DNA of 64,000 nucleotides. Source: Peterkaempfera bronchialis. Its GTDB lineage: Bacteria; Actinomycetota; Actinomycetes; Streptomycetales; Streptomycetaceae. Position 1 is the stretch's first letter. Each line of letters begins with the position of its first letter. The stretch is from assembly GCF_003258605.2 (NCBI RefSeq), contig NZ_CP031264.1, positions 6,316,232-6,380,231 on the forward strand, in the 5' to 3' direction. Of the stretch, positions 1-64,000 are shown in pieces. The position numbers were made by a program, and so were the translations under genes. The notes below the pieces were generated by a model. It did no database searches. It was not told the origin of the DNA and worked only from the letters and a program-made list of their open reading frames with translations.

Positions 1-78
1 CCCACGCTGCGGTCCTCGCCGAGGCGACCGGTGCCGGGTGACGGCACACGACCCGGTCGCGGCGCTGCGCCCGCCGGT

Positions 79-600
79 TCAGTCGCGCTGCGCCTTGGCG
101 ATCTTCGGCGTGGTCGGCGCGGCGGCGGGCTTCTCGCCGAAGGTGAGCAGCGTGGCGGTCTGCCCGGGGCCCAGGTTGCGCAGGGCCGTCACGGTGGTCT
201 CCACGGTCTTGCCGGAGCTGTCCTCGAAGTCGACCTGTACGGCGTACGAGGCTGACCGGTCGGTGTGGTTGGTGATCTTCACGGTCGCGGCGGGATGCCC
301 GTGCGCGGTGTCCTCCGGGACGCCGGACAGCTCGACGTCCTTGACGGCGTTGCCCCGGCCCTGCACGGACTTCAGGGTGGCCGACGCCTCGGCCCTGGCG
401 GCGGCGAGCTGCGGCGAGACCGACTCCACCCCCGACGGGGCGACAGCGGGCGGGGCTGCGGGCGGCGCGTCGGTACCGCTGCACGCGGTGGCGCCGGTCG
501 CGAGCCCGGCGGCGAGCAGCAGCGCGGCGATGGCGGTGGCCGACCGGCGGGGGCGCGGCGGTGCGGGGCGGGTGGCGGTGTGCTGGTCGGTGCTGTTCAC
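79..600 (-). CDS. secreted lipoprotein, unknown function
   Basis: A 173-residue exported lipoprotein of no family I can name. It has a basic N-terminus, a hydrophobic Ala/Leu core at about residues 21-37 and a lipobox with Cys40 (TGATAC-S). It should therefore be lipidated and held on the outer face of the membrane. A Pro/Ala spacer (about 43-60) leads to a roughly 100-residue beta-rich segment containing VKITNHTDRSASYAVQVDF and a GPGQTATL turn. This recalls the small Ig-like FxLYD-type domains of actinobacterial lipoproteins. The start is GTG, with AAGGAG ten bases upstream. It stands alone, divergent from the genes to its right. The lipoprotein call is firm; the role is unknown. Confidence 0.8.
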   Translation of the reverse strand: MNSTDQHTATRPAPPRPRRSATAIAALLLAAGLATGATACSGTDAPPAAPPAVAPSGVESVSPQLAAARAEASATLKSVQGRGNAVKDVELSGVPEDTAHGHPAATVKITNHTDRSASYAVQVDFEDSSGKTVETTVTALRNLGPGQTATLLTFGEKPAAAPTTPKIAKAQRD

Positions 601-914
601 CGGTCTCCTTGAGAGGGATCTTGGGCTTCAGCCATGGCGGCGCGGGCCAACCGGTCCCGGGCCGCATCGCGGGCCGGTCGTCGGGTCAGCCCCTGGCAGA
701 CCGCGACCCCCGCGAAGCGTGGACCGGTCTCGGCCGGCGCGCGGGTCGATGAGCCCGTGCTGAACGCTTCGCCTTCCCTCGGACGCGGACTGCGTGCCGC
801 CCCCGGTGCGGAGGCGTGGACTGCGACTCGGTATGGCGGCCTGAGCATACAAGCCCGGTGGTCAGGAGCCGAGAGGGCAGACGAACCGCCGCTGGTCGGC
901 CCGGCGAAATCGGA

Positions 915-944
915 TTGCACCGATCCCGTTGCGGCGGATAGGAA
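915..944 (+). promoter_or_regulatory. candidate vegetative promoter
   Basis: TTGCAC (915-920) and TAGGAA (939-944) are spaced by 18 bases, a reasonable HrdB-type match. It lies 65 bases ahead of a strong Shine-Dalgarno and ATG at 1010. The rest of the 500-base gap between the lipoprotein start at 600 and the GNAT remnant at 1100 shows no gene I can support. Confidence 0.4.
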
Positions 945-1009
945 TTGCGGTCGTGAAGCCCCGTCCGACAGTGGCGGGGCACCCTGGACCGAGAGGAGGG
1001 AGAAGCCGA

Positions 1010-1063
1010 TGTCCGGCAGGACCACCGCGCTTGCGCCCTTCCGGGCGGCCGGCCTCGGCTGAG
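1010..1063 (+). CDS. 17-residue ORF with strong ribosome site
   Basis: A 17-codon ORF (MSGRTTALAPFRAAGLG) sits behind GAGGAGGGAG, one of the best ribosome sites in the window, and behind the candidate promoter at 915-944. It ends 37 bases before the acetyltransferase remnant. It could be a real microprotein or leader. It could also be the first codons of a gene whose body was lost, because the ALAPFR opening resembles the N-termini of some MFS transporters. I cannot choose between these. Confidence 0.3.
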
Positions 1064-1099
1064 CCCGGAGCGGCGGGCGCACCCTCACCGGAGCGTGCC

Positions 1100-1484
1100 T
1101 TGACCGCAGCAGTACCGCGCCACCTGACCATGCGTCCGATCTCCGGGCGCGATGAACTCCCGGCGGGCCGTCGAGGACCGCATGGCCGCTGCCGCCCTGG
1201 TCGGCGCCCGACCGCTGGTGGAGTGGCTGCGGCTGGAGTGGCGGCCCGGCACCCCGCTGCGGACGCCGAGTGACCGCCTGGCCTTCCGCCCGGTCGCGGG
1301 CCTGGAGGAGCTGGTGGGGCTGATGACCCGGGTGCTGGACGGGACGCTGGACGCCTACAGCCGCAACGACCTGTCCCGGATGCCCGCCGCAGAGGCGGCG
1401 GCCGAGTCGGCGGCCGAGTCGGCGGCCTTCCGGCGGGCGGGGTACACCGCCTTTGCGCACTCCCTGGAGATGGTCTGGCCGTAG
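1100..1484 (+). pseudogene. GNAT acetyltransferase remnant with internal deletions
   Basis: This is the wreck of a large GNAT-family N-acetyltransferase, normally around 270 residues. Three family segments survive in order. The N-terminus (HLTMRPISGRDEL, frame starting 1100) is followed by a middle segment in another frame (RRAVEDRMA, then VEWLRLEWRPGTPL, FRPVAGLEELVGLMTRVLDG and LSRMPAAEAA). The C-terminus (AFRRAGYTAF, then MVWP) comes last. The first junction near 1145-1155 loses about 100 residues and shifts frame. The second, near 1390-1430, is in frame but removes the acetyl-CoA-binding core and leaves an Ala-Glu-Ser repeat. No working enzyme can result. Calling the original family relies on my memory of streptomycete GNAT sequences. 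Confidence 0.72.
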
Positions 1485-1655
1485 GCGGTGTCCGGGCGGT
1501 GTCCGAGGTGGCGCGCGGGGGCGCTTCCCGGGGGCGCGCTCGGCGGCGGATGCGCGGGGGACGCGGCGGTCGCGGCTGGGTATCCCTTCTCTGCCGAGGG
1601 GGCCGAGCCGCGACCCCCGGCGGGGGAGGGACCGCGGCCGGGGGAGGGGGCGTTC

Positions 1656-3566
1656 GTGGGGGCTGCCGAGGAGGCCGACACCGAGGCGGTGAGCAGCGAG
1701 GAGCTGCTGTTCGGCGGTCCGCTGCGGTATGCGGACGGCTGGGCGCGGCACCAGTTCGCCTGGATGGACATGTCGTTCCTGGCCATGGCGCGTCGCCTGC
1801 CGCGCACCGCGCTGCGGGCGTTCACGCTCGCCTGGGCGGCCGACCGGCGGGCGCTGCTCTCCGTCCTGGCGGCGGAGACCGGGCAGGGCGCGGCACGGGC
1901 CTTCGGGCTGCTGGCCACCAACCTGGTGCTGGTCGAGCTGTTCGCGGCCGGCCCCACCCCGGACCGGGTGCGCTCCGCCCTGCCCTCGCTGGCCTGGGTG
2001 GCGGCCGCCGGTGCCCTCGGGGCGGTGCTGGCGGCCTGGTCCACGGCGGCCACCGGCGCCCTGGAGCCCAAGGTCGAACGGCTGGCCACGGTGCGCTATC
2101 TGCGGCGGGCCGCCCGGGTCGAACTGGAGGCGGTGGAGGACTCGGAGTTCCACCGGCTGCTGGACTCCGCGCAGTACGGCGCCGAGGCCGCCCGCCGCAT
2201 GGTGGGCTACAGCGTCGGCGTGCTCAACGCCCTGCTGGCGCTGGTCGCCGCCGGCGGGGTGCTGGCGGTGCTGCATCCGCTGCTGCTCCCGCTGCTGCTG
2301 CTGATCGCGCTGCCCCGGGGCTGGGCCTCGGTGCGCACCGCCCGCCGCCGGTACCAGTCGTTCCTGGCCTGGCTGGAGCACGCCCGCGCCCGCCGGGTGC
2401 TGGCCGAGCTGATCACCAGCCGGGAGGCGGCGCAGGAGGTGCGGGTGCACGGCGCGGGCGGCTTCGTCCTCGACCACTTCGAGCGGATGGCCGCCAGGGC
2501 GGAGGCCGAGCAGACCCGGCTGGCCCGCGCCGAGGCGGTGACCGATGTGACGGCCTCCGCCCTGGCCGGGGTCGCTGCCGGAGCCACCTATCTGGCGCTG
2601 GGGCTGCTGCTGGTCTCCGGCGGGATGCCGCTGGCGGTGGCCGGTACCGCCGTGCTGGCGATCCGTACCGGCACCGCCGACCTGGGCTCGCTGGTGATGC
2701 AGGTCAATCTGCTCTATGAGCAGGCCCTCTTCTTCCAGGACCTGGAGCGGGTCAGCGAGGAGGCCGAGCGCCGGGCGATCCCGGTCGGCGGCGCGGCGGT
2801 GGCCGAGCGGCCGCAGCTGGTCCGCTTCGAGCAGGTCTGCTTCGCCTACCCGGACCGCAAGGCCCCCGCGCTGCACCAGGTCAGCCTGACCCTGCGACAG
2901 GGCGAGATCATCGCCCTGGTGGGGGAGAACGGCTCCGGCAAGACCACCCTGGCGAAGCTGCTGGCCGGTCTCTACCGGCCCACCTCGGGAAGGATCCTCT
3001 GGGACGGTGTGGACGCCGCCGAGCTGGACCGCGAGCAGCTCTTCGACCGGGTCGCGCTGGTCTCGCAGGACTTCCACCGCTGGCCGTTCACCGCGCGGGT
3101 GAATGTCGCCATCGGGCGGCCCGGCGCCCCGGACGGCGACGACCGACTGGAGCGGGCCGTCCGCCATGCCGACGCCCATGCGGTGGTGGACGAGCTGCCC
3201 AGCGGCTGGTCCACCCTGCTCGCCCGCCAGTTCGCCGGCGGGGTGCAGCTCTCCGGTGGCCAGTGGCAGCGGCTGGGGCTGGCCCGCGCCCACTACCGCG
3301 CGGCCCCGCTGCTCATCTGCGACGAGCCCACCGCCGCCCTGGACCCCAGAGCCGAGATCGAGACCTTCGAGCGCATCCGCCGCCTGGCCGACGACGGCCA
3401 GTCCATCGTCCTGATCACCCACCGGCTGGCCTCGGTCCGCCACGCCGACCGGATCTACGTACTCTCCCGGGGCCACCTGGTCGAGGAGGGCACCCACCCC
3501 GAACTGCTCGCCGCCGGCGGCCACTTCGCCGAGCTGTACGGAATGCAGGCCGACCAGTACCGCTAG
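1656..3566 (+). CDS. ABC exporter, fused membrane and ATPase domains
   Basis: A half-size ABC exporter of about 636 residues. The N-terminal part (to about 370) carries hydrophobic helices, for example around VLAVLHPLLLPLLLLIALP. The C-terminal ATPase has Walker A GENGSGKTT (about residue 425), Q-loop SQDFHRW, signature LSGGQWQRLGLARA, Walker B LLICDEPTAALD and switch His ITHRL. It would work as a dimer exporting an unknown, probably small or peptide, substrate. The reading frame is open from 1488, but GTG at 1656 is preferred because GGGGAGGGGG lies five bases upstream and the preceding residues are low-complexity Gly/Ala/Arg. No partner gene identifies the cargo. Confidence 0.85.
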   Translation: MGAAEEADTEAVSSEELLFGGPLRYADGWARHQFAWMDMSFLAMARRLPRTALRAFTLAWAADRRALLSVLAAETGQGAARAFGLLATNLVLVELFAAGPTPDRVRSALPSLAWVAAAGALGAVLAAWSTAATGALEPKVERLATVRYLRRAARVELEAVEDSEFHRLLDSAQYGAEAARRMVGYSVGVLNALLALVAAGGVLAVLHPLLLPLLLLIALPRGWASVRTARRRYQSFLAWLEHARARRVLAELITSREAAQEVRVHGAGGFVLDHFERMAARAEAEQTRLARAEAVTDVTASALAGVAAGATYLALGLLLVSGGMPLAVAGTAVLAIRTGTADLGSLVMQVNLLYEQALFFQDLERVSEEAERRAIPVGGAAVAERPQLVRFEQVCFAYPDRKAPALHQVSLTLRQGEIIALVGENGSGKTTLAKLLAGLYRPTSGRILWDGVDAAELDREQLFDRVALVSQDFHRWPFTARVNVAIGRPGAPDGDDRLERAVRHADAHAVVDELPSGWSTLLARQFAGGVQLSGGQWQRLGLARAHYRAAPLLICDEPTAALDPRAEIETFERIRRLADDGQSIVLITHRLASVRHADRIYVLSRGHLVEEGTHPELLAAGGHFAELYGMQADQYR

Positions 3567-3772
3567 GCGGCAGGGCACGCCCGGCGCCGGTCAGCCCCGA
3601 CTAGGGAGACCATCAGCCGCTGCGCCGCGCGGGTGAAGCGGCGCTCTTCCGCGAAGCCTGGTCGCACAGTGCCTTCGCCCTCTTCCGTTGGACTGGCGGG
3701 CCGCAGGCGGGGGAAGCTGATCACCGTGTCCACCAGCCGGGGGAGACCGGCTGACAGAAGGGTGCGAAGACC

Positions 3773-4630
3773 ATGCAGAACCGCCGTATAGGCGACGTCG
3801 AGGTCAGCGCGATCGGACTCGGCGCCATGCCGATGTCGATCGAGGGCCGACCGGACGAGGCCCGCTCGATCGCCACCATCCACGCGGCGCTCGACGCGGG
3901 TGTGACCCTGATCGACACCGCCGACGCCTACCATCTGCACGCCGACGAGGTCGGCCACAACGAGGCGCTGATCGCCAGGGCGCTCGCCTCCCACCCCCGG
4001 GGCGGCGAGGTGCTGGTGGCCACCAAGGGCGGCCATCTGCGGCCCGGTGACGGCTCCTGGACGGTGGACGGCTCGCCCGAGCACCTCCGGGCGGCCTGCG
4101 ACGCCTCGCTGGCCCGGCTCGGCGTGGAGGCGATCGGCCTGTACCAGTTCCACCGCCCCGACCCCCGGGTGCCGTACGCGGACTCGGTGGGCGCGCTGCG
4201 CGACCTGCTGGACGCGGGCAAGATCCGGATGGCGGGCATCTCCAACGCCGACCCGGAGCAGATCACGCTGGCCAACGAGATCCTGGGCGGCCGGCTGGTC
4301 TCGGTGCAGAACCAGTTCTCGCCCGCCTTCCGCTCCAGCGAGCCCGAACTGGAGCTCTGCGACAAGCTGGGCATCGCCTTCCTGCCGTGGAGCCCGCTCG
4401 GCGGCATCACCCGGGCCGGTGGGCTGGGCTCGGCCCACACGGCCTTCGCCCGGGTCGCCGAGGCCCACGGGGTGAGCCCGCAGCAGGTCTGCCTGGCCTG
4501 GATGCTCGCCAAGGCCCCGGTGGTGGTACCGATCCCCGGCTCCAGCCGCCCGGAGACCATCCGCGACTCGGCGTCCGCCGTGGACCTGGTGCTCGACCCG
4601 GCCGAGCTGGCGGAGCTGGACGGCAGCTGA
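3773..4630 (+). CDS. aldo/keto reductase
   Basis: An NADPH-dependent aldo/keto reductase of 285 residues, the usual length for the family's short (beta/alpha)8 barrel. It shows the catalytic signatures IDTADAYH (Asp and Tyr near residues 45-50) and VATKGG (Lys), the barrel motifs LYQFHRPDP and GISNADPEQI, and the cofactor-loop motif VPIPGSSRPETI near the C-terminus. The physiological substrate is unknown; soluble enzymes of this type reduce aldehydes and ketones. The start is ATG behind GAAGGGTGCGAAG. It is monocistronic and convergent with the mod operon to its right. Confidence 0.9.
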   Translation: MQNRRIGDVEVSAIGLGAMPMSIEGRPDEARSIATIHAALDAGVTLIDTADAYHLHADEVGHNEALIARALASHPRGGEVLVATKGGHLRPGDGSWTVDGSPEHLRAACDASLARLGVEAIGLYQFHRPDPRVPYADSVGALRDLLDAGKIRMAGISNADPEQITLANEILGGRLVSVQNQFSPAFRSSEPELELCDKLGIAFLPWSPLGGITRAGGLGSAHTAFARVAEAHGVSPQQVCLAWMLAKAPVVVPIPGSSRPETIRDSASAVDLVLDPAELAELDGS

Positions 4631-4663
4631 GGGCCTGCCGGGCCGGGCGGGCCCGGCGGCCGG

Positions 4664-5755
4664 TCAGGCCGGGTAGGCGTGCGTCTGGGCGGCCTTGACG
4701 GCCGCCCAGACCTCGGTGCCGGGGGCGAGGCCCAGTTCGGCCGCAGCCGCCGGGGTGAGGTCGGCGGCCAGCGGCAGCTCGCCGGACAGGTCGGCCCGCA
4801 GCTGGTCGCCGTGCCGGTCCAGCCCGGCCACCCGCACCCGCCACACATTGCGGGCGCTGGACTCCGGGCGCTCCCGGTGCAGGGTGACCGCCGACGGCGG
4901 GAAGGCCACAAAGGCCGGTCCGGTCAACTCGTCGGCGGCCACCACCACCGGCCCGTCCGCCAGCCGGACCCGGTGGCCGTCCGCCGTCCCCTGGTAGAGG
5001 TTGAGCCCCACCAGCCGGGCGATGTAGTCGGTGCGCGGACGCCGGGCGATCTCGGCGGGCGGCCCCTGCTGGACCTCCCGGCCGTCCTCCACCACCACGA
5101 GCCGGTCGGCCAGCACCATGGCGTCCAGCGGATCGTGGGTGACCAGCACCGCCACCGCCTCGAACTCGGCCAGATGGCGACGGAGCTGGGCGCGCACCTC
5201 CAGCCGGGTACGGGCGTCCAGGGCGGCCAGCGGCTCGTCCAGCAGCAGCAGCCGGGGCCGTACGGCCAGCGCCCGGGCCAGCGCCACCCGCTGCGCCTGG
5301 CCGCCGGAGAGCCGCCCGGGCCGGGCCGAGGCGTGCTCGGCCAGGCCCATCCGCTCCAGCCAGGGCTCGGCCGCCGCCCTGGCCGCCCGCCGCGACAGGC
5401 CCTGGCAGCGCAGCCCGAAGGCCACATTGTCCAGGGCGGAGAGGTGCGGGAAGAGCAGGTAGTCCTGGAAGACCACGCCCACCGGCCGGTCCTCGGCGGG
5501 TGTGTGCACCCCCGCCGCCGGGTCCTCCAGCACCGTGCCGTCCAGGGCCAGCCGACCGCCGCCGAGCGGGGCCAGTCCGGCCAGCGCGCGCAGCGCGGTG
5601 GTCTTGCCCGCGCCATTGGGCCCCAGCAGGGCGACGACCTCGCCGGGCGCGGCGGTGAGCTCCAGATCCAGCCGGAAACCGGCCCGGTCGACCACCAGCC
5701 GGGCGTCCAGGGCGGGCCCGGCGGCTGCGGCACCGGTCACGGCGCTGCCGCTCAC
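4664..5755 (-). CDS. modC: molybdate ABC transporter ATPase ModC
   Basis: The 363-residue ATPase of the molybdate importer. It has Walker A GPNGAGKTT, Q-loop VFQDYLLFPHL, signature LSGGQAQRVALARAL, Walker B LLLLDEPLAALD and switch His LVTHD. About 60 C-terminal residues (VWRVRVAGLDRHGDQLRADL) form a TOBE/Mop-type oxyanion-binding domain, as in ModC. The open frame extends far upstream, but the start is the GTG at 5755, which overlaps the modB stop as GTGA, so translation is coupled. It is the last gene of modABC. Confidence 0.92.
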   Translation of the reverse strand: MSGSAVTGAAAAGPALDARLVVDRAGFRLDLELTAAPGEVVALLGPNGAGKTTALRALAGLAPLGGGRLALDGTVLEDPAAGVHTPAEDRPVGVVFQDYLLFPHLSALDNVAFGLRCQGLSRRAARAAAEPWLERMGLAEHASARPGRLSGGQAQRVALARALAVRPRLLLLDEPLAALDARTRLEVRAQLRRHLAEFEAVAVLVTHDPLDAMVLADRLVVVEDGREVQQGPPAEIARRPRTDYIARLVGLNLYQGTADGHRVRLADGPVVVAADELTGPAFVAFPPSAVTLHRERPESSARNVWRVRVAGLDRHGDQLRADLSGELPLAADLTPAAAAELGLAPGTEVWAAVKAAQTHAYPA

Positions 5756-6591
5756 GGGGTGCTCAGCCAGCGGTCGCGCAGGCCGACCAGGACCGCGACG
5801 GAGACGGCCAGCAGCACCAGGCTGAGCACGATGGCGGCCTCCGGGTCGCTCTCCAGGGCCAGGTAGACGGCCAGCGGCATGGTCTGCGTACGGCCGGGGA
5901 AGTTCCCGGCGAAGGTGATGGTGGCGCCGAACTCGCCGAGCGCCCGCGCCCAGGCCAGCACCGCGCCGGCGGCGATCCCCGGCGCCACCAGCGGCAGCGT
6001 GACCCGGCGGAAGGCGGTCAGCCGGGAGGCCCCCAGCGTCGCCGCCGCCTCCTCGTAGCGCGGATCGGCCGCCCGCAGCGCCCCCTCCACGCTGATCACC
6101 AGGAACGGCATCGCCACAAAGCTCTCCGCCACCACCACCCCCGCCGTGGTGAACGGCAACGTGACGGAGAAGGCCGAGTCCAGCCACCGCCCCACCAGCC
6201 CGGTGCGGCCCAGCACCAGCAGCAGCGCCACCCCGCCGACCACCGGCGGCAGCACCAGCGGCAGCGTCACCAGTGCCCGCACCAGACGCCGCCCGGGGAA
6301 GTCGGTGCGCGCCAGCAGCCAGGCGAGCGGCACCCCCAGCAGCAGCGAGACGGCGGTGGCGGCGGTCGCCGAGAGCAGCGAGAGCCGCAGCGCCTGCCAC
6401 ACCTCGGCGCTGCCCAGCTGCCCGGACAGGCTGCTCCACGGCGCCCGTACCAGCAGGCCGACCAGCGGCAGCACCAGGAAGGCCAGGCCGACCAGTGCGG
6501 GCAGCAGCAGCGCCACCGGGATCCGGGCCCGGGAGCGGCGGCGGCCGGCCCGGACGAGACGGCCGCCCGGTACGGGGGCGGGGCCGGTCAC
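5752..6591 (-). CDS. modB: molybdate ABC transporter permease ModB
   Basis: A 279-residue inner-membrane permease with about five or six hydrophobic segments. It carries the EAA-type coupling loop (EEAAATLGASRLTAFRRVTLP), followed by GALLAWARALGEFGAT-like residues typical of ModB/CysT permeases. The GTG start at 6591 overlaps the modA stop (GTGA), and its own stop overlaps the modC start in the same way, so modA, modB and modC form one translationally coupled unit. It would pass molybdate (or tungstate) delivered by ModA, powered by ModC. Confidence 0.92.
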   Translation of the reverse strand: MTGPAPVPGGRLVRAGRRRSRARIPVALLLPALVGLAFLVLPLVGLLVRAPWSSLSGQLGSAEVWQALRLSLLSATAATAVSLLLGVPLAWLLARTDFPGRRLVRALVTLPLVLPPVVGGVALLLVLGRTGLVGRWLDSAFSVTLPFTTAGVVVAESFVAMPFLVISVEGALRAADPRYEEAAATLGASRLTAFRRVTLPLVAPGIAAGAVLAWARALGEFGATITFAGNFPGRTQTMPLAVYLALESDPEAAIVLSLVLLAVSVAVLVGLRDRWLSTP

Positions 6592-7433
6592 GGCGCCTGG
6601 AAGCCCGCCTCGGTGAGCACCCGGCGGCCCTCGGCCGACTCGACCAGCTCCACAAACGCCTTGGCGGCGGCGGAGTTGGGGGCCTTGGCCAGCGGCGCGA
6701 TCGGATAGTCGTTGATCGCCTTGGCGGACTCCGGGAAGTCGATCCCCTGCACCTTGCCCTGTGCGCTCTTCACGTCCGTACGGTAGACCAGCGCGGCGTC
6801 GACCTCGCCCAGCTCGACCTTGGTCAGCGCGCCCTTGACGTCCTGCTCCAGGGTCACCGGGACGACCTTCACCCCGCCCGCCGCCAGGGCCTGCTCGGCG
6901 GCGGCGCCGCACGGCACCTCCTTGGCGCAGAGCGCGACCTTCACCCCGGAGTGGGCGAGGTCGGCGAGGGAGCCGATGTGCGCGGGGTTGCCCTTGGGGA
7001 CGGCGATCTCCAGCTGGTTGCGGACGAAGACCTGCGGGCTGCCGGCGGCGTCTCCGGCGTCGGTGACGGTCTTCATGGTCTTGGAGCTCGCGGCGGCGAA
7101 GACGTCCGCCGGGGCGCCGGAGACGATGGACTGGGCCAGCGAGGAACTGCCGCCGAAGTTGAACCGGACGGTGGTGCCGGGGTGGGCGCTCTCGAACGTC
7201 TTGCCCAGCTCGGTGAACGCCTCCTGGAGGGACGCGGCGGCGAACACCGTGACCGTGCCGCTGATCTGCGGGGAGGCTGCGGCGGAGGGCGAGGCCGCGC
7301 CGCCGGACGCCGCACCGCTGCTGCCGCCGGTACCGCTGCCGCCGTCGCTGCCGCAGGCGGCCAGACCGGCCCCCAGCACCAGTGCGGCCAGGGCGGCCAC
7401 CCCCGCCCGGCGCGGGCTGCTCGTCATGGTCAT
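6588..7433 (-). CDS. modA: molybdate-binding lipoprotein ModA
   Basis: The periplasmic-type molybdate-binding protein, 281 residues. The N-terminus is a lipoprotein signal ending LAACGS, followed by a Ser/Gly/Ala linker. The binding-protein fold begins at GTVTVFAAASLQEAFTELGKTF, a ModA hallmark. Conserved stretches include NFGGSSSLAQSI, GAPADVFAAAS, DAALVYRTDVKS and PIAPLAKAPN. The start chosen is ATG 7433, behind AGGAGGGG; a second ATG at 7427 is possible, and the upstream open frame is not coding. It would capture molybdate outside the membrane for ModBC. The 306-base gap to the divergent PucR gene should hold both promoters. Confidence 0.93.
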   Translation of the reverse strand: MTMTSSPRRAGVAALAALVLGAGLAACGSDGGSGTGGSSGAASGGAASPSAAASPQISGTVTVFAAASLQEAFTELGKTFESAHPGTTVRFNFGGSSSLAQSIVSGAPADVFAAASSKTMKTVTDAGDAAGSPQVFVRNQLEIAVPKGNPAHIGSLADLAHSGVKVALCAKEVPCGAAAEQALAAGGVKVVPVTLEQDVKGALTKVELGEVDAALVYRTDVKSAQGKVQGIDFPESAKAINDYPIAPLAKAPNSAAAKAFVELVESAEGRRVLTEAGFQAP

Positions 7434-7682
7434 CCGTCTACCCCTCCTCGTCGGCTGCCATGAGCATACTGCCGCGCCTGCGGGGAGGAACGTCCCTTTG
7501 CCATCGCAGAAGCCAGCATGGAGGGGCACTGCGGCTCGCGGATGCGAGGGCCTGGCGGCCGGTCGGCCGACCTCCCCCGCGACGGCGGCCATGGGCGCTC
7601 CTCCCGGTACGGGTCTTCCCCCCGAATAGTGCCGGGAGTGACAATTCCCGACAACGACCCTGGGCAGAACACCAGGGCGCGG

Positions 7683-7699
7683 TTGTCAGTTGATGACAA
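7683..7699. promoter_or_regulatory. TTGTCA-N5-TGACAA palindrome
   Basis: A perfect inverted repeat, TTGTCA GTTGA TGACAA, 41 bases upstream of the PucR-type start and inside the modA/pucR divergent gap. A second TGACAA half-site lies at 7639-7644 within GGGAGTGACAATTCCC. Placement suggests an operator for the adjacent PucR regulator, acting on itself and perhaps on modA. The regulator-site pairing is inference. I see no other structure in the 7434-7739 gap. Confidence 0.45.
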
Positions 7700-7739
7700 G
7701 CCGAAGACGGGCCATGACACGCCGACGAGGGGACCGGGC

Positions 7740-8945
7740 ATGGGGCACCAGGCGCGGGAACGGGTCCGGCAGGAGATCCTGGCCGAGGTCGGCCCCGCCG
7801 TGGACACCCTGGTCGAGGCGGTGCGCCGGGACGTCCCCGCCTACCGCGCCCTGGATGGCAGCCGGCTGCCCGAGGTCCGCGCCATCGCCACCTGGGTACT
7901 CACCCGCAGCCTGGAACTGTGGGTCGGCGGCGGCGACTTCACCCCGGCCGAACTCGCCCGGTTCCGCGCCATCGGCGCCGCCCGCGCCGCCGACGGCCGA
8001 CCGCTGCCCGCCGTGCTCCGCGCCTACCGGGTCGCCGCCACCGCCCTGCTGGACCACCTCTCCGCGCACACCGCCGACCTGCTGGAGGTCCAGGACGTCC
8101 TCGCCCTCACCCGGCTCTGGCTCTCCGGACTCGACGCCCTCTCCGAATCCCTCTACGCCGGCTACAGCGCCGCCGCCGAACGGCTCTCCGGCGACCGCAA
8201 CCGGGCCCTGCGCGACCTGCTCGACGACCTGCTCGCCGGTCGGCACTCCTCGGCCGGAGCCGTCGCCGACCGCACCGCCCGCCTCGGCGTACGACTGCCC
8301 GACCCCTACTGCCTGCTGGTGGCCGAACCCGACCCCGGGCGGCCCGCCGCACCGGAGGCCACCGCCGCCGCGACCGCCGCCGCGCTCGCCGCCGCGCTCG
8401 CCGACGGGCTGGCGGAACCGGAGAGCGGCACCCTGCTGATGACCACCCGCGGCCCCCGCGCCGTGCTGCTCCTCCCCGCCCGTACGGCCGACGCACTGCC
8501 CGCCGCCCTCGCCGCCCACCACTGGCGCGGCTGCGCCATCACCGGCGAACCGGCCGAGCAGATCCCCACCGCCCACCGGCTGGCCGCCGACGCCCTGGAC
8601 ACCGCACCCGCGCACGCCTACGGCACCGACGCCCTGCTGCGCGACGCCGACGCCTATGTACTGGCGCTGCTCGGCGCCCGCCCCACCGCCGCCCCCGACC
8701 GGGTCGCCCAAGCCGTACTGGGCCCGCTGCTCCGCCCCGACCGGCGCCACCTCGCCGAGGCCCTGGACGCCTACCTCGACACCGGCTCCGCCACCGCCGC
8801 CGCCGACGTACTCCACCTGCACCCGCAGACCCTGCGCTACCGGCTGCGCCGCATCCGCGAACTCACCGGCCGCGACCCGCGCCGCCCCTGGCAGCGCCTC
8901 ACCCTGGACATCGCCCGCAACCTCACCGCCCGCCGCCCGGTCTGA
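7740..8945 (+). CDS. PucR-family transcriptional regulator
   Basis: A 401-residue regulator of the PucR/CdaR type. The N-terminal two thirds form an alpha-helical sensory region with a GGDEF-like middle that keeps no catalytic motif. The C-terminus holds the PucR helix-turn-helix (DVLHLHPQTLRYRLRRIRELTGRDPRRPWQRLTLDIA), where LHPQTLRYRLRRI is the recognition segment. ATG 7740 is behind GAGGGG; the frame is open upstream to 7518 but without coding character. PucR proteins are best known for controlling purine catabolism, whose xanthine dehydrogenase needs molybdenum cofactor. The divergent modABC operon is therefore a sensible target, though this is inference. Confidence 0.85.
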   Translation: MGHQARERVRQEILAEVGPAVDTLVEAVRRDVPAYRALDGSRLPEVRAIATWVLTRSLELWVGGGDFTPAELARFRAIGAARAADGRPLPAVLRAYRVAATALLDHLSAHTADLLEVQDVLALTRLWLSGLDALSESLYAGYSAAAERLSGDRNRALRDLLDDLLAGRHSSAGAVADRTARLGVRLPDPYCLLVAEPDPGRPAAPEATAAATAAALAAALADGLAEPESGTLLMTTRGPRAVLLLPARTADALPAALAAHHWRGCAITGEPAEQIPTAHRLAADALDTAPAHAYGTDALLRDADAYVLALLGARPTAAPDRVAQAVLGPLLRPDRRHLAEALDAYLDTGSATAAADVLHLHPQTLRYRLRRIRELTGRDPRRPWQRLTLDIARNLTARRPV

Positions 8946-8980
8946 CGGCGGACGTGCCACGAGGAGGGGGTGGCGGCTGT

Positions 8981-8997
8981 CCGCAACCTCACCGCCC
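8981..8997 (+). repeat. copy of the pucR-like 3' end
   Basis: The 17 bases here repeat the bases at 8915-8930 just before the regulator's stop codon (CCGCAACCTCACCGCC). The following bases are also similar with one indel, through the Gly-Leu-Thr/stop region. The gap from 8946 to 9081 is otherwise empty and separates two convergent genes. Confidence 0.6.
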
Positions 8998-9081
8998 CGC
9001 CCGGCTTGACGCGACATCAGAGCGACCGCCTGCCTACGGTCTCACCGCCCAGCAGCACCAGACTTGACCGACCGCAGGTGT

Positions 9082-10578
9082 TCAGCGGAGCCCGTCCCAG
9101 AGGCGCCGTTCGGCAGCGGCCGGGTCGTGCACCACCTCGGTCGGGTCGGCCGCGAACCGCAGCACGGCCCGGTCGGCGCCGTACGCGGGCCAGGTCGGGC
9201 CCGGGTCGCCGTGGTGCGCGAAGGCGACCCAGGCAGCGTGCATCTCGTCGGCGAGGCGCTGCGGCGCGTCCCCGCCGCCCAGCAGCCCCGAAGCCAGGTT
9301 GTCGAAGACGAAGCCGATCTCCAGGGCATGGCAGGCGCCCAGCCGCCCGTCGAAGGCGGGGGAGCGCCAGTCGAAGGTGTAGACATACGTCGCCGCGCCG
9401 TGCGCCGCCCGCGCCTCGGCCACCCGGACGGCCGGGATGCGGAAGGTGAAGTCGGTGAGCACCGCCGCCAGCAGGTCCCCGGGCGAGGCGTCGGGCAGCG
9501 CAGCCCGATACGCGGCGAGCGCGCGGTGCGGCTCGGGCCCGTGCCCGGCGAGCAGCGTGGGCAGGGCCTCCTCGGGGATGGCGTCGGCCAACCCGCTGGG
9601 GACCAGGTAGAGCCGGAACTCCTCGGCGTTGGTGCCGGTCAGCAGCCCGTACTCGCGGCCCGCGCCCGCCGCGAAGGCGTCCACCGGCCGGGCGGGCAGC
9701 ACCTCGCCGTCCACCACCGGCATCAGCGGCAGGCCGCCGCCCGCCGCCTCGCCCCACTCCTCCCGGCCGTGGCCGGTGGCGAACTCCGCCTGGACCGCCG
9801 ACACCGCCGCCACCAGCCGCTGCGGGGCGGTCTCCCGCAGCACCTCGGCGGTGGCGGGGACCCCGGCGTGGGCGGCGACCCGGGCGGTGATGCGGCGGGC
9901 GATGTCCGGGGGCAGCGCATGGTGGCCGGCGCCGCTCTGGGCGATCACCCGGCGGAAGAGCCCGGCGGCCGACGGGACGGTCATCAGCGTGGTCGCGCTC
10001 ATCGCGCCTGCGGACTCGCCGAAGAGCGTGACGTTGTCCGGGTCGCCGCCGAAGGCCGCGATGTTCTCCCGGACCCATCGCAGGGCGGCGATCTGGTCGA
10101 GCAGGCCGAGGTTGGCGGTGCCGTCCGGCAGCAGCAGGAAGCCCTCGGCGCCGAGCCGGTAGTTGGCCGTCACGCAGACGACGCCGTCGCGGGCGAAAGC
10201 GGTCCCGTCGTACACGGGCACCGCCGTCGAGCCGTTGCGGAAGGCGCCGCCGTGGATCCAGACCATCACCGGCAGGGCGGAGTCCCGGCCGGGGGCGGGC
10301 GTCCAGACGTTGAGGTTGAGGCACTCCTCGCCGGGCACCACCGGGTCGGGGAGCAGCGTGGCGAGGGCCGGCGGGTAGCCGGGCTTGGGGGCCGTGGGGC
10401 CGTAGTCGAAGGCGTTCCGCTCGCCGTCCCAGGGCTCGGGCGACTGCGGCGGGCGGAGGCGCCGGGGGCCGAAGGGCGGGGCGGCGTACGGGATGCCCAG
10501 GAAGGCCGCGACGCCGCCGGGCCCGGCCGCCTCCCGGCCGCGTACCTTGCCGTGCGTGGTCGGTACGACGATCTCCAC
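9082..10578 (-). CDS. carboxylesterase, type B
   Basis: A 498-residue type-B carboxylesterase (para-nitrobenzyl esterase family) with no signal peptide, so probably cytoplasmic. Landmarks in order are FLGIPYAAPPFGPRRL near residue 30, EECLNLNVWTP, the oxyanion-hole region MVWIHGGAF, the nucleophile elbow TLFGESAGAMS (Ser near 190), LTGTNAEEF containing the acidic residue, and a C-terminal segment AWVAFAHHGDPG. It hydrolyses carboxylic esters; the natural substrate is unknown. GTG 10578 lies ten bases after GGGAGG. It is transcribed in the same direction as the GH74 gene upstream but is separated from it by two hairpins. Confidence 0.9.
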   Translation of the reverse strand: MEIVVPTTHGKVRGREAAGPGGVAAFLGIPYAAPPFGPRRLRPPQSPEPWDGERNAFDYGPTAPKPGYPPALATLLPDPVVPGEECLNLNVWTPAPGRDSALPVMVWIHGGAFRNGSTAVPVYDGTAFARDGVVCVTANYRLGAEGFLLLPDGTANLGLLDQIAALRWVRENIAAFGGDPDNVTLFGESAGAMSATTLMTVPSAAGLFRRVIAQSGAGHHALPPDIARRITARVAAHAGVPATAEVLRETAPQRLVAAVSAVQAEFATGHGREEWGEAAGGGLPLMPVVDGEVLPARPVDAFAAGAGREYGLLTGTNAEEFRLYLVPSGLADAIPEEALPTLLAGHGPEPHRALAAYRAALPDASPGDLLAAVLTDFTFRIPAVRVAEARAAHGAATYVYTFDWRSPAFDGRLGACHALEIGFVFDNLASGLLGGGDAPQRLADEMHAAWVAFAHHGDPGPTWPAYGADRAVLRFAADPTEVVHDPAAAERRLWDGLR

Positions 10579-10589
10579 TGCGCCTCCCG

Positions 10590-10623
10590 GGTGCCGCCGC
10601 TCCGTGTACGGAGCGGCGGCACC
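10590..10623 (-). terminator. strong hairpin between GH74 gene and esterase
   Basis: A 15-bp perfect stem with a TGTA loop (core GCCGCCGCTCCG / CGGAGCGGCGGC) downstream of the GH74 stop and only 12 bases ahead of the esterase start. There is no T-run, as is usual for streptomycete terminators. It most likely ends GH74 transcription or protects its 3' end. Confidence 0.65.
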
Positions 10624-10630
10624 ATGGTCA

Positions 10631-10669
10631 CCGGGGCGCCGCCCGTCGGCAAGACGGGCGCCGCCCCGG
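10631..10669 (-). terminator. second hairpin 3' of the GH74 gene
   Basis: Arms 10631-10647 and 10653-10669 form a 17-bp stem with one mismatch and a GGCAA loop. It stacks in tandem with the hairpin at 10590-10623, giving a double terminator after the xyloglucanase gene. Confidence 0.6.
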
Positions 10670-10674
10670 CGCGG

Positions 10675-10713
10675 CTCACGGCCGGTTCAGCTCACGGCCG
10701 GTTCAGCTCACGG
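10675..10713. repeat. 16-bp tandem repeat at the GH74 3' end
   Basis: CTCACGGCCGGTTCAG occurs twice head to tail, followed by a partial third copy (CTCACGG), immediately after the GH74 stop codon. I see no function in it. Confidence 0.7.
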
Positions 10714-10718
10714 TCTCT

Positions 10719-13502
10719 TCACTTCACGGTGCAGGAGGCGCCGTTGAGGGTGAAGGCGGTGGGCTTGGCGTTGCTGCCGGTCCAGCTGCCGTTGAAGCCG
10801 AAGGAGGTGGTGCCGCCCCCGGCTGCCAGCGTCTTGTTCCACCCGGCGTCGGTGACGGTCACCGCTGCGCCGCTCTGGGTCGCGGTGCCGTTCCACGCCT
10901 GGGTGACCTTCTGGCCGTTGGCGAAGGACCACTTGACCGTCCAGCCGTCGATCGCGGTGGTGCCGGTGTTCTTCAGGGTCACATCGGCCTGGAAGCCGTC
11001 GTTCCACTGGTTGCTGATCCCGTAGGTCACCTCGCAGCTTCCACCGGTCGGCGGAGTGGTGGGAGGTGTGGTCGGAGGCGTGGTGGGCGGCGTCGTCGGG
11101 GGCTTGGTCGGCGGCGTCGTGGGGGGAGTGGTGGGCGGTGTGGTCGGCGGAGTGGTCGGAGGTGTGGTGGTCGGCGGCGTCGTCGTGGTGTCGCCGTAGA
11201 TGACGCCGCGTCCGTTGGTGGAGACGTACACCCGCCCGTACACCCGGGGGTCACCCGTGATCGCGGCGCCGGTCCAGCCCCACTGGTGCTGGTCGTCGTT
11301 GATGCGGACCCAACTGGCGCCCGCGTCGTCCGAGCGGTAGATGCCGCGCACCCCGCCGATCTTGGCGCTGGAGTACAGGGCCGGGTAGCTGCGGCCCGGG
11401 GCGGCCTTGCCGAAGCCGATGGTGTCGGCCTCGTCCACGCCGGCGACCTTGCTGAAGTGGGCGCCGGAGTCGGTGGAGTGCCACAGGCCGTAGGTGGAGC
11501 CCGTGGTGCCGCCGGCCAGCCAGACGTCGCCCTCCGTGCCGGGCACCGCCTTGAGGCGGACGCTGCCGGTGGCGGGCAGCCCGGTCGCCGCGCTGGCGGT
11601 GAAGGTCGCTCCGCCGTCGGTGCTGGTGGAGAAGGTGCCGGCCGAGAAGGCGTAGAACTTCTTGGGGTTCACCCGGTCGGAGGCGACCCGGGCGCCCTGG
11701 GCCACGCCCTTGGAGGCGGTCCAGGAGGAGCCGCCGAAGGCCGATGCGGAGACCGCGCCGCCGCCCGGGCTCCACACCACCCGGCTGCCGTCCGAGGCGA
11801 CCGCGACATTGCCGCCGCCGGTGGTGCCGGACGGCTCATTGCTGCCCTGGTACCAGTTGGCGCCGTTGTCGTTGGAGAAGGCGATCCGCTTGGAGGTGGA
11901 GCCGCTGTCCACATCGCCGACCCGGACCACCTGGAGCGGGTTGGACTCCGCGAAGTCGATGCTGGTCGTGGTGGTGAAGCCCGGCGAGGTGTACATCATC
12001 GGCGGGACCTTGGTCAGGTCGGTGTGCCGGAACCCGCCGATGTCGCCGAGCGCGCTCAGCAGCGGGGCGCCGCTGGGCGGGCTGATCAGGTCGTTGACCG
12101 CGGTCTCCTCCAGGCCCTCCACCATCGGCTTGATGGTGATCTTGCTGCCGGAGTCCCACTTGGTCAGGTCGGCGGAGCCATAGATGGTGGCGCCGGTGCC
12201 GTACATCATCCGGTTGGAGTCGAACGGGTCGATCTCCAGCCCCTCGGTCATCCAGCCCAACTTGGGCGTCTCCTCGGGCGGCGACGGGTTGCCGCCGAAG
12301 GTCAGCCAGGGCGAGGAGGAGACGTCCATCGTGTACTGGTCGACGCGGTTGGGGTAGCTGCCGAAGTCCCAGATCTTCTTCCAGCTGGCGCCGCCGTTGG
12401 TGGAGCGGAAGATCTGGGTGTCCGGCCACCAGGAGCTGTAGCCGGTCACCATCAGGGTGTTGGGGTGCTGCCGGTCGATGGTCAGGCCGCTGTACCCGAA
12501 GTAGTCGTCCCCGTTGGAGTCGTCGGACGGCATGGGGCTGATGCGGGTCCAGGTGCCGGTGGCGGTGGCGTACTTCCACACATCGCCCTCGGACCCGTCG
12601 TACGGGCCGCCGGTGTCGCTGGTGGCGATGTAGAGGTAGCCGTTGACCGTGTCGAGGACGCCCTTGTGCGGCAGGAACCCGGTGGGCTGGCCGGCCACCC
12701 GGGACCAGGTCGCGCCGCCGTCGGTGGAGCGGTAGACGTTGTTCTGCTTGTCGGCGACGCCGACGTAGATGGTCTGGGTGGCGCTGCCGCTGCTGCCGGT
12801 CCGCTTGTCGAAGGTGACCCAGAGCACGCCCTGGTTGTCGTTCTGGTAGCCGGTGGTGTCGTTGGGGTCGGCCTTGTAGTTCCCCGGGTTGGGGAAGGAA
12901 GCGACCTGCGCCCAGGTGGCGCCGTAGTCGGTGGAGCGCCACAGCCCCTTGCCGCTGGGGGCCCCGAAGTACAGCACGCTGTCCTTGTTGGGGTCGATCG
13001 CCAGCCGCTCGCCCTGGCCTCGGCCGGGCATATTGCCGCCGATCTTGAACGGCAGGGTGGTGCGCTTCCAGGTGGCGCCCTTGTCGGTGGAGCGCAGGAT
13101 GGCCCCGTTGTTGGGGTCCCAGCTGTTGGTGTAGTTGCCGGCGGCGACATAGACCCGGCTGGTGTCCACCGGGTCGGTGGCGAGGCTGGCGACCCCGGTG
13201 AGGTTCCAGTCGTCCCAGCCGACCGAGTCCAGCAGCGGGATCCACTTCTTGGTGGTCGGGTCCTGGCGGTAGGCGCCGCCGATGTCGGTCCGGGCGTAGA
13301 CCAGGCCCTTCTCACTCTGGTTGAAGACGATGCCGGGGACGAAGCCGCCCCCGTCGATCCGTGCGTTCTTCCAGCTGTACGAGTCGGCGACGGACGCCGC
13401 AGGCGCGGCGGAGGCGTTCGCCCCGGCGCCGGAGAGCCAGGTCAGGCTCATTCCGGTGGCCGCCGCCATGGCGACGACAGCCGCCCTGACGCGTTTCGAC
13501 AT
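10719..13502 (-). CDS. secreted GH74 xyloglucanase with CBM2
   Basis: A secreted xyloglucanase-type enzyme of 927 residues that cuts the glucan backbone of xyloglucan outside the cell. A signal peptide (about 1-33, ending ASAAPA) precedes twin seven-bladed propellers (about 40-765). Asp-box/BNR repeats recur, such as [40 protein letters not shown] and SDDAGASW. The opening [18 protein letters not shown] and later [11 protein letters not shown] are typical GH74 sequence with candidate catalytic Asp residues. A Pro-Thr linker of PTTP repeats (about 771-820) joins a C-terminal CBM2 ([19 protein letters not shown]), which would bind cellulose. ATG 13502 is preceded by TTTGGAG; the longer frame upstream is not coding. 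Confidence 0.93.
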
Positions 13503-13791
13503 GGATACGGACTCCAAACGTATCGGGCCCGCGCTGCGGGGGAGCCGGGCAACTCCTCCGGGGGGTGGAGGAGGTGCGCGGCCGATACGTCCGCGGCGTC
13601 CACTGGCTCGCCGCACCCAGCGGGATGCGCGGGCGTGGTGGGGAAACCGGGCTGTCCGGTACCCGGTCGCACAGCTGTGCCGGTTGCGGCGCTCGATGCG
13701 GGGGCGCCACTGCTCAGGTGACGCTACTGGGCGGGCCACGGCAGCAGAAGAGACCTGCGCTCTCGTGGCGTGGCCTACCCCGGCCATTCTG
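13503..13791 (-). promoter_or_regulatory. GH74 upstream region with inverted repeats
   Basis: This gap holds no gene. It contains the GH74 ribosome site and a 9-bp inverted repeat, ACGTATCGG at 13518-13526 and CCGATACGT at 13582-13590. A small CCTCC/GGAGG hairpin at 13555-13571 lies between the arms. The repeats could form leader structure or serve as operator half-sites. I do not find the TGGGAGCGCTCCCA operator carried by the other two cell-wall enzymes of the window. Confidence 0.4.
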
Positions 13792-13837
13792 ACCGTGCCC
13801 CCCTCCCCGCCGGGGGCGCGGGGAGGGGGGCCACGGT
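13792..13837 (-). terminator. terminator of the dctA-like gene
   Basis: Long arms (13792-13810 and 13818-13837, one bulged G) form a very GC-rich hairpin around a CGGGGGC loop, five bases after the transporter stop codon. Confidence 0.7.
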
Positions 13838-13842
13838 GCGGG

Positions 13843-15222
13843 TCAGACTGCGGCGGGAGTGCCGGCCGAGGCCGGGACGGCCGCCTCCTCGGGCGCCGGG
13901 TGGTGCCCGTCGACGGCGGTCGCCTCGTCGAAGGGCAGCCGGCCGGAGAGGACGGCCCGGGCCTGCTCGCGGTCGAGTTCCTTGGTCCAGTGGCCGATCA
14001 GCACGGTCGCCACCGCGTTGCCGGCGAAGTTGGTGAGCGCGCGGGCCTCCGACATGAAGCGGTCGATGCCGACGATCAGCCCGACGCCGTCCACCAGTTC
14101 CGGCCGGTGCGACTGGAGGCCGCCGGCCAGGGTGGCCATCCCGGCGCCGGTGACGCCCGCCGCGCCCTTGGAGGCGATCACCATGAAGAGCAGCAGGGAG
14201 ATCTGCTGGCCGAGGGAGAGCGGGCGGTCCATCGCCTCCGCGATGAAGAGCGACGCCATGGTGAGGTAGATCGCGGTGCCGTCCAGGTTGAAGGAGTAGC
14301 CGGTCGGCACGGTGATGCCGACCACCGGGCGGCTCACCCCCAGGTGCTCCATCTTGGCGATCAGGCGCGGCAGTGCGCTCTCCGAGGACGAGGTGGAGAG
14401 GATCAGCAGGAACTCGCGGCCCAGGTAGCGCAGCAGCGCGAAGATGCCGATCCCGGTGACCAGGCGCAGCAGCGTACCCAGCACCAGCACCACAAAGAGC
14501 AGGCAGGTGGCGTAGAAGCCGAGCATGATCATGGCCAGGCTCTTGAGCGCGTCCAGGCCGGTCGCCCCGACCACCGCCGCCATGGCGCCGAACGCGCCGA
14601 CCGGCGCCGCCCACATGATCATCTGCATGATGCGGAAGACCAGCCGCTCCAGGTGCTTCACCCCGCGCAGCACCGGCTCGCCCGCCGGGCCGAGGGCCTG
14701 GAGCGCGAACCCCACCAGCAGCGCCACCACCAGGGTCTGGAGCACCTCGCCCGCCGTGAGGGCGGAGACCAGCGAGGTCGGGATGATGCCCAGCAGGAAG
14801 TCGGTGGTGGACTCCGCGCCGCCGCTCGCCTGGGCGTGCCCGGCCTTGCTCAGTGCCTCCGTGAGATGCAGCCCTGAGCCGGGCTCGATCAGGTTCCCGA
14901 CCAGCAGGCCGATGGCCAGCGCGACCGTCGACATGACCATGAAGTAGCCGATGGCCAGGCCGCCGACGGCGCCGACCTTTGCGGCCTTCCGCACCGAGCC
15001 GACGCCGAGCACGATGGTGCAGAAGATCACCGGACTGATCATCATCTTGATCAGATTGACAAAGCCCGTACCCAGCGGCTTGAGCTCCACGGCGGTCCCG
15101 GGAGCGGTCAGGCCCAGCAGCACACCGGCCACCACGGCGGCGATCACCGCCAGATAGAGGTAGTGGGTTCTGTCCCGGCGGCGGCCCGGCACCGGGCCCG
15201 CCTCGGGGGCGGCGGACATCAT
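13843..15222 (-). CDS. dctA: C4-dicarboxylate symporter, DctA/DAACS family
   Basis: A 459-residue dicarboxylate/amino acid:cation symporter. It has the GltPh-like architecture: hydrophobic helices from about residue 20, the serine-rich re-entrant loop [13 protein letters not shown], the motif [18 protein letters not shown] and the second re-entrant loop [11 protein letters not shown]. It ends with [22 protein letters not shown], whose Arg and Asn/Asp positions bind substrate and cation in the family. It would import succinate, fumarate or malate with protons or sodium. ATG 15222 (or the adjacent ATG) follows AAGGAG. The divergent sensor kinase gene next door strongly suggests a dicarboxylate-induced transporter. 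Confidence 0.9.
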
Positions 15223-15388
15223 GAGCGGCTCCTTCGGCCCAGGAGACCCGGATCAACGGCTGATCCGGGGCGGATCGCTCCGATCATGGAGGCGGCGGCG
15301 AGGCGGTCCACGGTTGCGTTCATAACGTTCACAAGGGAGCCGCCCCTGAGGGATGGACCCGCCGCCGACGCGGGGCAGACTGTGGGGC

Positions 15389-17155
15389 ATGACCGCACAC
15401 CCCGCCCGTCTGCGGCAGCGCTGCCGCACCCTGCTGCGCGGCCGTCACCGCAGCCTGGCGGGGCAGCTCTTCGCGGTGCAGATCGTCATCGTCGCCGCCG
15501 TGGTCGCGGCCGGCGCCGTCCTCGCCTGGCTCAGCGCCACCCGCCGCGCCGAGGAGGCCGCCCGCCACCAGGCCACCGCAGCGGCCGTCGCCGTCGCCGA
15601 CGCGCCCTCGGTACTGGACGCAGCCCGCGGCCCCGACCCCTCCGCCGCCCTCCAGCCCTACGCCGACCGGGTGAGACTGCACACCGGCGTCGACTTCATC
15701 ACCATCATGGACACCCACGGCATCCGCTGGACCCACCCCGACCCGGCCCAGATCGGCAGACCGTTCCTCGGCCACATCGAGGGCGCCCTGGCCGGCGGCA
15801 CCGTCAATGAGACCTACACCGGCACCCTCGGCCCCTCGGTACGCGTGGTCACCCCGATCCGCGACCCGCAGGGCCGGGTGGTCGGCCTGGTCAGCGCGGG
15901 CATCACGGTGGAGTCCATCAGCGCCCGGCTGCGCCCGCTGCTGCTCGCCATGGTCGGCGCCGCCGGCGCCGCCCTCACCCTCGGCGGCCTCGCCAGCTAC
16001 CTCGCCAACGCCCGGCTGCGCCGCCACACCCACGGCATGGGCGCCGCCGAACTCGGCCGGCTGTACGAGTACCACCAGGCCACGCTGCACGCCGTCCGGG
16101 AGGGCCTGCTGCTGCTCGACCGCGACCACCGGGTGGCCCTCTGCAACGACGCCGCCCGCACCCTGCTCGCCCTCCCCGACGACGCCGAAGGGCTCCCCGT
16201 AGACCGGCTCGGCCTTCCCCGGCCGCTCACCGAAGCCCTGCTCGCCACCCCGCCCCGCCGCGACGAGGTCCACCTGACCGCCGAGCGGGTCGTGGTGGTC
16301 AACACCTCCGCCATCGGCGGCGGCCACCACGGCCACCACCACCATGGCCTCGGCACCGTGGTCACCTTCCGCGACCACACCGAACTCCAGGCCCTCACCG
16401 GCGAACTCGACTCGGTACGCGGCTTCGCCGAGTCGCTGCGCTCCCAGGCCCATGAGGCCGCCAACCGGCTGCACGCCATGGTCTCGCTGATCGAACTCGA
16501 CCGCACCCGCGAAGCCGTCGACTTCGCCACCGCCGAACTCGCCCTCGCCCAGGAGCTCACCGACCGCGTCGTCGGCGCCGTCTCCGAACCGGTACTCGCC
16601 GCCCTGCTGCTCGGCAAGGCCGCCCAGGCCGCCGAACGCGGCGTCGACCTCACCCTCACCGAGGAGAGCCGCCTCGACGACCGGGTACTCCCCGCCGACC
16701 TGCCCGCCCGCGACCTGGTCACCCTCCTCGGCAACCTGATCGACAACGCCGTGGACGCCGCCATCGAGGGCGCCGCCCACCACCCCGGCCCGCCCACCGT
16801 CACCGTCACCGCCCGCACCGAGGGCGGCGAACTGCTGCTCCGGGTCGCCGACACCGGCCCCGGCCTCGACCCGCAGACCGCCCGTCAGGTCTTCCACCGG
16901 GGCTGGTCCACCAAGCACCGCGACGGCGCCCCCGGCACCCCCGGCGGTGACGCCGGCGGGCGGGGGCTGGGGCTCGCGCTGGTCGCCCAGGCAGCGCGGC
17001 GCAACGGCGGCACCGTCGAGGTCGGCGGGGAGGTCGGCGGGGAGGGCGGCGGGGAGGGCGGTGCGGTCTTCACCGTCCGGCTGCCCCTGGCCCGGCACCC
17101 GCACCCGCGCGCGCACCCGCACCCGCACCTCGCCGAGCGAACCGCCGCGCCATGA
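15389..17155 (+). CDS. CitA/DcuS-type sensor histidine kinase
   Basis: A membrane sensor kinase of 588 residues. Domains in order: a first transmembrane helix (about 25-55), an extracytoplasmic PDC-like sensor with DFITIMDTHGIRWTHPDPAQIGRPF and PIRDPQGRVVGLVSAGI, a second membrane helix near 190-215, and a PAS domain (LLLLDRDHRVALCNDAARTLL). Then come a Spo0B-like helix pair with phospho-acceptor His in SQAHEAANRLHAM (about 354) and an ATPase with N-box LIDNAVDAA and G-box DTGPGLD. Carboxylate-sensing kinases of this type control dicarboxylate or citrate uptake. The PAS domain carries an unusual His-rich loop (GGGHHGHHHHG, near 310). ATG 15389 has no clear ribosome site; CAGACT seven bases upstream may be the -10 of a leaderless message. 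Confidence 0.88.
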   Translation: MTAHPARLRQRCRTLLRGRHRSLAGQLFAVQIVIVAAVVAAGAVLAWLSATRRAEEAARHQATAAAVAVADAPSVLDAARGPDPSAALQPYADRVRLHTGVDFITIMDTHGIRWTHPDPAQIGRPFLGHIEGALAGGTVNETYTGTLGPSVRVVTPIRDPQGRVVGLVSAGITVESISARLRPLLLAMVGAAGAALTLGGLASYLANARLRRHTHGMGAAELGRLYEYHQATLHAVREGLLLLDRDHRVALCNDAARTLLALPDDAEGLPVDRLGLPRPLTEALLATPPRRDEVHLTAERVVVVNTSAIGGGHHGHHHHGLGTVVTFRDHTELQALTGELDSVRGFAESLRSQAHEAANRLHAMVSLIELDRTREAVDFATAELALAQELTDRVVGAVSEPVLAALLLGKAAQAAERGVDLTLTEESRLDDRVLPADLPARDLVTLLGNLIDNAVDAAIEGAAHHPGPPTVTVTARTEGGELLLRVADTGPGLDPQTARQVFHRGWSTKHRDGAPGTPGGDAGGRGLGLALVAQAARRNGGTVEVGGEVGGEGGGEGGAVFTVRLPLARHPHPRAHPHPHLAERTAAP

Positions 17156-17169
17156 CGACCGGAGGAACC

Positions 17170-17892
17170 ATGTCCGGCAGACCCCGCATCGACGTCCTGG
17201 TCGTCGAGGACGACCCGGTGGCCGCCGCCGCGCACACCCTCTATGTGCGGCGCGCTCCCGGCTTCCGGCCGGTCGGCACCGTCCACACCGCAGCCGCCGC
17301 CCGGCACTTCCTGGAACGCCGCCGGGCCCAGGACACCCCCGTCGACCTGGTGCTGCTCGACCTCTACCTGCCCGACGGCCACGGCCTCCAGCTCTGCCGC
17401 GCCCTGCGCGCCGCCGGGCACACCGCCGACGTCATCGCCGTCACCTCCGCCCGCGACCTGGGCATGGTGCGGCAGGCCGTCTCCGCCGGGGTGGTCCAGT
17501 ACCTGCTGAAGCCCTTCAGCGGCGCCGCGCTCCACGACCGCCTGGAGCGGTACCGCCGCTTCCGCGACACCCTCGGCCGGGCCGGCGAGGCCACCGGCCA
17601 GGCCGAGGTCGACCACGCCTTCGCGGTGCTGCGCACCCCCGAGCGGAGCGACCTTCCCAAGGGGCTCAGCGCCCCCACCCTCGACGCCGTCACCGCCACC
17701 CTGCGGCGGACCGGCGGCGGCCTCTCCGCCACTGCGGTCGCCGCCGAGGTGGGCGTCTCCCGGATCACCGCCCGCCGCTATCTGGAACACCTGGTCGGCG
17801 CGGGCCTCGCCGTGCGCGAGCCGCAGTACGGCCAGGTCGGCCGCCCCGAGCTCTGCTACCGCTGGCGGACCGCCGACCGGGGCGGCGGCTGA
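17170..17892 (+). CDS. CitB/DcuR-type response regulator
   Basis: The partner response regulator, about 240 residues. The receiver domain has the acidic pair VVEDDPVA, the phospho-acceptor Asp in LVLLDLYLPDGHG (near 65) and the Lys in YLLKPFSG. The C-terminal winged/HTH region (LSATAVAAEVGVSRITARRYLEHLVGAGLAV) is the type found in CitB/DcuR regulators. ATG 17170 follows GGAGG closely. An in-frame ATG at 17152 overlaps the kinase stop as ATGA and would add six residues. Either way the two are translationally linked. The likely target is the divergent dctA-like gene. Confidence 0.9.
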   Translation: MSGRPRIDVLVVEDDPVAAAAHTLYVRRAPGFRPVGTVHTAAAARHFLERRRAQDTPVDLVLLDLYLPDGHGLQLCRALRAAGHTADVIAVTSARDLGMVRQAVSAGVVQYLLKPFSGAALHDRLERYRRFRDTLGRAGEATGQAEVDHAFAVLRTPERSDLPKGLSAPTLDAVTATLRRTGGGLSATAVAAEVGVSRITARRYLEHLVGAGLAVREPQYGQVGRPELCYRWRTADRGGG

Positions 17893-17915
17893 GCCCGGCC
17901 CGTGGGGCCGGTGTC

Positions 17916-18436
17916 TCAGCGGTCGCGGACGGCCAGGGCGAGGTAGCGGTCGTCCTCGTCGGTGTAGCGGACCAGGTCCCAGCCGGTGGCGGCCAGCAGT
18001 GGCCGGAGGTGCGGTTCGGCGCGCAGGTCGTCCGGGGTGAGCGGGCGGCCGTGGCGGGCCGCGAGCGCGGCGCGGCCCACCGGGTGGAACAGCGCCAGTC
18101 GGCCGCCGGGGCGGGTCACCCGGGCCAGTTCGGCCAGGGCCGCCGCCGGGTCGGGCAGATGGGAGACCAATCCGGCGGCGAAGACGGCGTCCAGGGCCCG
18201 GTCGGGCAGCGGCAGCCGCGCGCAGTCGGCGACCAGCAGCGCGGCCGAGTCGGTACGGCCCTTGGCGGCGGCGGTCCGCAGCATCGCGGGCGTCAGGTCG
18301 GCGCCCAGCACCGTACCCGCACCGCCCACGGCGGCACGCAGCGCGGGCAGTGCGCGGCCGGTGCCGCAGCCCGCGTCCAACACCGCCTGACCGGCCGTCA
18401 GCCCCAGTGCGGCGACGGCCGCTTCATAGCGGGGCC
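17916..18436 (-). pseudogene. SAM methyltransferase, separated from its N-terminus by a frameshift
   Basis: The body of a class I SAM-dependent methyltransferase, with motif I VLDAGCGTGRALPALR, motif II GADLTPAML, a post-II acidic segment PLPDRALDAVFAAG and LARVTRPGGRLALF. The frame has no usable start before YEAAVAALGL. The residues that should come before it (FFTSRAADWELRFPDDGP) lie in the other frame, as the tail of the amidotransferase ORF. Adding one C to the CCCC run (forward strand GGGG at 18431-18434) gives DDGPRYEAAVAALGL and joins the frames cleanly. The substrate is unknown. Either this is a recent mutation or an assembly error in a homopolymer. Confidence 0.75.
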
Positions 18437-19216
18437 GTCGTCGGGGAAGCGCAGCTCCCAGTCGGCGGCGCGGGAGGTGAAGAAGGCCCGGGTGCGGGTG
18501 TGGTCGGCGCGGGCGGCCACCAGGGCGGCGAACCGGTCCAGCACCCCGTCCCGCCATGGGGCCAGCGCCGCCACCCGCTCGGGCGCGGCGGCCAGTATGG
18601 CGTCCCCGCCGTGGGCGCGCGCCTCCTCGGGGGCGCCCGCAGCAAACGCCTCGACGGTCTCCCGCTCGGCCTCCAGATGGAACTGGAACCCCCACGCGGA
18701 ACCGCCCACCCGGAACGCCTGCACCGGGTAGCGCTCCCCGGTCGCCAGCAGCACCGCGCCGTCCGGCGGGTCCACGGTGTCGCTGTGCCACTGGAGCACC
18801 TGGAACCCGGTCCGCTCCGACCCGGCGAGCAGCGGGTCGGCCGCCGCCGCACGGGTCAGCCGGACCGGCTCCCAGCCGATCTCGGGACCCGCCGCGCCCC
18901 GGAAGGCCGCGCCTCCGGCGGCCTCCGCCAGCAGTTGGGCGCCCAGGCAGAGGCCGAGGACGGGCAACTCGGCGGCGAGTGCGGACCGCAGCAGGTCCAG
19001 CTCGGCCCGGCGGGAGGGGAAGCCCTGGTCGCTCCAGGCGTCCTGCGGCCCGCCCATCACCACCAGGGCGGCCACCCCGCTCGGCAGCCCGTCCGGCACC
19101 GGCTCGCCCAGATGGGTGCGGCAGTGCCGCAGCTCCAGCCCGGCCCGCCGCAGCGCGTCCCCCACCGCGTACGGGCCCTCGCCCGCCCCATGCTCGACCA
19201 CCAGCACCGCCGTCAC
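18398..19216 (-). CDS. type 1 glutamine amidotransferase, reads into methyltransferase segment
   Basis: A class-I glutamine amidotransferase of the GuaA-like stand-alone type. It has the nucleophile elbow VLGLCLGAQLLAEA (Cys near 95) and a C-terminal GFQFHLEAE supplying His and Glu. The oxyanion segment is MGGPQDAWSD. It would hydrolyse glutamine or a gamma-glutamyl compound. GTG 19216 is chosen because GGAGG lies seven bases upstream; an upstream GTG at 19231 overlaps that site. The natural domain appears to end near residue 235. The remaining residues, through RADHTRTRAFFTSRAADWE, look like a methyltransferase N-terminus, and the last eight are frameshift products. The original gene was therefore probably an amidotransferase-methyltransferase fusion. 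Confidence 0.75.
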   Translation of the reverse strand: MTAVLVVEHGAGEGPYAVGDALRRAGLELRHCRTHLGEPVPDGLPSGVAALVVMGGPQDAWSDQGFPSRRAELDLLRSALAAELPVLGLCLGAQLLAEAAGGAAFRGAAGPEIGWEPVRLTRAAAADPLLAGSERTGFQVLQWHSDTVDPPDGAVLLATGERYPVQAFRVGGSAWGFQFHLEAERETVEAFAAGAPEEARAHGGDAILAAAPERVAALAPWRDGVLDRFAALVAARADHTRTRAFFTSRAADWELRFPDDGPAMKRPSPHWG

Positions 19217-19300
19217 CGGCACTCCTCCCACGCTCTGTCCGCTCGCCCCCGCATCGTACGAGGCCGCCCGGTGGTCGGGCGGTCCGCTCCGGCGGGTGGG

Positions 19301-19950
19301 GGGGTGGTGTGGGGTGTCGGGTGGGGGCTGTACGGGACCGGCGGCTCGGGGTCGGGCGGTTTGCTGGGTCTGCCAGGGGTGCGCGGTAGTGGGAGGGCGG
19401 TGCTGGGTGGGTTGGGTGCGAAACCGGCGGCCCGGTGTCGGGTGGTCGGCTTGGTCGGTCGGGGTGGCCGGGGGTGGTGTGGGGTGTCGGGTGGGGGCTG
19501 TACGGGATCGGCGGCTCGGGTTGGGCGGTTTGCTCGGTCTGCCGGGGGGTGCGCGGTAGTGGGAGGGCGGTGCTGGGTGGGTTGGGTGCGAGACCGGCGG
19601 CCCGGTGTCGGGTGGTCCGCTTGGTCGGTCGGGGTGGCCGGGGGTGCGCGGGGGGTGTCGGGTGGGGTTTGTGCGAGACCGGCGGCCCGGGGTTGGGCGG
19701 TTTGCTCGGGCGGCCCGGCGTGCGAGGGTGCGCGGCGGGTGGGTCTGTACGGGATCGGTGGCTCGGGGTTGGGCGGTTTGCTTGGGCGGCCGGGGGGCGT
19801 GGGTGCGCGGCGGGTGGGTCTGTACGGGATCGGCGGCCCGGGGTTGGGCGGTTTGCTCGGGCAGCCGGGGGCGTGGGTGGGGGCGGTTGGGCCTGCACGA
19901 AACCGGCGGCCCGGGGGCGGACCGGTCGGTGCGAGGCCGGCGGGGCCGGG
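19301..19950. repeat. about eight degenerate 75-88 bp tandem repeats
   Basis: About 650 bases between two divergently unrelated genes consist of roughly eight units. Each is built on a core like ACGGGATCGGCGGCTCGG followed by TTGGGCGGTTTGCT. Units begin near 19331, 19420, 19501, 19588, 19672, 19747, 19822 and 19896. The first four pair into two 170-bp copies (19301-19470 and 19471-19640) that match at all but a handful of positions. Every frame is open on both strands, which yields Pro-rich pseudo-proteins that I do not accept as genes. The array is unlike any mobile element I know. Confidence 0.85.
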
Positions 19951-19951
19951 G

Positions 19952-20776
19952 TCAGGCTGGGGCGTGGCCGAGGGTGAGGAGGTGGCTGCTGATGCCGAGC
20001 AGGGACGGTTCGGACTCGGTGCGGCGGGCGGCGGCGAGGGCGACGGCGCGCTGGGCCGGGTCGTCCAGCCAGCCCACCACACCGCCCATCAGCCAGACGG
20101 CGCCCTCCACGCCGTACTGCCCCGCCGGTTCCAGCCCCGCATCGGCGAACTCGGCAGGGACCTCCTCGGGCCGGTGGAAGTAGGCGGTGGTGAACAGCGG
20201 GGCGCGGCCGGTGGGGCGGTTGCGGCCGTCCTCGACGCAGGCGTGCATCCGGGCGCGGATGTCCTCGTCGAAGAGGGCGCCCAGGTTGAGCAGGTCGTGC
20301 AGCCCGGACCAGCGGTTGATGGTGGCCGTCACCACCGGCCCGCCCGGCCGGACGACCCGGCGGGCCTCGGCCAGTGCCCGTACCCGGTCGGCCCGCTCCG
20401 TCAGGTGGTACAGCGGCCCCAGCAGCAGCACCGCGTCGGCCGAGCCGTCGGCGTCCGGCAGGGCGCGGGCGTCGCCGTGCCGCGCGGTGACGCCGGGCAG
20501 CTTCCCGGCCTGCGTGACATGGAGCGGTACCGGGTCGACCAGTTCCACCTCGTAGCCGTCCTGGGCCAGCCAGGCGGCGTGCACCCCGCTGCCGCCGCCG
20601 ATGTCCAGGATCCGGGCCGGGGCGGGCGGCAGCAGTCGGCGCAGCAGGTCCTGGGTGCGCCAGAACTCCAGCCGCCCGGCGCCGCCGCGCAGCCGCCCGT
20701 CCTCCCTGCCCTGGGCGTAGTGGGCGATGATCTCTTCGCGGACAGGGGCGGGGGTTTCGGGTGTCGATGAGGTCAT
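19952..20776 (-). CDS. class I SAM-dependent methyltransferase
   Basis: A soluble methyltransferase of about 274 residues. Motif I is RILDIGGGSGVHAAWLA, the acidic end of strand beta-2 is YEVELVDPVPLHV, motif III/IV is DADGSADAVLLLGPLYHL, and VVRPGGPVVTATI follows. The C-terminal half (GLHDLLNLGALFDED, FHRPEEVPAEFADAGL) is a substrate-recognition region whose substrate I cannot name. ATG 20776 is preferred; an in-frame GTG at 20785 would add three residues. It transcribes towards the repeat array, and the protease gene upstream runs the same way 110 bases away. Confidence 0.85.
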   Translation of the reverse strand: MTSSTPETPAPVREEIIAHYAQGREDGRLRGGAGRLEFWRTQDLLRRLLPPAPARILDIGGGSGVHAAWLAQDGYEVELVDPVPLHVTQAGKLPGVTARHGDARALPDADGSADAVLLLGPLYHLTERADRVRALAEARRVVRPGGPVVTATINRWSGLHDLLNLGALFDEDIRARMHACVEDGRNRPTGRAPLFTTAYFHRPEEVPAEFADAGLEPAGQYGVEGAVWLMGGVVGWLDDPAQRAVALAAARRTESEPSLLGISSHLLTLGHAPA

Positions 20777-20885
20777 GCCCGGCACCCTCGCGGAGACCCG
20801 AGCCGCCCGGCAACCGCTTATCGCGGCGCCGGGAAACCGGTTGGCGGTGGCAGCGGTAGGGCTGGCAGGCTGGGCCGGGACCGCG

Positions 20886-21983
20886 TCAGTGCGCCGACAC
20901 CTCGGTGTAGACGTTCATGGCGGCGTTGCCGTGGTAGGCGGAGTAGATCAGGTCGTCGGACCAGTTGCCGTCGGCGTCCACGTCGCGTCGGCTGTTGGTG
21001 CCGACGATGTAGCCCCACCCCCGGTCGAGCCGCAGGTCGTCGATCCAGGGGCCGCCGCTGCTTCCATGGCCCATGTCGCACCGCATCACCATGCCGGTGC
21101 CGGTGGCGCCGACCGCCGAGGTGGGGCCTTCGCAGTACCAGAGGTCCCCGCCGTCGAAGTCGGTGCGCCGGTAACCGTCCGCCGGGAAGCCGAAGTTGAC
21201 CACGTCGCGGTGGTCCTGGCCGCTCCCGAACCGTGCGCCCTGGGCGCCCAGGTAGTCGGCGAGGTTGCCGTGGACGGGCTGCGGGTGGAACGCGATGGCC
21301 GCCAGGTCGTAGTGCCAGTCGCCGTACTGCTGCCAGGCCCTGGTGGTGGCGGCGTACCTGAAGAGCCAGGGGCCGTGCGGCGCCAGGCCGTTGTCGGCGT
21401 CGGGCACGAAGACGAAGTTGCGGTAGTAGGCGCCCGGGCCGCCCCCGCCGGGGTGGACGCAGTGGCCGGAGGTCCACACCATGTTGCGGTTGACGCTGTT
21501 GATCACACTGGCGGTGCAGCGGAAGTCGCCCGCCGGGGTGGTGAAGAACAGCTGGCCGATGGTCCGGGCCGGCATCAGCCCCTGGCCTCCCCAGCGGCGG
21601 GCGGCGGAGACCACCGCCGTCCTGCTCGGGGCGGCGGTGTCCGGCTGCGCCCGCCGAGGGGCGCTGCCGGGGATGGTCCTGGCCGGGAGGGCCGCCTCGG
21701 GGCGCGGCCTCGGCGTGGGGTGCTGCCTGCCCCGGGGGTGCGGGAGGGGAGCGGGTCTGGCCCGGTGGAGGCGTGCTTCGGTCCAGTACCGGTGGATCCG
21801 CGCGGCCTGGGCGGGCGTGGCGGCGGGACCGGCGGCAGCGGCTGTCGGCCGGTAGTCGGCGCCGCCGCCCGCGGACTGGTCGGCGGCGCCCGCCTGCGGG
21901 GTGAGGAACGCCGCCAGCAGGACGGCTGCGGCCAGCGGCAGGCGGAGGCGTACCCGCCGAGGCGGTGGTGGCTGGTCGTGCAC
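20886..21983 (-). CDS. secreted trypsin-like serine protease
   Basis: A 365-residue exported chymotrypsin-fold (S1-type) peptidase. A signal peptide (RLPLAAAVLLAAFLTPQAGA) and a long Pro/Arg/Ala-rich segment to about residue 130 precede the catalytic domain. The triad is His in MVWTSGHCVH, Asp in WHYDLAAIAF and Ser in GHGSSGGPWI. Two Cys pairs flank it (FRCTASV...SGHC and WYCEGP...VMRCDMG). GTG 21983 is preceded by GGAGGAGGAG; the frame upstream is open but not coding. Such V8/glutamyl-endopeptidase-like enzymes degrade extracellular protein. The proline-rich stretch may be a propeptide. Confidence 0.88.
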   Translation of the reverse strand: MHDQPPPPRRVRLRLPLAAAVLLAAFLTPQAGAADQSAGGGADYRPTAAAAGPAATPAQAARIHRYWTEARLHRARPAPLPHPRGRQHPTPRPRPEAALPARTIPGSAPRRAQPDTAAPSRTAVVSAARRWGGQGLMPARTIGQLFFTTPAGDFRCTASVINSVNRNMVWTSGHCVHPGGGGPGAYYRNFVFVPDADNGLAPHGPWLFRYAATTRAWQQYGDWHYDLAAIAFHPQPVHGNLADYLGAQGARFGSGQDHRDVVNFGFPADGYRRTDFDGGDLWYCEGPTSAVGATGTGMVMRCDMGHGSSGGPWIDDLRLDRGWGYIVGTNSRRDVDADGNWSDDLIYSAYHGNAAMNVYTEVSAH

Positions 21984-22378
21984 TGGTCTCCTCCTCCATG
22001 CCGCGTGGAGCGGCGTCGAGGGGCAGTGGGCATCGAGCCGGGGCGGCCCGCGCGGAGCGGGCCCGTCGCCGTGGGTCGGACACGTGTCGCCACGATAGGG
22101 ACGCCCGACCGCCGCATGCGCGCACGCCGGGCCGAACGAGTGAATGCGTGGTCGCACTCCGTGGAGGCGCCGCCGCCCCGGCGCGCGGGCGGTGTCCGGC
22201 CCGTACCCCCGCACCCCGTGGGCGCGTTGGACAGGGTGCCGGTGATCCGTCACGCCTGGCGTGCCGTCAGACTGGGCGGCGCACACCGCGTATGACGCTC
22301 CGTCGCGCGGCGTAAGGCGCCCCTCCGGTCGGGTGATGATTGGACCCGTCGGGCGGCGCGGCGCTAGGTTGGGACGGC
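21984..22378. other. intergenic region between protease and iron-boxed operon
   Basis: About 390 bases with no supportable gene. It contains the protease ribosome site at its left edge. TAGGTT at 22365-22370 is a possible -10 element for the rightward operon, just ahead of the iron box. Confidence 0.4.
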
Positions 22379-22401
22379 TTGGTAAGGCAAGCCTTACCTA
22401 A
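22379..22401 (+). promoter_or_regulatory. iron box (DmdR/IdeR type)
   Basis: GGTAAGGCAAGCCTTACC (22381-22398) is a perfect palindrome around AA, flanked by TT and TAA. It closely fits the DmdR/IdeR operator (TTAGG-like ends, dyad centre). It sits 70 bases before the aminotransferase start and just after a possible -10. This predicts repression of the whole operon by iron-loaded DmdR/IdeR. Confidence 0.85.
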
Positions 22402-22471
22402 TCGGCGGCGCCTCTGTGTGCCGCGACGCGCGCCCAGCCCTGCCCGCCCGGACCACACCCGGAGCCGCTCC

Positions 22472-23929
22472 ATGACACTCGCCGTCGGCAGCCCACTCGA
22501 CCAGGCAGCACCCGTGCCCTCGGGCCGCGCCGCCGCCCCGCGCCCCGCCGGGGACGGGGACGCCGTCCTCCGCCGCCAGCGCTCCCGGGAGTCCTCGGCC
22601 CGCACCTACGCCCGGTCCTTCCCCATCGTGCCGGTACGGGCCCACGGGATGACCGTCGAGGGCGCGGACGGCCGCCGCTATCTCGACTGCCTCTCCGGTG
22701 CGGGCACCCTCGCCCTCGGCCACAACCACCCCGTGGTCCTGGAAGCCCTCCGGCGCACCCTGGACAGCGGCGCCCCGCTGCACATCCTCGACCTGGCCAC
22801 CGCCGAGAAGGACGACTTCACCAACGCCCTCTTCGACACCCTCCCGACCGGATTCGCCGACCGGGCCCGGATCCACTTCTGCGGCCCGGCCGGCACCGAC
22901 GCGGTCGAGGCCGCGCTGAAGCTGATGCAGACCGCCACCGGCCGGCGCGGCGTGCTCGCGTTCACCGGGGCCTACCACGGCATGACCGCCGGGGCGCTGG
23001 CCGCCACCGGCAATGTCGCCGTCAAGGAGCCGCTGCCGACCGCCGGCGAGGTCACCCGGCTGCCCTACCCGTACCCCTACCGCTGCCCGTTCGGGGTCGG
23101 CGGCGAACGCGGCGCCGAACTCTCCGCCGTCTACACCGAGCGGCTGCTGGACGACCCCTCCGGCGGTGTCGTCGCCCCCGCCGCGATGATCGTGGAGGCC
23201 GTGCAGGGCGAGGGCGGCGCCGTACCGGCCCCCGACGGCTGGCTGCGCGAGATGCGCCGCATCACCGCCGAACGCTCCATCCCGCTGATCGTGGACGAGG
23301 TGCAGACCGGCGTGGGGCGCACCGGCGCCATGTGGGCCGTGCAGCACAGCGGCATCGTGCCCGACGCCATGGTGCTTTCCAAGGCCATCGGAGGCTCGCT
23401 GCCGCTGGCCGTGGTCGTCTACCGGGACGACTACGACGGCTGGCTGCCCGGCGCCCACACCGGCACCTTCCGTGGCAACACCCTGGCCATGGCGGCCGGT
23501 GCCGCCACCCTGCGCTTTGTGGCCGCCGAGGGGCTGGCCGAGCGGGCCGCAGCGGTCGGCGCCCGGATCACCTCCCGGCTGACGGCGCTCCGTACCGAAC
23601 TGCCGGTGATCGGCGACGTCCGGGGGCGCGGGCTGATGATCGGGGTGGAACTGGTCGACCCGGCGGGCGAGCCCGACGCCTGCGGCGCCCTGCCGCCCGC
23701 CCCCGAGCTGGCCGTCCGGGTGCGGGCCGGCTGCCTGGAACGCGGACTGATCGTGGAACTCGGCGGGCGCCATGACACCGTCGTCCGGCTGCTGCCGCCG
23801 CTCACCATCAGCGACGAGCAGGCCGACGCCGTCCTGGACCGCCTCACCGACGCCATCGCCGCCGCCGCGAGCACCCCGGCGGGCACCGCATCGGGCACCG
23901 CCGCCACGGCCGGGCAGGGGCGCGCATGA
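22472..23929 (+). CDS. diaminobutyrate-2-oxoglutarate aminotransferase
   Basis: A class-III PLP aminotransferase of 485 residues, of the DABA:2-oxoglutarate type (EctB, Dat, RhbA). It makes L-2,4-diaminobutyrate from aspartate semialdehyde. Landmarks are YLDCLSGAGTLALGHNHP, the PLP-phosphate site GPAGTDAVEAALKL, VEAVQGEGG, LIVDEVQTGVGRTG, the PLP lysine in VLSKAIGGSLPLAV and TFRGNTLAMAAG. ATG 22472 lies seven bases after GGAG. The iron box upstream and the decarboxylase and N-hydroxylase downstream mark it as the first step of a hydroxamate-siderophore precursor route, not osmolyte synthesis. Its stop overlaps the next start as ATGA. Confidence 0.88.
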   Translation: MTLAVGSPLDQAAPVPSGRAAAPRPAGDGDAVLRRQRSRESSARTYARSFPIVPVRAHGMTVEGADGRRYLDCLSGAGTLALGHNHPVVLEALRRTLDSGAPLHILDLATAEKDDFTNALFDTLPTGFADRARIHFCGPAGTDAVEAALKLMQTATGRRGVLAFTGAYHGMTAGALAATGNVAVKEPLPTAGEVTRLPYPYPYRCPFGVGGERGAELSAVYTERLLDDPSGGVVAPAAMIVEAVQGEGGAVPAPDGWLREMRRITAERSIPLIVDEVQTGVGRTGAMWAVQHSGIVPDAMVLSKAIGGSLPLAVVVYRDDYDGWLPGAHTGTFRGNTLAMAAGAATLRFVAAEGLAERAAAVGARITSRLTALRTELPVIGDVRGRGLMIGVELVDPAGEPDACGALPPAPELAVRVRAGCLERGLIVELGGRHDTVVRLLPPLTISDEQADAVLDRLTDAIAAAASTPAGTASGTAATAGQGRA

Positions 23930-25461
23930 ACGGCCCGCTGCACCCGCCCGCCCGTATGACCGCCCTCTCCGGCGGCGCCGAAGGGCCACGCGCCCTGCGG
24001 CCGCTGCTGGAGACCGTGCTCGACGCGCTGGCCGAGGGCGCCGCCCGGCGCGGCGGCCCGCTGCCCGTCGGCACCCCCAAGGAACTCGCCGACCTGGTCG
24101 CCCAGACCCTGGCCGACCTCGACACCTCAGCGGGCACCGGAGAGCCGGGCGCAGACGCCGAGCCACTGCACCGGCTCACCGCACTGCTGGCCCAGGGCAG
24201 CACCGACCCCGCCGACCCCTTCTGCGCCGCCCATCTGCACTGCCCGCCACTCTCCCTCGCCGTCGCCGCCGACCTCGCCGCGAGCGCCCTCAACCCCTCC
24301 CAGGACTCCTGGGACCAGGCGCCCGCCGCCACCGCCCTGGAGACGCTGCTCATCCGCGACCTGGCGGACCTGGTCGGCTACGACCCCGACACCGCCACCG
24401 GCGTGCTCACCTCCGGCGGCACCGAGTCCAACCTGATGGGGCTGATGCTCGCCCGCGACTGCGCCCTCACCCGGGCCGCCGGACGCCCCACCGAACTCCA
24501 TGGACTGCCGTCCGGTCCCGTCCCCCGGATCTTCGCCTCCGCCGCCGCCCACTTCTCCGTCCAGCGCGCCGCCGCCCTGCTCGGCCTCGGCGAGCAGGCC
24601 GTGGTCACCGTGCCCGTCGACCGCGACCTGCGGATGGACGCCGACGCACTCGCCGCCGCCCTGCACCGCTGCACCGCCGCCGGTGAGACCCCGGTCGCGA
24701 TCGTCGCCACCGCAGGCACCACCGACACCGGAGCCGTCGACCCACTGCACCGCGCCGCCGACCTCGCCGCAGAACACGGCGCCTGGCTGCATGTGGACGC
24801 CGCCTACGGGGGCGGCGCGCTGCTCTCCGACCGGCTCGCCCCGCTACTCGACGGCGTCTCCCGCGCCGACTCCGTCTCCCTGGACTGGCACAAGCTCGGC
24901 TGGCAGCCCGCCGCCGCCGGAGTCTTCCTGGCCCGGCACGCCGAGAGCTACGCGCCGCTGGCCCGCCGGGCGGTCTACCTCAACCCCGCCGACGACGAGG
25001 AGGCCGGCTACCCCAGCCTGCTGGGGCTCTCGCTGCGCACCACCCGCCGCCCCGACGCGTTCAAGATCGCGGTGACGCTGCGCACCCTGGGCCGCGCGGG
25101 GCTGGGCCGACTCGTGGACGCCTGCCACGCCCTGGCCCACCACGCCGCCGCCACCGTCGACGCCCACCCGCTGCTGGAGCTGCACACCGCGCCGGTCCTC
25201 ACCACGGCGGTCTTCCACTACCTTCCGCAGCGGCCCGAGCTGCGCGACCCCGCCGCCCGCGACACCGTCAACGCGGCCCTGCGGCGCCGCCTGCTGCGCG
25301 AGGGGCGGGCCGTCGTCGGCCGCACCGAGCTGCCCGGCCAGGGGCCCGGCCGGATACGGCTCAAGCTCACCCTGCTCAACCCGCACACCACCCCCGCCGA
25401 CGTCGAACGGCTGCTGCACGCCGTCGCCGCCGCCGGCCAGGCCGAGGAGGCCGAGGCATGA
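23926..25461 (+). CDS. PLP decarboxylase, probable L-2,4-diaminobutyrate decarboxylase
   Basis: A group-II pyridoxal-dependent decarboxylase of 511 residues (glutamate/aromatic amino acid decarboxylase fold). It has LTSGGTESNLMGLMLARD, VATAGTTDTGAVDPL, the cofactor Asp in WLHVDAAYGGG and the Schiff-base lysine in LDWHKLGWQP. Paired with the aminotransferase it matches the Dat/Ddc and RhbA/RhbB couples, which convert diaminobutyrate to 1,3-diaminopropane. DesA-like lysine decarboxylation is the alternative. The start overlaps the previous stop (ATGA) and the stop overlaps the following small ORF (ATGA). Confidence 0.85.
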   Translation: MNGPLHPPARMTALSGGAEGPRALRPLLETVLDALAEGAARRGGPLPVGTPKELADLVAQTLADLDTSAGTGEPGADAEPLHRLTALLAQGSTDPADPFCAAHLHCPPLSLAVAADLAASALNPSQDSWDQAPAATALETLLIRDLADLVGYDPDTATGVLTSGGTESNLMGLMLARDCALTRAAGRPTELHGLPSGPVPRIFASAAAHFSVQRAAALLGLGEQAVVTVPVDRDLRMDADALAAALHRCTAAGETPVAIVATAGTTDTGAVDPLHRAADLAAEHGAWLHVDAAYGGGALLSDRLAPLLDGVSRADSVSLDWHKLGWQPAAAGVFLARHAESYAPLARRAVYLNPADDEEAGYPSLLGLSLRTTRRPDAFKIAVTLRTLGRAGLGRLVDACHALAHHAAATVDAHPLLELHTAPVLTTAVFHYLPQRPELRDPAARDTVNAALRRRLLREGRAVVGRTELPGQGPGRIRLKLTLLNPHTTPADVERLLHAVAAAGQAEEAEA

Positions 25462-25592
25462 CGGGTGCCGGCGCCCCCGGCGGCCCGCCCGCCCCGCTCG
25501 CGCCCGACCCATTCGCGCCCGACCCGTTGACGCCCGACCCGTTCGCGCCCGACCCGTTCGCGCCCCACCCGCTCGCGGAGGTACCCCGGTGA
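25458..25592 (+). CDS. 44-residue Pro-rich repeat ORF linking two cistrons
   Basis: An ORF of 44 codons starts in the ATGA that ends the decarboxylase and stops in the GTGA that begins the N-hydroxylase. It therefore bridges the two genes exactly. After MTGAGAPGG it reads as five Ala-Pro-Asp-Pro-Phe-type units. I recognise no family. It may be a translated spacer that keeps ribosomes moving to the next cistron, or a tail that slipped in by repeat growth. Both overlaps and its in-frame length argue that it is read; a function for the peptide is unsupported. Confidence 0.5.
   Translation: MTGAGAPGGPPAPLAPDPFAPDPLTPDPFAPDPFAPHPLAEVPR
25500..25574 (+). repeat. five 15-bp tandem repeats
   Basis: Five copies of a GCGCCCGACCCGTTC-type unit, in frame with the small bridging ORF. 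One copy differs at the first base of the Ala codon, the last carries His and Leu codons, and none breaks the frame. Confidence 0.85.
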
Positions 25593-26977
25593 CCGTGCCC
25601 CACCCCACCCCCAGCTCCGCTGCGGACGAGACCGTGTACGACCTGCTCGGCATCGGCATCGGCCCCTTCAACCTGGCGCTGGCCGCCCTGGCCGACGCGG
25701 TGCCCGGCCTGAACGCCCGCTTCCTGGACGCCAAACCCGCCTTCTCCTGGCACCCCGGCCTGCTGCTGGAGGGCACCACCCTCCAGGTGCCGTTCCTCGC
25801 CGACCTGGTCACCATGGCCGACCCGACCAGCCGCTGGTCGTTCCTCAACTATCTGCGCGCCCACGACCGGCTCTTCCCGTTCTTCTTCGCCGAGCGGTTC
25901 CACATCCCGCGCCGCGAGTACGACCACTACTGCCGCTGGGTGGCCGAGCAGTTGCCGTCCTGCCGCTTCGACGCCCCCGTCACCGCCCTGGAGTGGGACG
26001 ACGCCGCAGGCGCGTTCGCCGTCACCCACGGCGGCGCGGCCGGTCCGCGCCGGGTGCTGGCCCGCCAGGTGGTGCTGGGCGTGGGTACGCGGCCGGTGGT
26101 GCCCGAGCCGCTGCGCGGGCTGCTGGAACCCGGCCGGGTGCTGCACAGCGCCGACTACCGCGCACACCGCGACACCCTCGCCGGGGCGGGCGATGTGACT
26201 GTGGTCGGCGCCGGCCAGTCGGGGGCCGAGGTGCTGCTGGACCTGCTGCGCCGTCAGGACGGCGAGGGGCACGGCGGCCCGTATGTGCGCTGGCTGGCCC
26301 GCTCCGCCGCCTTTGCGCCGATGGAGTACTCCAAGATCGGCCTGGAGCACTTCACCCCCGACTACATCCGCTACTTCCGGCGGCTGCCCGAGGCCGTCCG
26401 CGACCGGCTGGTGCGGCAGCAGTGGCAGCTCTACAAGGGCGTCAGCGGCGAGACCCTGGGCGAGATCCAGGACGAGCTGTACGAGCGCACCATCGGCGGC
26501 GGCGAACCGCGCGCCGCCCTGCACCCGGCCACCGCGATCAGCGGGGCGCGGCGGGACGGCGACGGCTATCTGCTCACCTGCCGTCACACCGAGCAGGGCG
26601 CCGACTTCACGCTGCGCACCGACCGGATCGTGCTGGCCACCGGGTACACCGCCGTCCGCCCGGCCTTCCTGGAGCCGGTCGCCGACCTGGTGGACTGGGA
26701 CGACCGGGGCCGCTACCGGGTGGACGGCGACTACCGCGTCGCCCTGGACCCGCGCGTCACCGGCACGCTCTTCGTACAGAACGCCGAGATGCACACCCAT
26801 GGCGTCGGCGCCCCCGACCTCACGCTGGGCGCCTGGCGGGCCGCGACCATCCTCAACGCGGTCTCCGGCCGTACCGTGCTGCCACTGCCCGCCCGCGCCG
26901 CCTGGACCACCTTCGGCGCCCCGGCTGCCGCCGCTCCGGCCGACCGGACGGTCCCGACCGCCTCCCGCAGCTACTGA
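25589..26977 (+). CDS. siderophore-type amine N-monooxygenase
   Basis: A 462-residue flavin N-monooxygenase of the IucD/PvdA/DesB/RhbE family. It has the FAD-binding motif LLGIGIGPFNLALAAL, WHPGLLLEGTTLQVPFL and FLNYLRAH. The NADPH motif is VTVVGAGQSGAEVLLDLL and the C-terminal signature LATGYTAVRP. It uses NADPH and O2 to hydroxylate a primary amine, here most simply 1,3-diaminopropane or a related diamine, to the N-hydroxy compound from which a hydroxamate is built. GTG 25589 overlaps the bridging ORF stop. No acyltransferase or NIS synthetase follows; the next gene is convergent. Confidence 0.88.
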   Translation: MTVPHPTPSSAADETVYDLLGIGIGPFNLALAALADAVPGLNARFLDAKPAFSWHPGLLLEGTTLQVPFLADLVTMADPTSRWSFLNYLRAHDRLFPFFFAERFHIPRREYDHYCRWVAEQLPSCRFDAPVTALEWDDAAGAFAVTHGGAAGPRRVLARQVVLGVGTRPVVPEPLRGLLEPGRVLHSADYRAHRDTLAGAGDVTVVGAGQSGAEVLLDLLRRQDGEGHGGPYVRWLARSAAFAPMEYSKIGLEHFTPDYIRYFRRLPEAVRDRLVRQQWQLYKGVSGETLGEIQDELYERTIGGGEPRAALHPATAISGARRDGDGYLLTCRHTEQGADFTLRTDRIVLATGYTAVRPAFLEPVADLVDWDDRGRYRVDGDYRVALDPRVTGTLFVQNAEMHTHGVGAPDLTLGAWRAATILNAVSGRTVLPLPARAAWTTFGAPAAAAPADRTVPTASRSY

Positions 26978-26982
26978 GCGGG

Positions 26983-27021
26983 CCGCCGAGCGGGCCCGGC
27001 GTCCCGGGCCCGGCGGCGGCG
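26983..27021. terminator. bidirectional hairpin between convergent genes
   Basis: Arms built on CGGGCCCGG and CCGGGCCCG, flanked by GCCGCC and GGCGGC blocks, fill the 45-base gap between the N-monooxygenase and the convergent phosphatase-like gene. It could end both transcripts. Confidence 0.6.
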
Positions 27022-27022
27022 G

Positions 27023-27826
27023 TCAGCGTATGGGGCCGAGCAACTGCTCGCGTACCTGGTGCCAGCACTCCTCGTCCGCCGCCACCAGCAGCCCGTCCAC
27101 CTGCCGCCCCGGCTGGTACGGGACGCCGTCCAGCCGGGCGGAGACCCCGCCGGCCTCGGTGACCAGCAGCGAACCGGGCGCGTGGTCCCAGGGCAGGGTG
27201 CGCCAGAAGAGGGTGAACTCCTGCTCGCCCGTCGCGATGCGCGGGTACTCCACCCCCGCCGCCCGGCTGCCCGGGGTCACCGTGCCGAAGGCGCGGCCCC
27301 CGGCCTCCACGGTGGAGCGCATGCCCGGCTCCAGGAAGCGGCTGAGCACCGCCCCCCGCCAGGTCGCCGGACCGCCCGCCGCCGGGACGCGCCGCAGCCG
27401 CTCGCCGTTGAGCCAGGCGCCCCCGCCGCGCTCGGCGGCGTAGCCGTTCCCGGAGACCGGCTGCCAGATCCACCCGGCGACCGTCTCCCCGTCCCGGATC
27501 AGCGCCGCCATCACCGCGTAGTCGCCCTTGCCGGCCACGAAGTTGCCGGTGCCGTCCAGCGGGTCCACCAGCCAGACGGCGGGCTCGGTGCGGACCGCCT
27601 CCACCAGCGCGGGGTCGGCGGAGACCGCCTCCTCGCCCACCACCGGCACCGGGAGCAGTCCGCGCAGCCGCTCGGCGATGATCAGCTCCGCCTCCCGGTC
27701 GGCCACGGTGACCAGGTCGCCCGGTGCCTTCTCCACCACCTCACCGGTCGCCAGCGCCCGGAATCGCGGCTCGATCACCTCCGCCGCCGTCTCGGCGAGG
27801 ATCTCCGCCACCTTGTCGAGCACCAC
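27023..27826 (-). CDS. inositol monophosphatase-family phosphatase
   Basis: A 267-residue Mg-dependent phosphatase of the IMPase/CysQ fold. Metal ligands are seen in VGEEAV (Glu), WLVDPLDGTGNFVAGKGDYAV (the DPLDGT signature) and LPWDHAPGSLLVTEAGG (the second Asp signature). It would hydrolyse a sugar or inositol phosphate, histidinol phosphate or PAP; the sequence alone does not decide which. GTG 27826 (or 27823) lies after GAGGAG. It has no obvious functional tie to the iron genes either side. Confidence 0.88.
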   Translation of the reverse strand: MVLDKVAEILAETAAEVIEPRFRALATGEVVEKAPGDLVTVADREAELIIAERLRGLLPVPVVGEEAVSADPALVEAVRTEPAVWLVDPLDGTGNFVAGKGDYAVMAALIRDGETVAGWIWQPVSGNGYAAERGGGAWLNGERLRRVPAAGGPATWRGAVLSRFLEPGMRSTVEAGGRAFGTVTPGSRAAGVEYPRIATGEQEFTLFWRTLPWDHAPGSLLVTEAGGVSARLDGVPYQPGRQVDGLLVAADEECWHQVREQLLGPIR

Positions 27827-27914
27827 GCACCGCTCCTCTCACTTGCCCCAACTCTCCCACGCCGCTGATCGCGGCGCCGGGCCAGGGACGGGCGGAGCGG
27901 TTCAGCCGAGCGGA

Positions 27915-28910
27915 TCAGCCGAGCAGGTCCCGCTGGATCTCGTCGAGGATCCTCCCGGCGCCGGTGTAGCCGATGCCGAGCATCCAGAGGTTGTCGTCCA
28001 CCGGGTAGGCGCGCTTCTCCCGGACGGCGGTGAGGTTCCTCCAGAGCGGGCTCTCGGTGATCTTCTTCTGGTTGCTCTTCACGGCGTCGCCGTAGGTGGA
28101 CCAGAAGATGACGTCGGCGTCCGCCTGGTCGACCTGCTCCGGGCTGATCTCGAGGGAGAAGCCGTCCTTGTCCTGGTTGGCCGGTCGGCCCACGCCCAGG
28201 TCCTTGAAGATCGATCCGACAAAGGTGTCATTGAGGTAGAGCCGGGTCGGAGCGCCCTCCACGAAGCGGGCCATCTCCACCGTGGTCGCCTTGACCTTGG
28301 CCGCGCCGCCCAGCCTGCCGACCAGGTCCTGTATGCGGTTCCGGTACGCCGCCTCGACCTGCCGGGCCTCGGCCTGCCTGCCGAGGGCCTCGGCGTGCAG
28401 GTCGAAGTTCTGCTTCCAGACCGGGCCGGTGGTCTCGGTGAAGACGGTGGGGGCGATCTTCGACAGTTCGTCGTAGCGCTTCTCGTCGCGGACCTGGCTG
28501 CTGAGGATCAGGTCCGGCTTGAGGGCGGCGATGGCCTCCAGATTGGGTTCGCCGATGGTGCCGACGGCGGTGATGCCCTTGACCTTGTCCGCAGGCAGGT
28601 AGTCGGGGAGCGGCGCACCGGCCGCCACCGTGGTGGCGCCGACCGGGGTGACGCCCAGGGTCACGGCGGAGTCCAGCGCGTCGGTGTCCAGCACCACCAC
28701 CCGCTGGGGGTGGTCCGGCACCGCGGTCTCGCCCCGGAAGTGCTTCACCGGATGGGTGCCGTCGGCGGTGCTCGCCGAAGGCCGGGCCCCGCCGGTCTCG
28801 TCGGCTCCGCCGGTGGCGGCCCCGCCGTCGGAGCCGCAGGCGGCGGCGGTCAGGGCGGTGGCCAGGGCGAGCGCGACGGCGGCGGCCGGGCGCAGAAGGG
28901 CGCGGGACAT
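27915..28910 (-). CDS. siderophore-binding lipoprotein of an ABC importer
   Basis: A 331-residue class-III binding protein (FhuD/CeuE/FepB-like). The lipoprotein signal ends LTAAACGSDGG. The fold begins at PDHPQRVVVLDTDALDSAVTLGVTPVG and continues with GTIGEPNLEAIAALKPDLILSS, ERYDEL-like KRYDELSKIAPTVF and ADADVIFWSTYGDA. It should capture a ferric hydroxamate outside the cell. No permease or ATPase gene is adjacent, so it must share an importer encoded elsewhere. ATG 28910 follows GGGGAGC. An iron box lies 55 bases upstream. Confidence 0.9.
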   Translation of the reverse strand: MSRALLRPAAAVALALATALTAAACGSDGGAATGGADETGGARPSASTADGTHPVKHFRGETAVPDHPQRVVVLDTDALDSAVTLGVTPVGATTVAAGAPLPDYLPADKVKGITAVGTIGEPNLEAIAALKPDLILSSQVRDEKRYDELSKIAPTVFTETTGPVWKQNFDLHAEALGRQAEARQVEAAYRNRIQDLVGRLGGAAKVKATTVEMARFVEGAPTRLYLNDTFVGSIFKDLGVGRPANQDKDGFSLEISPEQVDQADADVIFWSTYGDAVKSNQKKITESPLWRNLTAVREKRAYPVDDNLWMLGIGYTGAGRILDEIQRDLLG

Positions 28911-28964
28911 GGTGTGGTGCTCCCCGGGTAACGGCCGGCGGACGGGCCGGCGGGCCGACTGTGC

Positions 28965-28983
28965 TTAGGTAAACCTAACCTAG
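28965..28983 (-). promoter_or_regulatory. iron box ahead of the siderophore-binding lipoprotein
   Basis: TTAGGTAAACCTAACCTAG matches the streptomycete DmdR1/IdeR consensus (TTAGGTTAGGCTAACCTAA-like) at about 14 of 19 positions and keeps both outer half-sites. It predicts derepression at low iron together with the 22.4-27 kb operon. Confidence 0.85.
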
Positions 28984-29030
28984 TCCGGGGTGCTCCCTCG
29001 TCGCAGGCCCTTTCCCGAATCCCGAGCCGC

Positions 29031-31325
<2,295 letters not shown>

Positions 31326-31332
31326 GTCCGGC

Positions 31333-31338
31333 AGCGTA
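31333..31338 (-). promoter_or_regulatory. -10 element, leaderless S9A message
   Basis: TACGCT on the minus strand lies seven bases before the peptidase ATG, the spacing expected when transcription starts at or next to the start codon. No Shine-Dalgarno is present. Confidence 0.5.
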
Positions 31339-31534
31339 GGCGATCACCGGCCCCCGGTCAGCTCCCGCACCCTCCGGCGGCTCGGTGATACCGCCCAGGG
31401 TGTGTCCGCAGCAGCGCAGGGTGAACCCGGTCGCCTCCACGCGCTCCTGCGCACCCGGCCCATCCCGCCCGCCCGTACCCCCGTGAGCCGCCGCCTCGTT
31501 CTCCACCAGGGGCCACAGCGCCCGTCCCACGCCC

Positions 31535-31540
31535 TACGCT
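31535..31540 (+). promoter_or_regulatory. candidate -10 of the monooxygenase gene
   Basis: TACGCT about 58 bases ahead of ATG 31599 could be the -10 for the Baeyer-Villiger-type gene. The roughly 270-base divergent gap otherwise shows only its GGAGGAG ribosome site. Confidence 0.35.
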
Positions 31541-31598
31541 CCCGGATGACACCGGCGACCACTGGCACGATCCCTGGAACCCTCCCGGAGGAGACCCC

Positions 31599-33101
31599 AT
31601 GGCATCCACTCCAGCACCCGACACGGCCACCCGCCACGTCCGCGTCGCCGTCATCGGCTCCGGCTTCGGCGGCCTCGGCGCCGGGGTGCGGCTGCGCCGC
31701 GCCGGGATCACCGACTTCGTGATCCTGGAACGCGCCGCCTCGGTGGGCGGCACCTGGCGGGACAACACCTACCCGGGCTGCGCCTGCGACGTCCCCTCCC
31801 ACCTGTACTCCTTCTCCTTCGCGCCCAACCCCCGGTGGCCGCGCAGCTTCTCCGGGCAGCCGCAGATCCGCGCCTACCTGGAACACGTCACCGACACCTT
31901 CGGCCTCCGCCCCCACCTGCGCTTCAACACCGAGGTCAGCGCCGCCCGCTGGGACGCCGACACCGCCCGGTGGCAGCTGGCCACCACCGCCGGCGACTGG
32001 ACCGCCGACGCCGTCGTCGCCGCCACCGGCCCGCTCTCCGAGCCCCGCATCCCCGCCGTCAAGGGCCTGGACACCTTCCCCGGCCGGGTCTTCCACTCCT
32101 CGCGCTGGGACCACGACTACGACCTCACCGGCAAGCGCGTCGCCCTGGTCGGCACCGGCGCCTCCGCCATCCAGATCGTCCCCGCCATCCAGCCGCAGGT
32201 GCGGCGGCTCACCGTCTTCCAGCGCACCCCCGCCTGGGTACTGCCCCGCGCCGACCGGGAGATCTCCGCAGCCGAGCACTGGCTGCACCGCACCCTGCCG
32301 ACCGCCGCCACGCTGCGCCGCGCCGTCCTCTTCGGGCTCCGCGAAATGCAGGTCGACGCCTTCGTCCACCATCCCCGCCTGCTGGGCGCCGTCCAGGTAC
32401 TGGCCAGGTACCACCTGCGCCGCGCCATCGCCGACCCCGAGCTGCGGGCCAGGCTCACCCCGGACTACCGCATCGGCTGCAAGCGCATCCTGCTGAGCAA
32501 CACCTACTACCCGGCGCTCGCCGCCCCCAACACCGAGCTGGTCGCCGCCGGGCTCGCCGAGGTACGCGGCTCCACCCTGGTCGCCGCCGACGGCACCGAG
32601 ACCGAGGCCGACGCCCTGGTCTTCTCCACCGGCTTCCACGTCACCGACCTGCCCGCCGCCGAGCGGATCACCGGTGCGGCCGGACGCACCCTGGCCGAGC
32701 AGTGGGGCGGCACCATGGAGGCGCTGCGCGGCACCACCGTGCACGGCTTCCCCAACCTCTTCCTGGTCATCGGGCCCAACACCGCTCTCGGCAACAGTTC
32801 GATGATCCTGATGATCGAGTCCCAGCTGAACTACATCGTCGACGCCCTCACCCGGCTCGGGGCCCTCGGTGCCACCGCGCTGAACGCCAGGGCAGACGCC
32901 CAGCGGCGGTGGAACGACCGGGTGCAGCGCCGGATGCGCTCCACCGTCTGGACCACCGGCGGCTGCACCAGCTGGTACCTGGACGCCAACGGACGCAACA
33001 CCACCGTCTGGCCCGGCACCCCCAGCCGCTTCCGCCGCGAAACCCGCCGCCTCACCCTCGCCGAATACGACCTCATCCCCCGCCCCACCGCAGCCTCCTG
33101 A
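31599..33101 (+). CDS. flavin monooxygenase, Baeyer-Villiger type
   Basis: A 500-residue class B flavoprotein monooxygenase. Two Rossmann motifs are present: VIGSGFGGLGAGVRLRRAG for FAD and ALVGTGASAIQIVPAI for NADPH. Between them sits the BVMO fingerprint FPGRVFHSSRWDHD (F-x-G-x3-H-x3-W-D). GGTWRDNTYPGCACDVPSHLYSFSF is a typical N-terminal segment and VFSTGFHVTD a typical C-terminal one. It would insert oxygen next to a ketone carbonyl or oxidise a heteroatom, with NADPH and O2. The substrate is unknown. ATG 31599 follows GGAGGAG. It is convergent with the TetR gene. Confidence 0.9.
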   Translation: MASTPAPDTATRHVRVAVIGSGFGGLGAGVRLRRAGITDFVILERAASVGGTWRDNTYPGCACDVPSHLYSFSFAPNPRWPRSFSGQPQIRAYLEHVTDTFGLRPHLRFNTEVSAARWDADTARWQLATTAGDWTADAVVAATGPLSEPRIPAVKGLDTFPGRVFHSSRWDHDYDLTGKRVALVGTGASAIQIVPAIQPQVRRLTVFQRTPAWVLPRADREISAAEHWLHRTLPTAATLRRAVLFGLREMQVDAFVHHPRLLGAVQVLARYHLRRAIADPELRARLTPDYRIGCKRILLSNTYYPALAAPNTELVAAGLAEVRGSTLVAADGTETEADALVFSTGFHVTDLPAAERITGAAGRTLAEQWGGTMEALRGTTVHGFPNLFLVIGPNTALGNSSMILMIESQLNYIVDALTRLGALGATALNARADAQRRWNDRVQRRMRSTVWTTGGCTSWYLDANGRNTTVWPGTPSRFRRETRRLTLAEYDLIPRPTAAS

Positions 33102-33194
33102 ACCGCCCCCCGCTCGTGCTGTACGCCTGTGCCGCCGTTACCGGTCGCAACAGTCCCCGGCTATGCCGACCGCTGCGCCGAAGCGCACCCGCAC

Positions 33195-33237
33195 GGGCAG
33201 CCGGCCGACCCGGTTCTTCGAGGTCGGCCGGCTGCCC
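33195..33237. terminator. bidirectional terminator, 16-bp perfect stem
   Basis: Arms 33195-33210 and 33222-33237 pair perfectly around an 11-base loop, between the convergent monooxygenase and TetR genes. It can stop transcription from either side. Confidence 0.8.
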
Positions 33238-33258
33238 GGCTGATTGCCGCCTACCCGC

Positions 33259-33906
33259 TCAGACGTCGGCCTGCGTCAGCAGCGACTCCATCATGAGGTC
33301 GAACACCTCGGGCAGACGGGGGTTCTCCGGCTCCGCGACGAACTGCAAGGTGATCCCGTCGATGGCGGCGACATAGCTCCTGGCCAGGATTCCCGGGTCG
33401 ATGGATGACTGCTCCCCGGCGGCTTCGAGCGCCGCCGCGAACACCTCCCCCAGCTTCTCCTCGTGGTGCGCGTACATCGACGCGGCGAGCATGGGGTGCA
33501 TCCCGCCGCGCACCGCCCAGGTCACCAGCTCGATCTGGGCGCGGAAGTCCTCCGAACCGGCCCGGAGCGAGGCCCAGAACGCCTCGGAGATCCGCCGGAC
33601 GGTCGCCCTCAGGCCTGCTTCCAGGGGCAGCCGTTCCGGGATGGAGTCCTGCATGAACTGGCCGAGCCAGTGCTGTGCGGCGGCACGCATCAGCTCGTCC
33701 TTGTCGCGGAAGCAGTAGTGGAGCGTGGCGAGGGGTGCACCGGCCTCCTGGGCGATGGCCCGCAGGGTCACCGCCTCGACCCCGTTGCGCCGCATCAGTT
33801 CGACGGCGGCCTCGATGAGCTGCTGTCGTCGTTCAGCTGTTGGGACTCGCACGCTGCCTCGCTTCTCGTCAGGGCGTCGGGGTGGGGCGTCCGGGTGGGA
33901 CGTCAT
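33259..33906 (-). CDS. TetR-family regulator
   Basis: A 215-residue TetR-type repressor. The N-terminal DNA-binding domain is RRQQLIEAAVELMRRNGVEAVTLRAIAQEAGAPLATLHYCFRDKDELMRAA. The C-terminal helical ligand domain includes HPMLAASMYAHHEEKLGEVF. ATG 33906 follows a G-run directly; a GTG at 33852 with GCGAGG upstream would drop 18 residues and is a fair alternative. The divergent transport-dehydrogenase operon is its likely target, with the inducer being the transported compound or a metabolite of it. Confidence 0.87.
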   Translation of the reverse strand: MTSHPDAPPRRPDEKRGSVRVPTAERRQQLIEAAVELMRRNGVEAVTLRAIAQEAGAPLATLHYCFRDKDELMRAAAQHWLGQFMQDSIPERLPLEAGLRATVRRISEAFWASLRAGSEDFRAQIELVTWAVRGGMHPMLAASMYAHHEEKLGEVFAAALEAAGEQSSIDPGILARSYVAAIDGITLQFVAEPENPRLPEVFDLMMESLLTQADV

Positions 33907-34034
33907 CCCCCCAGATTGTGGGCCGAACTCACCTGCTGCGCAGAGCACTTCGAGATGTCCGTTCGGCGGCGTGTTCCGCTCTCCCGGGCCGCTCTGCCGA
34001 CTGCCACATGGACATTCGACCTGGACCCTTGACC

Positions 34035-34053
34035 AAGACAGTCGACCATGTTT
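34035..34053. promoter_or_regulatory. imperfect palindrome, candidate TetR operator
   Basis: AAGACAGTCGACCATGTTT is an imperfect dyad centred on GTCGAC in the 405-base divergent gap (33907-34311). It overlaps TTGACC and TTGACT hexamers that could be -35 elements. I see no gene in the gap. The regulator pairing is inference only. Confidence 0.3.
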
Positions 34054-34311
34054 GACTCCATGGCGCAAGGCAGCAGCTCCCGGGGCAGCCCGGAGCACAT
34101 CGGTCGCGGTACCGGCGGGAGACCACCGGGTTCCCGAGCGCATGTGCCGTGTGACCGGCTCCCGGAACCGCTGTCGGCGCGTCATGCTCCGCGCCCCGCG
34201 CCCCCGGTCGATCGCCGTCAGGGCCTCCGGTGCATGCAAGACACCCGTTCTGCGGGGAGCGACTTTCTCCAGGTGGCCCCGGACCCTTCGACGAAGAGGT
34301 GGATCACAGCA

Positions 34312-35547
34312 ATGCGAGTCAGTGTTCGGAGACATGGAAGAGCCGTGGCGATCAGCGCGACGGCAGCGCTGTCACTGGTGCTCGGCGCCTGCACCCAGCA
34401 GCAGGAGGGGACGGCGGCGGACGAGGGCGGCCCCGCGGCGGTGGCCGCGCCGCAGGAGGTCGACGGCCTCTCCGCGGACCCCGCGAAGAACACCCCCGAC
34501 GCGCTGCGCAGGGCGGCCACCGCGCCCGACTGGGCGGTTCCCGTCCAGGTCATCGACTGCGCGACCCCCGGCTGCGACGGCAAGCGCACGCCCGGGGTCT
34601 ACACCCCGCTGCCGAAGTCCGAGATCAAGGGCAAGTGGTCGATCTGCGCGCTGCTGCCGCATGTCAAGGACCCGTACTGGGTGGGCCAGGACGAAGCCCT
34701 GGTGGCCGAGGCCAGGCGCACCGGAGTCCACCTCCAGGTCTATGAGGCCGGCGGCTACACCGAGGTGAGCAAGCAGCTCGACCAGCTCTCCAACTGCGTG
34801 GCCCAGGGCGCCAACGCGGTCCTGATCGGCGCGGTGAGCAATGAGGCGCTCAACCCCAAGATCGAGGAGATCGTCAACCAGGGCGTCGTGGTGATCGACG
34901 CAGTCAACGGCGTGACCAGCAAGAAGGTCCAGGGACGCGCCCTGTTCGACTACTGCACGCTGGGCGGCAGCCTGGCCAGGCACCTCAAGGAGCAGGGCAA
35001 GCCGGTCAACGGGGTCTGGTTCCCCGGTCCGGCCGGCGTCGGCTCGCTGGAGCAGCTGATGTCCTGCTTCAAGGAGCAGGCCGCCGGCAGCGATGTCAAG
35101 GTACTCGGCACCAAGTACGGCGACACCGGCAAGGACGCCCAGCTCAACCTGGTCGAGAACGCGCTCGGGGCGTATCCCGGGATGGACTACATCCTCGGCA
35201 GCGCCACCACCGCCGACGCGGCCCACGGCGTGCTGAAGGAGCGGGGCCTGAGCGACAAGGTGCGTACCGCCTCCTACTACTTCACTCCCGAGGTCTACTC
35301 GCTGCTCAAGTCCGGCGACGCCACCTGCGCCAGTGCCGGGAACGACCTGATCCTCTCCCGGATCGCGATGGACATGGCGATCCGCAAGCTGGAGAAGAAG
35401 CCCTTTGTGGGCGGTCCGTACATCGGCACCAACGCCCAGGTCATCTGCGGCCCCGCGGCGGGTGCGGACGCCGACAACCTCGGCGAGCTGGTGAAGGAGC
35501 TGAACCTCCCCTCCGACGGCTTCAGCCCTGTCTTCAACGTGAACTGA
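34312..35547 (+). CDS. TorT-like periplasmic-binding lipoprotein
   Basis: A 411-residue substrate-binding lipoprotein of the sugar/autoinducer type (peripla_BP_4) that most resembles TorT. The signal ends LSLVLGACTQQ. An N-terminal extension with a Cys pair (DCATPGCDGKRTP) precedes the two-lobed fold: KWSICALLPHVKDPYWVGQDEALVAEARRTG, QLDQLSNCVAQGANAVLIGAV, VVVIDAVNG and GSATTADAAHGVLKERG. ATG 34312 follows GAAGAGGTGG. Unlike enterobacterial TorT it has no sensor kinase neighbour. Here it heads an import operon, so it should be a true binding protein for the ABC transporter downstream. Confidence 0.85.
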   Translation: MRVSVRRHGRAVAISATAALSLVLGACTQQQEGTAADEGGPAAVAAPQEVDGLSADPAKNTPDALRRAATAPDWAVPVQVIDCATPGCDGKRTPGVYTPLPKSEIKGKWSICALLPHVKDPYWVGQDEALVAEARRTGVHLQVYEAGGYTEVSKQLDQLSNCVAQGANAVLIGAVSNEALNPKIEEIVNQGVVVIDAVNGVTSKKVQGRALFDYCTLGGSLARHLKEQGKPVNGVWFPGPAGVGSLEQLMSCFKEQAAGSDVKVLGTKYGDTGKDAQLNLVENALGAYPGMDYILGSATTADAAHGVLKERGLSDKVRTASYYFTPEVYSLLKSGDATCASAGNDLILSRIAMDMAIRKLEKKPFVGGPYIGTNAQVICGPAAGADADNLGELVKELNLPSDGFSPVFNVN

Positions 35548-35560
35548 GGCGGGCACCGTC

Positions 35561-37105
35561 ATGACACAGGCCACCACCGGCGGTCCGGGGGCTGCGCAGG
35601 GCGGCTCCGTGCCGGCCGTCTCGGTACGCTCCCTGACCAAGCACTTCCAGGCGATCACCGCACTGAGCGATGTGAGTATCGACTTCCTGCCCGGAGAAGT
35701 GCATGTGCTGTTCGGGGAGAACGGCGCCGGGAAGTCGACTCTGATCAAAGTCCTGGCCGGAGTGCACCGGGCCGACGCGGGCAGCGTGGTCATCGGCGGG
35801 GCCGAGACCAGCGCGGCCAGTCCGCGGCACGCCCGGGAGCTGGGCATATCGGCGGTCTTCCAGGACCCCGCCCTGGTGCCGCAGCTGACCGTCGCGGAGA
35901 ACCTGACACTCGGACGCGAGCCGATGCGGGCGGGACTGGTGTCCCGGCGTGAGCGGTTGCGGATCGCCGAGGAGGCCCTGCACCGGGTGGGCTCGTCCAT
36001 CTCGCCGCACGCCGTGGCCGGCGACCTGGGACGTGCCGAGCAGCAGATCGTGGAGATCGCCCGCGCACTCCAGGGCTCCGCCAAGGTGCTCATTCTGGAC
36101 GAGCCGACCGCCTCCCTCACCGACGAGGAGACCGACCGCCTGTTCGCGATCGTGCGGAGGCTTCGGCAGCAGGGCCTGGCGGTCATCTACATCACGCACC
36201 GCATGAAGGAGATCAGGGCCATCGGCGACGTCGTGACCATCCTGCGGGACGGGGGTCTCATCCGGACCTGCCGTCTCGACGAGGTGGACGACGAGGGAAT
36301 GGTGACCCTGATGACGGGACGGAAGGTGGACGCGCTCTTCCCCTCCATCGCGCACCGGCCGGGAGCCGTGGCACTGGAGCTGGAGGGGCTGTCCGGGGAG
36401 GACGTCCGCGACGTCAGCCTGACCGTCCGCGGCGGCGAGATCGTCGGCCTGGCCGGACTCGTCGGCTCCGGCAAGGGGACCATCGGCAGGCTCTGCTTCG
36501 GCCTGGCCAGGCGTACGTCCGGAAGGCTGCTGGTCCGCGGCAAGGACCTCGGCACCAAAGCCGCACCGGCCAGGTACATCGGCGCAGGGGTCATGTACTA
36601 CCCGGCGGACCGGAAACGGGACGGGCTGGTGGGCGTGCGCCCGGCGGCGGAGAACGTCTCCTTGACGGCGCTCGACCGCTGGTCCGGACGGGGGTTCCTG
36701 AAACGCGGCGAGGAGCGTCGGGACACCGCCGGCGTCCTTGAGCGGCTGACCCTGCGGCCGATGCGGCCGGAGGCGCTGCCATCGACGTTCTCCGGCGGCA
36801 ACCAGCAGAAGATCGTGCTGGCGCGAGGGTTCACCCGTCCCTACGCCGTCCACATCTTCGACGAGCCGACGGCGGGTGTCGACGTAGGGGCCCGCGCGGA
36901 CATCTACGCGGCCATCCAGGAACTGGTCGAGTCGGGCGCGGCCGTGGTGCTGATCTCTTCGGATCTGCCCGAGGTGCTCAACCTGGCGCACCGGCTCTAT
37001 GTGATCACCGAGGGCCGGGTCGCGGCGGAGTTCTCCGGCGCGGACCTCACCGAGGAAACGGTTCTTCCCACGTTCTTCCCACATGAATCTGGAGTGACGT
37101 CGTGA
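35561..37105 (+). CDS. ABC importer ATPase, two-domain RbsA type
   Basis: A 514-residue tandem ATPase of the ribose/galactoside type. Domain 1 has Walker A GENGAGKSTLIKVLAG, a degenerate signature in LGRAEQQIVEIARAL and Walker B LILDEPTASL. Domain 2 has a degenerate Walker A (GLVGSGKGTIGRL), a full signature SGGNQQKIVLARG and Walker B IFDEPTAGVD. Asymmetry of this kind is normal for RbsA/MglA. It begins 13 bases after the binding-protein stop and ends overlapping the permease start (GTGA). It energises import with the permease. Confidence 0.9.
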   Translation: MTQATTGGPGAAQGGSVPAVSVRSLTKHFQAITALSDVSIDFLPGEVHVLFGENGAGKSTLIKVLAGVHRADAGSVVIGGAETSAASPRHARELGISAVFQDPALVPQLTVAENLTLGREPMRAGLVSRRERLRIAEEALHRVGSSISPHAVAGDLGRAEQQIVEIARALQGSAKVLILDEPTASLTDEETDRLFAIVRRLRQQGLAVIYITHRMKEIRAIGDVVTILRDGGLIRTCRLDEVDDEGMVTLMTGRKVDALFPSIAHRPGAVALELEGLSGEDVRDVSLTVRGGEIVGLAGLVGSGKGTIGRLCFGLARRTSGRLLVRGKDLGTKAAPARYIGAGVMYYPADRKRDGLVGVRPAAENVSLTALDRWSGRGFLKRGEERRDTAGVLERLTLRPMRPEALPSTFSGGNQQKIVLARGFTRPYAVHIFDEPTAGVDVGARADIYAAIQELVESGAAVVLISSDLPEVLNLAHRLYVITEGRVAAEFSGADLTEETVLPTFFPHESGVTS

Positions 37106-38142
37106 CACAGACACTGGCCTCTCCGGGGGAGGCACCGCCGACAGCGCCGAGGCAGAGAGCCGGAGCGGGACTTGGCGCAGCCGCCCGCCGGCTCTTCATC
37201 CAGTGGGGCATCCTGCCCGTCCTGCTGCTGGCCCTCATCGCCACCTTCGCCTCGATCGAGCCCAGGTTCCTCTCCGAGGCGAACCTCACCAACGTGGCCA
37301 GGCAGCTGAGCTTCCTGGGCATCATCGCCCTCGGCCAGATGCTCTATCTGGTGACGCGGCACTACGACCTGTCCAACGGTGCCTGCGTCGCCCTCTCCTC
37401 GATCGTCGGCGCGATGGTCATGACGTCCGTCGCCAAGAGCGGCAGCACCGGGACCGCCATCCTGCTCGGCTGCCTGGCCGGTATCGCCGTGGGCCTGGTG
37501 GTCGGCGTGGTCAACGCCGTGCTGATCGCCGTTTTCAAGATCTCCGCGTTCATGGTGACCCTCGGCACCGCCTCGGCGGCGACCGGCACCGCGCTGCTGC
37601 TGTCGGGCGGCACCCCGGTCGTGGGCCTCCCGCCCGAGTTCGCACGGCAGTTCGGCACGTCCATGGTGCTGGGGATACCCTTCCCGACCTTCGTCATGAT
37701 CCTCGCCCTGCTCGCCGCCTATGTCTTCCTCAACTGGACCCGCCTCGGCCGCCAGGCATACGCGGTGGGCGGCAACGAGAGCGCGGCCTACCAGTCCGGG
37801 GTCAACGTCCGCCGGACGCTGCTCACCGTGATGATCGTCGGCAGCCTGCTCGCCGCCCTGGTGGGGCTCATGCTGACGGCCCGGATGTCCACCGGCGAGG
37901 CCAACGTCGGTGTGCAGTACCCCCTCCAGTCGATCATCGCAGCCGTGCTCGGCGGAGTGTCGCTCGACGGTGGCGAGGGCCGGGTCGCGGGGGTGCTCAT
38001 GGGCGCCCTGTTCCTGGTGCTGCTGAGCAACGGCATGGACCTCATCCGGGTGCAGAGCTATGTGCAGGACATCCTGCTCGGCGCACTCCTGGTGACCGCG
38101 CTGCTCGTGGACCGGCTCAGAAAACGTATGCGGCTGACCTGA
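37102..38142 (+). CDS. ABC importer permease, RbsC type
   Basis: A 346-residue membrane permease of the branched ribose-type family (BPD_transp_2). It has about nine hydrophobic segments, from GILPVLLLALIATF through LFLVLLSNGMDLIRV. It carries NESAAYQSGVNVRRTLLTVMIVGSLLAALVG and the conserved IIAAVLGGVSLDGGEGRVAGVLMGALF. GTG 37102 overlaps the ATPase stop, so the two proteins are made in step. It should form the channel with a dimer, paired with the two-domain ATPase and fed by the TorT-like lipoprotein. Confidence 0.9.
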   Translation: MTQTLASPGEAPPTAPRQRAGAGLGAAARRLFIQWGILPVLLLALIATFASIEPRFLSEANLTNVARQLSFLGIIALGQMLYLVTRHYDLSNGACVALSSIVGAMVMTSVAKSGSTGTAILLGCLAGIAVGLVVGVVNAVLIAVFKISAFMVTLGTASAATGTALLLSGGTPVVGLPPEFARQFGTSMVLGIPFPTFVMILALLAAYVFLNWTRLGRQAYAVGGNESAAYQSGVNVRRTLLTVMIVGSLLAALVGLMLTARMSTGEANVGVQYPLQSIIAAVLGGVSLDGGEGRVAGVLMGALFLVLLSNGMDLIRVQSYVQDILLGALLVTALLVDRLRKRMRLT

Positions 38143-38211
38143 TCCGGCGGCCCCCGCCGGAACCACCGGTGCCCGCCCTCCTACCGCCCTCCCTCTTACC
38201 GAAGGAACCAG

Positions 38212-39657
38212 ATGAATCAGAAGCGCGAGTTCCGCAACTTCGTCAACGGCGCGTACGTCGACACCGCAGAGGGAGTCACCAGCGACCTCGTCGACCCGAC
38301 GACCGGCGATGTCTTCGCCACCGCCCCCGTGTCGGGCGAGGCCGACATCGACGCCGCGTACGCGGCGGCTTCGACGGCCTTCGGCAGCTGGCGCCGCACC
38401 ACCCCGGGCGAGCGGCAGAAGGCACTGCTGGCCCTCGCCGACGCGGTGGAGGCCCGCACCGCCGAGCTGGCCGAGCTGGAGTCGCAGAACACCGGCAAGC
38501 CGATCCCGCTGACGGCGGCGGAGGAGGTCCCGCCGATGGCGGACCACCTGCGGTTCTTCGCCGGGGCCGGGCGCGTCCTGGAGGGCAAGGCGGCCGGCGA
38601 GTACCTGACCGACCACACGTCATGGATACGCCGGGAGCCCGTCGGTGTGATCGGACAGGTCGCCCCCTGGAACTACCCCATGATGATGGCGGTCTGGAAG
38701 TTCGCCCCGGCGCTGGCCGCAGGCAACACCGTCGTCCTCAAGCCCAGCGACACCACGCCGGCCTCCACCCTGCTGCTGGCCGAGATCGCCGCCGAGTTCC
38801 TGCCCCCGGGCGTGCTCAACGTCGTGTGCGGAGACCGCGACACGGGCCGCGCCCTCGTCGCCCACCCGAGGCCCGACATGGTGGCGATCACCGGATCGGT
38901 GGGCGCGGGCAAGCAGGTGGCCGGCGCCGCCGCCGCCGACCTGAAGCGGGTCCACCTGGAGTTGGGCGGCAAGGCGCCGGTCGTGATCTTCGACGACGCC
39001 GACATCGAGGCCGCGGCAGAGGCCATCGCAATCGCCGGGTACTTCAACGCCGGCCAGGACTGCACCGCCGCGACCCGTGTCCTGGTCGCCCCGGCGGTCC
39101 ACGACGACTTCGTCGCCGCACTGACCGCGCAGGCCCAGGGCATCACCACCACCCACGCGGTCGGCCGGGAGAGCGAGGACGCCTTCATGCCGGCGCTGAA
39201 CAGCGCAGGGCACTTCGAGCGGGTGTCCGGCTTCATGGACCGGCTTCCCGACCACGCCGTCGTCCACACCGGCGGCCACCGGCTCGGCGAGCGCGGATTC
39301 CACTTCGCCCCCACCGTCGTCTCAGGGCTCCGGCAGAACGACGAACTGGTCCAGAGCGAGGTCTTCGGACCGGTGGTGACCGTCCAGCAGTTCACCGATG
39401 AGCAGGCGGCACTGGAACAGGCCAACGGCGTCCCCTACGGCCTGGCCTCCTCGGTCTGGACCAAGGACGTCAGCCGCGCCCTGCGGTTCAGCCGCGACCT
39501 CGATTTCGGCTGCGTCTGGATCAACACCCACATTCCGCTGGTCGCGGAGATGCCGCACGGCGGCTTCAAGCACTCCGGCTACGGCAAGGACCTGTCCATG
39601 TACGGGCTGGAGGACTACACCCGCATCAAGCACGTCATGGCCCACATCAACGGCTGA
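38212..39657 (+). CDS. aldehyde dehydrogenase, aminobutyraldehyde/betaine-aldehyde type
   Basis: A 481-residue NAD-dependent aldehyde dehydrogenase. It has the active-site Asn region GQVAPWNYPMMMAVWKFAPALAAGNTVVLKPSD-like motif, the catalytic Glu in LELGGKAP and the catalytic Cys in NAGQDCTAATRVLV. Overall it is closest to gamma-aminobutyraldehyde dehydrogenases (PatD/PuuC-like) and betaine-aldehyde dehydrogenases. It would oxidise an omega-amino or similar aldehyde to the acid. It sits 69 bases after the permease with its own GAAGGAACC site, so the imported compound is probably an amine or is converted to an aldehyde. Confidence 0.88.
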   Translation: MNQKREFRNFVNGAYVDTAEGVTSDLVDPTTGDVFATAPVSGEADIDAAYAAASTAFGSWRRTTPGERQKALLALADAVEARTAELAELESQNTGKPIPLTAAEEVPPMADHLRFFAGAGRVLEGKAAGEYLTDHTSWIRREPVGVIGQVAPWNYPMMMAVWKFAPALAAGNTVVLKPSDTTPASTLLLAEIAAEFLPPGVLNVVCGDRDTGRALVAHPRPDMVAITGSVGAGKQVAGAAAADLKRVHLELGGKAPVVIFDDADIEAAAEAIAIAGYFNAGQDCTAATRVLVAPAVHDDFVAALTAQAQGITTTHAVGRESEDAFMPALNSAGHFERVSGFMDRLPDHAVVHTGGHRLGERGFHFAPTVVSGLRQNDELVQSEVFGPVVTVQQFTDEQAALEQANGVPYGLASSVWTKDVSRALRFSRDLDFGCVWINTHIPLVAEMPHGGFKHSGYGKDLSMYGLEDYTRIKHVMAHING

Positions 39658-39684
39658 GCACCACGACGAGAGAGAGGCACCCGC

Positions 39685-40152
39685 ATGGCAGGCGACGACA
39701 CCCCCGCGCAGCGCCCGGTCGAGATCCCGCGCGAACCGAGGACGGCCCTGGCAAACCGCCTCGCGACCGCGACGGAGAACGACGGAATCAGCGTGTGGCG
39801 CCCCACTCCGCTGGAGCCGCTGAACGACGCGACCCGCAATATGCGCAGCCGCTGGATCATCCCGCCGGTCGACGGCGCAAGCAGCTACTCCGTCTCAGAG
39901 TGGGAGCTGACCCGGGCCGGCTGGTCGGACCGGCACCCCCATGACGAGCTGAACTACGTCCTTGAGGGCGAGCTGCACATCGAGACCCAGGGCAAGACCG
40001 TCGTCCTGCGTCCGGGCGATGCGGCACTGGTCCCGTCGGGCCAGGTCGGCCGGTACTGGGCGCCCGAGTACGCCCGGATGTACGCCGTCTACGGCGCGAA
40101 CCTCGACGGAATCGAGTCCGACTACCTCGACTACTGGGAGATCACGGACTGA
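39685..40152 (+). CDS. single-domain cupin protein
   Basis: A 155-residue small cupin. Motif 1 is seen in DRHPHDELNYVLEGELHI (two His and a Glu, possible metal ligands). Motif 2, PGDAALVPSGQVGRYW, lacks the usual third His. It lies 27 bases after the dehydrogenase with a GAGAGAGGC ribosome site, as the last gene of the operon. Cupins of this kind act as isomerases, decarboxylases or small-molecule binders. The partial metal site makes ligand binding or regulation plausible, but the role is open. Confidence 0.8.
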   Translation: MAGDDTPAQRPVEIPREPRTALANRLATATENDGISVWRPTPLEPLNDATRNMRSRWIIPPVDGASSYSVSEWELTRAGWSDRHPHDELNYVLEGELHIETQGKTVVLRPGDAALVPSGQVGRYWAPEYARMYAVYGANLDGIESDYLDYWEITD

Positions 40153-40309
40153 TCCCCACCCACCGGCCGGACGCTTCTCGGGCAGCCTGCACGCGGCCCG
40201 ACCAGCGTCCGGCCGACGCCCTCGGCGGAGTGGTCGTGGAGGTGGGTGGATGTCCGTGTGCAGGGCGGGTGGCGGCGCGGGCGTGGGCGTTGCCCGTGCG
40301 AAAAGGAGA

Positions 40310-40338
40310 GGGGGCTCCCGCCGACGGCGGGAGCCCCC
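40310..40338. terminator. bidirectional terminator, 14-bp arms
   Basis: GGGGGCTCCCGCCG and CGGCGGGAGCCCCC pair almost end to end, between the cupin gene and the convergent glycosidase. An AAAA run precedes it on the plus strand, giving the leftward transcript a T-run after the stem. Confidence 0.85.
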
Positions 40339-40357
40339 TGAGGGTGCTGATCGGGTG

Positions 40358-42463
40358 TCAGCCGATGGTGCAGACCGTTCCGTTGAGGCGGAAGGCGGTG
40401 GGGGCGGGGTTGGGTCCGTCGTTGGCGCCGACGAAGCCGAAGGACGCGGTGGAACCGCCCTTGGGGGCCAGCCGTCCGTCACCGGTGACGTGGACACGGC
40501 CGCCGTTGTCCGTGACCGAGGCGTTCCACGCGGAGGAGACCGACTGGCCGGGGGTGGGCCAGTCGAAGTCCAGGCTCCAGCCGTCGATGGCGGTGTCGGC
40601 CAGGTTGGTGAGGGTCACCGTGGCGACGAAGCCGTTCCCCCAGCCGCTGTCGACGTGGTAGGTGACGGCGCAGTTGCTCCGCTGCGGGCTGCCCGTGGTG
40701 AAGGTCAGCGGGACGGACGGGACGGAGAGCCGGCCGGCCGCGTCGCGGGCCAGCACGGAGACGGTGTGGGTGCTGCCCGGCGGCAGGTTGCGCAGGGTGG
40801 CCGAGGTGCCGGTGGACTCGCCCAGCAGCTGGACGTTGGTGCCCAGCCGCTCGTACACCTCGTAGCGGGTCACCGAGCCGGTGGAGGCGCCCCAGGAGAG
40901 GGTCGCCGAGGTGTCGGTCACGGCGGTGGTCCTGGGGGCGCCCGGGGTGGAGACCACGGGGGAGGGGCCGCTGCCGGCCTTGGGGTGCAGGGTGAGCGTG
41001 GTCAGCGAGTACGGCGGCAGCGAGACCCGGGAGGCCGAGGCGGTGCCGGTGGCGTTCGCGAGGTCGGAGTCGCCGCGCGCATAGCGGCGGACGTCGGGCG
41101 TGCCCGCCGCCGGGGTGAAGCCGCTGTAGTGCAGGTCCACGCTCTGGGCCGCGTTCGGGTCCTTGTTGACCAGCAGCACGCTCAGGTCGCCGTTGGCCCG
41201 CTGCACCGCGTGCGCGGAGACCTGGCGGCCGGTCGAGCCGGCGGCGACCATGGTGTCGCCGGTGCTGCCGAGCGCGGTGAGCATCTTCAGCCCGTAGTAG
41301 GGGTGGAACGGGGTGTTGGCGGCCGGTTCGCAGACAGTGCCGGTGCAGGTGGCGTTGGACAGCATGCCCATGTCGCCGTAGTCGGTCTCGCCGTCCACGG
41401 TGGTGATCCCGTCGGCGCCGTTGTGGGTGTCCCACCAGTCGACCGTGAAGACGCCGTTCTCCAGCGCGGTCATGACGGCGTCGGCGGTGAAGAGGCCGTT
41501 GGGGCGGCCGGTCAGCCGGGAGCCGCCGGTGTTGGTGTTGATCTCGGTCATGGCGATGCCGATCCGGGCCGAGTCGGCGCCGGCGTAGCGGTCCAGCTGG
41601 CTGCGCACCTCGCGCAGCTCGCCCGGGAGTTGGGCCACCTTGGCGAGCGCCTGGTCGGCGTTGTCCCCGCCGGCGTACCAGTGCACGCTGACGAAGTCGA
41701 CGTCATGGGCCACGGCCGCGAGCACGGTGTGGTTCCAGTCGGCGGCCTCGCCGTCGCCGATGACGCCGTCCGGCCAGTTGCCGGGCATGGTGAGTACGGC
41801 GCCGATCTTCACGGTGGGGTCGACGGCCTTCATCGCGGCGGCGTAGGCCAGGACCTGCCGGGCGTACTCGGCCGGGCTCTTGTCGGCGTGGATGTCGTTC
41901 TCCCAGCCGGAGCCGTAGTGGCCGTTGCCGTAGATCTCGTTGCCGATCTCCCAGTACTTGGCGCCGTAGTGCTTCTCGACGTTGGCGTACCGGACCCAGT
42001 CGGCGGCCTCCTGCGGGGTGCCGGAGCCGTAGTTGGCGATGATGACGGGCTGGGCGCCGGTGGCCTTCACGGTGCCCATGAAGTCGTCGAAGCCGGTGCC
42101 GGGCGCCACATAGCCGCCGGGGGCGGTGTGGTCCTTCCAGTGGTAGATGTCGGAGTAGGAGCCGCCGGGGTAGCGCATCGCGCCGACGCCCGCGGCCTTC
42201 ATCAGGGTGGCGACCTCGGGGTCGTTCATATGCGAGTCCCAGATGGCCGCGTTGACTCCACGGGCGGTCTCGTCCAGCACCCCCAGTCCCGCATGGGCGT
42301 TGACGGTGACATCGACGTCGGCCGGCGGCGGTGCGTCGGCGGCTGCCGCCTGGCCGGTCGCGGGCAGGGCCGCCAGCAGGGCGGCGGTGAGCGTGGCGGC
42401 GAGGGCGGCGGCGGTCCTGGCGGGCCGGCGGAGTCTGCGGGGCGTGCTGTGCAGCGGTGGCAC
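40358..42463 (-). CDS. secreted clan GH-A glycosidase with FN3 and CBM2
   Basis: A 701-residue secreted glycosidase. After the signal peptide (ending about residue 38, ATGQAAAADA) a TIM-barrel domain shows the GH-A acid/base motif KYWEIGNEIYGNGHYG (Glu near 173) and a nucleophile motif IAMTEINTNTGG (Glu near 304). The family looks like GH51-type arabinofuranosidases or related endoglucanases; I cannot fix the family. An FN3 domain (about 485-575, TTAVTDTSATLSWGAST) and a CBM2 (about 595-701, CAVTYHVDSGWGNGFVATV) follow. GTG 42463 is preceded by GGGAGG. A CebR operator upstream ties it to cellulose use. Confidence 0.85.
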   Translation of the reverse strand: MPPLHSTPRRLRRPARTAAALAATLTAALLAALPATGQAAAADAPPPADVDVTVNAHAGLGVLDETARGVNAAIWDSHMNDPEVATLMKAAGVGAMRYPGGSYSDIYHWKDHTAPGGYVAPGTGFDDFMGTVKATGAQPVIIANYGSGTPQEAADWVRYANVEKHYGAKYWEIGNEIYGNGHYGSGWENDIHADKSPAEYARQVLAYAAAMKAVDPTVKIGAVLTMPGNWPDGVIGDGEAADWNHTVLAAVAHDVDFVSVHWYAGGDNADQALAKVAQLPGELREVRSQLDRYAGADSARIGIAMTEINTNTGGSRLTGRPNGLFTADAVMTALENGVFTVDWWDTHNGADGITTVDGETDYGDMGMLSNATCTGTVCEPAANTPFHPYYGLKMLTALGSTGDTMVAAGSTGRQVSAHAVQRANGDLSVLLVNKDPNAAQSVDLHYSGFTPAAGTPDVRRYARGDSDLANATGTASASRVSLPPYSLTTLTLHPKAGSGPSPVVSTPGAPRTTAVTDTSATLSWGASTGSVTRYEVYERLGTNVQLLGESTGTSATLRNLPPGSTHTVSVLARDAAGRLSVPSVPLTFTTGSPQRSNCAVTYHVDSGWGNGFVATVTLTNLADTAIDGWSLDFDWPTPGQSVSSAWNASVTDNGGRVHVTGDGRLAPKGGSTASFGFVGANDGPNPAPTAFRLNGTVCTIG

Positions 42464-42600
42464 GGAGAGGTCCTCCCGGGACGGGCGCGGTCCCGGGCGG
42501 CTGGTCGGACGGCCGGAGGACGGGAACGCGGACGGAGCGTGGGGGCACGGTGCGGCCGCGTTCTCCGTCGACGATGCGGCGACTCTGGGGACACGCGATT

Positions 42601-42614
42601 TGGGAGCGCTCCCA
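42601..42614 (-). promoter_or_regulatory. CebR operator
   Basis: TGGGAGCGCTCCCA is a perfect 14-bp palindrome and an exact match to the published Streptomyces CebR-binding consensus. It lies 138 bases upstream of the glycosidase start, with a further TGGGAGC half-site just beyond. CebR represses until cello-oligosaccharides bind. Confidence 0.93.
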
Positions 42615-42689
42615 TGATGGGAGCGGCGATCTCCCCTGTCAACGCCCGCGTCACTCTGGCCACTTACGGCCGACCGCCGCAGCGGCTCC

Positions 42690-43040
42690 TGGCGGGGGCT
42701 GCGCGGCGCCCGCGCCGGTGCGGGTGGACCGGGAGCCGGAGGACGGCGATGTGCTGGACTTCGGCGGCGGTGCACGGGCCGTGGCCGTACCCGGACACAC
42801 CCCCGCAGCGTCGCCCTGTACCTCCCCGGCCCCAAGGTGCTCATCACCGGGCACACGGTGGCGCGCGGCCCCGACGGCCGGGTGATGCCGGGGGTGCTCA
42901 ACGCCGACCCGGCCGGTGCGGCGGCCTCCTTCCGGCGGTTGGCGGAGCTGGACACCGAGGTCGCCTGCTTCGGCCATGGCGAACCCCTCACCAGCGGCGC
43001 CGGAGCCCGGCTGCGGGCGGTCGCCGGGAGGCTGCGATGA
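42690..43040 (+). pseudogene. MBL-fold hydrolase remnant
   Basis: The C-terminal half of a metallo-beta-lactamase-fold hydrolase, broken in two ways. The N-terminal half with the HxHxDH metal motif is missing. One G is also lost near 42803, so VRVDREPEDGDVLDFGGGARAVAVPGHTP runs into another frame while the correct continuation (SVALYLPGPKVLITGHTV...ACFGHGEP) is read in the second frame. The metal-binding Asp expected in GDTV is His here (GHTV), a further sign of decay. It lies directly before the short-chain dehydrogenase. Confidence 0.8.
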
Positions 43041-43073
43041 CATGGACGCCCTGCCGCGCCGGTCCGCATTGGG

Positions 43074-43079
43074 TAGCGT
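43074..43079 (+). promoter_or_regulatory. -10 element, leaderless dehydrogenase message
   Basis: TAGCGT seven bases before ATG 43087 with no Shine-Dalgarno fits a leaderless promoter. Confidence 0.5.
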
Positions 43080-43086
43080 CGCCGGT

Positions 43087-43860
43087 ATGACGACTTCGCT
43101 CATCACCGGCGCCACGGCCGGGATCGGTGCCGCCTTCGCCCGCCGGTTGGCCGCCGACGGGCATGACCTGGTCCTGGTGGCCCGGGACGGCGGGCGGCTG
43201 AAGGAGGCCGCCGCCCGGCTGGGCCGGGTGCGCGGCCGGGAGGTGGAGGTGCTGGTGGCCGACCTGGCCACCGAGGAAGGCATCGAAGCGGTGGAGCGGC
43301 GGCTCTCCGACCCGGAGCGCCCGGTGGACCTGCTGGTGAACAACGCCGGGTTCGGCAACCGGGGGGCTTTCCTTGCTGTGCCGCAGGCGGACGAGCTGAG
43401 GATGCTCAAGGTCCATGTGGAGGCGGTGCTGCGGCTGACCACGGCGGCGCTGCCCGGGATGCGGGCGCGGGGCCGGGGCGGGGTGGTCAATGTGGCCTCG
43501 GTGGCGGCGTTCCTGCCGCGCGGGACGTACGGGGCCAGCAAGGCGTGGGTGGTCAGCTTCACCCAGGGCATCGCCCGGGACCTGGCCGGTTCGGGGGTGC
43601 GACTGCTGGCGCTCTGCCCGGGGTTCACCCGTACGGAGTTCCACGAGCGGGCCGGGATGGGCACCTCCGCCATCCCGGGCTGGGCGTGGCTGTCGGCCGA
43701 CAAGGTCGTGGCCGAGGCGCTGCGCGACCTGGCGAGGGGGCGCACCCTCTCGGTGCCGAGCTTCCGCTACCGCGCGGTGGTCGGGCTGAGCCGGCTGCTG
43801 CCACCGGGTGCGCTGGGCGGCGCGTCGTCCAGGGCGGGGCGGCAGTACCGCACCGACTGA
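43087..43860 (+). CDS. short-chain dehydrogenase/reductase
   Basis: A 257-residue classical SDR. It has the cofactor motif [23 protein letters not shown], the catalytic Ser in [12 protein letters not shown] and the YxxxK pair in [11 protein letters not shown], followed by [15 protein letters not shown]. The basic residue after the first strand ([10 protein letters not shown]) suggests NADPH. It would reduce a ketone or oxidise an alcohol; the substrate is unknown. ATG 43087 is taken because it starts the fold exactly and has a -10-like TAGCGT upstream. Confidence 0.9.
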
Positions 43861-44084
43861 GCCGAGTCCGGGGCGGGGGAGGCGCACCCGGACGGCTCGT
43901 CGCGGCGCGGACCGGTCGCTCTCCAGTACGTGTCGCAGCTCCACCTGTGTGGCAGCTCCGCGAGGTCGGCCGCGCGGCGCCGCTTGCGCTTGTGGGTACG
44001 GGTTCCTGGTGAAGGGGGGTCGGCGGGTCGCTGGACGCCTCGCTGGCCCGTGGAGGCCGTGGCCTGGAATGCAGGCCGCACCTC

Positions 44085-44097
44085 TTAGGTTGCCTAA
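44085..44097 (+). promoter_or_regulatory. TTAGG-TTG-CCTAA palindrome upstream of the ABC exporter
   Basis: A 13-bp dyad sits directly before the exporter gene. Its spacing differs from the iron box, although the half-sites look alike. MarR-type regulators bind such TTAG...CTAA sites upstream of exporters. TAACTA overlapping its right half could be a -10. No regulator gene is next to it. Confidence 0.45.
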
Positions 44098-44151
44098 CTA
44101 TGAGCATTGCTCTGTATGCTCGAAGTCGACCCCCGCACCCAGGAGCCGCCC

Positions 44152-45972
44152 GTGAAACCGCAGGGACCCGCCTGGACCCCGCCCACGCTCGCCCCAGGCG
44201 AGCACCGCCCGCCGGCGCAGGTGCGCCGCATCGTCGCGCTCTTCCGCCCCTACCGGGGCCGGCTGGCCGTGGTGGGCCTGCTGGTGGGGCTCTCCTCGGT
44301 GGTCTCGGTCGTCTCGCCGTTCCTGCTGCGCGAGATGCTGGACACCGCCATCCCGGACGGCCGCACCGGGCTGCTCAGCCTGCTCGCCCTGGGCATGGTC
44401 GCGGCGGCGGTCGTCAACAGCATCTTCAATGTGCTCCAGACGCTGATCTCCACCACCGTCGGCCAGCGGGTCATGCACGACCTGCGCACCGCCGTCTACA
44501 GCCACCTCCAGCGGATGTCACTGGCCTTCTTCACCCGCACCCGCACCGGCGAGGTGCAGTCGCGGATCGCCAACGACATCGGCGGCATGCAGTCCACCGT
44601 CACCTCCACCGCGACCTCGCTGGTCTCCAACCTCACCGGCGTCATCGCCACCGTCGTCGCCATGGTCGCCCTGGACTGGCGGCTGACCGTGGTCTCGCTG
44701 CTCCTGCTGCCGCTCTTCGTCTGGATCAGCCGCCGGGTCGGCAGCGAACGCAAGAGGATCACCTCGCAGCGCCAGCGGCAGCTGGCCGTGATGTCCTCCG
44801 CCGTACAGGAGTCGCTGTCGGTCAGCGGCATCCTGCTGGGCCGGACCATGGGCCGCGCCGACTCGCTCTCCCGCGAGTTCACCGAGCAGTCCGACAGCCT
44901 GGCCGACCTGGAGGTGCGCTCCAGCATGGCCGGGCGGTGGCGGATGTCCACCATCCAGATCGTGATGGCCGCCATGCCCGCCGTCATCTACTGGGCCGCC
45001 GGTCTGGCCACCGCCGCCGGCAGCCCGGTGGTCTCGCTGGGCACCCTGGTCGCCTTTGTCTCCCTCCAGCAGGGGCTCTTCCGGCCGACCGTCAGCCTGC
45101 TCTCCACCGGCGTCGATGTGCAGACCTCGCTGGCGCTCTTCCAGCGCATCTTCGAGTACCTGGACCTGCCGGTCGACGTCGCCGAGCCCGCCGTACCGGT
45201 GCGCAAGGACCGCATCCGGGGCGAGGTCCGCTTCGAGGGCGTGGAGTTCGCCTACGACCCGGCCGCCGGACGGCCCACCCTCGGCGGCATCGACCTCACC
45301 GTCCCGGCCGGTGGCAGCCTCGCCGTGGTCGGCGAGACCGGATCGGGCAAGACCACCCTGAGCTACCTGGTGCCGCGCCTGTACGACGTGACCGGCGGCC
45401 GGGTGACCCTCGACGGCACCGACGTCCGCGCCCTCTCCTTCGAGACCCTGGCCGCCGCCGTCGGCGTGGTCTCCCAGGAGACGTACCTGCTGCACGCCTC
45501 CGTCGCCGACAACCTGCGCTTCGCCCGGCCCGACGCCACCGACGCCGACCTGGTCGCCGCCGCCAAGGCCGCCCAGATCCACGACCACATCGCGGGCCTG
45601 CCCGACGGCTACGACACCCTGGTCGGCGAGCGCGGCTACCGCTTCTCCGGCGGCGAGAAGCAGCGGCTCGCCATCGCCCGCACCATCCTGCGCAACCCGC
45701 CGATACTCATCCTGGACGAGGCCACCAGCGCCCTGGACAACCGGACCGAGCAGGCCGTCCAGCAGGCCGTGGACGCGCTCGCCGTCGGCCGTACCACCAT
45801 CACCATCGCCCACCGGCTCTCCACCGTCCGCGACGCCGACCGGATCGTCGTCCTGGACCACGGCCGGATCGCCGAACAGGGCACCCATGAGGAGCTGGTG
45901 GCCCTCGGGGGCCGCTACGCCGCCCTGCTCGCCCGCGACGGCCTGCTCGCCGAAGCGGCCGAAGCCGCCTGA
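44152..45972 (+). CDS. ABC multidrug-type exporter
   Basis: A half-transporter of 606 residues (MsbA/BmrA-like). The six-helix domain (about 25-330) includes the RVMHDLRTAVYSHLQRMSLAFF coupling segment and RTGEVQSRIANDIGG. The ATPase has Walker A GETGSGKTTLSYL, Q-loop SQETYLLHAS, signature FSGGEKQRLAIARTIL, Walker B ILILDEATSALD and switch His IAHRLS. The start is uncertain. GTG 44152 has AGGAG six bases upstream; ATG 44116 and ATG 44107 are in frame and could be used by a leaderless message. It would export lipids, drugs or peptides as a homodimer. Confidence 0.9.
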   Translation: MKPQGPAWTPPTLAPGEHRPPAQVRRIVALFRPYRGRLAVVGLLVGLSSVVSVVSPFLLREMLDTAIPDGRTGLLSLLALGMVAAAVVNSIFNVLQTLISTTVGQRVMHDLRTAVYSHLQRMSLAFFTRTRTGEVQSRIANDIGGMQSTVTSTATSLVSNLTGVIATVVAMVALDWRLTVVSLLLLPLFVWISRRVGSERKRITSQRQRQLAVMSSAVQESLSVSGILLGRTMGRADSLSREFTEQSDSLADLEVRSSMAGRWRMSTIQIVMAAMPAVIYWAAGLATAAGSPVVSLGTLVAFVSLQQGLFRPTVSLLSTGVDVQTSLALFQRIFEYLDLPVDVAEPAVPVRKDRIRGEVRFEGVEFAYDPAAGRPTLGGIDLTVPAGGSLAVVGETGSGKTTLSYLVPRLYDVTGGRVTLDGTDVRALSFETLAAAVGVVSQETYLLHASVADNLRFARPDATDADLVAAAKAAQIHDHIAGLPDGYDTLVGERGYRFSGGEKQRLAIARTILRNPPILILDEATSALDNRTEQAVQQAVDALAVGRTTITIAHRLSTVRDADRIVVLDHGRIAEQGTHEELVALGGRYAALLARDGLLAEAAEAA

Positions 45973-46047
45973 GCAGCCTGAACAGCCTGAGCCGCCCCGG
46001 CGGCAGTGCCGGCAGCAGTCCCGGCCGCTGCGCCGAGCGCTTCGGCG

Positions 46048-46410
46048 TCATGCCTCCGGCAGCACCGACCGGACCGCCTCCGGAGACCGGCCGACCACCG
46101 TGCGGCCGTCGTCCGCGGTGATGATCGGCCGCTGGATCAACGCCGGGTGCGCCGCCAGCGCCGCGATCCACCGCGACCGGTCACCCGTCCCGCGCGGCCA
46201 GGAGGCGATCCCCAGGTCGGCGGCGACCGGTTCGCCGGTACGGGTGATCTCCCACGGCTCCAGGCCCAGCCGCTCCAGCACGGCGGCGATCTCCGCCTCG
46301 CCCGGCGGGTCGTCGAGATAGCGGCGGACGGTGTACTCCGCTCCGGCGCCGTCGAGCAGCTCCACAGCCGAGCGGCACTTCGAGCAGGCGGGATTGAGCC
46401 AGATCTCCAT
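46048..46410 (-). CDS. ArsC/Spx-family thioredoxin-fold protein
   Basis: A 120-residue ArsC/Spx/YffB-family protein. It has MEIWLNPACSKCRSAVELLD (a CxxC with the first Cys in the ArsC position), YLDDPPGEAEIAAVLERLGLEPWEI, and ALIQRPIITADDGRTVVGRSPE containing the Arg-Pro element. Family members reduce arsenate with glutathione-type thiols or act in redox control; which applies here is unclear, since no other ars gene is near. ATG 46410 has no ribosome site, but TACCCT ends six bases upstream, so a leaderless message is likely. Confidence 0.85.
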   Translation of the reverse strand: MEIWLNPACSKCRSAVELLDGAGAEYTVRRYLDDPPGEAEIAAVLERLGLEPWEITRTGEPVAADLGIASWPRGTGDRSRWIAALAAHPALIQRPIITADDGRTVVGRSPEAVRSVLPEA

Positions 46411-46416
46411 TTGCAC

Positions 46417-46422
46417 AGGGTA
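46417..46422 (-). promoter_or_regulatory. -10 element, leaderless ArsC-like message
   Basis: TACCCT on the minus strand, six bases before the ATG at 46410 and without a Shine-Dalgarno, fits a leaderless promoter. Confidence 0.5.
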
Positions 46423-46461
46423 GGACCCGGAAGGCACACGGCCCGCCACCCGCTTCCGGCG

Positions 46462-47691
46462 TCAGGCAGCCGCACTCCCGGACACCACGCCATGCGGGTC
46501 CAGCACATACTTGCGGGCCGCACCCGCGTCGAACTCCCGGTAGCCGCGCGGTGCCTCGTCCAGCGGGATCGGGGTGGCGTTCACCGCCTTGGCGATCTGC
46601 ACCCGGTCATGCAGGATCGCCTGCATCAGCTGCCGGTGGTAGCGCATCACCGGACACTGCCCGGTGGCGAAGGAGAGCGACTTCGCCCAGCCCAGCCCGA
46701 TCCTGATCGACAGCGAACCCACCTTGGCCGCCTCGTCGGACGCCCCCGGGTCGCCGGTGACATACAGGCCCGGGATGCCGACCGCGCCGCCTGCGGCGGT
46801 GACGTCCATGACGGTGTTCAGCACCGTCGCCGGCCGCTCGGTCCCGGAGTCGCTGCCCTGGCCATGCGCCTCGAAGCCCACCGCGTCGACCGCGCAGTCC
46901 ACCTCCGGCACGCCCAGCAGCTGCTCGATCTGGTCCCTGGGGTCGCCCTGGGAGACATCGACGGTCTCGCAGCCGAAGCTGCGCGCCTGCGCCAGCCGCT
47001 CCACGTTGAGGTCGCCCACGATCACCACGGCGGCGCCCAGCAACTGCGCCCCGGCCGCCGCAGCCAGCCCGACGGGGCCCGCCCCGGCGACGTACACGGT
47101 GGAGCCCACCCCCACGCCCGCCGTGACGCAGCCATGGAAACCGGTCGGGAAGATGTCGGACAGCATGGTCAGGTCGCGGATCTTCGCCAGCGCCTGGTCG
47201 CGGTCGGGGAAGACCAGCAGGTTCCAGTCCGCGTACGGGACCATCACATACTGGGCCTGGCCGCCGACCCAGCCGCCCATGTCCACGTACCCGTACGCGG
47301 AGCCCGGCCGGTCCGGGTTCACATTCAGGCAGATGCCGGTCTTGCCCTCCTTGCAGTTGCGGCACCGCCCGCAGGCGATGTTGAACGGGACCGAGACCAG
47401 GTCGCCGACCTTCACAAACTCCACGTCCCGGCCGGTCTCCACCACCTCTCCGGTGATCTCGTGGCCCAGCACCAGCCCGGCGGGTGCGGTGGTGCGGCCG
47501 CGCACCATGTGCTGGTCGCTGCCGCAGATGTTGGTGGCGACGCACTTGACGATCACGCCGTGGTGGCACTCGCGCCCCACGTTGTCCGGGTTGACGCCCG
47601 GGCCGTCCTTCAGCACGAAGCCCGGGTAGTCGATGGACTCCACCTCCACCCGGCCCGGCTCCTTGTACACCACAGCCTTGTTGCCCGGCAT
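46462..47691 (-). CDS. fdhA: zinc-dependent formaldehyde dehydrogenase, glutathione-independent type
   Basis: A 409-residue zinc alcohol dehydrogenase of the glutathione-independent formaldehyde dehydrogenase group (Pseudomonas FdhA-like). The catalytic zinc site is CGSDQHMVRG with the later LGHEITGEV. The structural zinc lobe is NIACGRCRNCKEGKTGICLN with four Cys. The NAD motif is VYVAGAGPVGLAAAAGAQLLGA. The long insertion around GFEAHGQGSDSGTER is typical of this group. It oxidises formaldehyde to formate or dismutates aldehydes. ATG 47691 is the conserved MPGNKAVVY start; the frame upstream is open but not coding. Confidence 0.9.
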   Translation of the reverse strand: MPGNKAVVYKEPGRVEVESIDYPGFVLKDGPGVNPDNVGRECHHGVIVKCVATNICGSDQHMVRGRTTAPAGLVLGHEITGEVVETGRDVEFVKVGDLVSVPFNIACGRCRNCKEGKTGICLNVNPDRPGSAYGYVDMGGWVGGQAQYVMVPYADWNLLVFPDRDQALAKIRDLTMLSDIFPTGFHGCVTAGVGVGSTVYVAGAGPVGLAAAAGAQLLGAAVVIVGDLNVERLAQARSFGCETVDVSQGDPRDQIEQLLGVPEVDCAVDAVGFEAHGQGSDSGTERPATVLNTVMDVTAAGGAVGIPGLYVTGDPGASDEAAKVGSLSIRIGLGWAKSLSFATGQCPVMRYHRQLMQAILHDRVQIAKAVNATPIPLDEAPRGYREFDAGAARKYVLDPHGVVSGSAAA

Positions 47692-47950
47692 CGTCGACCT
47701 CCGCTGTCCGTCTGTCCGTCTCTCCGTCGATGGCTCGGTCGTCTCCCCCTCTCCCAGGGTGCCGCCGTCCGGCCACCGGTGCAGAACACCCCCGGCCGGA
47801 CGCAGCGGAAAGTGACCGGCGTGTCGCCGTCCGTACTTTTGCGGGGCGAGAGGTGTCATATCGGGCATGACGGGAATGACCACCCGCGTCGCCAGAGACG
47901 CCCCATACCGAGACGATCCCGTACAGAGGCGACCCGGACAGGGAGGCACA

Positions 47951-48508
47951 GTGCCCCGATCGACCAAGCGCACGGCCGTGACCGTCGCGACCACGCTCCT
48001 CGTGACCGGCGGCGCCGTCTTCGCCGCGACCACCGCGTCCGGCGCCACGGCGGCCCCGGCCCACCGGAACGGGACGGCGGCCGTGCGGGAGGCCCCCGCC
48101 GCGGCCCCGTCCGGATTCGTGGACCTGCCCACCCGGCCCGTCGCCAACGACGGCAGGGCCCACGAGTTCACCGTGCACTACCGGAACATCGGCACCGCCC
48201 GCGTGGTGGCCCCGCAGGTCCTGGTCGAGTCGCCCGAGGCCGGCCCCTATCTGGCGCCCGGCGACGTGCGGCTGGAGCAGTTCGACGTGGCCACCCAGCA
48301 GTGGACGCCCGTGCCGCTGGAGACCCAGACCGGCACCCTGTACACCGCCATCCCCGCCACCGGACGGCTGCTCCCCAGCGGCGCCGACCTGGACGTCCAG
48401 TACCGGCTCACCGTCGAACCGGCCGGAGTCGCCGCCGCCCGGCAGGCCGTGATCCAGCCCCGGATCGTGCTCTTCGGCTCCGGCTCCGGCCCTGTCCTCG
48501 GGACCTGA
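47951..48508 (+). CDS. secreted protein, unknown function
   Basis: A 185-residue exported protein. GTG 47951 is preceded by GGGAGG and opens a signal peptide (STKRTAVTVATTLLVTGGAVFAATTASG). The mature part is Ala-rich to about residue 60, then a beta-rich domain (FTVHYRNIGTARVVAPQVLVESPEAGPYLAPGDVRLEQFD) resembling a bacterial Ig-like or DUF11-type fold. No catalytic motif or anchor is visible, so it is probably released or wall-associated. It shares a 260-base divergent gap with the formaldehyde dehydrogenase gene. A longer frame from 47867 lacks coding character. Confidence 0.8.
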   Translation: MPRSTKRTAVTVATTLLVTGGAVFAATTASGATAAPAHRNGTAAVREAPAAAPSGFVDLPTRPVANDGRAHEFTVHYRNIGTARVVAPQVLVESPEAGPYLAPGDVRLEQFDVATQQWTPVPLETQTGTLYTAIPATGRLLPSGADLDVQYRLTVEPAGVAAARQAVIQPRIVLFGSGSGPVLGT

Positions 48509-48511
48509 CCC

Positions 48512-49714
48512 CTACAGATACAGTCCGTCGGCGGCCGGTGCCGGGGACGGCAGCAGCGGGGACCGGCCACGCCGCAGCGCATAGAGCTCGGCCAGCGTGG
48601 ACGGCCCCGGGGCGGCCGCGCCGTCGATGCCCGCCCCGGCGTCGCGGGCCAGCCACCGTGCCGACTCCTCCCCGGTCAGCCGCCCCACCTCCACCCGGGC
48701 CAGGCAGCGGCCCGGCCGCACCACCGCCGGGTGCAGCCGCTCCACGTCCTCATTGGTGGTGATCGCCACCAGGACGTTGCGGCCCTGTCCCAGCAGCCCG
48801 TCCGTGAGGTTGAGCAGCCGCGACAGCGCCTGCCCGGTGGCCCGCTTGGCGCCGCCCCGGATCAGCTCGTCGCAGTCCTCCAGCAGCAGGAGCCGCCACC
48901 GCCGCGCATCGTCGCCCTCGTCGTCGTCCGACGTGGCCAGCGCCACCTGGAGCAGATAGGCGGGGTCGGAGAAGAGCTGCTCGGGGTCGAGGACGCAGTC
49001 CATCCGGCACCAGTCGCGCCATGACCGGGCCAGGGTGCGCAGCACCGACGTCTTGCCGGTGCCCGGCGGGCCGTGCAGCAGCAGAAGGCGGCCCGAGACC
49101 TCCTCCGGGCGGACCTTCATCAGGGCGTCGAAGGAGTCGGCCACCGGTGCCGTGTAGTTGCCGCGCACCTCGGGCCAGGTCTCGGCGCTGATCTGCCGCG
49201 TGGTCCGGCTGGGGCCGTGGCCGGTCAGATGCCAGAAACCCATGAGGACCACGTCCCCCTCGGCCGGTGGCGGCTCCTCCGCGTCGTCCACGGCCTGCGC
49301 CAGGACCCGCTCCGCCAGGCCGTCGTCCACGGCGGTCACGGTGACGTCCGCGTGCTTGCTGCCGCCGTGGCCCACCCAGCGGGTCACCTTCAGCGTCCAG
49401 CCGTCGCCCTCGGCGAGCAGCGCGGAACGGTTCTTCTCCCGTGAGGAGCGGACCACCCGGCAGCCGGGCGGCAGCAGCGTCGCCTCCCCCTTCACCCGCT
49501 GCAGGGAGGTGGAGCGGCACCACGGCTGCTCGCCGGAGGTGAAGCGGGCCAGCGCCAGCGCGTCGACCACGTCGAAGGGGGAGTCGCTGTCGTCCAACTG
49601 CACCTGTATCGGCAGCGTGCGGTGGACGTCGGCGGAGACGCCGATGGGGACGGGGGCGGGGAGGGAGGCGGCGATGGGGACGGGTGTTCCGTTCGCGGAG
49701 TGCTGTGCGGACAT
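48512..49714 (-). CDS. AAA ATPase with DUF5925-like N-terminal domain
   Basis: A 400-residue AAA protein. The N-terminal half (about 1-190) matches what I remember of the actinobacterial DUF5925 region, with PFDVVDALALARFTSGEQPW and HGGSKHADVTVTA. The ATPase has Walker A LLLLHGPPGTGKTSVLRTLA (near 215), Walker B LLLLEDCDEL, sensor-1 VAITTNED and an Arg finger region HPAVVRPGRCL. The order and the metazoan Bcs1-like spacing suggest a remodelling ATPase acting on an unknown partner. ATG 49714 is used; ATG 49723 is equally possible. It is convergent with the secreted protein gene. Confidence 0.85.
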   Translation of the reverse strand: MSAQHSANGTPVPIAASLPAPVPIGVSADVHRTLPIQVQLDDSDSPFDVVDALALARFTSGEQPWCRSTSLQRVKGEATLLPPGCRVVRSSREKNRSALLAEGDGWTLKVTRWVGHGGSKHADVTVTAVDDGLAERVLAQAVDDAEEPPPAEGDVVLMGFWHLTGHGPSRTTRQISAETWPEVRGNYTAPVADSFDALMKVRPEEVSGRLLLLHGPPGTGKTSVLRTLARSWRDWCRMDCVLDPEQLFSDPAYLLQVALATSDDDEGDDARRWRLLLLEDCDELIRGGAKRATGQALSRLLNLTDGLLGQGRNVLVAITTNEDVERLHPAVVRPGRCLARVEVGRLTGEESARWLARDAGAGIDGAAAPGPSTLAELYALRRGRSPLLPSPAPAADGLYL

Positions 49715-50104
49715 GGGCGCCATGATCCGGCACCCGGCGGTCGCTGCCCACCGCTTTTCACCACCCCGTCCGGCCGGTCTCCCGGGACGCCGCAAGCCGG
49801 ACAACGATGTCGCGCTGACGCTGCTGAAGGGTTGACATGTACGCCGTGGGCGGCGACCATCGGCATACGGTCTTGGGAGCGCTCCCACCCGTGGATGATG
49901 CCGCCGTGCGGAGCGCCCGTGCCTCCTCGTGTCGACGGGGCCGACCCGACCGCTGCCACCCGCAGGGCCCCGGGTTCGCCCTGGGCCCGAACGCCCATGT
50001 CGGGCCCGCCGCATGCCGGAGCGTTCACGCATGCGCGCCCACCCGCAGCTCGCATTCCCGCCCCATCCCACCCCCACGGGGGCGAGGTAAGGAGAACCAC
50101 CACC
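49715..50104. other. divergent gap between AAA ATPase and LPMO genes
   Basis: This 380-base gap holds the CebR operator at 49874-49887 and the LPMO ribosome site (AAGGAGAA). ORFs crossing it are shadows. I see nothing else. Confidence 0.5.
49874..49887 (+). promoter_or_regulatory. CebR operator
   Basis: A second perfect TGGGAGCGCTCCCA, 218 bases upstream of the LPMO start. Identity with the site at 42601 makes coordinated control by cello-oligosaccharides through CebR very likely. Confidence 0.93.
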
Positions 50105-51175
50105 ATGCTTGTGCTCCACCGCAGGCGGTTGACGGTGGGGGCTGCGCTCGCAGCCCTGGCCGCCGGCGTCGCCGCTCTTCTGCTGCCGGCCGAACCGGCC
50201 TACGCGCACGGGGCGATGACCGCCCCGGCAAGCCGCACCTATGCCTGCTACGTCGACGGCCTGACCTCCAGCAACGAGATCAAGCCCCAGAACCCCGCCT
50301 GCGCGGCTGCGGTCGCCGCTGGCGGCACCCAGCCGCTCTACGACTGGTACGGCGTGCTGCGCTCGGACGGCGCGGGCCGCACCCGAGGCTTCATCCCGGA
50401 CGGGCAGCTGTGCAGTGGCGGCAACACCAAGTACGCGGCGTACGACGCGGCGCGCAACGACTGGCCGGCCAGCACCGTGCAGCCCGGTGCCCAGGTCGAC
50501 ATGACCTATGGCGCCTGGGTGCCGCACCCCGGCGGCTTCAAGCTCTATGTCACCAAGGACAGCTACAACCCGACCAAGCCGCTGTCCTGGAACGACCTTG
50601 AGGACCAGCCGTTCCTGACGGCCGACCCCGAGCCGGCCGTGGTCGGTGGCGCGTACCACCTGACCGGGCGCCTGCCGTCCAACAAGTCCGGACGCCACAT
50701 CATCTACTCGGTGTGGTACCGCTCGGACAGCCAGGAGACCTTCTACGGCTGTTCCGACGTGGTCTTCAGCGGCTCGCCCGTCACCACGCCGCCCACCACG
50801 CCGCCGACGACTCCGCCGACCACGCCGCCCACCACGCCGCCGACGACCCCGCCCACCACGCCTCCGGCGACCACCTGCAAGGCCACCGTCTCGGTGGACA
50901 GCTCCTGGCAGGGCGGCTTCCAGGCGACCGTCACGGTCAAGAACACCGGTACCGCCCCCATGAAGGACTGGTACGGCAGCTGGACCATGCCCTCGGGCAC
51001 GGCCGTGAGCCAGGGCTGGAACGGCACCTTTATGACCAGCGGCACCACGACCATGGTGCATGCCCCGGACTGGAACTCCACCCTGGCCCCGGGCGCCACC
51101 GCGACGGCCGGCTTCCTGGCGACCAACACCGGTGCCAGCGCACCGTCGTCCTTCGCCAACGTCGCCTGCGGCTGA
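50105..51175 (+). CDS. AA10 lytic polysaccharide monooxygenase with CBM2
   Basis: A 356-residue secreted copper enzyme that oxidatively cuts crystalline cellulose or chitin. The signal peptide ends at AYA, so the mature chain begins with His35 (HGAMTAPASRTYACYVDG), the first ligand of the copper histidine brace. The second His is in YGAWVPHPGGFKLYV, and the aromatic residue near the axial site is in HIIYSVWYRSDSQETFYGCSDV. A PTTP-repeat linker (about 227-255) leads to a CBM2 (CKATVSVDSSWQGGFQATV, Trp-rich). The CebR operator and the CBM2 argue for cellulose. ATG 50105 follows AAGGAG by about eleven bases. Confidence 0.95.
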   Translation: MLVLHRRRLTVGAALAALAAGVAALLLPAEPAYAHGAMTAPASRTYACYVDGLTSSNEIKPQNPACAAAVAAGGTQPLYDWYGVLRSDGAGRTRGFIPDGQLCSGGNTKYAAYDAARNDWPASTVQPGAQVDMTYGAWVPHPGGFKLYVTKDSYNPTKPLSWNDLEDQPFLTADPEPAVVGGAYHLTGRLPSNKSGRHIIYSVWYRSDSQETFYGCSDVVFSGSPVTTPPTTPPTTPPTTPPTTPPTTPPTTPPATTCKATVSVDSSWQGGFQATVTVKNTGTAPMKDWYGSWTMPSGTAVSQGWNGTFMTSGTTTMVHAPDWNSTLAPGATATAGFLATNTGASAPSSFANVACG

Positions 51176-51328
51176 TCCCGGCACCGAACCGCTCGCACCG
51201 GTCGCACCGGTCGGAGAGCCGCACCGACCGGTGAACCGGAGCCCACCCCGGAGGCGGTGGCGCAGCCCTGGCTGCCCCACCGCCTCCCCGCCGTGGTCGC
51301 CGACGCGTACGGCCGGTCAGCCAGCCGG

Positions 51329-52507
51329 TCAGCCGGTCAACTCGGCCACCAGCGCGCCCAACTGCTCCACCTCCAGCAGAAAGGCGTCGTGCCCATACGG
51401 CGACTCCACCACCCGCAGCCGGTCGGCGCCGGGGATGCCGGCCACCAGACGGCGCTGCTCGGGCAGCGGATACAGCCGGTCGGAGTCCACACCCGCCACC
51501 ACGGTCGGGGCGCCGACCCGGCGCAGCGCCGCCGCCGTGCCGCCCCGGCCCCGGCCGATGTCATGGCTGTTCATCGCCTCGGTGAGGACCACATAGCTGC
51601 CCGCGTCAAAGCGGCGGGCGAGCTTGCCCGCGTGGTGGTCCAGATAGGAGCCGACCGCGTACCGGCCGCCGTGCCATGGATCCTCACCCCGCTGGGCGGC
51701 GCGGCCGAACCGGGCGTCCAACTCGTCCGGCGACCGATAGGTGAGGTGGGCTATCCGGCGTGCGGTGCCCAGCCCCGCATGCGGCCCGCCGCCCGGCCCG
51801 GCGTCATGGTAGTCGCCGCCGCGCCACCGGGGGTCGGAGCGGATCGCGGCCACCTGGGCGTGCGCCCAGCCGAGTTGCTCCGCCCCGGAGGCCGCCGGGC
51901 AGGCGGCCAGCAGCAGCGCGCCGACCCGCTCGGGATGGCCGACCGCCCACTCCAGGGCCCGCATGCCGCCCATGGAGCCGCCCAGCACCAGCGCCCACCG
52001 CTCGATGCCGAGCGCATCCGCGAGCGCCACCTCCGCCGCCACCTGGTCACGCACCGTCAGATGCGGGAAGGAGCCGCCCCATCGGACGCCGTCCGGGCGC
52101 CGGGAGGACGGTCCGGTGGTGCCCTGGCAGCCGCCCAGCACATTGGGGGCGACCACAAACCAGCGGTCGGTGTCCACCGCCCGGCCCGGCCCGATCAGCC
52201 CGTCCCACCAGCCGGCGGTGGGATGCCCGGGCCCGGCCGGGCCGCTGACATGGCTGTCGCCGGTCAGCGCATGCAGCACCAGGACGGCGTTGGAGCCGTC
52301 CGGCGCGGGTTGCCCCCAGGTCTCGTACGCGATCCGGACGCCGGGCAGTGCCGCACCGGACTCCAGCGCCAGCGGCCCGGGCAGCGCCGCCCACCGCCGC
52401 CGCCCGACCGGGTCGCCCTCCTGCCAGGCGCCGGTGGCAGGCGGCAGCGGGTCGGCCCCCACCGGGCCGGTCCGCTGCCGCACCGGTCGCGGCGCCCGGA
52501 CGGTCAA
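51329..52507 (-). CDS. metX: homoserine O-acetyltransferase MetX
   Basis: A 392-residue alpha/beta-hydrolase-fold acyltransferase of methionine synthesis: homoserine plus acetyl-CoA (or succinyl-CoA) to the O-acyl ester. Markers are YETWGQPAPDGSNAVLVLHALTGDSH, APNVLGGCQGTTGPSS, the nucleophile LGGSMGGMRALEW and the catalytic Asp and His in GVDSDRLYPLPEQ and SPYGHDAFLLE. The start appears to be TTG 52507, which overlaps the metY stop as TTGA; AAGGGG lies just before it. A GTG at VGADPLPP is the alternative. It is co-transcribed with metY and makes that enzyme's substrate. Confidence 0.9.
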   Translation of the reverse strand: MTVRAPRPVRQRTGPVGADPLPPATGAWQEGDPVGRRRWAALPGPLALESGAALPGVRIAYETWGQPAPDGSNAVLVLHALTGDSHVSGPAGPGHPTAGWWDGLIGPGRAVDTDRWFVVAPNVLGGCQGTTGPSSRRPDGVRWGGSFPHLTVRDQVAAEVALADALGIERWALVLGGSMGGMRALEWAVGHPERVGALLLAACPAASGAEQLGWAHAQVAAIRSDPRWRGGDYHDAGPGGGPHAGLGTARRIAHLTYRSPDELDARFGRAAQRGEDPWHGGRYAVGSYLDHHAGKLARRFDAGSYVVLTEAMNSHDIGRGRGGTAAALRRVGAPTVVAGVDSDRLYPLPEQRRLVAGIPGADRLRVVESPYGHDAFLLEVEQLGALVAELTG

Positions 52508-53865
52508 GCGGTCCCCTTGACCGCGCGGAAGCCGGACTCCAGGTCGGCCTTGAGGTCCGCCAGGTTCTCGATGCCCACCGAGAGCCGTACCAGCCCCGGG
52601 GTGGCGCCGGTGGCGGCCAACTCCGCCTCGCCGAGCTGGCTGTGGGTGGTGGACGCCGGGTGGATGATCAGGCTGCGGACGTCCCCGATGTTGGCCAGGT
52701 GGCTGAAGAGCCGCACCGCGTCCACGAACCGCTTGCCCGCCTCCACCCCGCCGCGCAGTTCAAAGGAGAGCACCGCCCCGGCGCCACGCGGCAGATAGCG
52801 CTGCCCGGCCTCGTACCAGCGGTTGGACGCCAGCCCCGGGTAGTGCACCGCGTCGACCTCGTCGCGGCCCTCCAGCCACTCGGCGATGGCCAGCGCATTG
52901 GCCGAGTGCCGCTCCAGACGCAGCGACAGCGTCTCCAGCCCCTGGATGACGAGGAAGGAGTTGAACGGCGCGATGGCCGGGCCGAGGTCGCGCAGCAGCT
53001 GCACCCGCAGCTTCACCGCGAACGCCGCCGCGCCCAGGTCCGGCCAGTAGCGCAGGCCGTGGTACGAGGGGTCGGGCTCGTTGAAGTCCGGGAACCGGTC
53101 GGCGTGCGCCCCGTAGTCGAAGGTGCCGCCGTCCACCACCACTCCCGCGATGGCGGTGCCGTGGCCGCCCAGGAACTTGGTCGCGGAGTGCACCACGATG
53201 TCGGCGCCGTGCTCGATCGGCCGCAGCAGATAGGGGGTGGGCACGGTGTTGTCCACGATCAGCGGCACGCCCGCCGCGTGGGCGACATCGGCGACGCCCC
53301 GGATGTCCAGCACATTGCCGCGCGGATTGCCCAGGGTCTCCGCGAAGAGCGCCTTGGTCTCCGGCCGGATCGCGGCCCGCCATGCCTCCAGGTCGTCCGG
53401 GTCGTCGACAAAGCTCACCTCGATGCCGAACCGGGGGAGCGTATGGCGCAGCAGGTTGTAGGTGCCGCCGTACAGCGAGGTGCTGGAGACGATGTGGTCG
53501 CCCGCCTTGGCCAGGGTGAGGATCGCCAGGGTCTCGGCAGCCTGCCCGGAGGAGGTCGCCACCGCTGCCACCCCGCCCTCCAGCGCGGCGATGCGCTGCT
53601 CCAGCACATCCTGGGTGGGGTTGTGGATACGGGTGTAGATATTGCCCTCCTCGGCGAGGGCGAAGAGGTCCGCTGCGTGCTTGGTGTCGCGGAAGACAAA
53701 GGAAGTCGTCTGGTAGATCGGTACGGCGCGGGCACCGGTCGCCGGGTCGGGCGCCGCTCCGGCGTGCACCTGCTTGGTCTCGAACGACCAGGCGGGGGTG
53801 TCGGTCTCGGCCGAGGCGACGGCCAGCTCCAGCTCGGCGGTGGCGGGGTCGACGGACGGGCTCAT
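52504..53865 (-). CDS. metY: O-acetylhomoserine sulfhydrylase MetY
   Basis: A 453-residue PLP enzyme of the Cys/Met metabolism family that makes homocysteine from O-acetylhomoserine and sulfide. Markers are [84 protein letters not shown] (PLP lysine in SATKF) and [15 protein letters not shown] 53865 follows GGAG; the frame upstream is open but not coding. A leader peptide 228 bases upstream suggests attenuation in response to a sulfur amino acid. Confidence 0.95.
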
Positions 53866-54065
53866 GGGTGGACTCCAGGGGTACGGGGGCGCAGCGGTCC
53901 CGGGGCGGGGCGCTGCTGCGCAGGGACGGTCTGGGAACGCAAAGCGGCAGGGAGGTGCGCAGGCAGCCGCTCGGGACCAGGGCCCGGGCGCGGCGGAGGA
54001 GCCGCTGTGCGGCGCGGAAGGAGAACGCGGAAGGAGAAAAGGAGAAAGCGACTGAGGATCAGACG

Positions 54066-54081
54066 GCATCCGACCGGATGC
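54066..54081 (-). promoter_or_regulatory. hairpin after the metYX leader peptide
   Basis: GCATCCGACCGGATGC pairs as seven base pairs with a two-base centre, starting 12 bases after the leader peptide stop. It is a candidate terminator or attenuator stem in the 228-base stretch between leader and metY. Confidence 0.45.
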
Positions 54082-54092
54082 GGCCTCCGGGA

Positions 54093-54167
54093 TCAGCCCA
54101 GACGGCGACAGCCGGTGCTGGTGATGCGCCCGTAGTCCACGTGGCGACGGATCACAAGCACGGTCAT
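54093..54167 (-). CDS. 24-residue leader peptide of metYX
   Basis: A 24-codon ORF with ATG 54167 and TGA 54093-54095. Its core RRHVDYGRITSTGC followed by RRLG fits the small streptomycete sequences annotated as putative leader peptides upstream of sulfur-assimilation genes. They share an (R)RHVD segment and one or more Cys codons near the end. Ribosome stalling at the late Cys codon when Cys-tRNA is scarce would change folding downstream and raise metYX expression. The shape and placement are seen; the mechanism is known only by analogy with cysteine attenuators in actinobacteria. Confidence 0.8.
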   Translation of the reverse strand: MTVLVIRRHVDYGRITSTGCRRLG

Positions 54168-54287
54168 GCGCCAACCCTAGCGCCGCCTCGGGCCGCCGCG
54201 CCAGGGATCCTGGCAGGTCGGCGAGTTGTTCGGACCTGCGGGCCGCCGGGTTTCGGGGCCAGGCCACCACAACGGCGCCTGCCTTGC

Positions 54288-54293
54288 TAGCGT
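54288..54293 (+). promoter_or_regulatory. -10 element, leaderless LLM gene
   Basis: TAGCGT six bases before ATG 54300, with no Shine-Dalgarno, is the expected layout for a leaderless message. Confidence 0.5.
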
Positions 54294-54299
54294 GGCCCG

Positions 54300-55202
54300 A
54301 TGCCTGATGATCAGCAACTGCGGCCCCGCCTTGGCGTGATGTTCGACCGGGATCGGCCCCCCGAGGAGCTGGCCGCCTTCGCCGTGGCCGTGGAACGCCT
54401 CGGGGTGGACGACCTCTGGGTGGTGGAGGACCTGCCCTGGGCCGGTTCGATCGCCGCCGCCACCGCAGCCCTGGCCGCGACCGAGCGGCTGCGGGTCGGC
54501 ATCGGCATCGCCCCCGCGCCGCTGCGCAACCCGGTGCTGCTGGCCATGGAGTTCGCCACCGTGGCACGGCTCTTCCCGGGCCGCCTCGCGGCCGGCATCG
54601 GGCACGGCGTCGCCGAGCTGCTGGCGCCGGCCGGCGCCCTGCCGCAGGCCAGGCTGGCACTGCTGGAGGAGACGGTCACCGCCGTACGGGCGCTGCTGCG
54701 CGGGGAGACCGTCACCCTGAAGGGCCGCGCCGTCCACCTCGACGGCGTAGAGCTGGTGCACCCGCCCACGGTGGTTCCGCCGGTCCTCGCCGGAGTGGTC
54801 CGGCCGCGCTCGCTGGAGCTCTCCGGGCGGGTCGCCGAGGGCACCGTGATGGCCGAGGGGCAGGGCCCGGACGAGATCGCGGCGGCCCTCGACCGGATCG
54901 ACGCGGGCCGCCGGGCCGCCGGCTCCGACGCGCCCCACCAGCTGGTCGTCTTCACCCATCTGCGGGTCGACGACGACCCGGAGCGGCTGCGCGAGGCGAC
55001 CGAGGAGACCGTCACCGGTCACGCCGCCTGGCTCGGCGTCGATCCGGCCGACCTCTTCCTGGCCGCGGGCCCCGGGTCGGTGGTGGCCGCCCGGGTCCGC
55101 TCCCTCTGGGAGGCGGGCGCGGACTCGGTGGTGCTGCGCCCGATCGGCGCCGACCCGCTGGACCAGGTCCGGGCTGCGCTGGAGGCACTCGGCCGGGCCT
55201 GA
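54300..55202 (+). CDS. luciferase-like (LLM) flavin oxidoreductase
   Basis: A 300-residue LLM-class oxidoreductase using F420 or FMN. The TIM-barrel markers are PRLGVMFDRDRPPEEL, LWVVEDLPWAGSIAAATAAL, RVGIGIAPAPLRNPVLLAME and FPGRLAAGIGHGVAELL. The Gly-Gly-rich C-terminal barrel (ADSVVLRPIGADPLDQV) closes the fold. Streptomycete members commonly use F420 in hydride transfer. The substrate is unknown. It is transcribed away from the metYX leader and followed by a 10-bp repeat tract. Confidence 0.85.
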   Translation: MPDDQQLRPRLGVMFDRDRPPEELAAFAVAVERLGVDDLWVVEDLPWAGSIAAATAALAATERLRVGIGIAPAPLRNPVLLAMEFATVARLFPGRLAAGIGHGVAELLAPAGALPQARLALLEETVTAVRALLRGETVTLKGRAVHLDGVELVHPPTVVPPVLAGVVRPRSLELSGRVAEGTVMAEGQGPDEIAAALDRIDAGRRAAGSDAPHQLVVFTHLRVDDDPERLREATEETVTGHAAWLGVDPADLFLAAGPGSVVAARVRSLWEAGADSVVLRPIGADPLDQVRAALEALGRA

Positions 55203-55205
55203 CGC

Positions 55206-55250
55206 CGGGAACGGTCGGGAACGGTCGGGGACGGTCGGGAAGGGTCGGGG
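55206..55250. repeat. 10-bp tandem repeat tract
   Basis: About four and a half copies of a CGGGAACGGT-like unit follow the LLM gene stop, in the gap before the convergent poxB gene. The rest of the gap is G-rich low-complexity sequence. Confidence 0.8.
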
Positions 55251-55332
55251 ACGTCGCCGGCTGGCGCCGGGGGTGTTGCCGGATGTCGCCGGGTGGCAGT
55301 GGGTGGTGGGGGCGGGCGGTGGTGGCGGTGGG

Positions 55333-57075
55333 TCAGGGGCGGGGGATGTTGCGCAGGTTGGAGCGGGCCATCTGCACCATCCGGCCGACGCCGCCCTCCA
55401 GCACCATCCGCCCCATCGACAGCGCGAAGCCGCTCACCTGCTCGCCGGTGATCTTCGGCGGGATGGAGAGCGCATTGGGGTCGGTCACCACGTCCACCAG
55501 CGCCGGTCCCCGGTGCTTCAGCGCCGCCCGCAGGGCGCTCCGCAGCTCCTTGGGCTTCTCCACCCGCACCCCGAAGGCGCCGCATGCCTCCGCCACCGCC
55601 GCGAAGTCCGGGTTGCGGTAGCGGGTGCCGAACGACGGCAGCCCGGACACCAGCATCTCCAGTTCCACCAGGCCCAGCGAGGAGTTGTCGAAGAGCACCA
55701 CCTTCACCGGCAGGTCGTACTGGACCAGCGTCAGGAAGTCGCCCATCAGCATGGAGAACCCGCCGTCCCCGGACATCGACACCACCTGCCGCCGCCGGTC
55801 CAGGAACTGGGCGCCGATCGCCTGCGGCAGGGCGTTGGCCATCGAGCCATGGGTGAAGGAGCCGATCACCCGGCGCCGGCCGTTGGGGGTGAGGTAGCGG
55901 GCCGCCCAGACGTTGCACATCCCGGTGTCCACGGTGAAGACCGCGTCCTCCGCCGCCTCCTCGTCCAGCACCGCCGCCACATACTCGGGGTGGATCGGCA
56001 CATGCTTCTCCACCTTGCGGGTGTAGGCGCCGACCACGCCCTCCAGGGCGTCGCTGTGCTTCTTCAGCATCCCGTCCAGGAACCGCCGGTTGGTCTTCTC
56101 CTTCACCAGGGGGGTGAGGCAGCGCAGCGTCTCGCCCACATCGCCCCAGACCGCCAGGTCCAGCCGGGAGCGCCGCCCCAGGTGCTCGGCCCGTACATCG
56201 ACCTGGGCGATCCGTACATCGTCCGGCAGGAAGGCGTTGTACGGGAAGTCGGTGCCCAGCAGGAGCAGCAGGTCACACTCGTGCATCGCCTCGTATGCCG
56301 CGCCATAGCCGAGCAGTCCGGACATCCCCACGTCATACGGGTTGTCGTACTGGATGAACTCCTTGCCGCGTAGGGCGTGGCCGACCGGTGCCTTGACCCG
56401 TTCGGCGAAGGCCATCACCTCGGCGTGCGAACCGGCCGTGCCGCTGCCGCAGAAGAGGGTCACCTTGCCGGCGGCGTCCACCAGCCGGGTCAGCGCGTCC
56501 AGGTCGGACTCGCCGGGGCGGACCAGCGGCCGGCGGGTGACCAGGGCGTGCTCGCTGGCCCGCTCCGGGGCCGGCTGGGCCGCCACATCACCGGGCAGCG
56601 CGATCACCGCCACCCCGCCGAGCCCCACGGCGTGCTGCACGGCGGTCTGGAGCACCCGGGGCAGCTGCCCGGCGGTGGAGACCAGTTCGCAGTAGTGGCT
56701 GCACTCGCGGAACAGCTGCTCCGGGTGGGTCTCCTGGAAGTACGCGGTGCCGATCTCGCTGCTGGGGATGTGGGAGGCCAGGGCCAGCACCGGCGCCATG
56801 GACCGGTGGGCGTCGTACAGGCCGTTGATCAGGTGCAGATTGCCGGGTCCGCAGGAGCCCGCGCACGCCCCCAGCCGCCCGCCGATCTGTGCCTCGGCCC
56901 CGGCGGCGAAGGCGGCGGTCTCCTCGTGGCGGACCTGGACCCAGTCGATGCCGCGATGGCGGCGGACGGCGTCCACCACCGGGTTGAGGCTGTCGCCGAC
57001 GACGCCGTACAGGCGCTGCACACCTGCCCGCACCAGGACCTCGACGAACTGCTCGGCAACGGTCTGCTTGGCCAT
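55333..57075 (-). CDS. poxB: pyruvate dehydrogenase (quinone) PoxB
   Basis: A 580-residue thiamine-diphosphate enzyme of the PoxB/pyruvate oxidase type. It converts pyruvate to acetate and CO2 and passes electrons through FAD to menaquinone at the membrane. Markers are RLYGVVGDSLNPVVDAV, WVQVRHEETAAFAAGAEAQIG with the ThDP Glu, SCGPGNLHLINGLYDAH, and the ThDP/Mg motif SGDGGFSMLMGDFLTLVQYDLPVKVVLFDN. The C-terminal helix (about 550-580) may be the lipid-activated tail. ATG 57075 follows GGAGG. Two hairpins and a distant AT-rich promoter point to a long regulated leader. Confidence 0.92.
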   Translation of the reverse strand: MAKQTVAEQFVEVLVRAGVQRLYGVVGDSLNPVVDAVRRHRGIDWVQVRHEETAAFAAGAEAQIGGRLGACAGSCGPGNLHLINGLYDAHRSMAPVLALASHIPSSEIGTAYFQETHPEQLFRECSHYCELVSTAGQLPRVLQTAVQHAVGLGGVAVIALPGDVAAQPAPERASEHALVTRRPLVRPGESDLDALTRLVDAAGKVTLFCGSGTAGSHAEVMAFAERVKAPVGHALRGKEFIQYDNPYDVGMSGLLGYGAAYEAMHECDLLLLLGTDFPYNAFLPDDVRIAQVDVRAEHLGRRSRLDLAVWGDVGETLRCLTPLVKEKTNRRFLDGMLKKHSDALEGVVGAYTRKVEKHVPIHPEYVAAVLDEEAAEDAVFTVDTGMCNVWAARYLTPNGRRRVIGSFTHGSMANALPQAIGAQFLDRRRQVVSMSGDGGFSMLMGDFLTLVQYDLPVKVVLFDNSSLGLVELEMLVSGLPSFGTRYRNPDFAAVAEACGAFGVRVEKPKELRSALRAALKHRGPALVDVVTDPNALSIPPKITGEQVSGFALSMGRMVLEGGVGRMVQMARSNLRNIPRP

Positions 57076-57100
57076 CGGGAACCTCCGGGCGGGGGCGGTG

Positions 57101-57248
57101 GGCACCGTGCCCATCCCCGCATGCGCGGGGGGACGGTGCCACCGGAGAGGCCGCCCGGTGCGGCCGAAAGAAGGAGGGGAGGGGAGAGCGCGGGGGAGGG
57201 GCGCATACGACCGTCGGTGCCGCACCAGTGCGGGGCGCGGCACCGACG
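57101..57248 (-). promoter_or_regulatory. two hairpins in the poxB leader
   Basis: Hairpin A at 57101-57140 nests a 6-bp stem (CCCCGC/GCGGGG, ATGC loop) inside an 8-bp stem (GGCACCGT/ACGGTGCC). Hairpin B pairs CGTCGGTGCCGC (57212-57223) with GCGGCACCGACG (57237-57248). Both lie in the likely poxB 5' untranslated region. Confidence 0.5.
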
Positions 57249-57440
57249 ACCGTGCGTGGCGGTCCGGCCGACCCTCAACGGCCGACCGCCGGTCCGTACA
57301 CCACCGGGAGTCTGGCCCCCGCAGCGTCGAGAGGGCCGGACAGCGACTCGCGGTCGGCGTCGGATGTCCTGGCAGCGCTGTAGTGCTGGCTTCAGCATTC
57401 GAACGATGGCTGGCCGGGCCTTTGCCCTACAGTGCTGATG

Positions 57441-57472
57441 CCTATATTGCTTTCATGTTTCGCAGGCGTCAA
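57441..57472 (-). promoter_or_regulatory. AT-rich candidate poxB promoter
   Basis: On the minus strand TTGACG (57467-57472) is followed 18-20 bases later by a TATA-rich hexamer (within AATATAGG). This is the most AT-rich spot for kilobases. It would give poxB a leader of about 360 bases. A GTTCA-N5-TGAAC dyad lies near 57484-57498. I accept no gene in the stretch 57249-57736. Confidence 0.4.
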
Positions 57473-57736
57473 TCCCTACGTTGTGTTCACCTTCTGAACT
57501 GTCGGTGACGGAGGGTGCGCGGCCCTTCGCTGGACGCCTGCCTGCTGCTGGGGCGGGTTCGGCGGCGGTCCGACGCACCGCTCGGCGGGGTGCCGTAAAG
57601 CCTCAGTCGCCCCTGGCCGCACGGCAGTTGCTGCCGCACGGTACGGTGGCCATTCACAGGGACGGTTGTGTGACGGCCGCCTTGCACGGGTAGTCTTCGC
57701 CCACGGCCCTGGCGCCTCGTAGGGGTGGGAAGTCTC

Positions 57737-58003
57737 ATGGAACAGATGCATGTGCGCAGCAGGCCCCGCGTACCGGCGATCCAGTGCGGAGTCGGTGCAA
57801 CGGGTCGGCGCGTCGACCGCCACCTGGCGGTGCTGGGCGCCCCTGCGCTTCCGGCGGTCGACACCGCCGACGCGGCGGGCCTGATAAGGGAGCTCACACC
57901 TCGCGGTATGAGTACACCGGCAGCCCCGAGCCGTAGTGCCCGGGTCTCGCTGCTCGCACCGCTCCGGCGGCTGCGGCGCAGCCTCTTCGGAGGCCGGAGC
58001 TAG
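57737..58003 (+). CDS. 88-residue conserved actinobacterial protein
   Basis: A small basic protein of 88 residues of a type I recognise from streptomycete genomes but whose function is unknown. It has VPAIQCGVGATGRRVDRHLAVLGAPALP, LIRELTPRG and a strongly basic tail LRRLRRSLFGGR. The conserved middle (GATxRRVxRHLAVLGGPA-like) argues that it is a real gene. There is no signal peptide. ATG 57737 is preceded by GGGTGGGA; a -10-like TAGTCT lies near 57691. The perfect terminator right after the stop shows a discrete single-gene unit. Confidence 0.7.
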   Translation: MEQMHVRSRPRVPAIQCGVGATGRRVDRHLAVLGAPALPAVDTADAAGLIRELTPRGMSTPAAPSRSARVSLLAPLRRLRRSLFGGRS

Positions 58004-58016
58004 CTCCCGGACTGCG

Positions 58017-58058
58017 GCCGACGGCCCGGTGGACCACACGGTCCACCGGGCCGTCGGC
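58017..58058 (+). terminator. 19-bp perfect hairpin terminator
   Basis: A 19-bp stem without mismatch and an ACAC loop begin 14 bases after the 88-residue gene stop. It is the best hairpin in the window. Three copies of CGTGCCCGG follow. The remaining bases to 58281 show no gene; a short stretch reading RQESILRKLGMDHG (near 58125-58165) could be debris of a regulator. Confidence 0.9.
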
Positions 58059-58281
58059 GTGCCCGGCGTGCCCGGCGTGCCCGGCCGCGCCGCGCCGGAG
58101 CCGCCTTCTGCCGCAACGCGGCGCGCGCCAGGAGTCGATCCTCCGCAAGCTGGGCATGGATCACGGCGCGTCCTGCCCCGACCGCCGGTGACCCCCGTCG
58201 GAGTGCCGGTGTGCTCCGGCAGCGTTCGGTGGCGGGCCCACCGACGACGGCCCTCCCACGGGCCAGGACCGAGGAGACCCA

Positions 58282-59951
<1,670 letters not shown>

Positions 59952-59955
<4 letters not shown>

Positions 59956-60029
59956 GGAGAGGGCGGGCTGATGGAGAGGACGGGCTGATGGAGAGGACGG
60001 CCTGATGGAGAGGACGGGCTGATGGAGAG
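59952..60029 (+). repeat. 17-bp repeats with overlapping stop and start codons
   Basis: Four ATGs at 59971, 59988, 60005 and 60022 mark copies of a 17-bp unit like GGGCTGATGGAGAGGAC. Each unit has TGATG and a GGAGAGG ribosome-site look-alike. Because 17 is not a multiple of three, each copy shifts frame. The last ATG starts the ligase. Confidence 0.85.
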
Positions 60030-61606
60030 TGGGTCGGCTGGTCTGGGCGGTCCGGGGGACGCGCCCATGCTGCTCCATGGGCTGGCCGCCGCGTCCCGGG
60101 CCGTCGCTGCCGAGCCGGCCCGCAATGCCAAGATCGGCCTGCTTGCGGAGTGCCTGCGGGAACTCGGCCCCGAGGAGGCGCCCGCCGCCGTCGCCCTGCT
60201 GTCGGGCGAGGCACGGCGGCTGCGGGTCGGCGTCGGACCGGCCGCCCTGCGGGACCTGCCCGACCCGGCCGGGCAGCCGGAGCTGGGCGTGCGTGAGACG
60301 GAGGACGCCCTGGCCAGGATCGCCGCCGTCCATGGCCCCGGCGCCCAGGCGGAGCGGCGGCGGCTGCTGCACGGCCTCTTCGCCCGGGCCACCGAGGAGG
60401 AGCAGGGGTTCCTGAGTGGGGTGCTGGTCGGCGAGCTGCGCCAGGGTGCGCTGGACGCGCTGATCGGGGATGCCGTGGCCAGGGCGGCGGGGGTGCCGGT
60501 GGCTGCGGTGCGCAGGGCGCTGATGTTCCGGGGCTCGGCGCGGGCCGTCGCGGCGGCGGCGCTCACCGGGGGAGCGGCGGCGCTGGCCGCCTTCGGGCTG
60601 GAGGTGGGGCGTCCGGTACGGCCGATGCTCGCCGCCTCGGCGCCCGATGTCACCGCCGCGCTGGAACGGGTCCGGCCGGCCGCCCTGGAGTGGAAAATCG
60701 ACGGGATCCGGGTGCAGGTGCACCGGGAAGGTGACGGCGTCGCGGTCTTCACACGCAGCCTGGACGAGATCACGGCCCGGGTGCCCGAGGTGGTGGAGGC
60801 CGCCGCCGCGCTTCCGGTGCGGTCGGCGGTGCTGGACGGCGAAGCGATTGCCCTGGGGCCGGACGGGCGGCCTCGGCCCTTCCAGGTCACGGCGGCCCGT
60901 ACGGCGTCGCGGCAGGACCCGGAGCGGCTCCGGGCCGAGGTGCCGCTGCATGTCTTCTTCTTCGACCTGCTGCACCGTGATGGCCAGGACCTGCTGGACC
61001 TGCCCGGTGAGCAGCGCTGGGACGCTCTGGCGGGGACGGTCCCGGAGGCGCTGCGGGTGCCTCGGACGGTCACGGGTGACGTGGACGAGGCGCATGCCTT
61101 CTTCCGGGACGCCCTGGCCCATGGGCACGAGGGCGTGGTGGTCAAGGACCCCGCCGCGCCGTATGCGGCCGGGCGGCGAGGCGCGGGGTGGATCAAGGCC
61201 AAGCCACGGCACACGCTGGATCTGGTGGTGCTGGCCGCCGAGTGGGGGCATGGGCGGCGACGGGGGTGGTTGAGCAATCTGCATCTGGGGGCGCGGGGTG
61301 GTGGGGAGGGGGTGTGGAGGGGGTTGGGTGATGTTGGGGAAGACGTTCAAGGGGCTGACGGATGAGCTGCTGGCGTGGCAGACCGAGGAACTGCTGAGGC
61401 GGGAGGTGGGGCGCTCGGCGTGGGTGGTGCGGGTCCGGCCGGAGCTGGTGGTGGAGGTGGCCTTCGACGGGCTCCAGCGCAGTCCTCGTTACCCGGCGGG
61501 GCTCGCGCTGCGCTTCGCCCGGGTGCTGCGGTACCGGGATGACAAGGGGCCGGAGGAGGCGGACACGGTGGACACGGTCCGGGAGCTGGCGGCTGAGGGG
61601 TTGTGA
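60022..61606 (+). pseudogene. ATP-dependent DNA ligase, frameshifted in a G-tract
   Basis: An ATP-dependent DNA ligase (LigB/LigC-like, with N-terminal DNA-binding domain) that would be about 525 residues. In the first frame are motif I EWKIDGIRVQVH (Lys near 223), motif III VLDGEAIAL, motif IIIa FFFDLLH, motif IV EGVVVKD and motif V WIKAKP, then LSNLHLGAR. From about 61288-61320 the frame slips in G-rich DNA and ends at 61365. The OB-fold continuation ([18 protein letters not shown], with motif [14 protein letters not shown]) is open in the next frame to 61606. Removing one base restores it. Truncation before motif VI would abolish adenylation chemistry, so this is a mutation, a sequencing error or, less likely, programmed slippage. 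Confidence 0.85.
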
Positions 61607-61618
61607 CGGGGCCGGGTC

Positions 61619-62068
61619 TCAGTCCTCTGGGAGGGCCTCGTGCCCGGGGTGGCCGGCGGTGCGCCGGCGCTCCTTCATCTCGGCCTCGTGGACATGCCGC
61701 CGCCCGCCCACCAGTTCCCGGCGGGCCTTCTCCTCCAGCGAGCGGAACACCGCGTAGTAACCGTCGTCGAACTCCTCCACCACCTGGTAGGTCCAGCGCC
61801 CGGAGAGCACATTGCGGCCGATCAGCTCCCGCCGCACCTCGGCGGCGAGCGCATCGCGGCCGAGGCTGTCCAGCGCCTCCACCACCTCGTCCAGCAGCGC
61901 GTCGGCCCTGCCCACCAGCTGATGGAAGTCGTACAGGGCACCACGGGCCCGCTCCAGCCGCTCCAGCGCCTCGGAGAACCGTCCCGCCGCCGTCACCGCC
62001 AGATCCGGCGTACCGGGCGGCCGGCGGTGCTCGCCGTCGACCGACGACCGTCCATCCCGCTGACCCAC
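61619..62068 (-). CDS. conserved hypothetical protein, coiled-coil-like
   Basis: A 149-residue hypothetical of a type found in streptomycetes. The middle is helical and charged (RFSEALERLERARGALYDFHQLVGRADALLDEVVEALDSL) with heptad-like spacing. It is followed by VLSGRWTYQVVEEFDDGYYAVFRSLEEKARRELVGG. No enzymatic motif or signal peptide is present, so it is probably cytoplasmic. Start GTG 62068 has only a weak ribosome site. Its 3' end nearly meets that of the convergent ligase. Function unknown. Confidence 0.75.
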   Translation of the reverse strand: MGQRDGRSSVDGEHRRPPGTPDLAVTAAGRFSEALERLERARGALYDFHQLVGRADALLDEVVEALDSLGRDALAAEVRRELIGRNVLSGRWTYQVVEEFDDGYYAVFRSLEEKARRELVGGRRHVHEAEMKERRRTAGHPGHEALPED

Positions 62069-62155
62069 GCCACACCCCTACCCCACGCCGGGCACGGCAC
62101 GCCGGGCTCCGTGTGCCGACCGCCCGGCTCGGCCCGCAGGGGACACCATGGGTCC

Positions 62156-62578
62156 ATGGCCGACACATTCCTCACCCGAACCTTTGACCTCACCACCGGC
62201 TCCCAGGAGGCGGCGGTGGACATCACCGAACGCTGCGCCGCCTTCCTCGGCGAGGTGGCGGCGGGCCGCGACGGTCTGCTGAACGTCTTTGTGCCGCATG
62301 CCACGGCGGGGATTGCCGTGATCGAGACGGGGGCGGGCAGCGACGACGATCTGCTGGCCGCGCTCCGGGAACTGCTGCCGGCGGATGACCGGTGGCGCCA
62401 CCGGCACGGCAGTCCCGGGCATGGGCGTGACCATGTGCTGCCCGCGCTGGTGCCGCCGCATGCCACGCTGCCGGTGGTGGCGGGACGGCTGGTGTTGGGG
62501 ACGTGGCAGTCCGTGGTGCTGGTGGATACCAATCGGGACAATCCGCGTCGTACGGTGCGGCTCTCTTTTCTGGGGTGA
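62156..62578 (+). CDS. YjbQ/UPF0047 family protein
   Basis: A 140-residue YjbQ-type protein (UPF0047, secondary thiamine-phosphate synthase family). It has NVFVPHATAGIAVIETGAGSDDDLLAALRELLP, HGRDHVLPALVPPHATLPVVAGRLVLGTWQSVVLVDTNRDNPRRTV. The conserved His of PHATAGI and of HGSPGHGRDH, and Glu nearby, are the family's likely active site. Some members have weak thiamine-phosphate synthase activity; the physiological role is unsettled. ATG 62156 begins the conserved fold. Confidence 0.9.
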   Translation: MADTFLTRTFDLTTGSQEAAVDITERCAAFLGEVAAGRDGLLNVFVPHATAGIAVIETGAGSDDDLLAALRELLPADDRWRHRHGSPGHGRDHVLPALVPPHATLPVVAGRLVLGTWQSVVLVDTNRDNPRRTVRLSFLG

Positions 62579-62596
62579 TCGGGAATCGGGGCGGGG

Positions 62597-62761
62597 TCAG
62601 CCGGAGCAGGCGCTGCGCTGGGCCTGTTGCCAGGTGCAGAGCGGGCAGAGGGGGGTGCCGGGGAGGGTGGCGGGGTGCTCGGTGGGGGCGCCGCAGAGGA
62701 CGCAGTCCGCGAAGGGGGCCGGGTCGTGGGCCGGGTCGTCGGCCGGGTCGGGGTGGGGCAT
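62597..62761 (-). CDS. 54-residue zinc-ribbon protein
   Basis: A 54-codon gene too short for routine ORF filters. After an acidic Asp/Pro-rich start it reads FADCVLCGAPTEHP and LCPLCTWQQAQRSACSG. The two CxxC pairs make a compact zinc knuckle. ATG 62761 has AAGGAG seven bases upstream, and codon use is typical. Small CVLC/CPxC proteins of this kind are common hypothetical genes in streptomycetes. It could be a DNA- or protein-binding zinc ribbon; the role is unknown. Confidence 0.75.
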   Translation of the reverse strand: MPHPDPADDPAHDPAPFADCVLCGAPTEHPATLPGTPLCPLCTWQQAQRSACSG

Positions 62762-62837
62762 GGGCGTGCTCCTTGACGGGTCGTGGTGCTGCGTGGGTGG
62801 TTGGGGTTGTTGGGCTGGTGCGGGTGTCGGCCGGTCC

Positions 62838-62945
62838 GGGGTGGGGGGTCCCGGACGTCCGGTGCTCGCCGGTGTCCCCCTGCGCTCGTTCCTCGCTCCG
62901 GGGGAACCGTCGGCATCCTCCTGAGTGTCCGGGACCCCCCACCCC
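62838..62945. repeat. 19-bp inverted repeat, 70-base loop
   Basis: GGGGTGGGGGGTCCCGGAC (62838-62856) and its exact complement (62927-62945) bracket 70 bases that include CTGCGCTCGTTCCTCGCT. The structure could fold as a long stem-loop. It lies in the gap 62762-63108, which holds no gene I can support. Confidence 0.8.
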
Positions 62946-63016
62946 TACCCGTCCGCCACCCTCCGCCCGGTGGGGGGAGGGTCTGTGGGTGGTTGGGGTG
63001 GGTGCTCCGGCTTCGG

Positions 63017-63041
63017 TCAGGGGGCTTCGGGGCTGGTGGGG
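63017..63041. repeat. duplicate of the sbcC 3' end
   Basis: Twenty-five bases beginning TCAGGGGGCTTCGGGG repeat exactly the bases at 63109-63133, which are the last codons and stop of the sbcC-like gene. The copy therefore lies 92 bases beyond that stop. Confidence 0.85.
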
Positions 63042-63108
63042 TTCCCCATCTCTCCCCGTCGGCTCCCCTGTGCCTGGTGGGTGGCTGGTGTGGGTGCTCG
63101 GGCTGCTG

Positions 63109-64000
63109 TCAGGGGGCTTCGGGGCTGGTGGGGTGGAGGGTGGAGCCGTGGCGGCCCTTGTGGACGAGGAGTTGGGCGGGGATGCGGTGGCGGAGGTCGG
63201 CGACGTGGCTGACGATGCCGACGGCGCGGTCCCGTTCGCGGAGGCCGTCCAGGACGTCGAGGACCTCTTCGAGGGCGTGTTCGTCCAGGGTGCCGAAGCC
63301 CTCGTCGATGAAGAGGGTGTCCAGGGGCATGCCACCGGCTTCGTCGGTGACCACGTCGGCCAGGCCGAGGGCGAGTGCCAGGGAGGCGAAGAAGCTCTCG
63401 CCGCCGGAGAGGGTGGCGGTGTCCCGTTCTGTGCCGGTCCAGGCGTCCACCACGCGGAGTGAGAGTCCGGAGCGCCGGGTGCCCGCTGCCTTGCCGTCGC
63501 TGTGGACGAGGGTGTAGCGGCCACCGGACATGCGGACCAGGCGGCTGCTGGCGGCGGCGGCCACCTGTTCCAGGCGGGCGGCGAGGACATAGGACTCCAG
63601 GCGCATCCGCAGCCGGTTGTCGCTGCTGGTGCCGGAGGCCAGCTGGGAGAGGCGGCTGATCCGGGTCTGTTCGGCGAGGGCGGGGGCCAGGGTGGTGGCT
63701 CGGGTGGTCAACTCGGTGCCCAGGCGGTGCAGTTCGGTGCGGCGGCGGCGGGCGGCTGCCTCGGTGGCGGCGGCGGTGCGCAGGCGGGTGGTGGCGGCCT
63801 CCAGGGCGGTCTGGGCCGAGGTGGGGTCGGCTGGGGGGTGGGCGGCGGCGGAGAGCAGGTCGGGGTTGCGGAGCAGGTCGTCGACGGCGGCCTGTTCGCT
63901 GTCCCAGCGCTCCAGCCGGGTCTGGAGGGCGTCCAGTTCGGCGGGGGGCAGCAGTGCGGAGGCGGCGTCGGAGGGGGTGGCGAAGCCGGCGGCGACGGCG
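63109..64000 (-). CDS. sbcC: SbcC-type exonuclease subunit, C-terminal part
   Basis: The C-terminal part (about 297 residues) of an SbcC/Rad50-like ATPase that runs off the right edge of the window. A coiled-coil-like Leu/Ala/Glu-rich stretch (TRLERWDSEQAAVDDLL and onwards) leads into the C-terminal ATPase lobe. That lobe has ERDTATLSGGESFFASLALALGLADV (signature), LFIDEGFGTLDE (Walker B and D-loop) and VGIVSHVADLRHRI (switch His). With SbcD it would cut hairpins and protein-blocked DNA ends. SbcD would be expected upstream, beyond the window. The stop is in a 25-base direct repeat copied downstream. Confidence 0.92.
   Translation of the reverse strand, partial: AVAAGFATPSDAASALLPPAELDALQTRLERWDSEQAAVDDLLRNPDLLSAAAHPPADPTSAQTALEAATTRLRTAAATEAAARRRRTELHRLGTELTTRATTLAPALAEQTRISRLSQLASGTSSDNRLRMRLESYVLAARLEQVAAAASSRLVRMSGGRYTLVHSDGKAAGTRRSGLSLRVVDAWTGTERDTATLSGGESFFASLALALGLADVVTDEAGGMPLDTLFIDEGFGTLDEHALEEVLDVLDGLRERDRAVGIVSHVADLRHRIPAQLLVHKGRHGSTLHPTSPEAP

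Follow-up and report, generated by a model that had tools for sequence, protein, structure and literature searches.

A probable cysteine-sensing leader peptide with a conserved TGT codon upstream of metYX in Peterkaempfera bronchialis

The metYX genes of Peterkaempfera bronchialis are preceded by a short open reading frame whose peptide very probably senses cysteine, and the motif Cys of this frame and of its relatives is encoded almost without exception by TGT, a codon invariance that is new here. The window, i.e. the whole 64-kb stretch of DNA that was analysed, carries on its minus strand (as do all features below unless stated) a 24-codon ORF at 54167–54093, with the product MTVLVIRRHVDYGRITSTGCRRLG, the core RRHVDYGRITSTGC and the stop codon TGA, separated by a gap of 227 nt from the metY start at 53865. 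The first-pass annotation had proposed a cysteine-controlled leader of metYX with a TGC control codon, a type not used on cysteine genes. The 24-codon ORF was found where proposed, and a cysteine-sensing leader is well supported by the sequences because of the conserved peptide, the leaderless geometry, the fixed Cys, the relation to curated families and the paralogues before sulfur genes, whereas codon 20 (54108–54110) reads TGT and the exclusion of cysteine genes did not hold, as described below.

The metY gene (52504–53865) encodes a bifunctional O-acetylhomoserine/O-acetylserine sulfhydrylase (PRK07812, 821 bits, cut-off 703) and has the likely Shine-Dalgarno (SD) sequence CTGGAG at 53873–53878; its stop is overlapped by metX (51329–52507), which encodes a homoserine O-acetyltransferase (NF047917, 540 bits, cut-off 475). 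MetY of the window and all 80 homologues read contain no cysteine at all, which would be fitting for an enzyme produced under cysteine scarcity. On the plus strand, a Bac_luciferase (luciferase-like monooxygenase) gene at 54300–55202 starts 133 nt from the leader, so that the short gap is common to both control regions. The pattern R[RL]H[VI]DxxRx5C occurs a single time across the six frames of the 64-kb window, and the peptide is kept before most of the metY homologues compared, indicating that the leader ORF is not a chance frame.

The comparison was made by searching a genome collection with MetY, which gave 80 metY loci whose upstream sequences of up to 700 nt were examined for an in-frame leader peptide. 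Such a peptide was present at 57 of the 80 loci, bearing out the earlier suggestion that the RRHVD...C peptide should recur in other metY leaders, and its typical form was MTVLVTRRHVDYVRVTTTGCxAxS. The Cys at codon 20, four codons ahead of the stop, was unchanged in all 53 of the 24-codon metY leaders, while several positions differed synonymously. Another Cys peptide was found upstream at four non-matching loci: MNPEPLVRRLVIDLCRRPASCCC before S. scabiei metY, MMSEPLVRRLVIDLCRRPGSCC before S. fumanus metY, a GTG-start peptide with the C-terminus TCCRAAH before S. omiyaensis metY and, in S. sulfonofaciens (L059), a related frame some 168 nt 5' of position 3001 that extends 26 codons beyond the Cys and terminates in an ATGA overlap with the metY start. 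At L028 and L054, polycysteine leaders of the type LVRRLVIDLCRR, ending ASCCC and GSCC, take the place of the RRHVDY type. Since some metY leaders thus carry a different Cys peptide that ends in CCC, CC or CCRAAH, the property common to metY leaders is a Cys close to the C-terminus. The other non-matching loci had no peptide of this kind, and a group of Streptomyces metY genes (L037, L047, L061, L065, L076, L084, L088, L089 and others) showed no recognisable Cys leader upstream.

Judged by sequence, the relatives of the metYX leader are the Cys-leader peptides of actinobacteria known from mycobacteria (NF042934 and NF042936), with scores below the curated cut-offs. The NF042936 model (Ms4527A Cys-rich leader) matched the window peptide with E = 2.7e-6 and 26.9 bits against a cut-off of 45, whereas NF042934, annotated cis_reg_atten 'putative leader peptide', gave no match to it at E = 10 and scored a typical metY peptide at 19.6 bits, under its cut-off of 27. 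Across the class, NF042936 matched at E ≤ 1 in 171 of 198 genomes, with just 10 above the cut-off and most weak by themselves; the class-wide leader peptides that were inspected one by one were clear. One group of leaders (L092–L099, L104, L106 and L113) is of the type MTLLVSRRHVDHGRATTTGCRRVG/S with the stop-codon stem GCCGCG..CGCGGC, and in L093, L099, L106 and L113 the next gene encodes a protein predicted to be of the secreted type, which has FGPLPPQNP close to its start. The P. bronchialis genome itself gave 14 NF042934 matches, 7 of them above the cut-off, and together with a peptide search at least 12 leaders with readable neighbours. These precede mostly sulfur genes: a sulfite/nitrite reductase homologue, a dioxygenase, SfnG, TauD, an SfnB-like oxidoreductase, a rhodanese, peptide/nickel-type solute-binding proteins, an SsuA-like protein, an alkanesulfonate monooxygenase homologue, metYX and also cysteine synthase, the gene at odds with the supposed exclusion.

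The mycobacterial polycysteine leaders (Ms4527A/nirA and Ms5788A/cysA2; NF042936 and NF042933) share with the metYX leader the RRHVDxxRV...C motif, the place before sulfur genes and the leaderless geometry, which for metYX is predicted from the spacing of a −10-like element; in mycobacteria, the small ORFs in front of cysA2 and nirA were found to be leaderless and occupied by ribosomes (PMC4633059), and the sulfite/nitrite reductase homologue of P. bronchialis also carries such a leader. They differ in their target and in having a run of Cys codons, where the metYX leader has one (two or three occur in some other metY leaders). Since it misses the curated cut-offs and has no Cys run, we regard the metYX leader as a variant rather than a member of the mycobacterial Cys leaders. 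The lone Cys, once thought less usual, is normal among Streptomyces-type leaders, as in those covered by NF042934. RNA-seq of S. lividans revealed eight leader peptides, and for none of them is a dependence on cysteine described (PMC8079986); the literature searched held no study of Streptomyces cysteine leaders.

The metY mRNA is probably leaderless, starting at about 54167, as suggested by a −10-like hexamer at a fixed distance of 6–7 nt from the start codon. In the window this hexamer is TAGGGT (54174–54179), 6 nt ahead of the ATG, accompanied by a weak −35-like CTGGCG (54199–54204) with 19-bp spacing, for which aligned relatives have CTGGTG at about 18 bp. Of 66 distinct metY upstream sequences, 64 carry a T[TA]NNNT-type hexamer at 6–7 nt from the ATG, TANNNT occupies the matching place in 14/14 non-metY leaders, and a GTGGT just 5' of the leader is invariant in 31 aligned leaders. 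In S. lividans, promoters have the −10 element TAnnnT, 17% of transcripts are leaderless, and leader peptides are often so (PMC8079986).

The most consistent feature of these leaders was the codon of the motif Cys. Codon 20, which is position 14 of the motif RRHVDLxRVxSxxC, was TGT in 53/53 metY leaders and TGT in other Streptomycetaceae leaders too; in a class-wide set drawn at the protein level and spanning many actinobacterial families it was TGT in 92 of 94 leaders (78 of 80 unique peptides), L138 and L157 alone having TGC. The remaining Cys codons of the same class-wide ORFs were mostly TGC (22/30 at position 10 and 22/40 for further Cys; Fisher p ~1e-12 against the motif Cys, indicative only as the sequences are related), and the background share of TGT among Cys codons was about 9–15% (14/154 in window ORFs, 102/692 in neighbouring genes). 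Shared ancestry does not account for this rule, since the other motif residues keep their amino acids class-wide and vary their synonymous codons freely. Nor does selective isoacceptor charging, a theory that requires isoacceptors (PMC1183508), because tRNA-Cys(GCA) was the sole tRNA-Cys found among the tRNA genes of the genome. We infer that UGU is decoded slowly through G34 wobble, and suggest tentatively, as an idea with somewhat less than an even chance, that the sensor is this specific wobble-decoded UGU, perhaps aided by the conserved nascent peptide, making it a codon-specific ribosomal cysteine sensor used in many operons. No report of the TGT rule was found in the literature searched, which is a part of the whole.

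Three hairpins are predicted in or just after the ORF. H0 (54112–54163) lies within it and closes just ahead of the Cys codon, its arms being the start region and the codons immediately preceding and at the Cys; across the class, pairing of the start region with codons 10–14 exceeded permuted sequences (z −4.46, 0/2000). Fixation of UGU by pairing in H0 was considered and set aside, as no more than 47, 44 and 29 of the 79 duplexes predicted had its three bases, respectively, in a pair. H1 (54083–54106, −15.0 kcal/mol) pairs the codons after the Cys with bases after the stop and holds the stop codon in its loop. In 61 metY leaders it covaries between species (native −13.71 versus permuted −12.76, z −4.2, 0/5000); class-wide it reached no significance (z −1.5), and we dropped it as a feature outside metY leaders. 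The third hairpin, GCATCC-GGTC-GGATGC at 54066–54081, has a perfect 6-bp stem (−8.2 kcal/mol; z −3.2 for the 16-mer alone, which was picked because it folds). This confirms the clean hairpin first seen after the ORF, although the stop-codon stem at 54083–54106 comes first after the Cys, and the conservation then expected of the 54066–54081 stem was not observed: it is specific to the window and absent from the related metY leaders compared, in which the stop-codon stem covaries instead. Fold prediction for the window gave an extended H1 (54073–54116) for the free leader, in which UGU is paired with GCA, and the mutually exclusive 54066–54081 hairpin when a ribosome stalled at UGU was masked, so the two may form a switch, as modelled thermodynamically for this one sequence.

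Further downstream, most Streptomyces metY leaders have a hairpin of 50–60 nt (H2), mostly 34–50 nt past the stop and often of the form ACCGC...GCGGT, and the C/T-rich sequence behind it has no U run; several S. lividans leader peptides likewise lack a U run (PMC8079986). Because the H2 pair was chosen as the best hairpin, its own covariation is uninformative and shuffled sequences were used instead; the best hairpin was stronger than in these (mean −30.1 versus −21.4, mean z −2.9). No H2 was clearly recognised in the window, and an Rfam scan of the window returned zero matches. A classical antiterminator was not supported either, as no segment covaried with the 5' arm of H2 besides its own 3' arm. 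The segment from the leader stop to the SD is rich in C and poor in G (C 47% and G 27% in the window, 49% and 26% in 56 leaders, 38% and 35% in control upstream regions; C minus G was 23.5 points in leaders versus 2.9 in controls). Rho loading sites are rich in C and poor in G, and a pyrimidine-rich, G-poor stretch at 54013–54055 is a possible one.

As to how the ribosome stalls, which way expression responds and how transcription ends, we infer the following course. A leaderless metYX mRNA would have the leader ORF as its first cistron, and translation would begin at the AUG of its 5' end. A shortage of charged tRNA-Cys would slow the ribosome at the lone UGU, four codons ahead of the stop, where it would mask the 5' arm of H1 and refold the C-rich stretch from the leader stop to metY, letting more transcripts extend into metYX. 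With ample cysteine, the ribosome would be released at the stop and H1 would form, and the C-rich leader would then allow an early end of transcription, either Rho-type or hairpin-assisted. A stall followed by transcriptional attenuation is, as a specific mechanism, slightly better than an even bet; as the read-out, transcriptional attenuation is favoured with moderate confidence on account of the C-rich, G-poor leader, the conserved hairpin and the results for the SD given next.

The leader RNA could instead hide the metY ribosome-binding site (RBS) unless a ribosome stalled at the Cys opens it. Such an RBS-hiding read-out was reportedly described by Canestrari et al. in 2020 for a mycobacterial polycysteine leader. 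The regulation by a mycobacterial polycysteine leader has been termed translation attenuation (PMC13236596). In agreement with this, many metY SDs contain GGAG, to which the GCTCC right after the leader stop can pair; however, pairing between leader segments and the SD region, taken segment by segment, did not covary (z −1.6 to +2.1), and in a fold model with a ribosome masked at the Cys the accessibility of the SD went down in 26 and up in 8 of 56 leaders, a modelled direction opposite to simple derepression by translation. SD sequestration is thus unsupported for metYX, and we consider control at the level of translation unlikely. Somewhat less likely still is that the nascent RRHVDxxRVxSxxC chain helps to halt the ribosome at UGU, with the peptide and not the codon alone acting as the sensor. 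Classical leaders conserve mainly their control codons, and the retention of the motif amino acids with free synonymous codons would suit such an arrest, but the H0 hairpin could partly account for the conservation of the motif. We regard it as improbable that a Cys stall reduces metY by freeing an anti-SD, which would save sulfide for cysteine synthase under cysteine shortage, since, although it agrees with the direction of the SD-accessibility model and a stall in the ATGA-overlapping frame of S. sulfonofaciens should cut ribosome delivery and so lower coupled metY translation, the SD pairing does not covary, MetY itself is an OAH/OAS enzyme, and like leaders precede cysteine synthase, sulfite reductase and sulfonate genes, which are expected to go up when cysteine is short.

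With the classical trp, his and leu attenuators and the S. lividans leader peptides, the metYX leader shares a short ORF, a control codon and downstream hairpins. It differs from them in its single control codon and its conserved peptide, and no classical terminator/antiterminator pair was found in it, competing stems being predicted in the window only.

With this leader, metYX, and thus homocysteine/O-acetylserine sulfhydrylation, is added to the functions that in Streptomyces-type bacteria probably lie behind cysteine-responsive leaders, of which this genome has at least 12. Selective-charging theory (PMC1183508) does not explain how a single codon gains sensitivity when one tRNA reads both Cys codons, and the TGT rule offers a simple codon-swap handle on how a single-codon attenuator does so.
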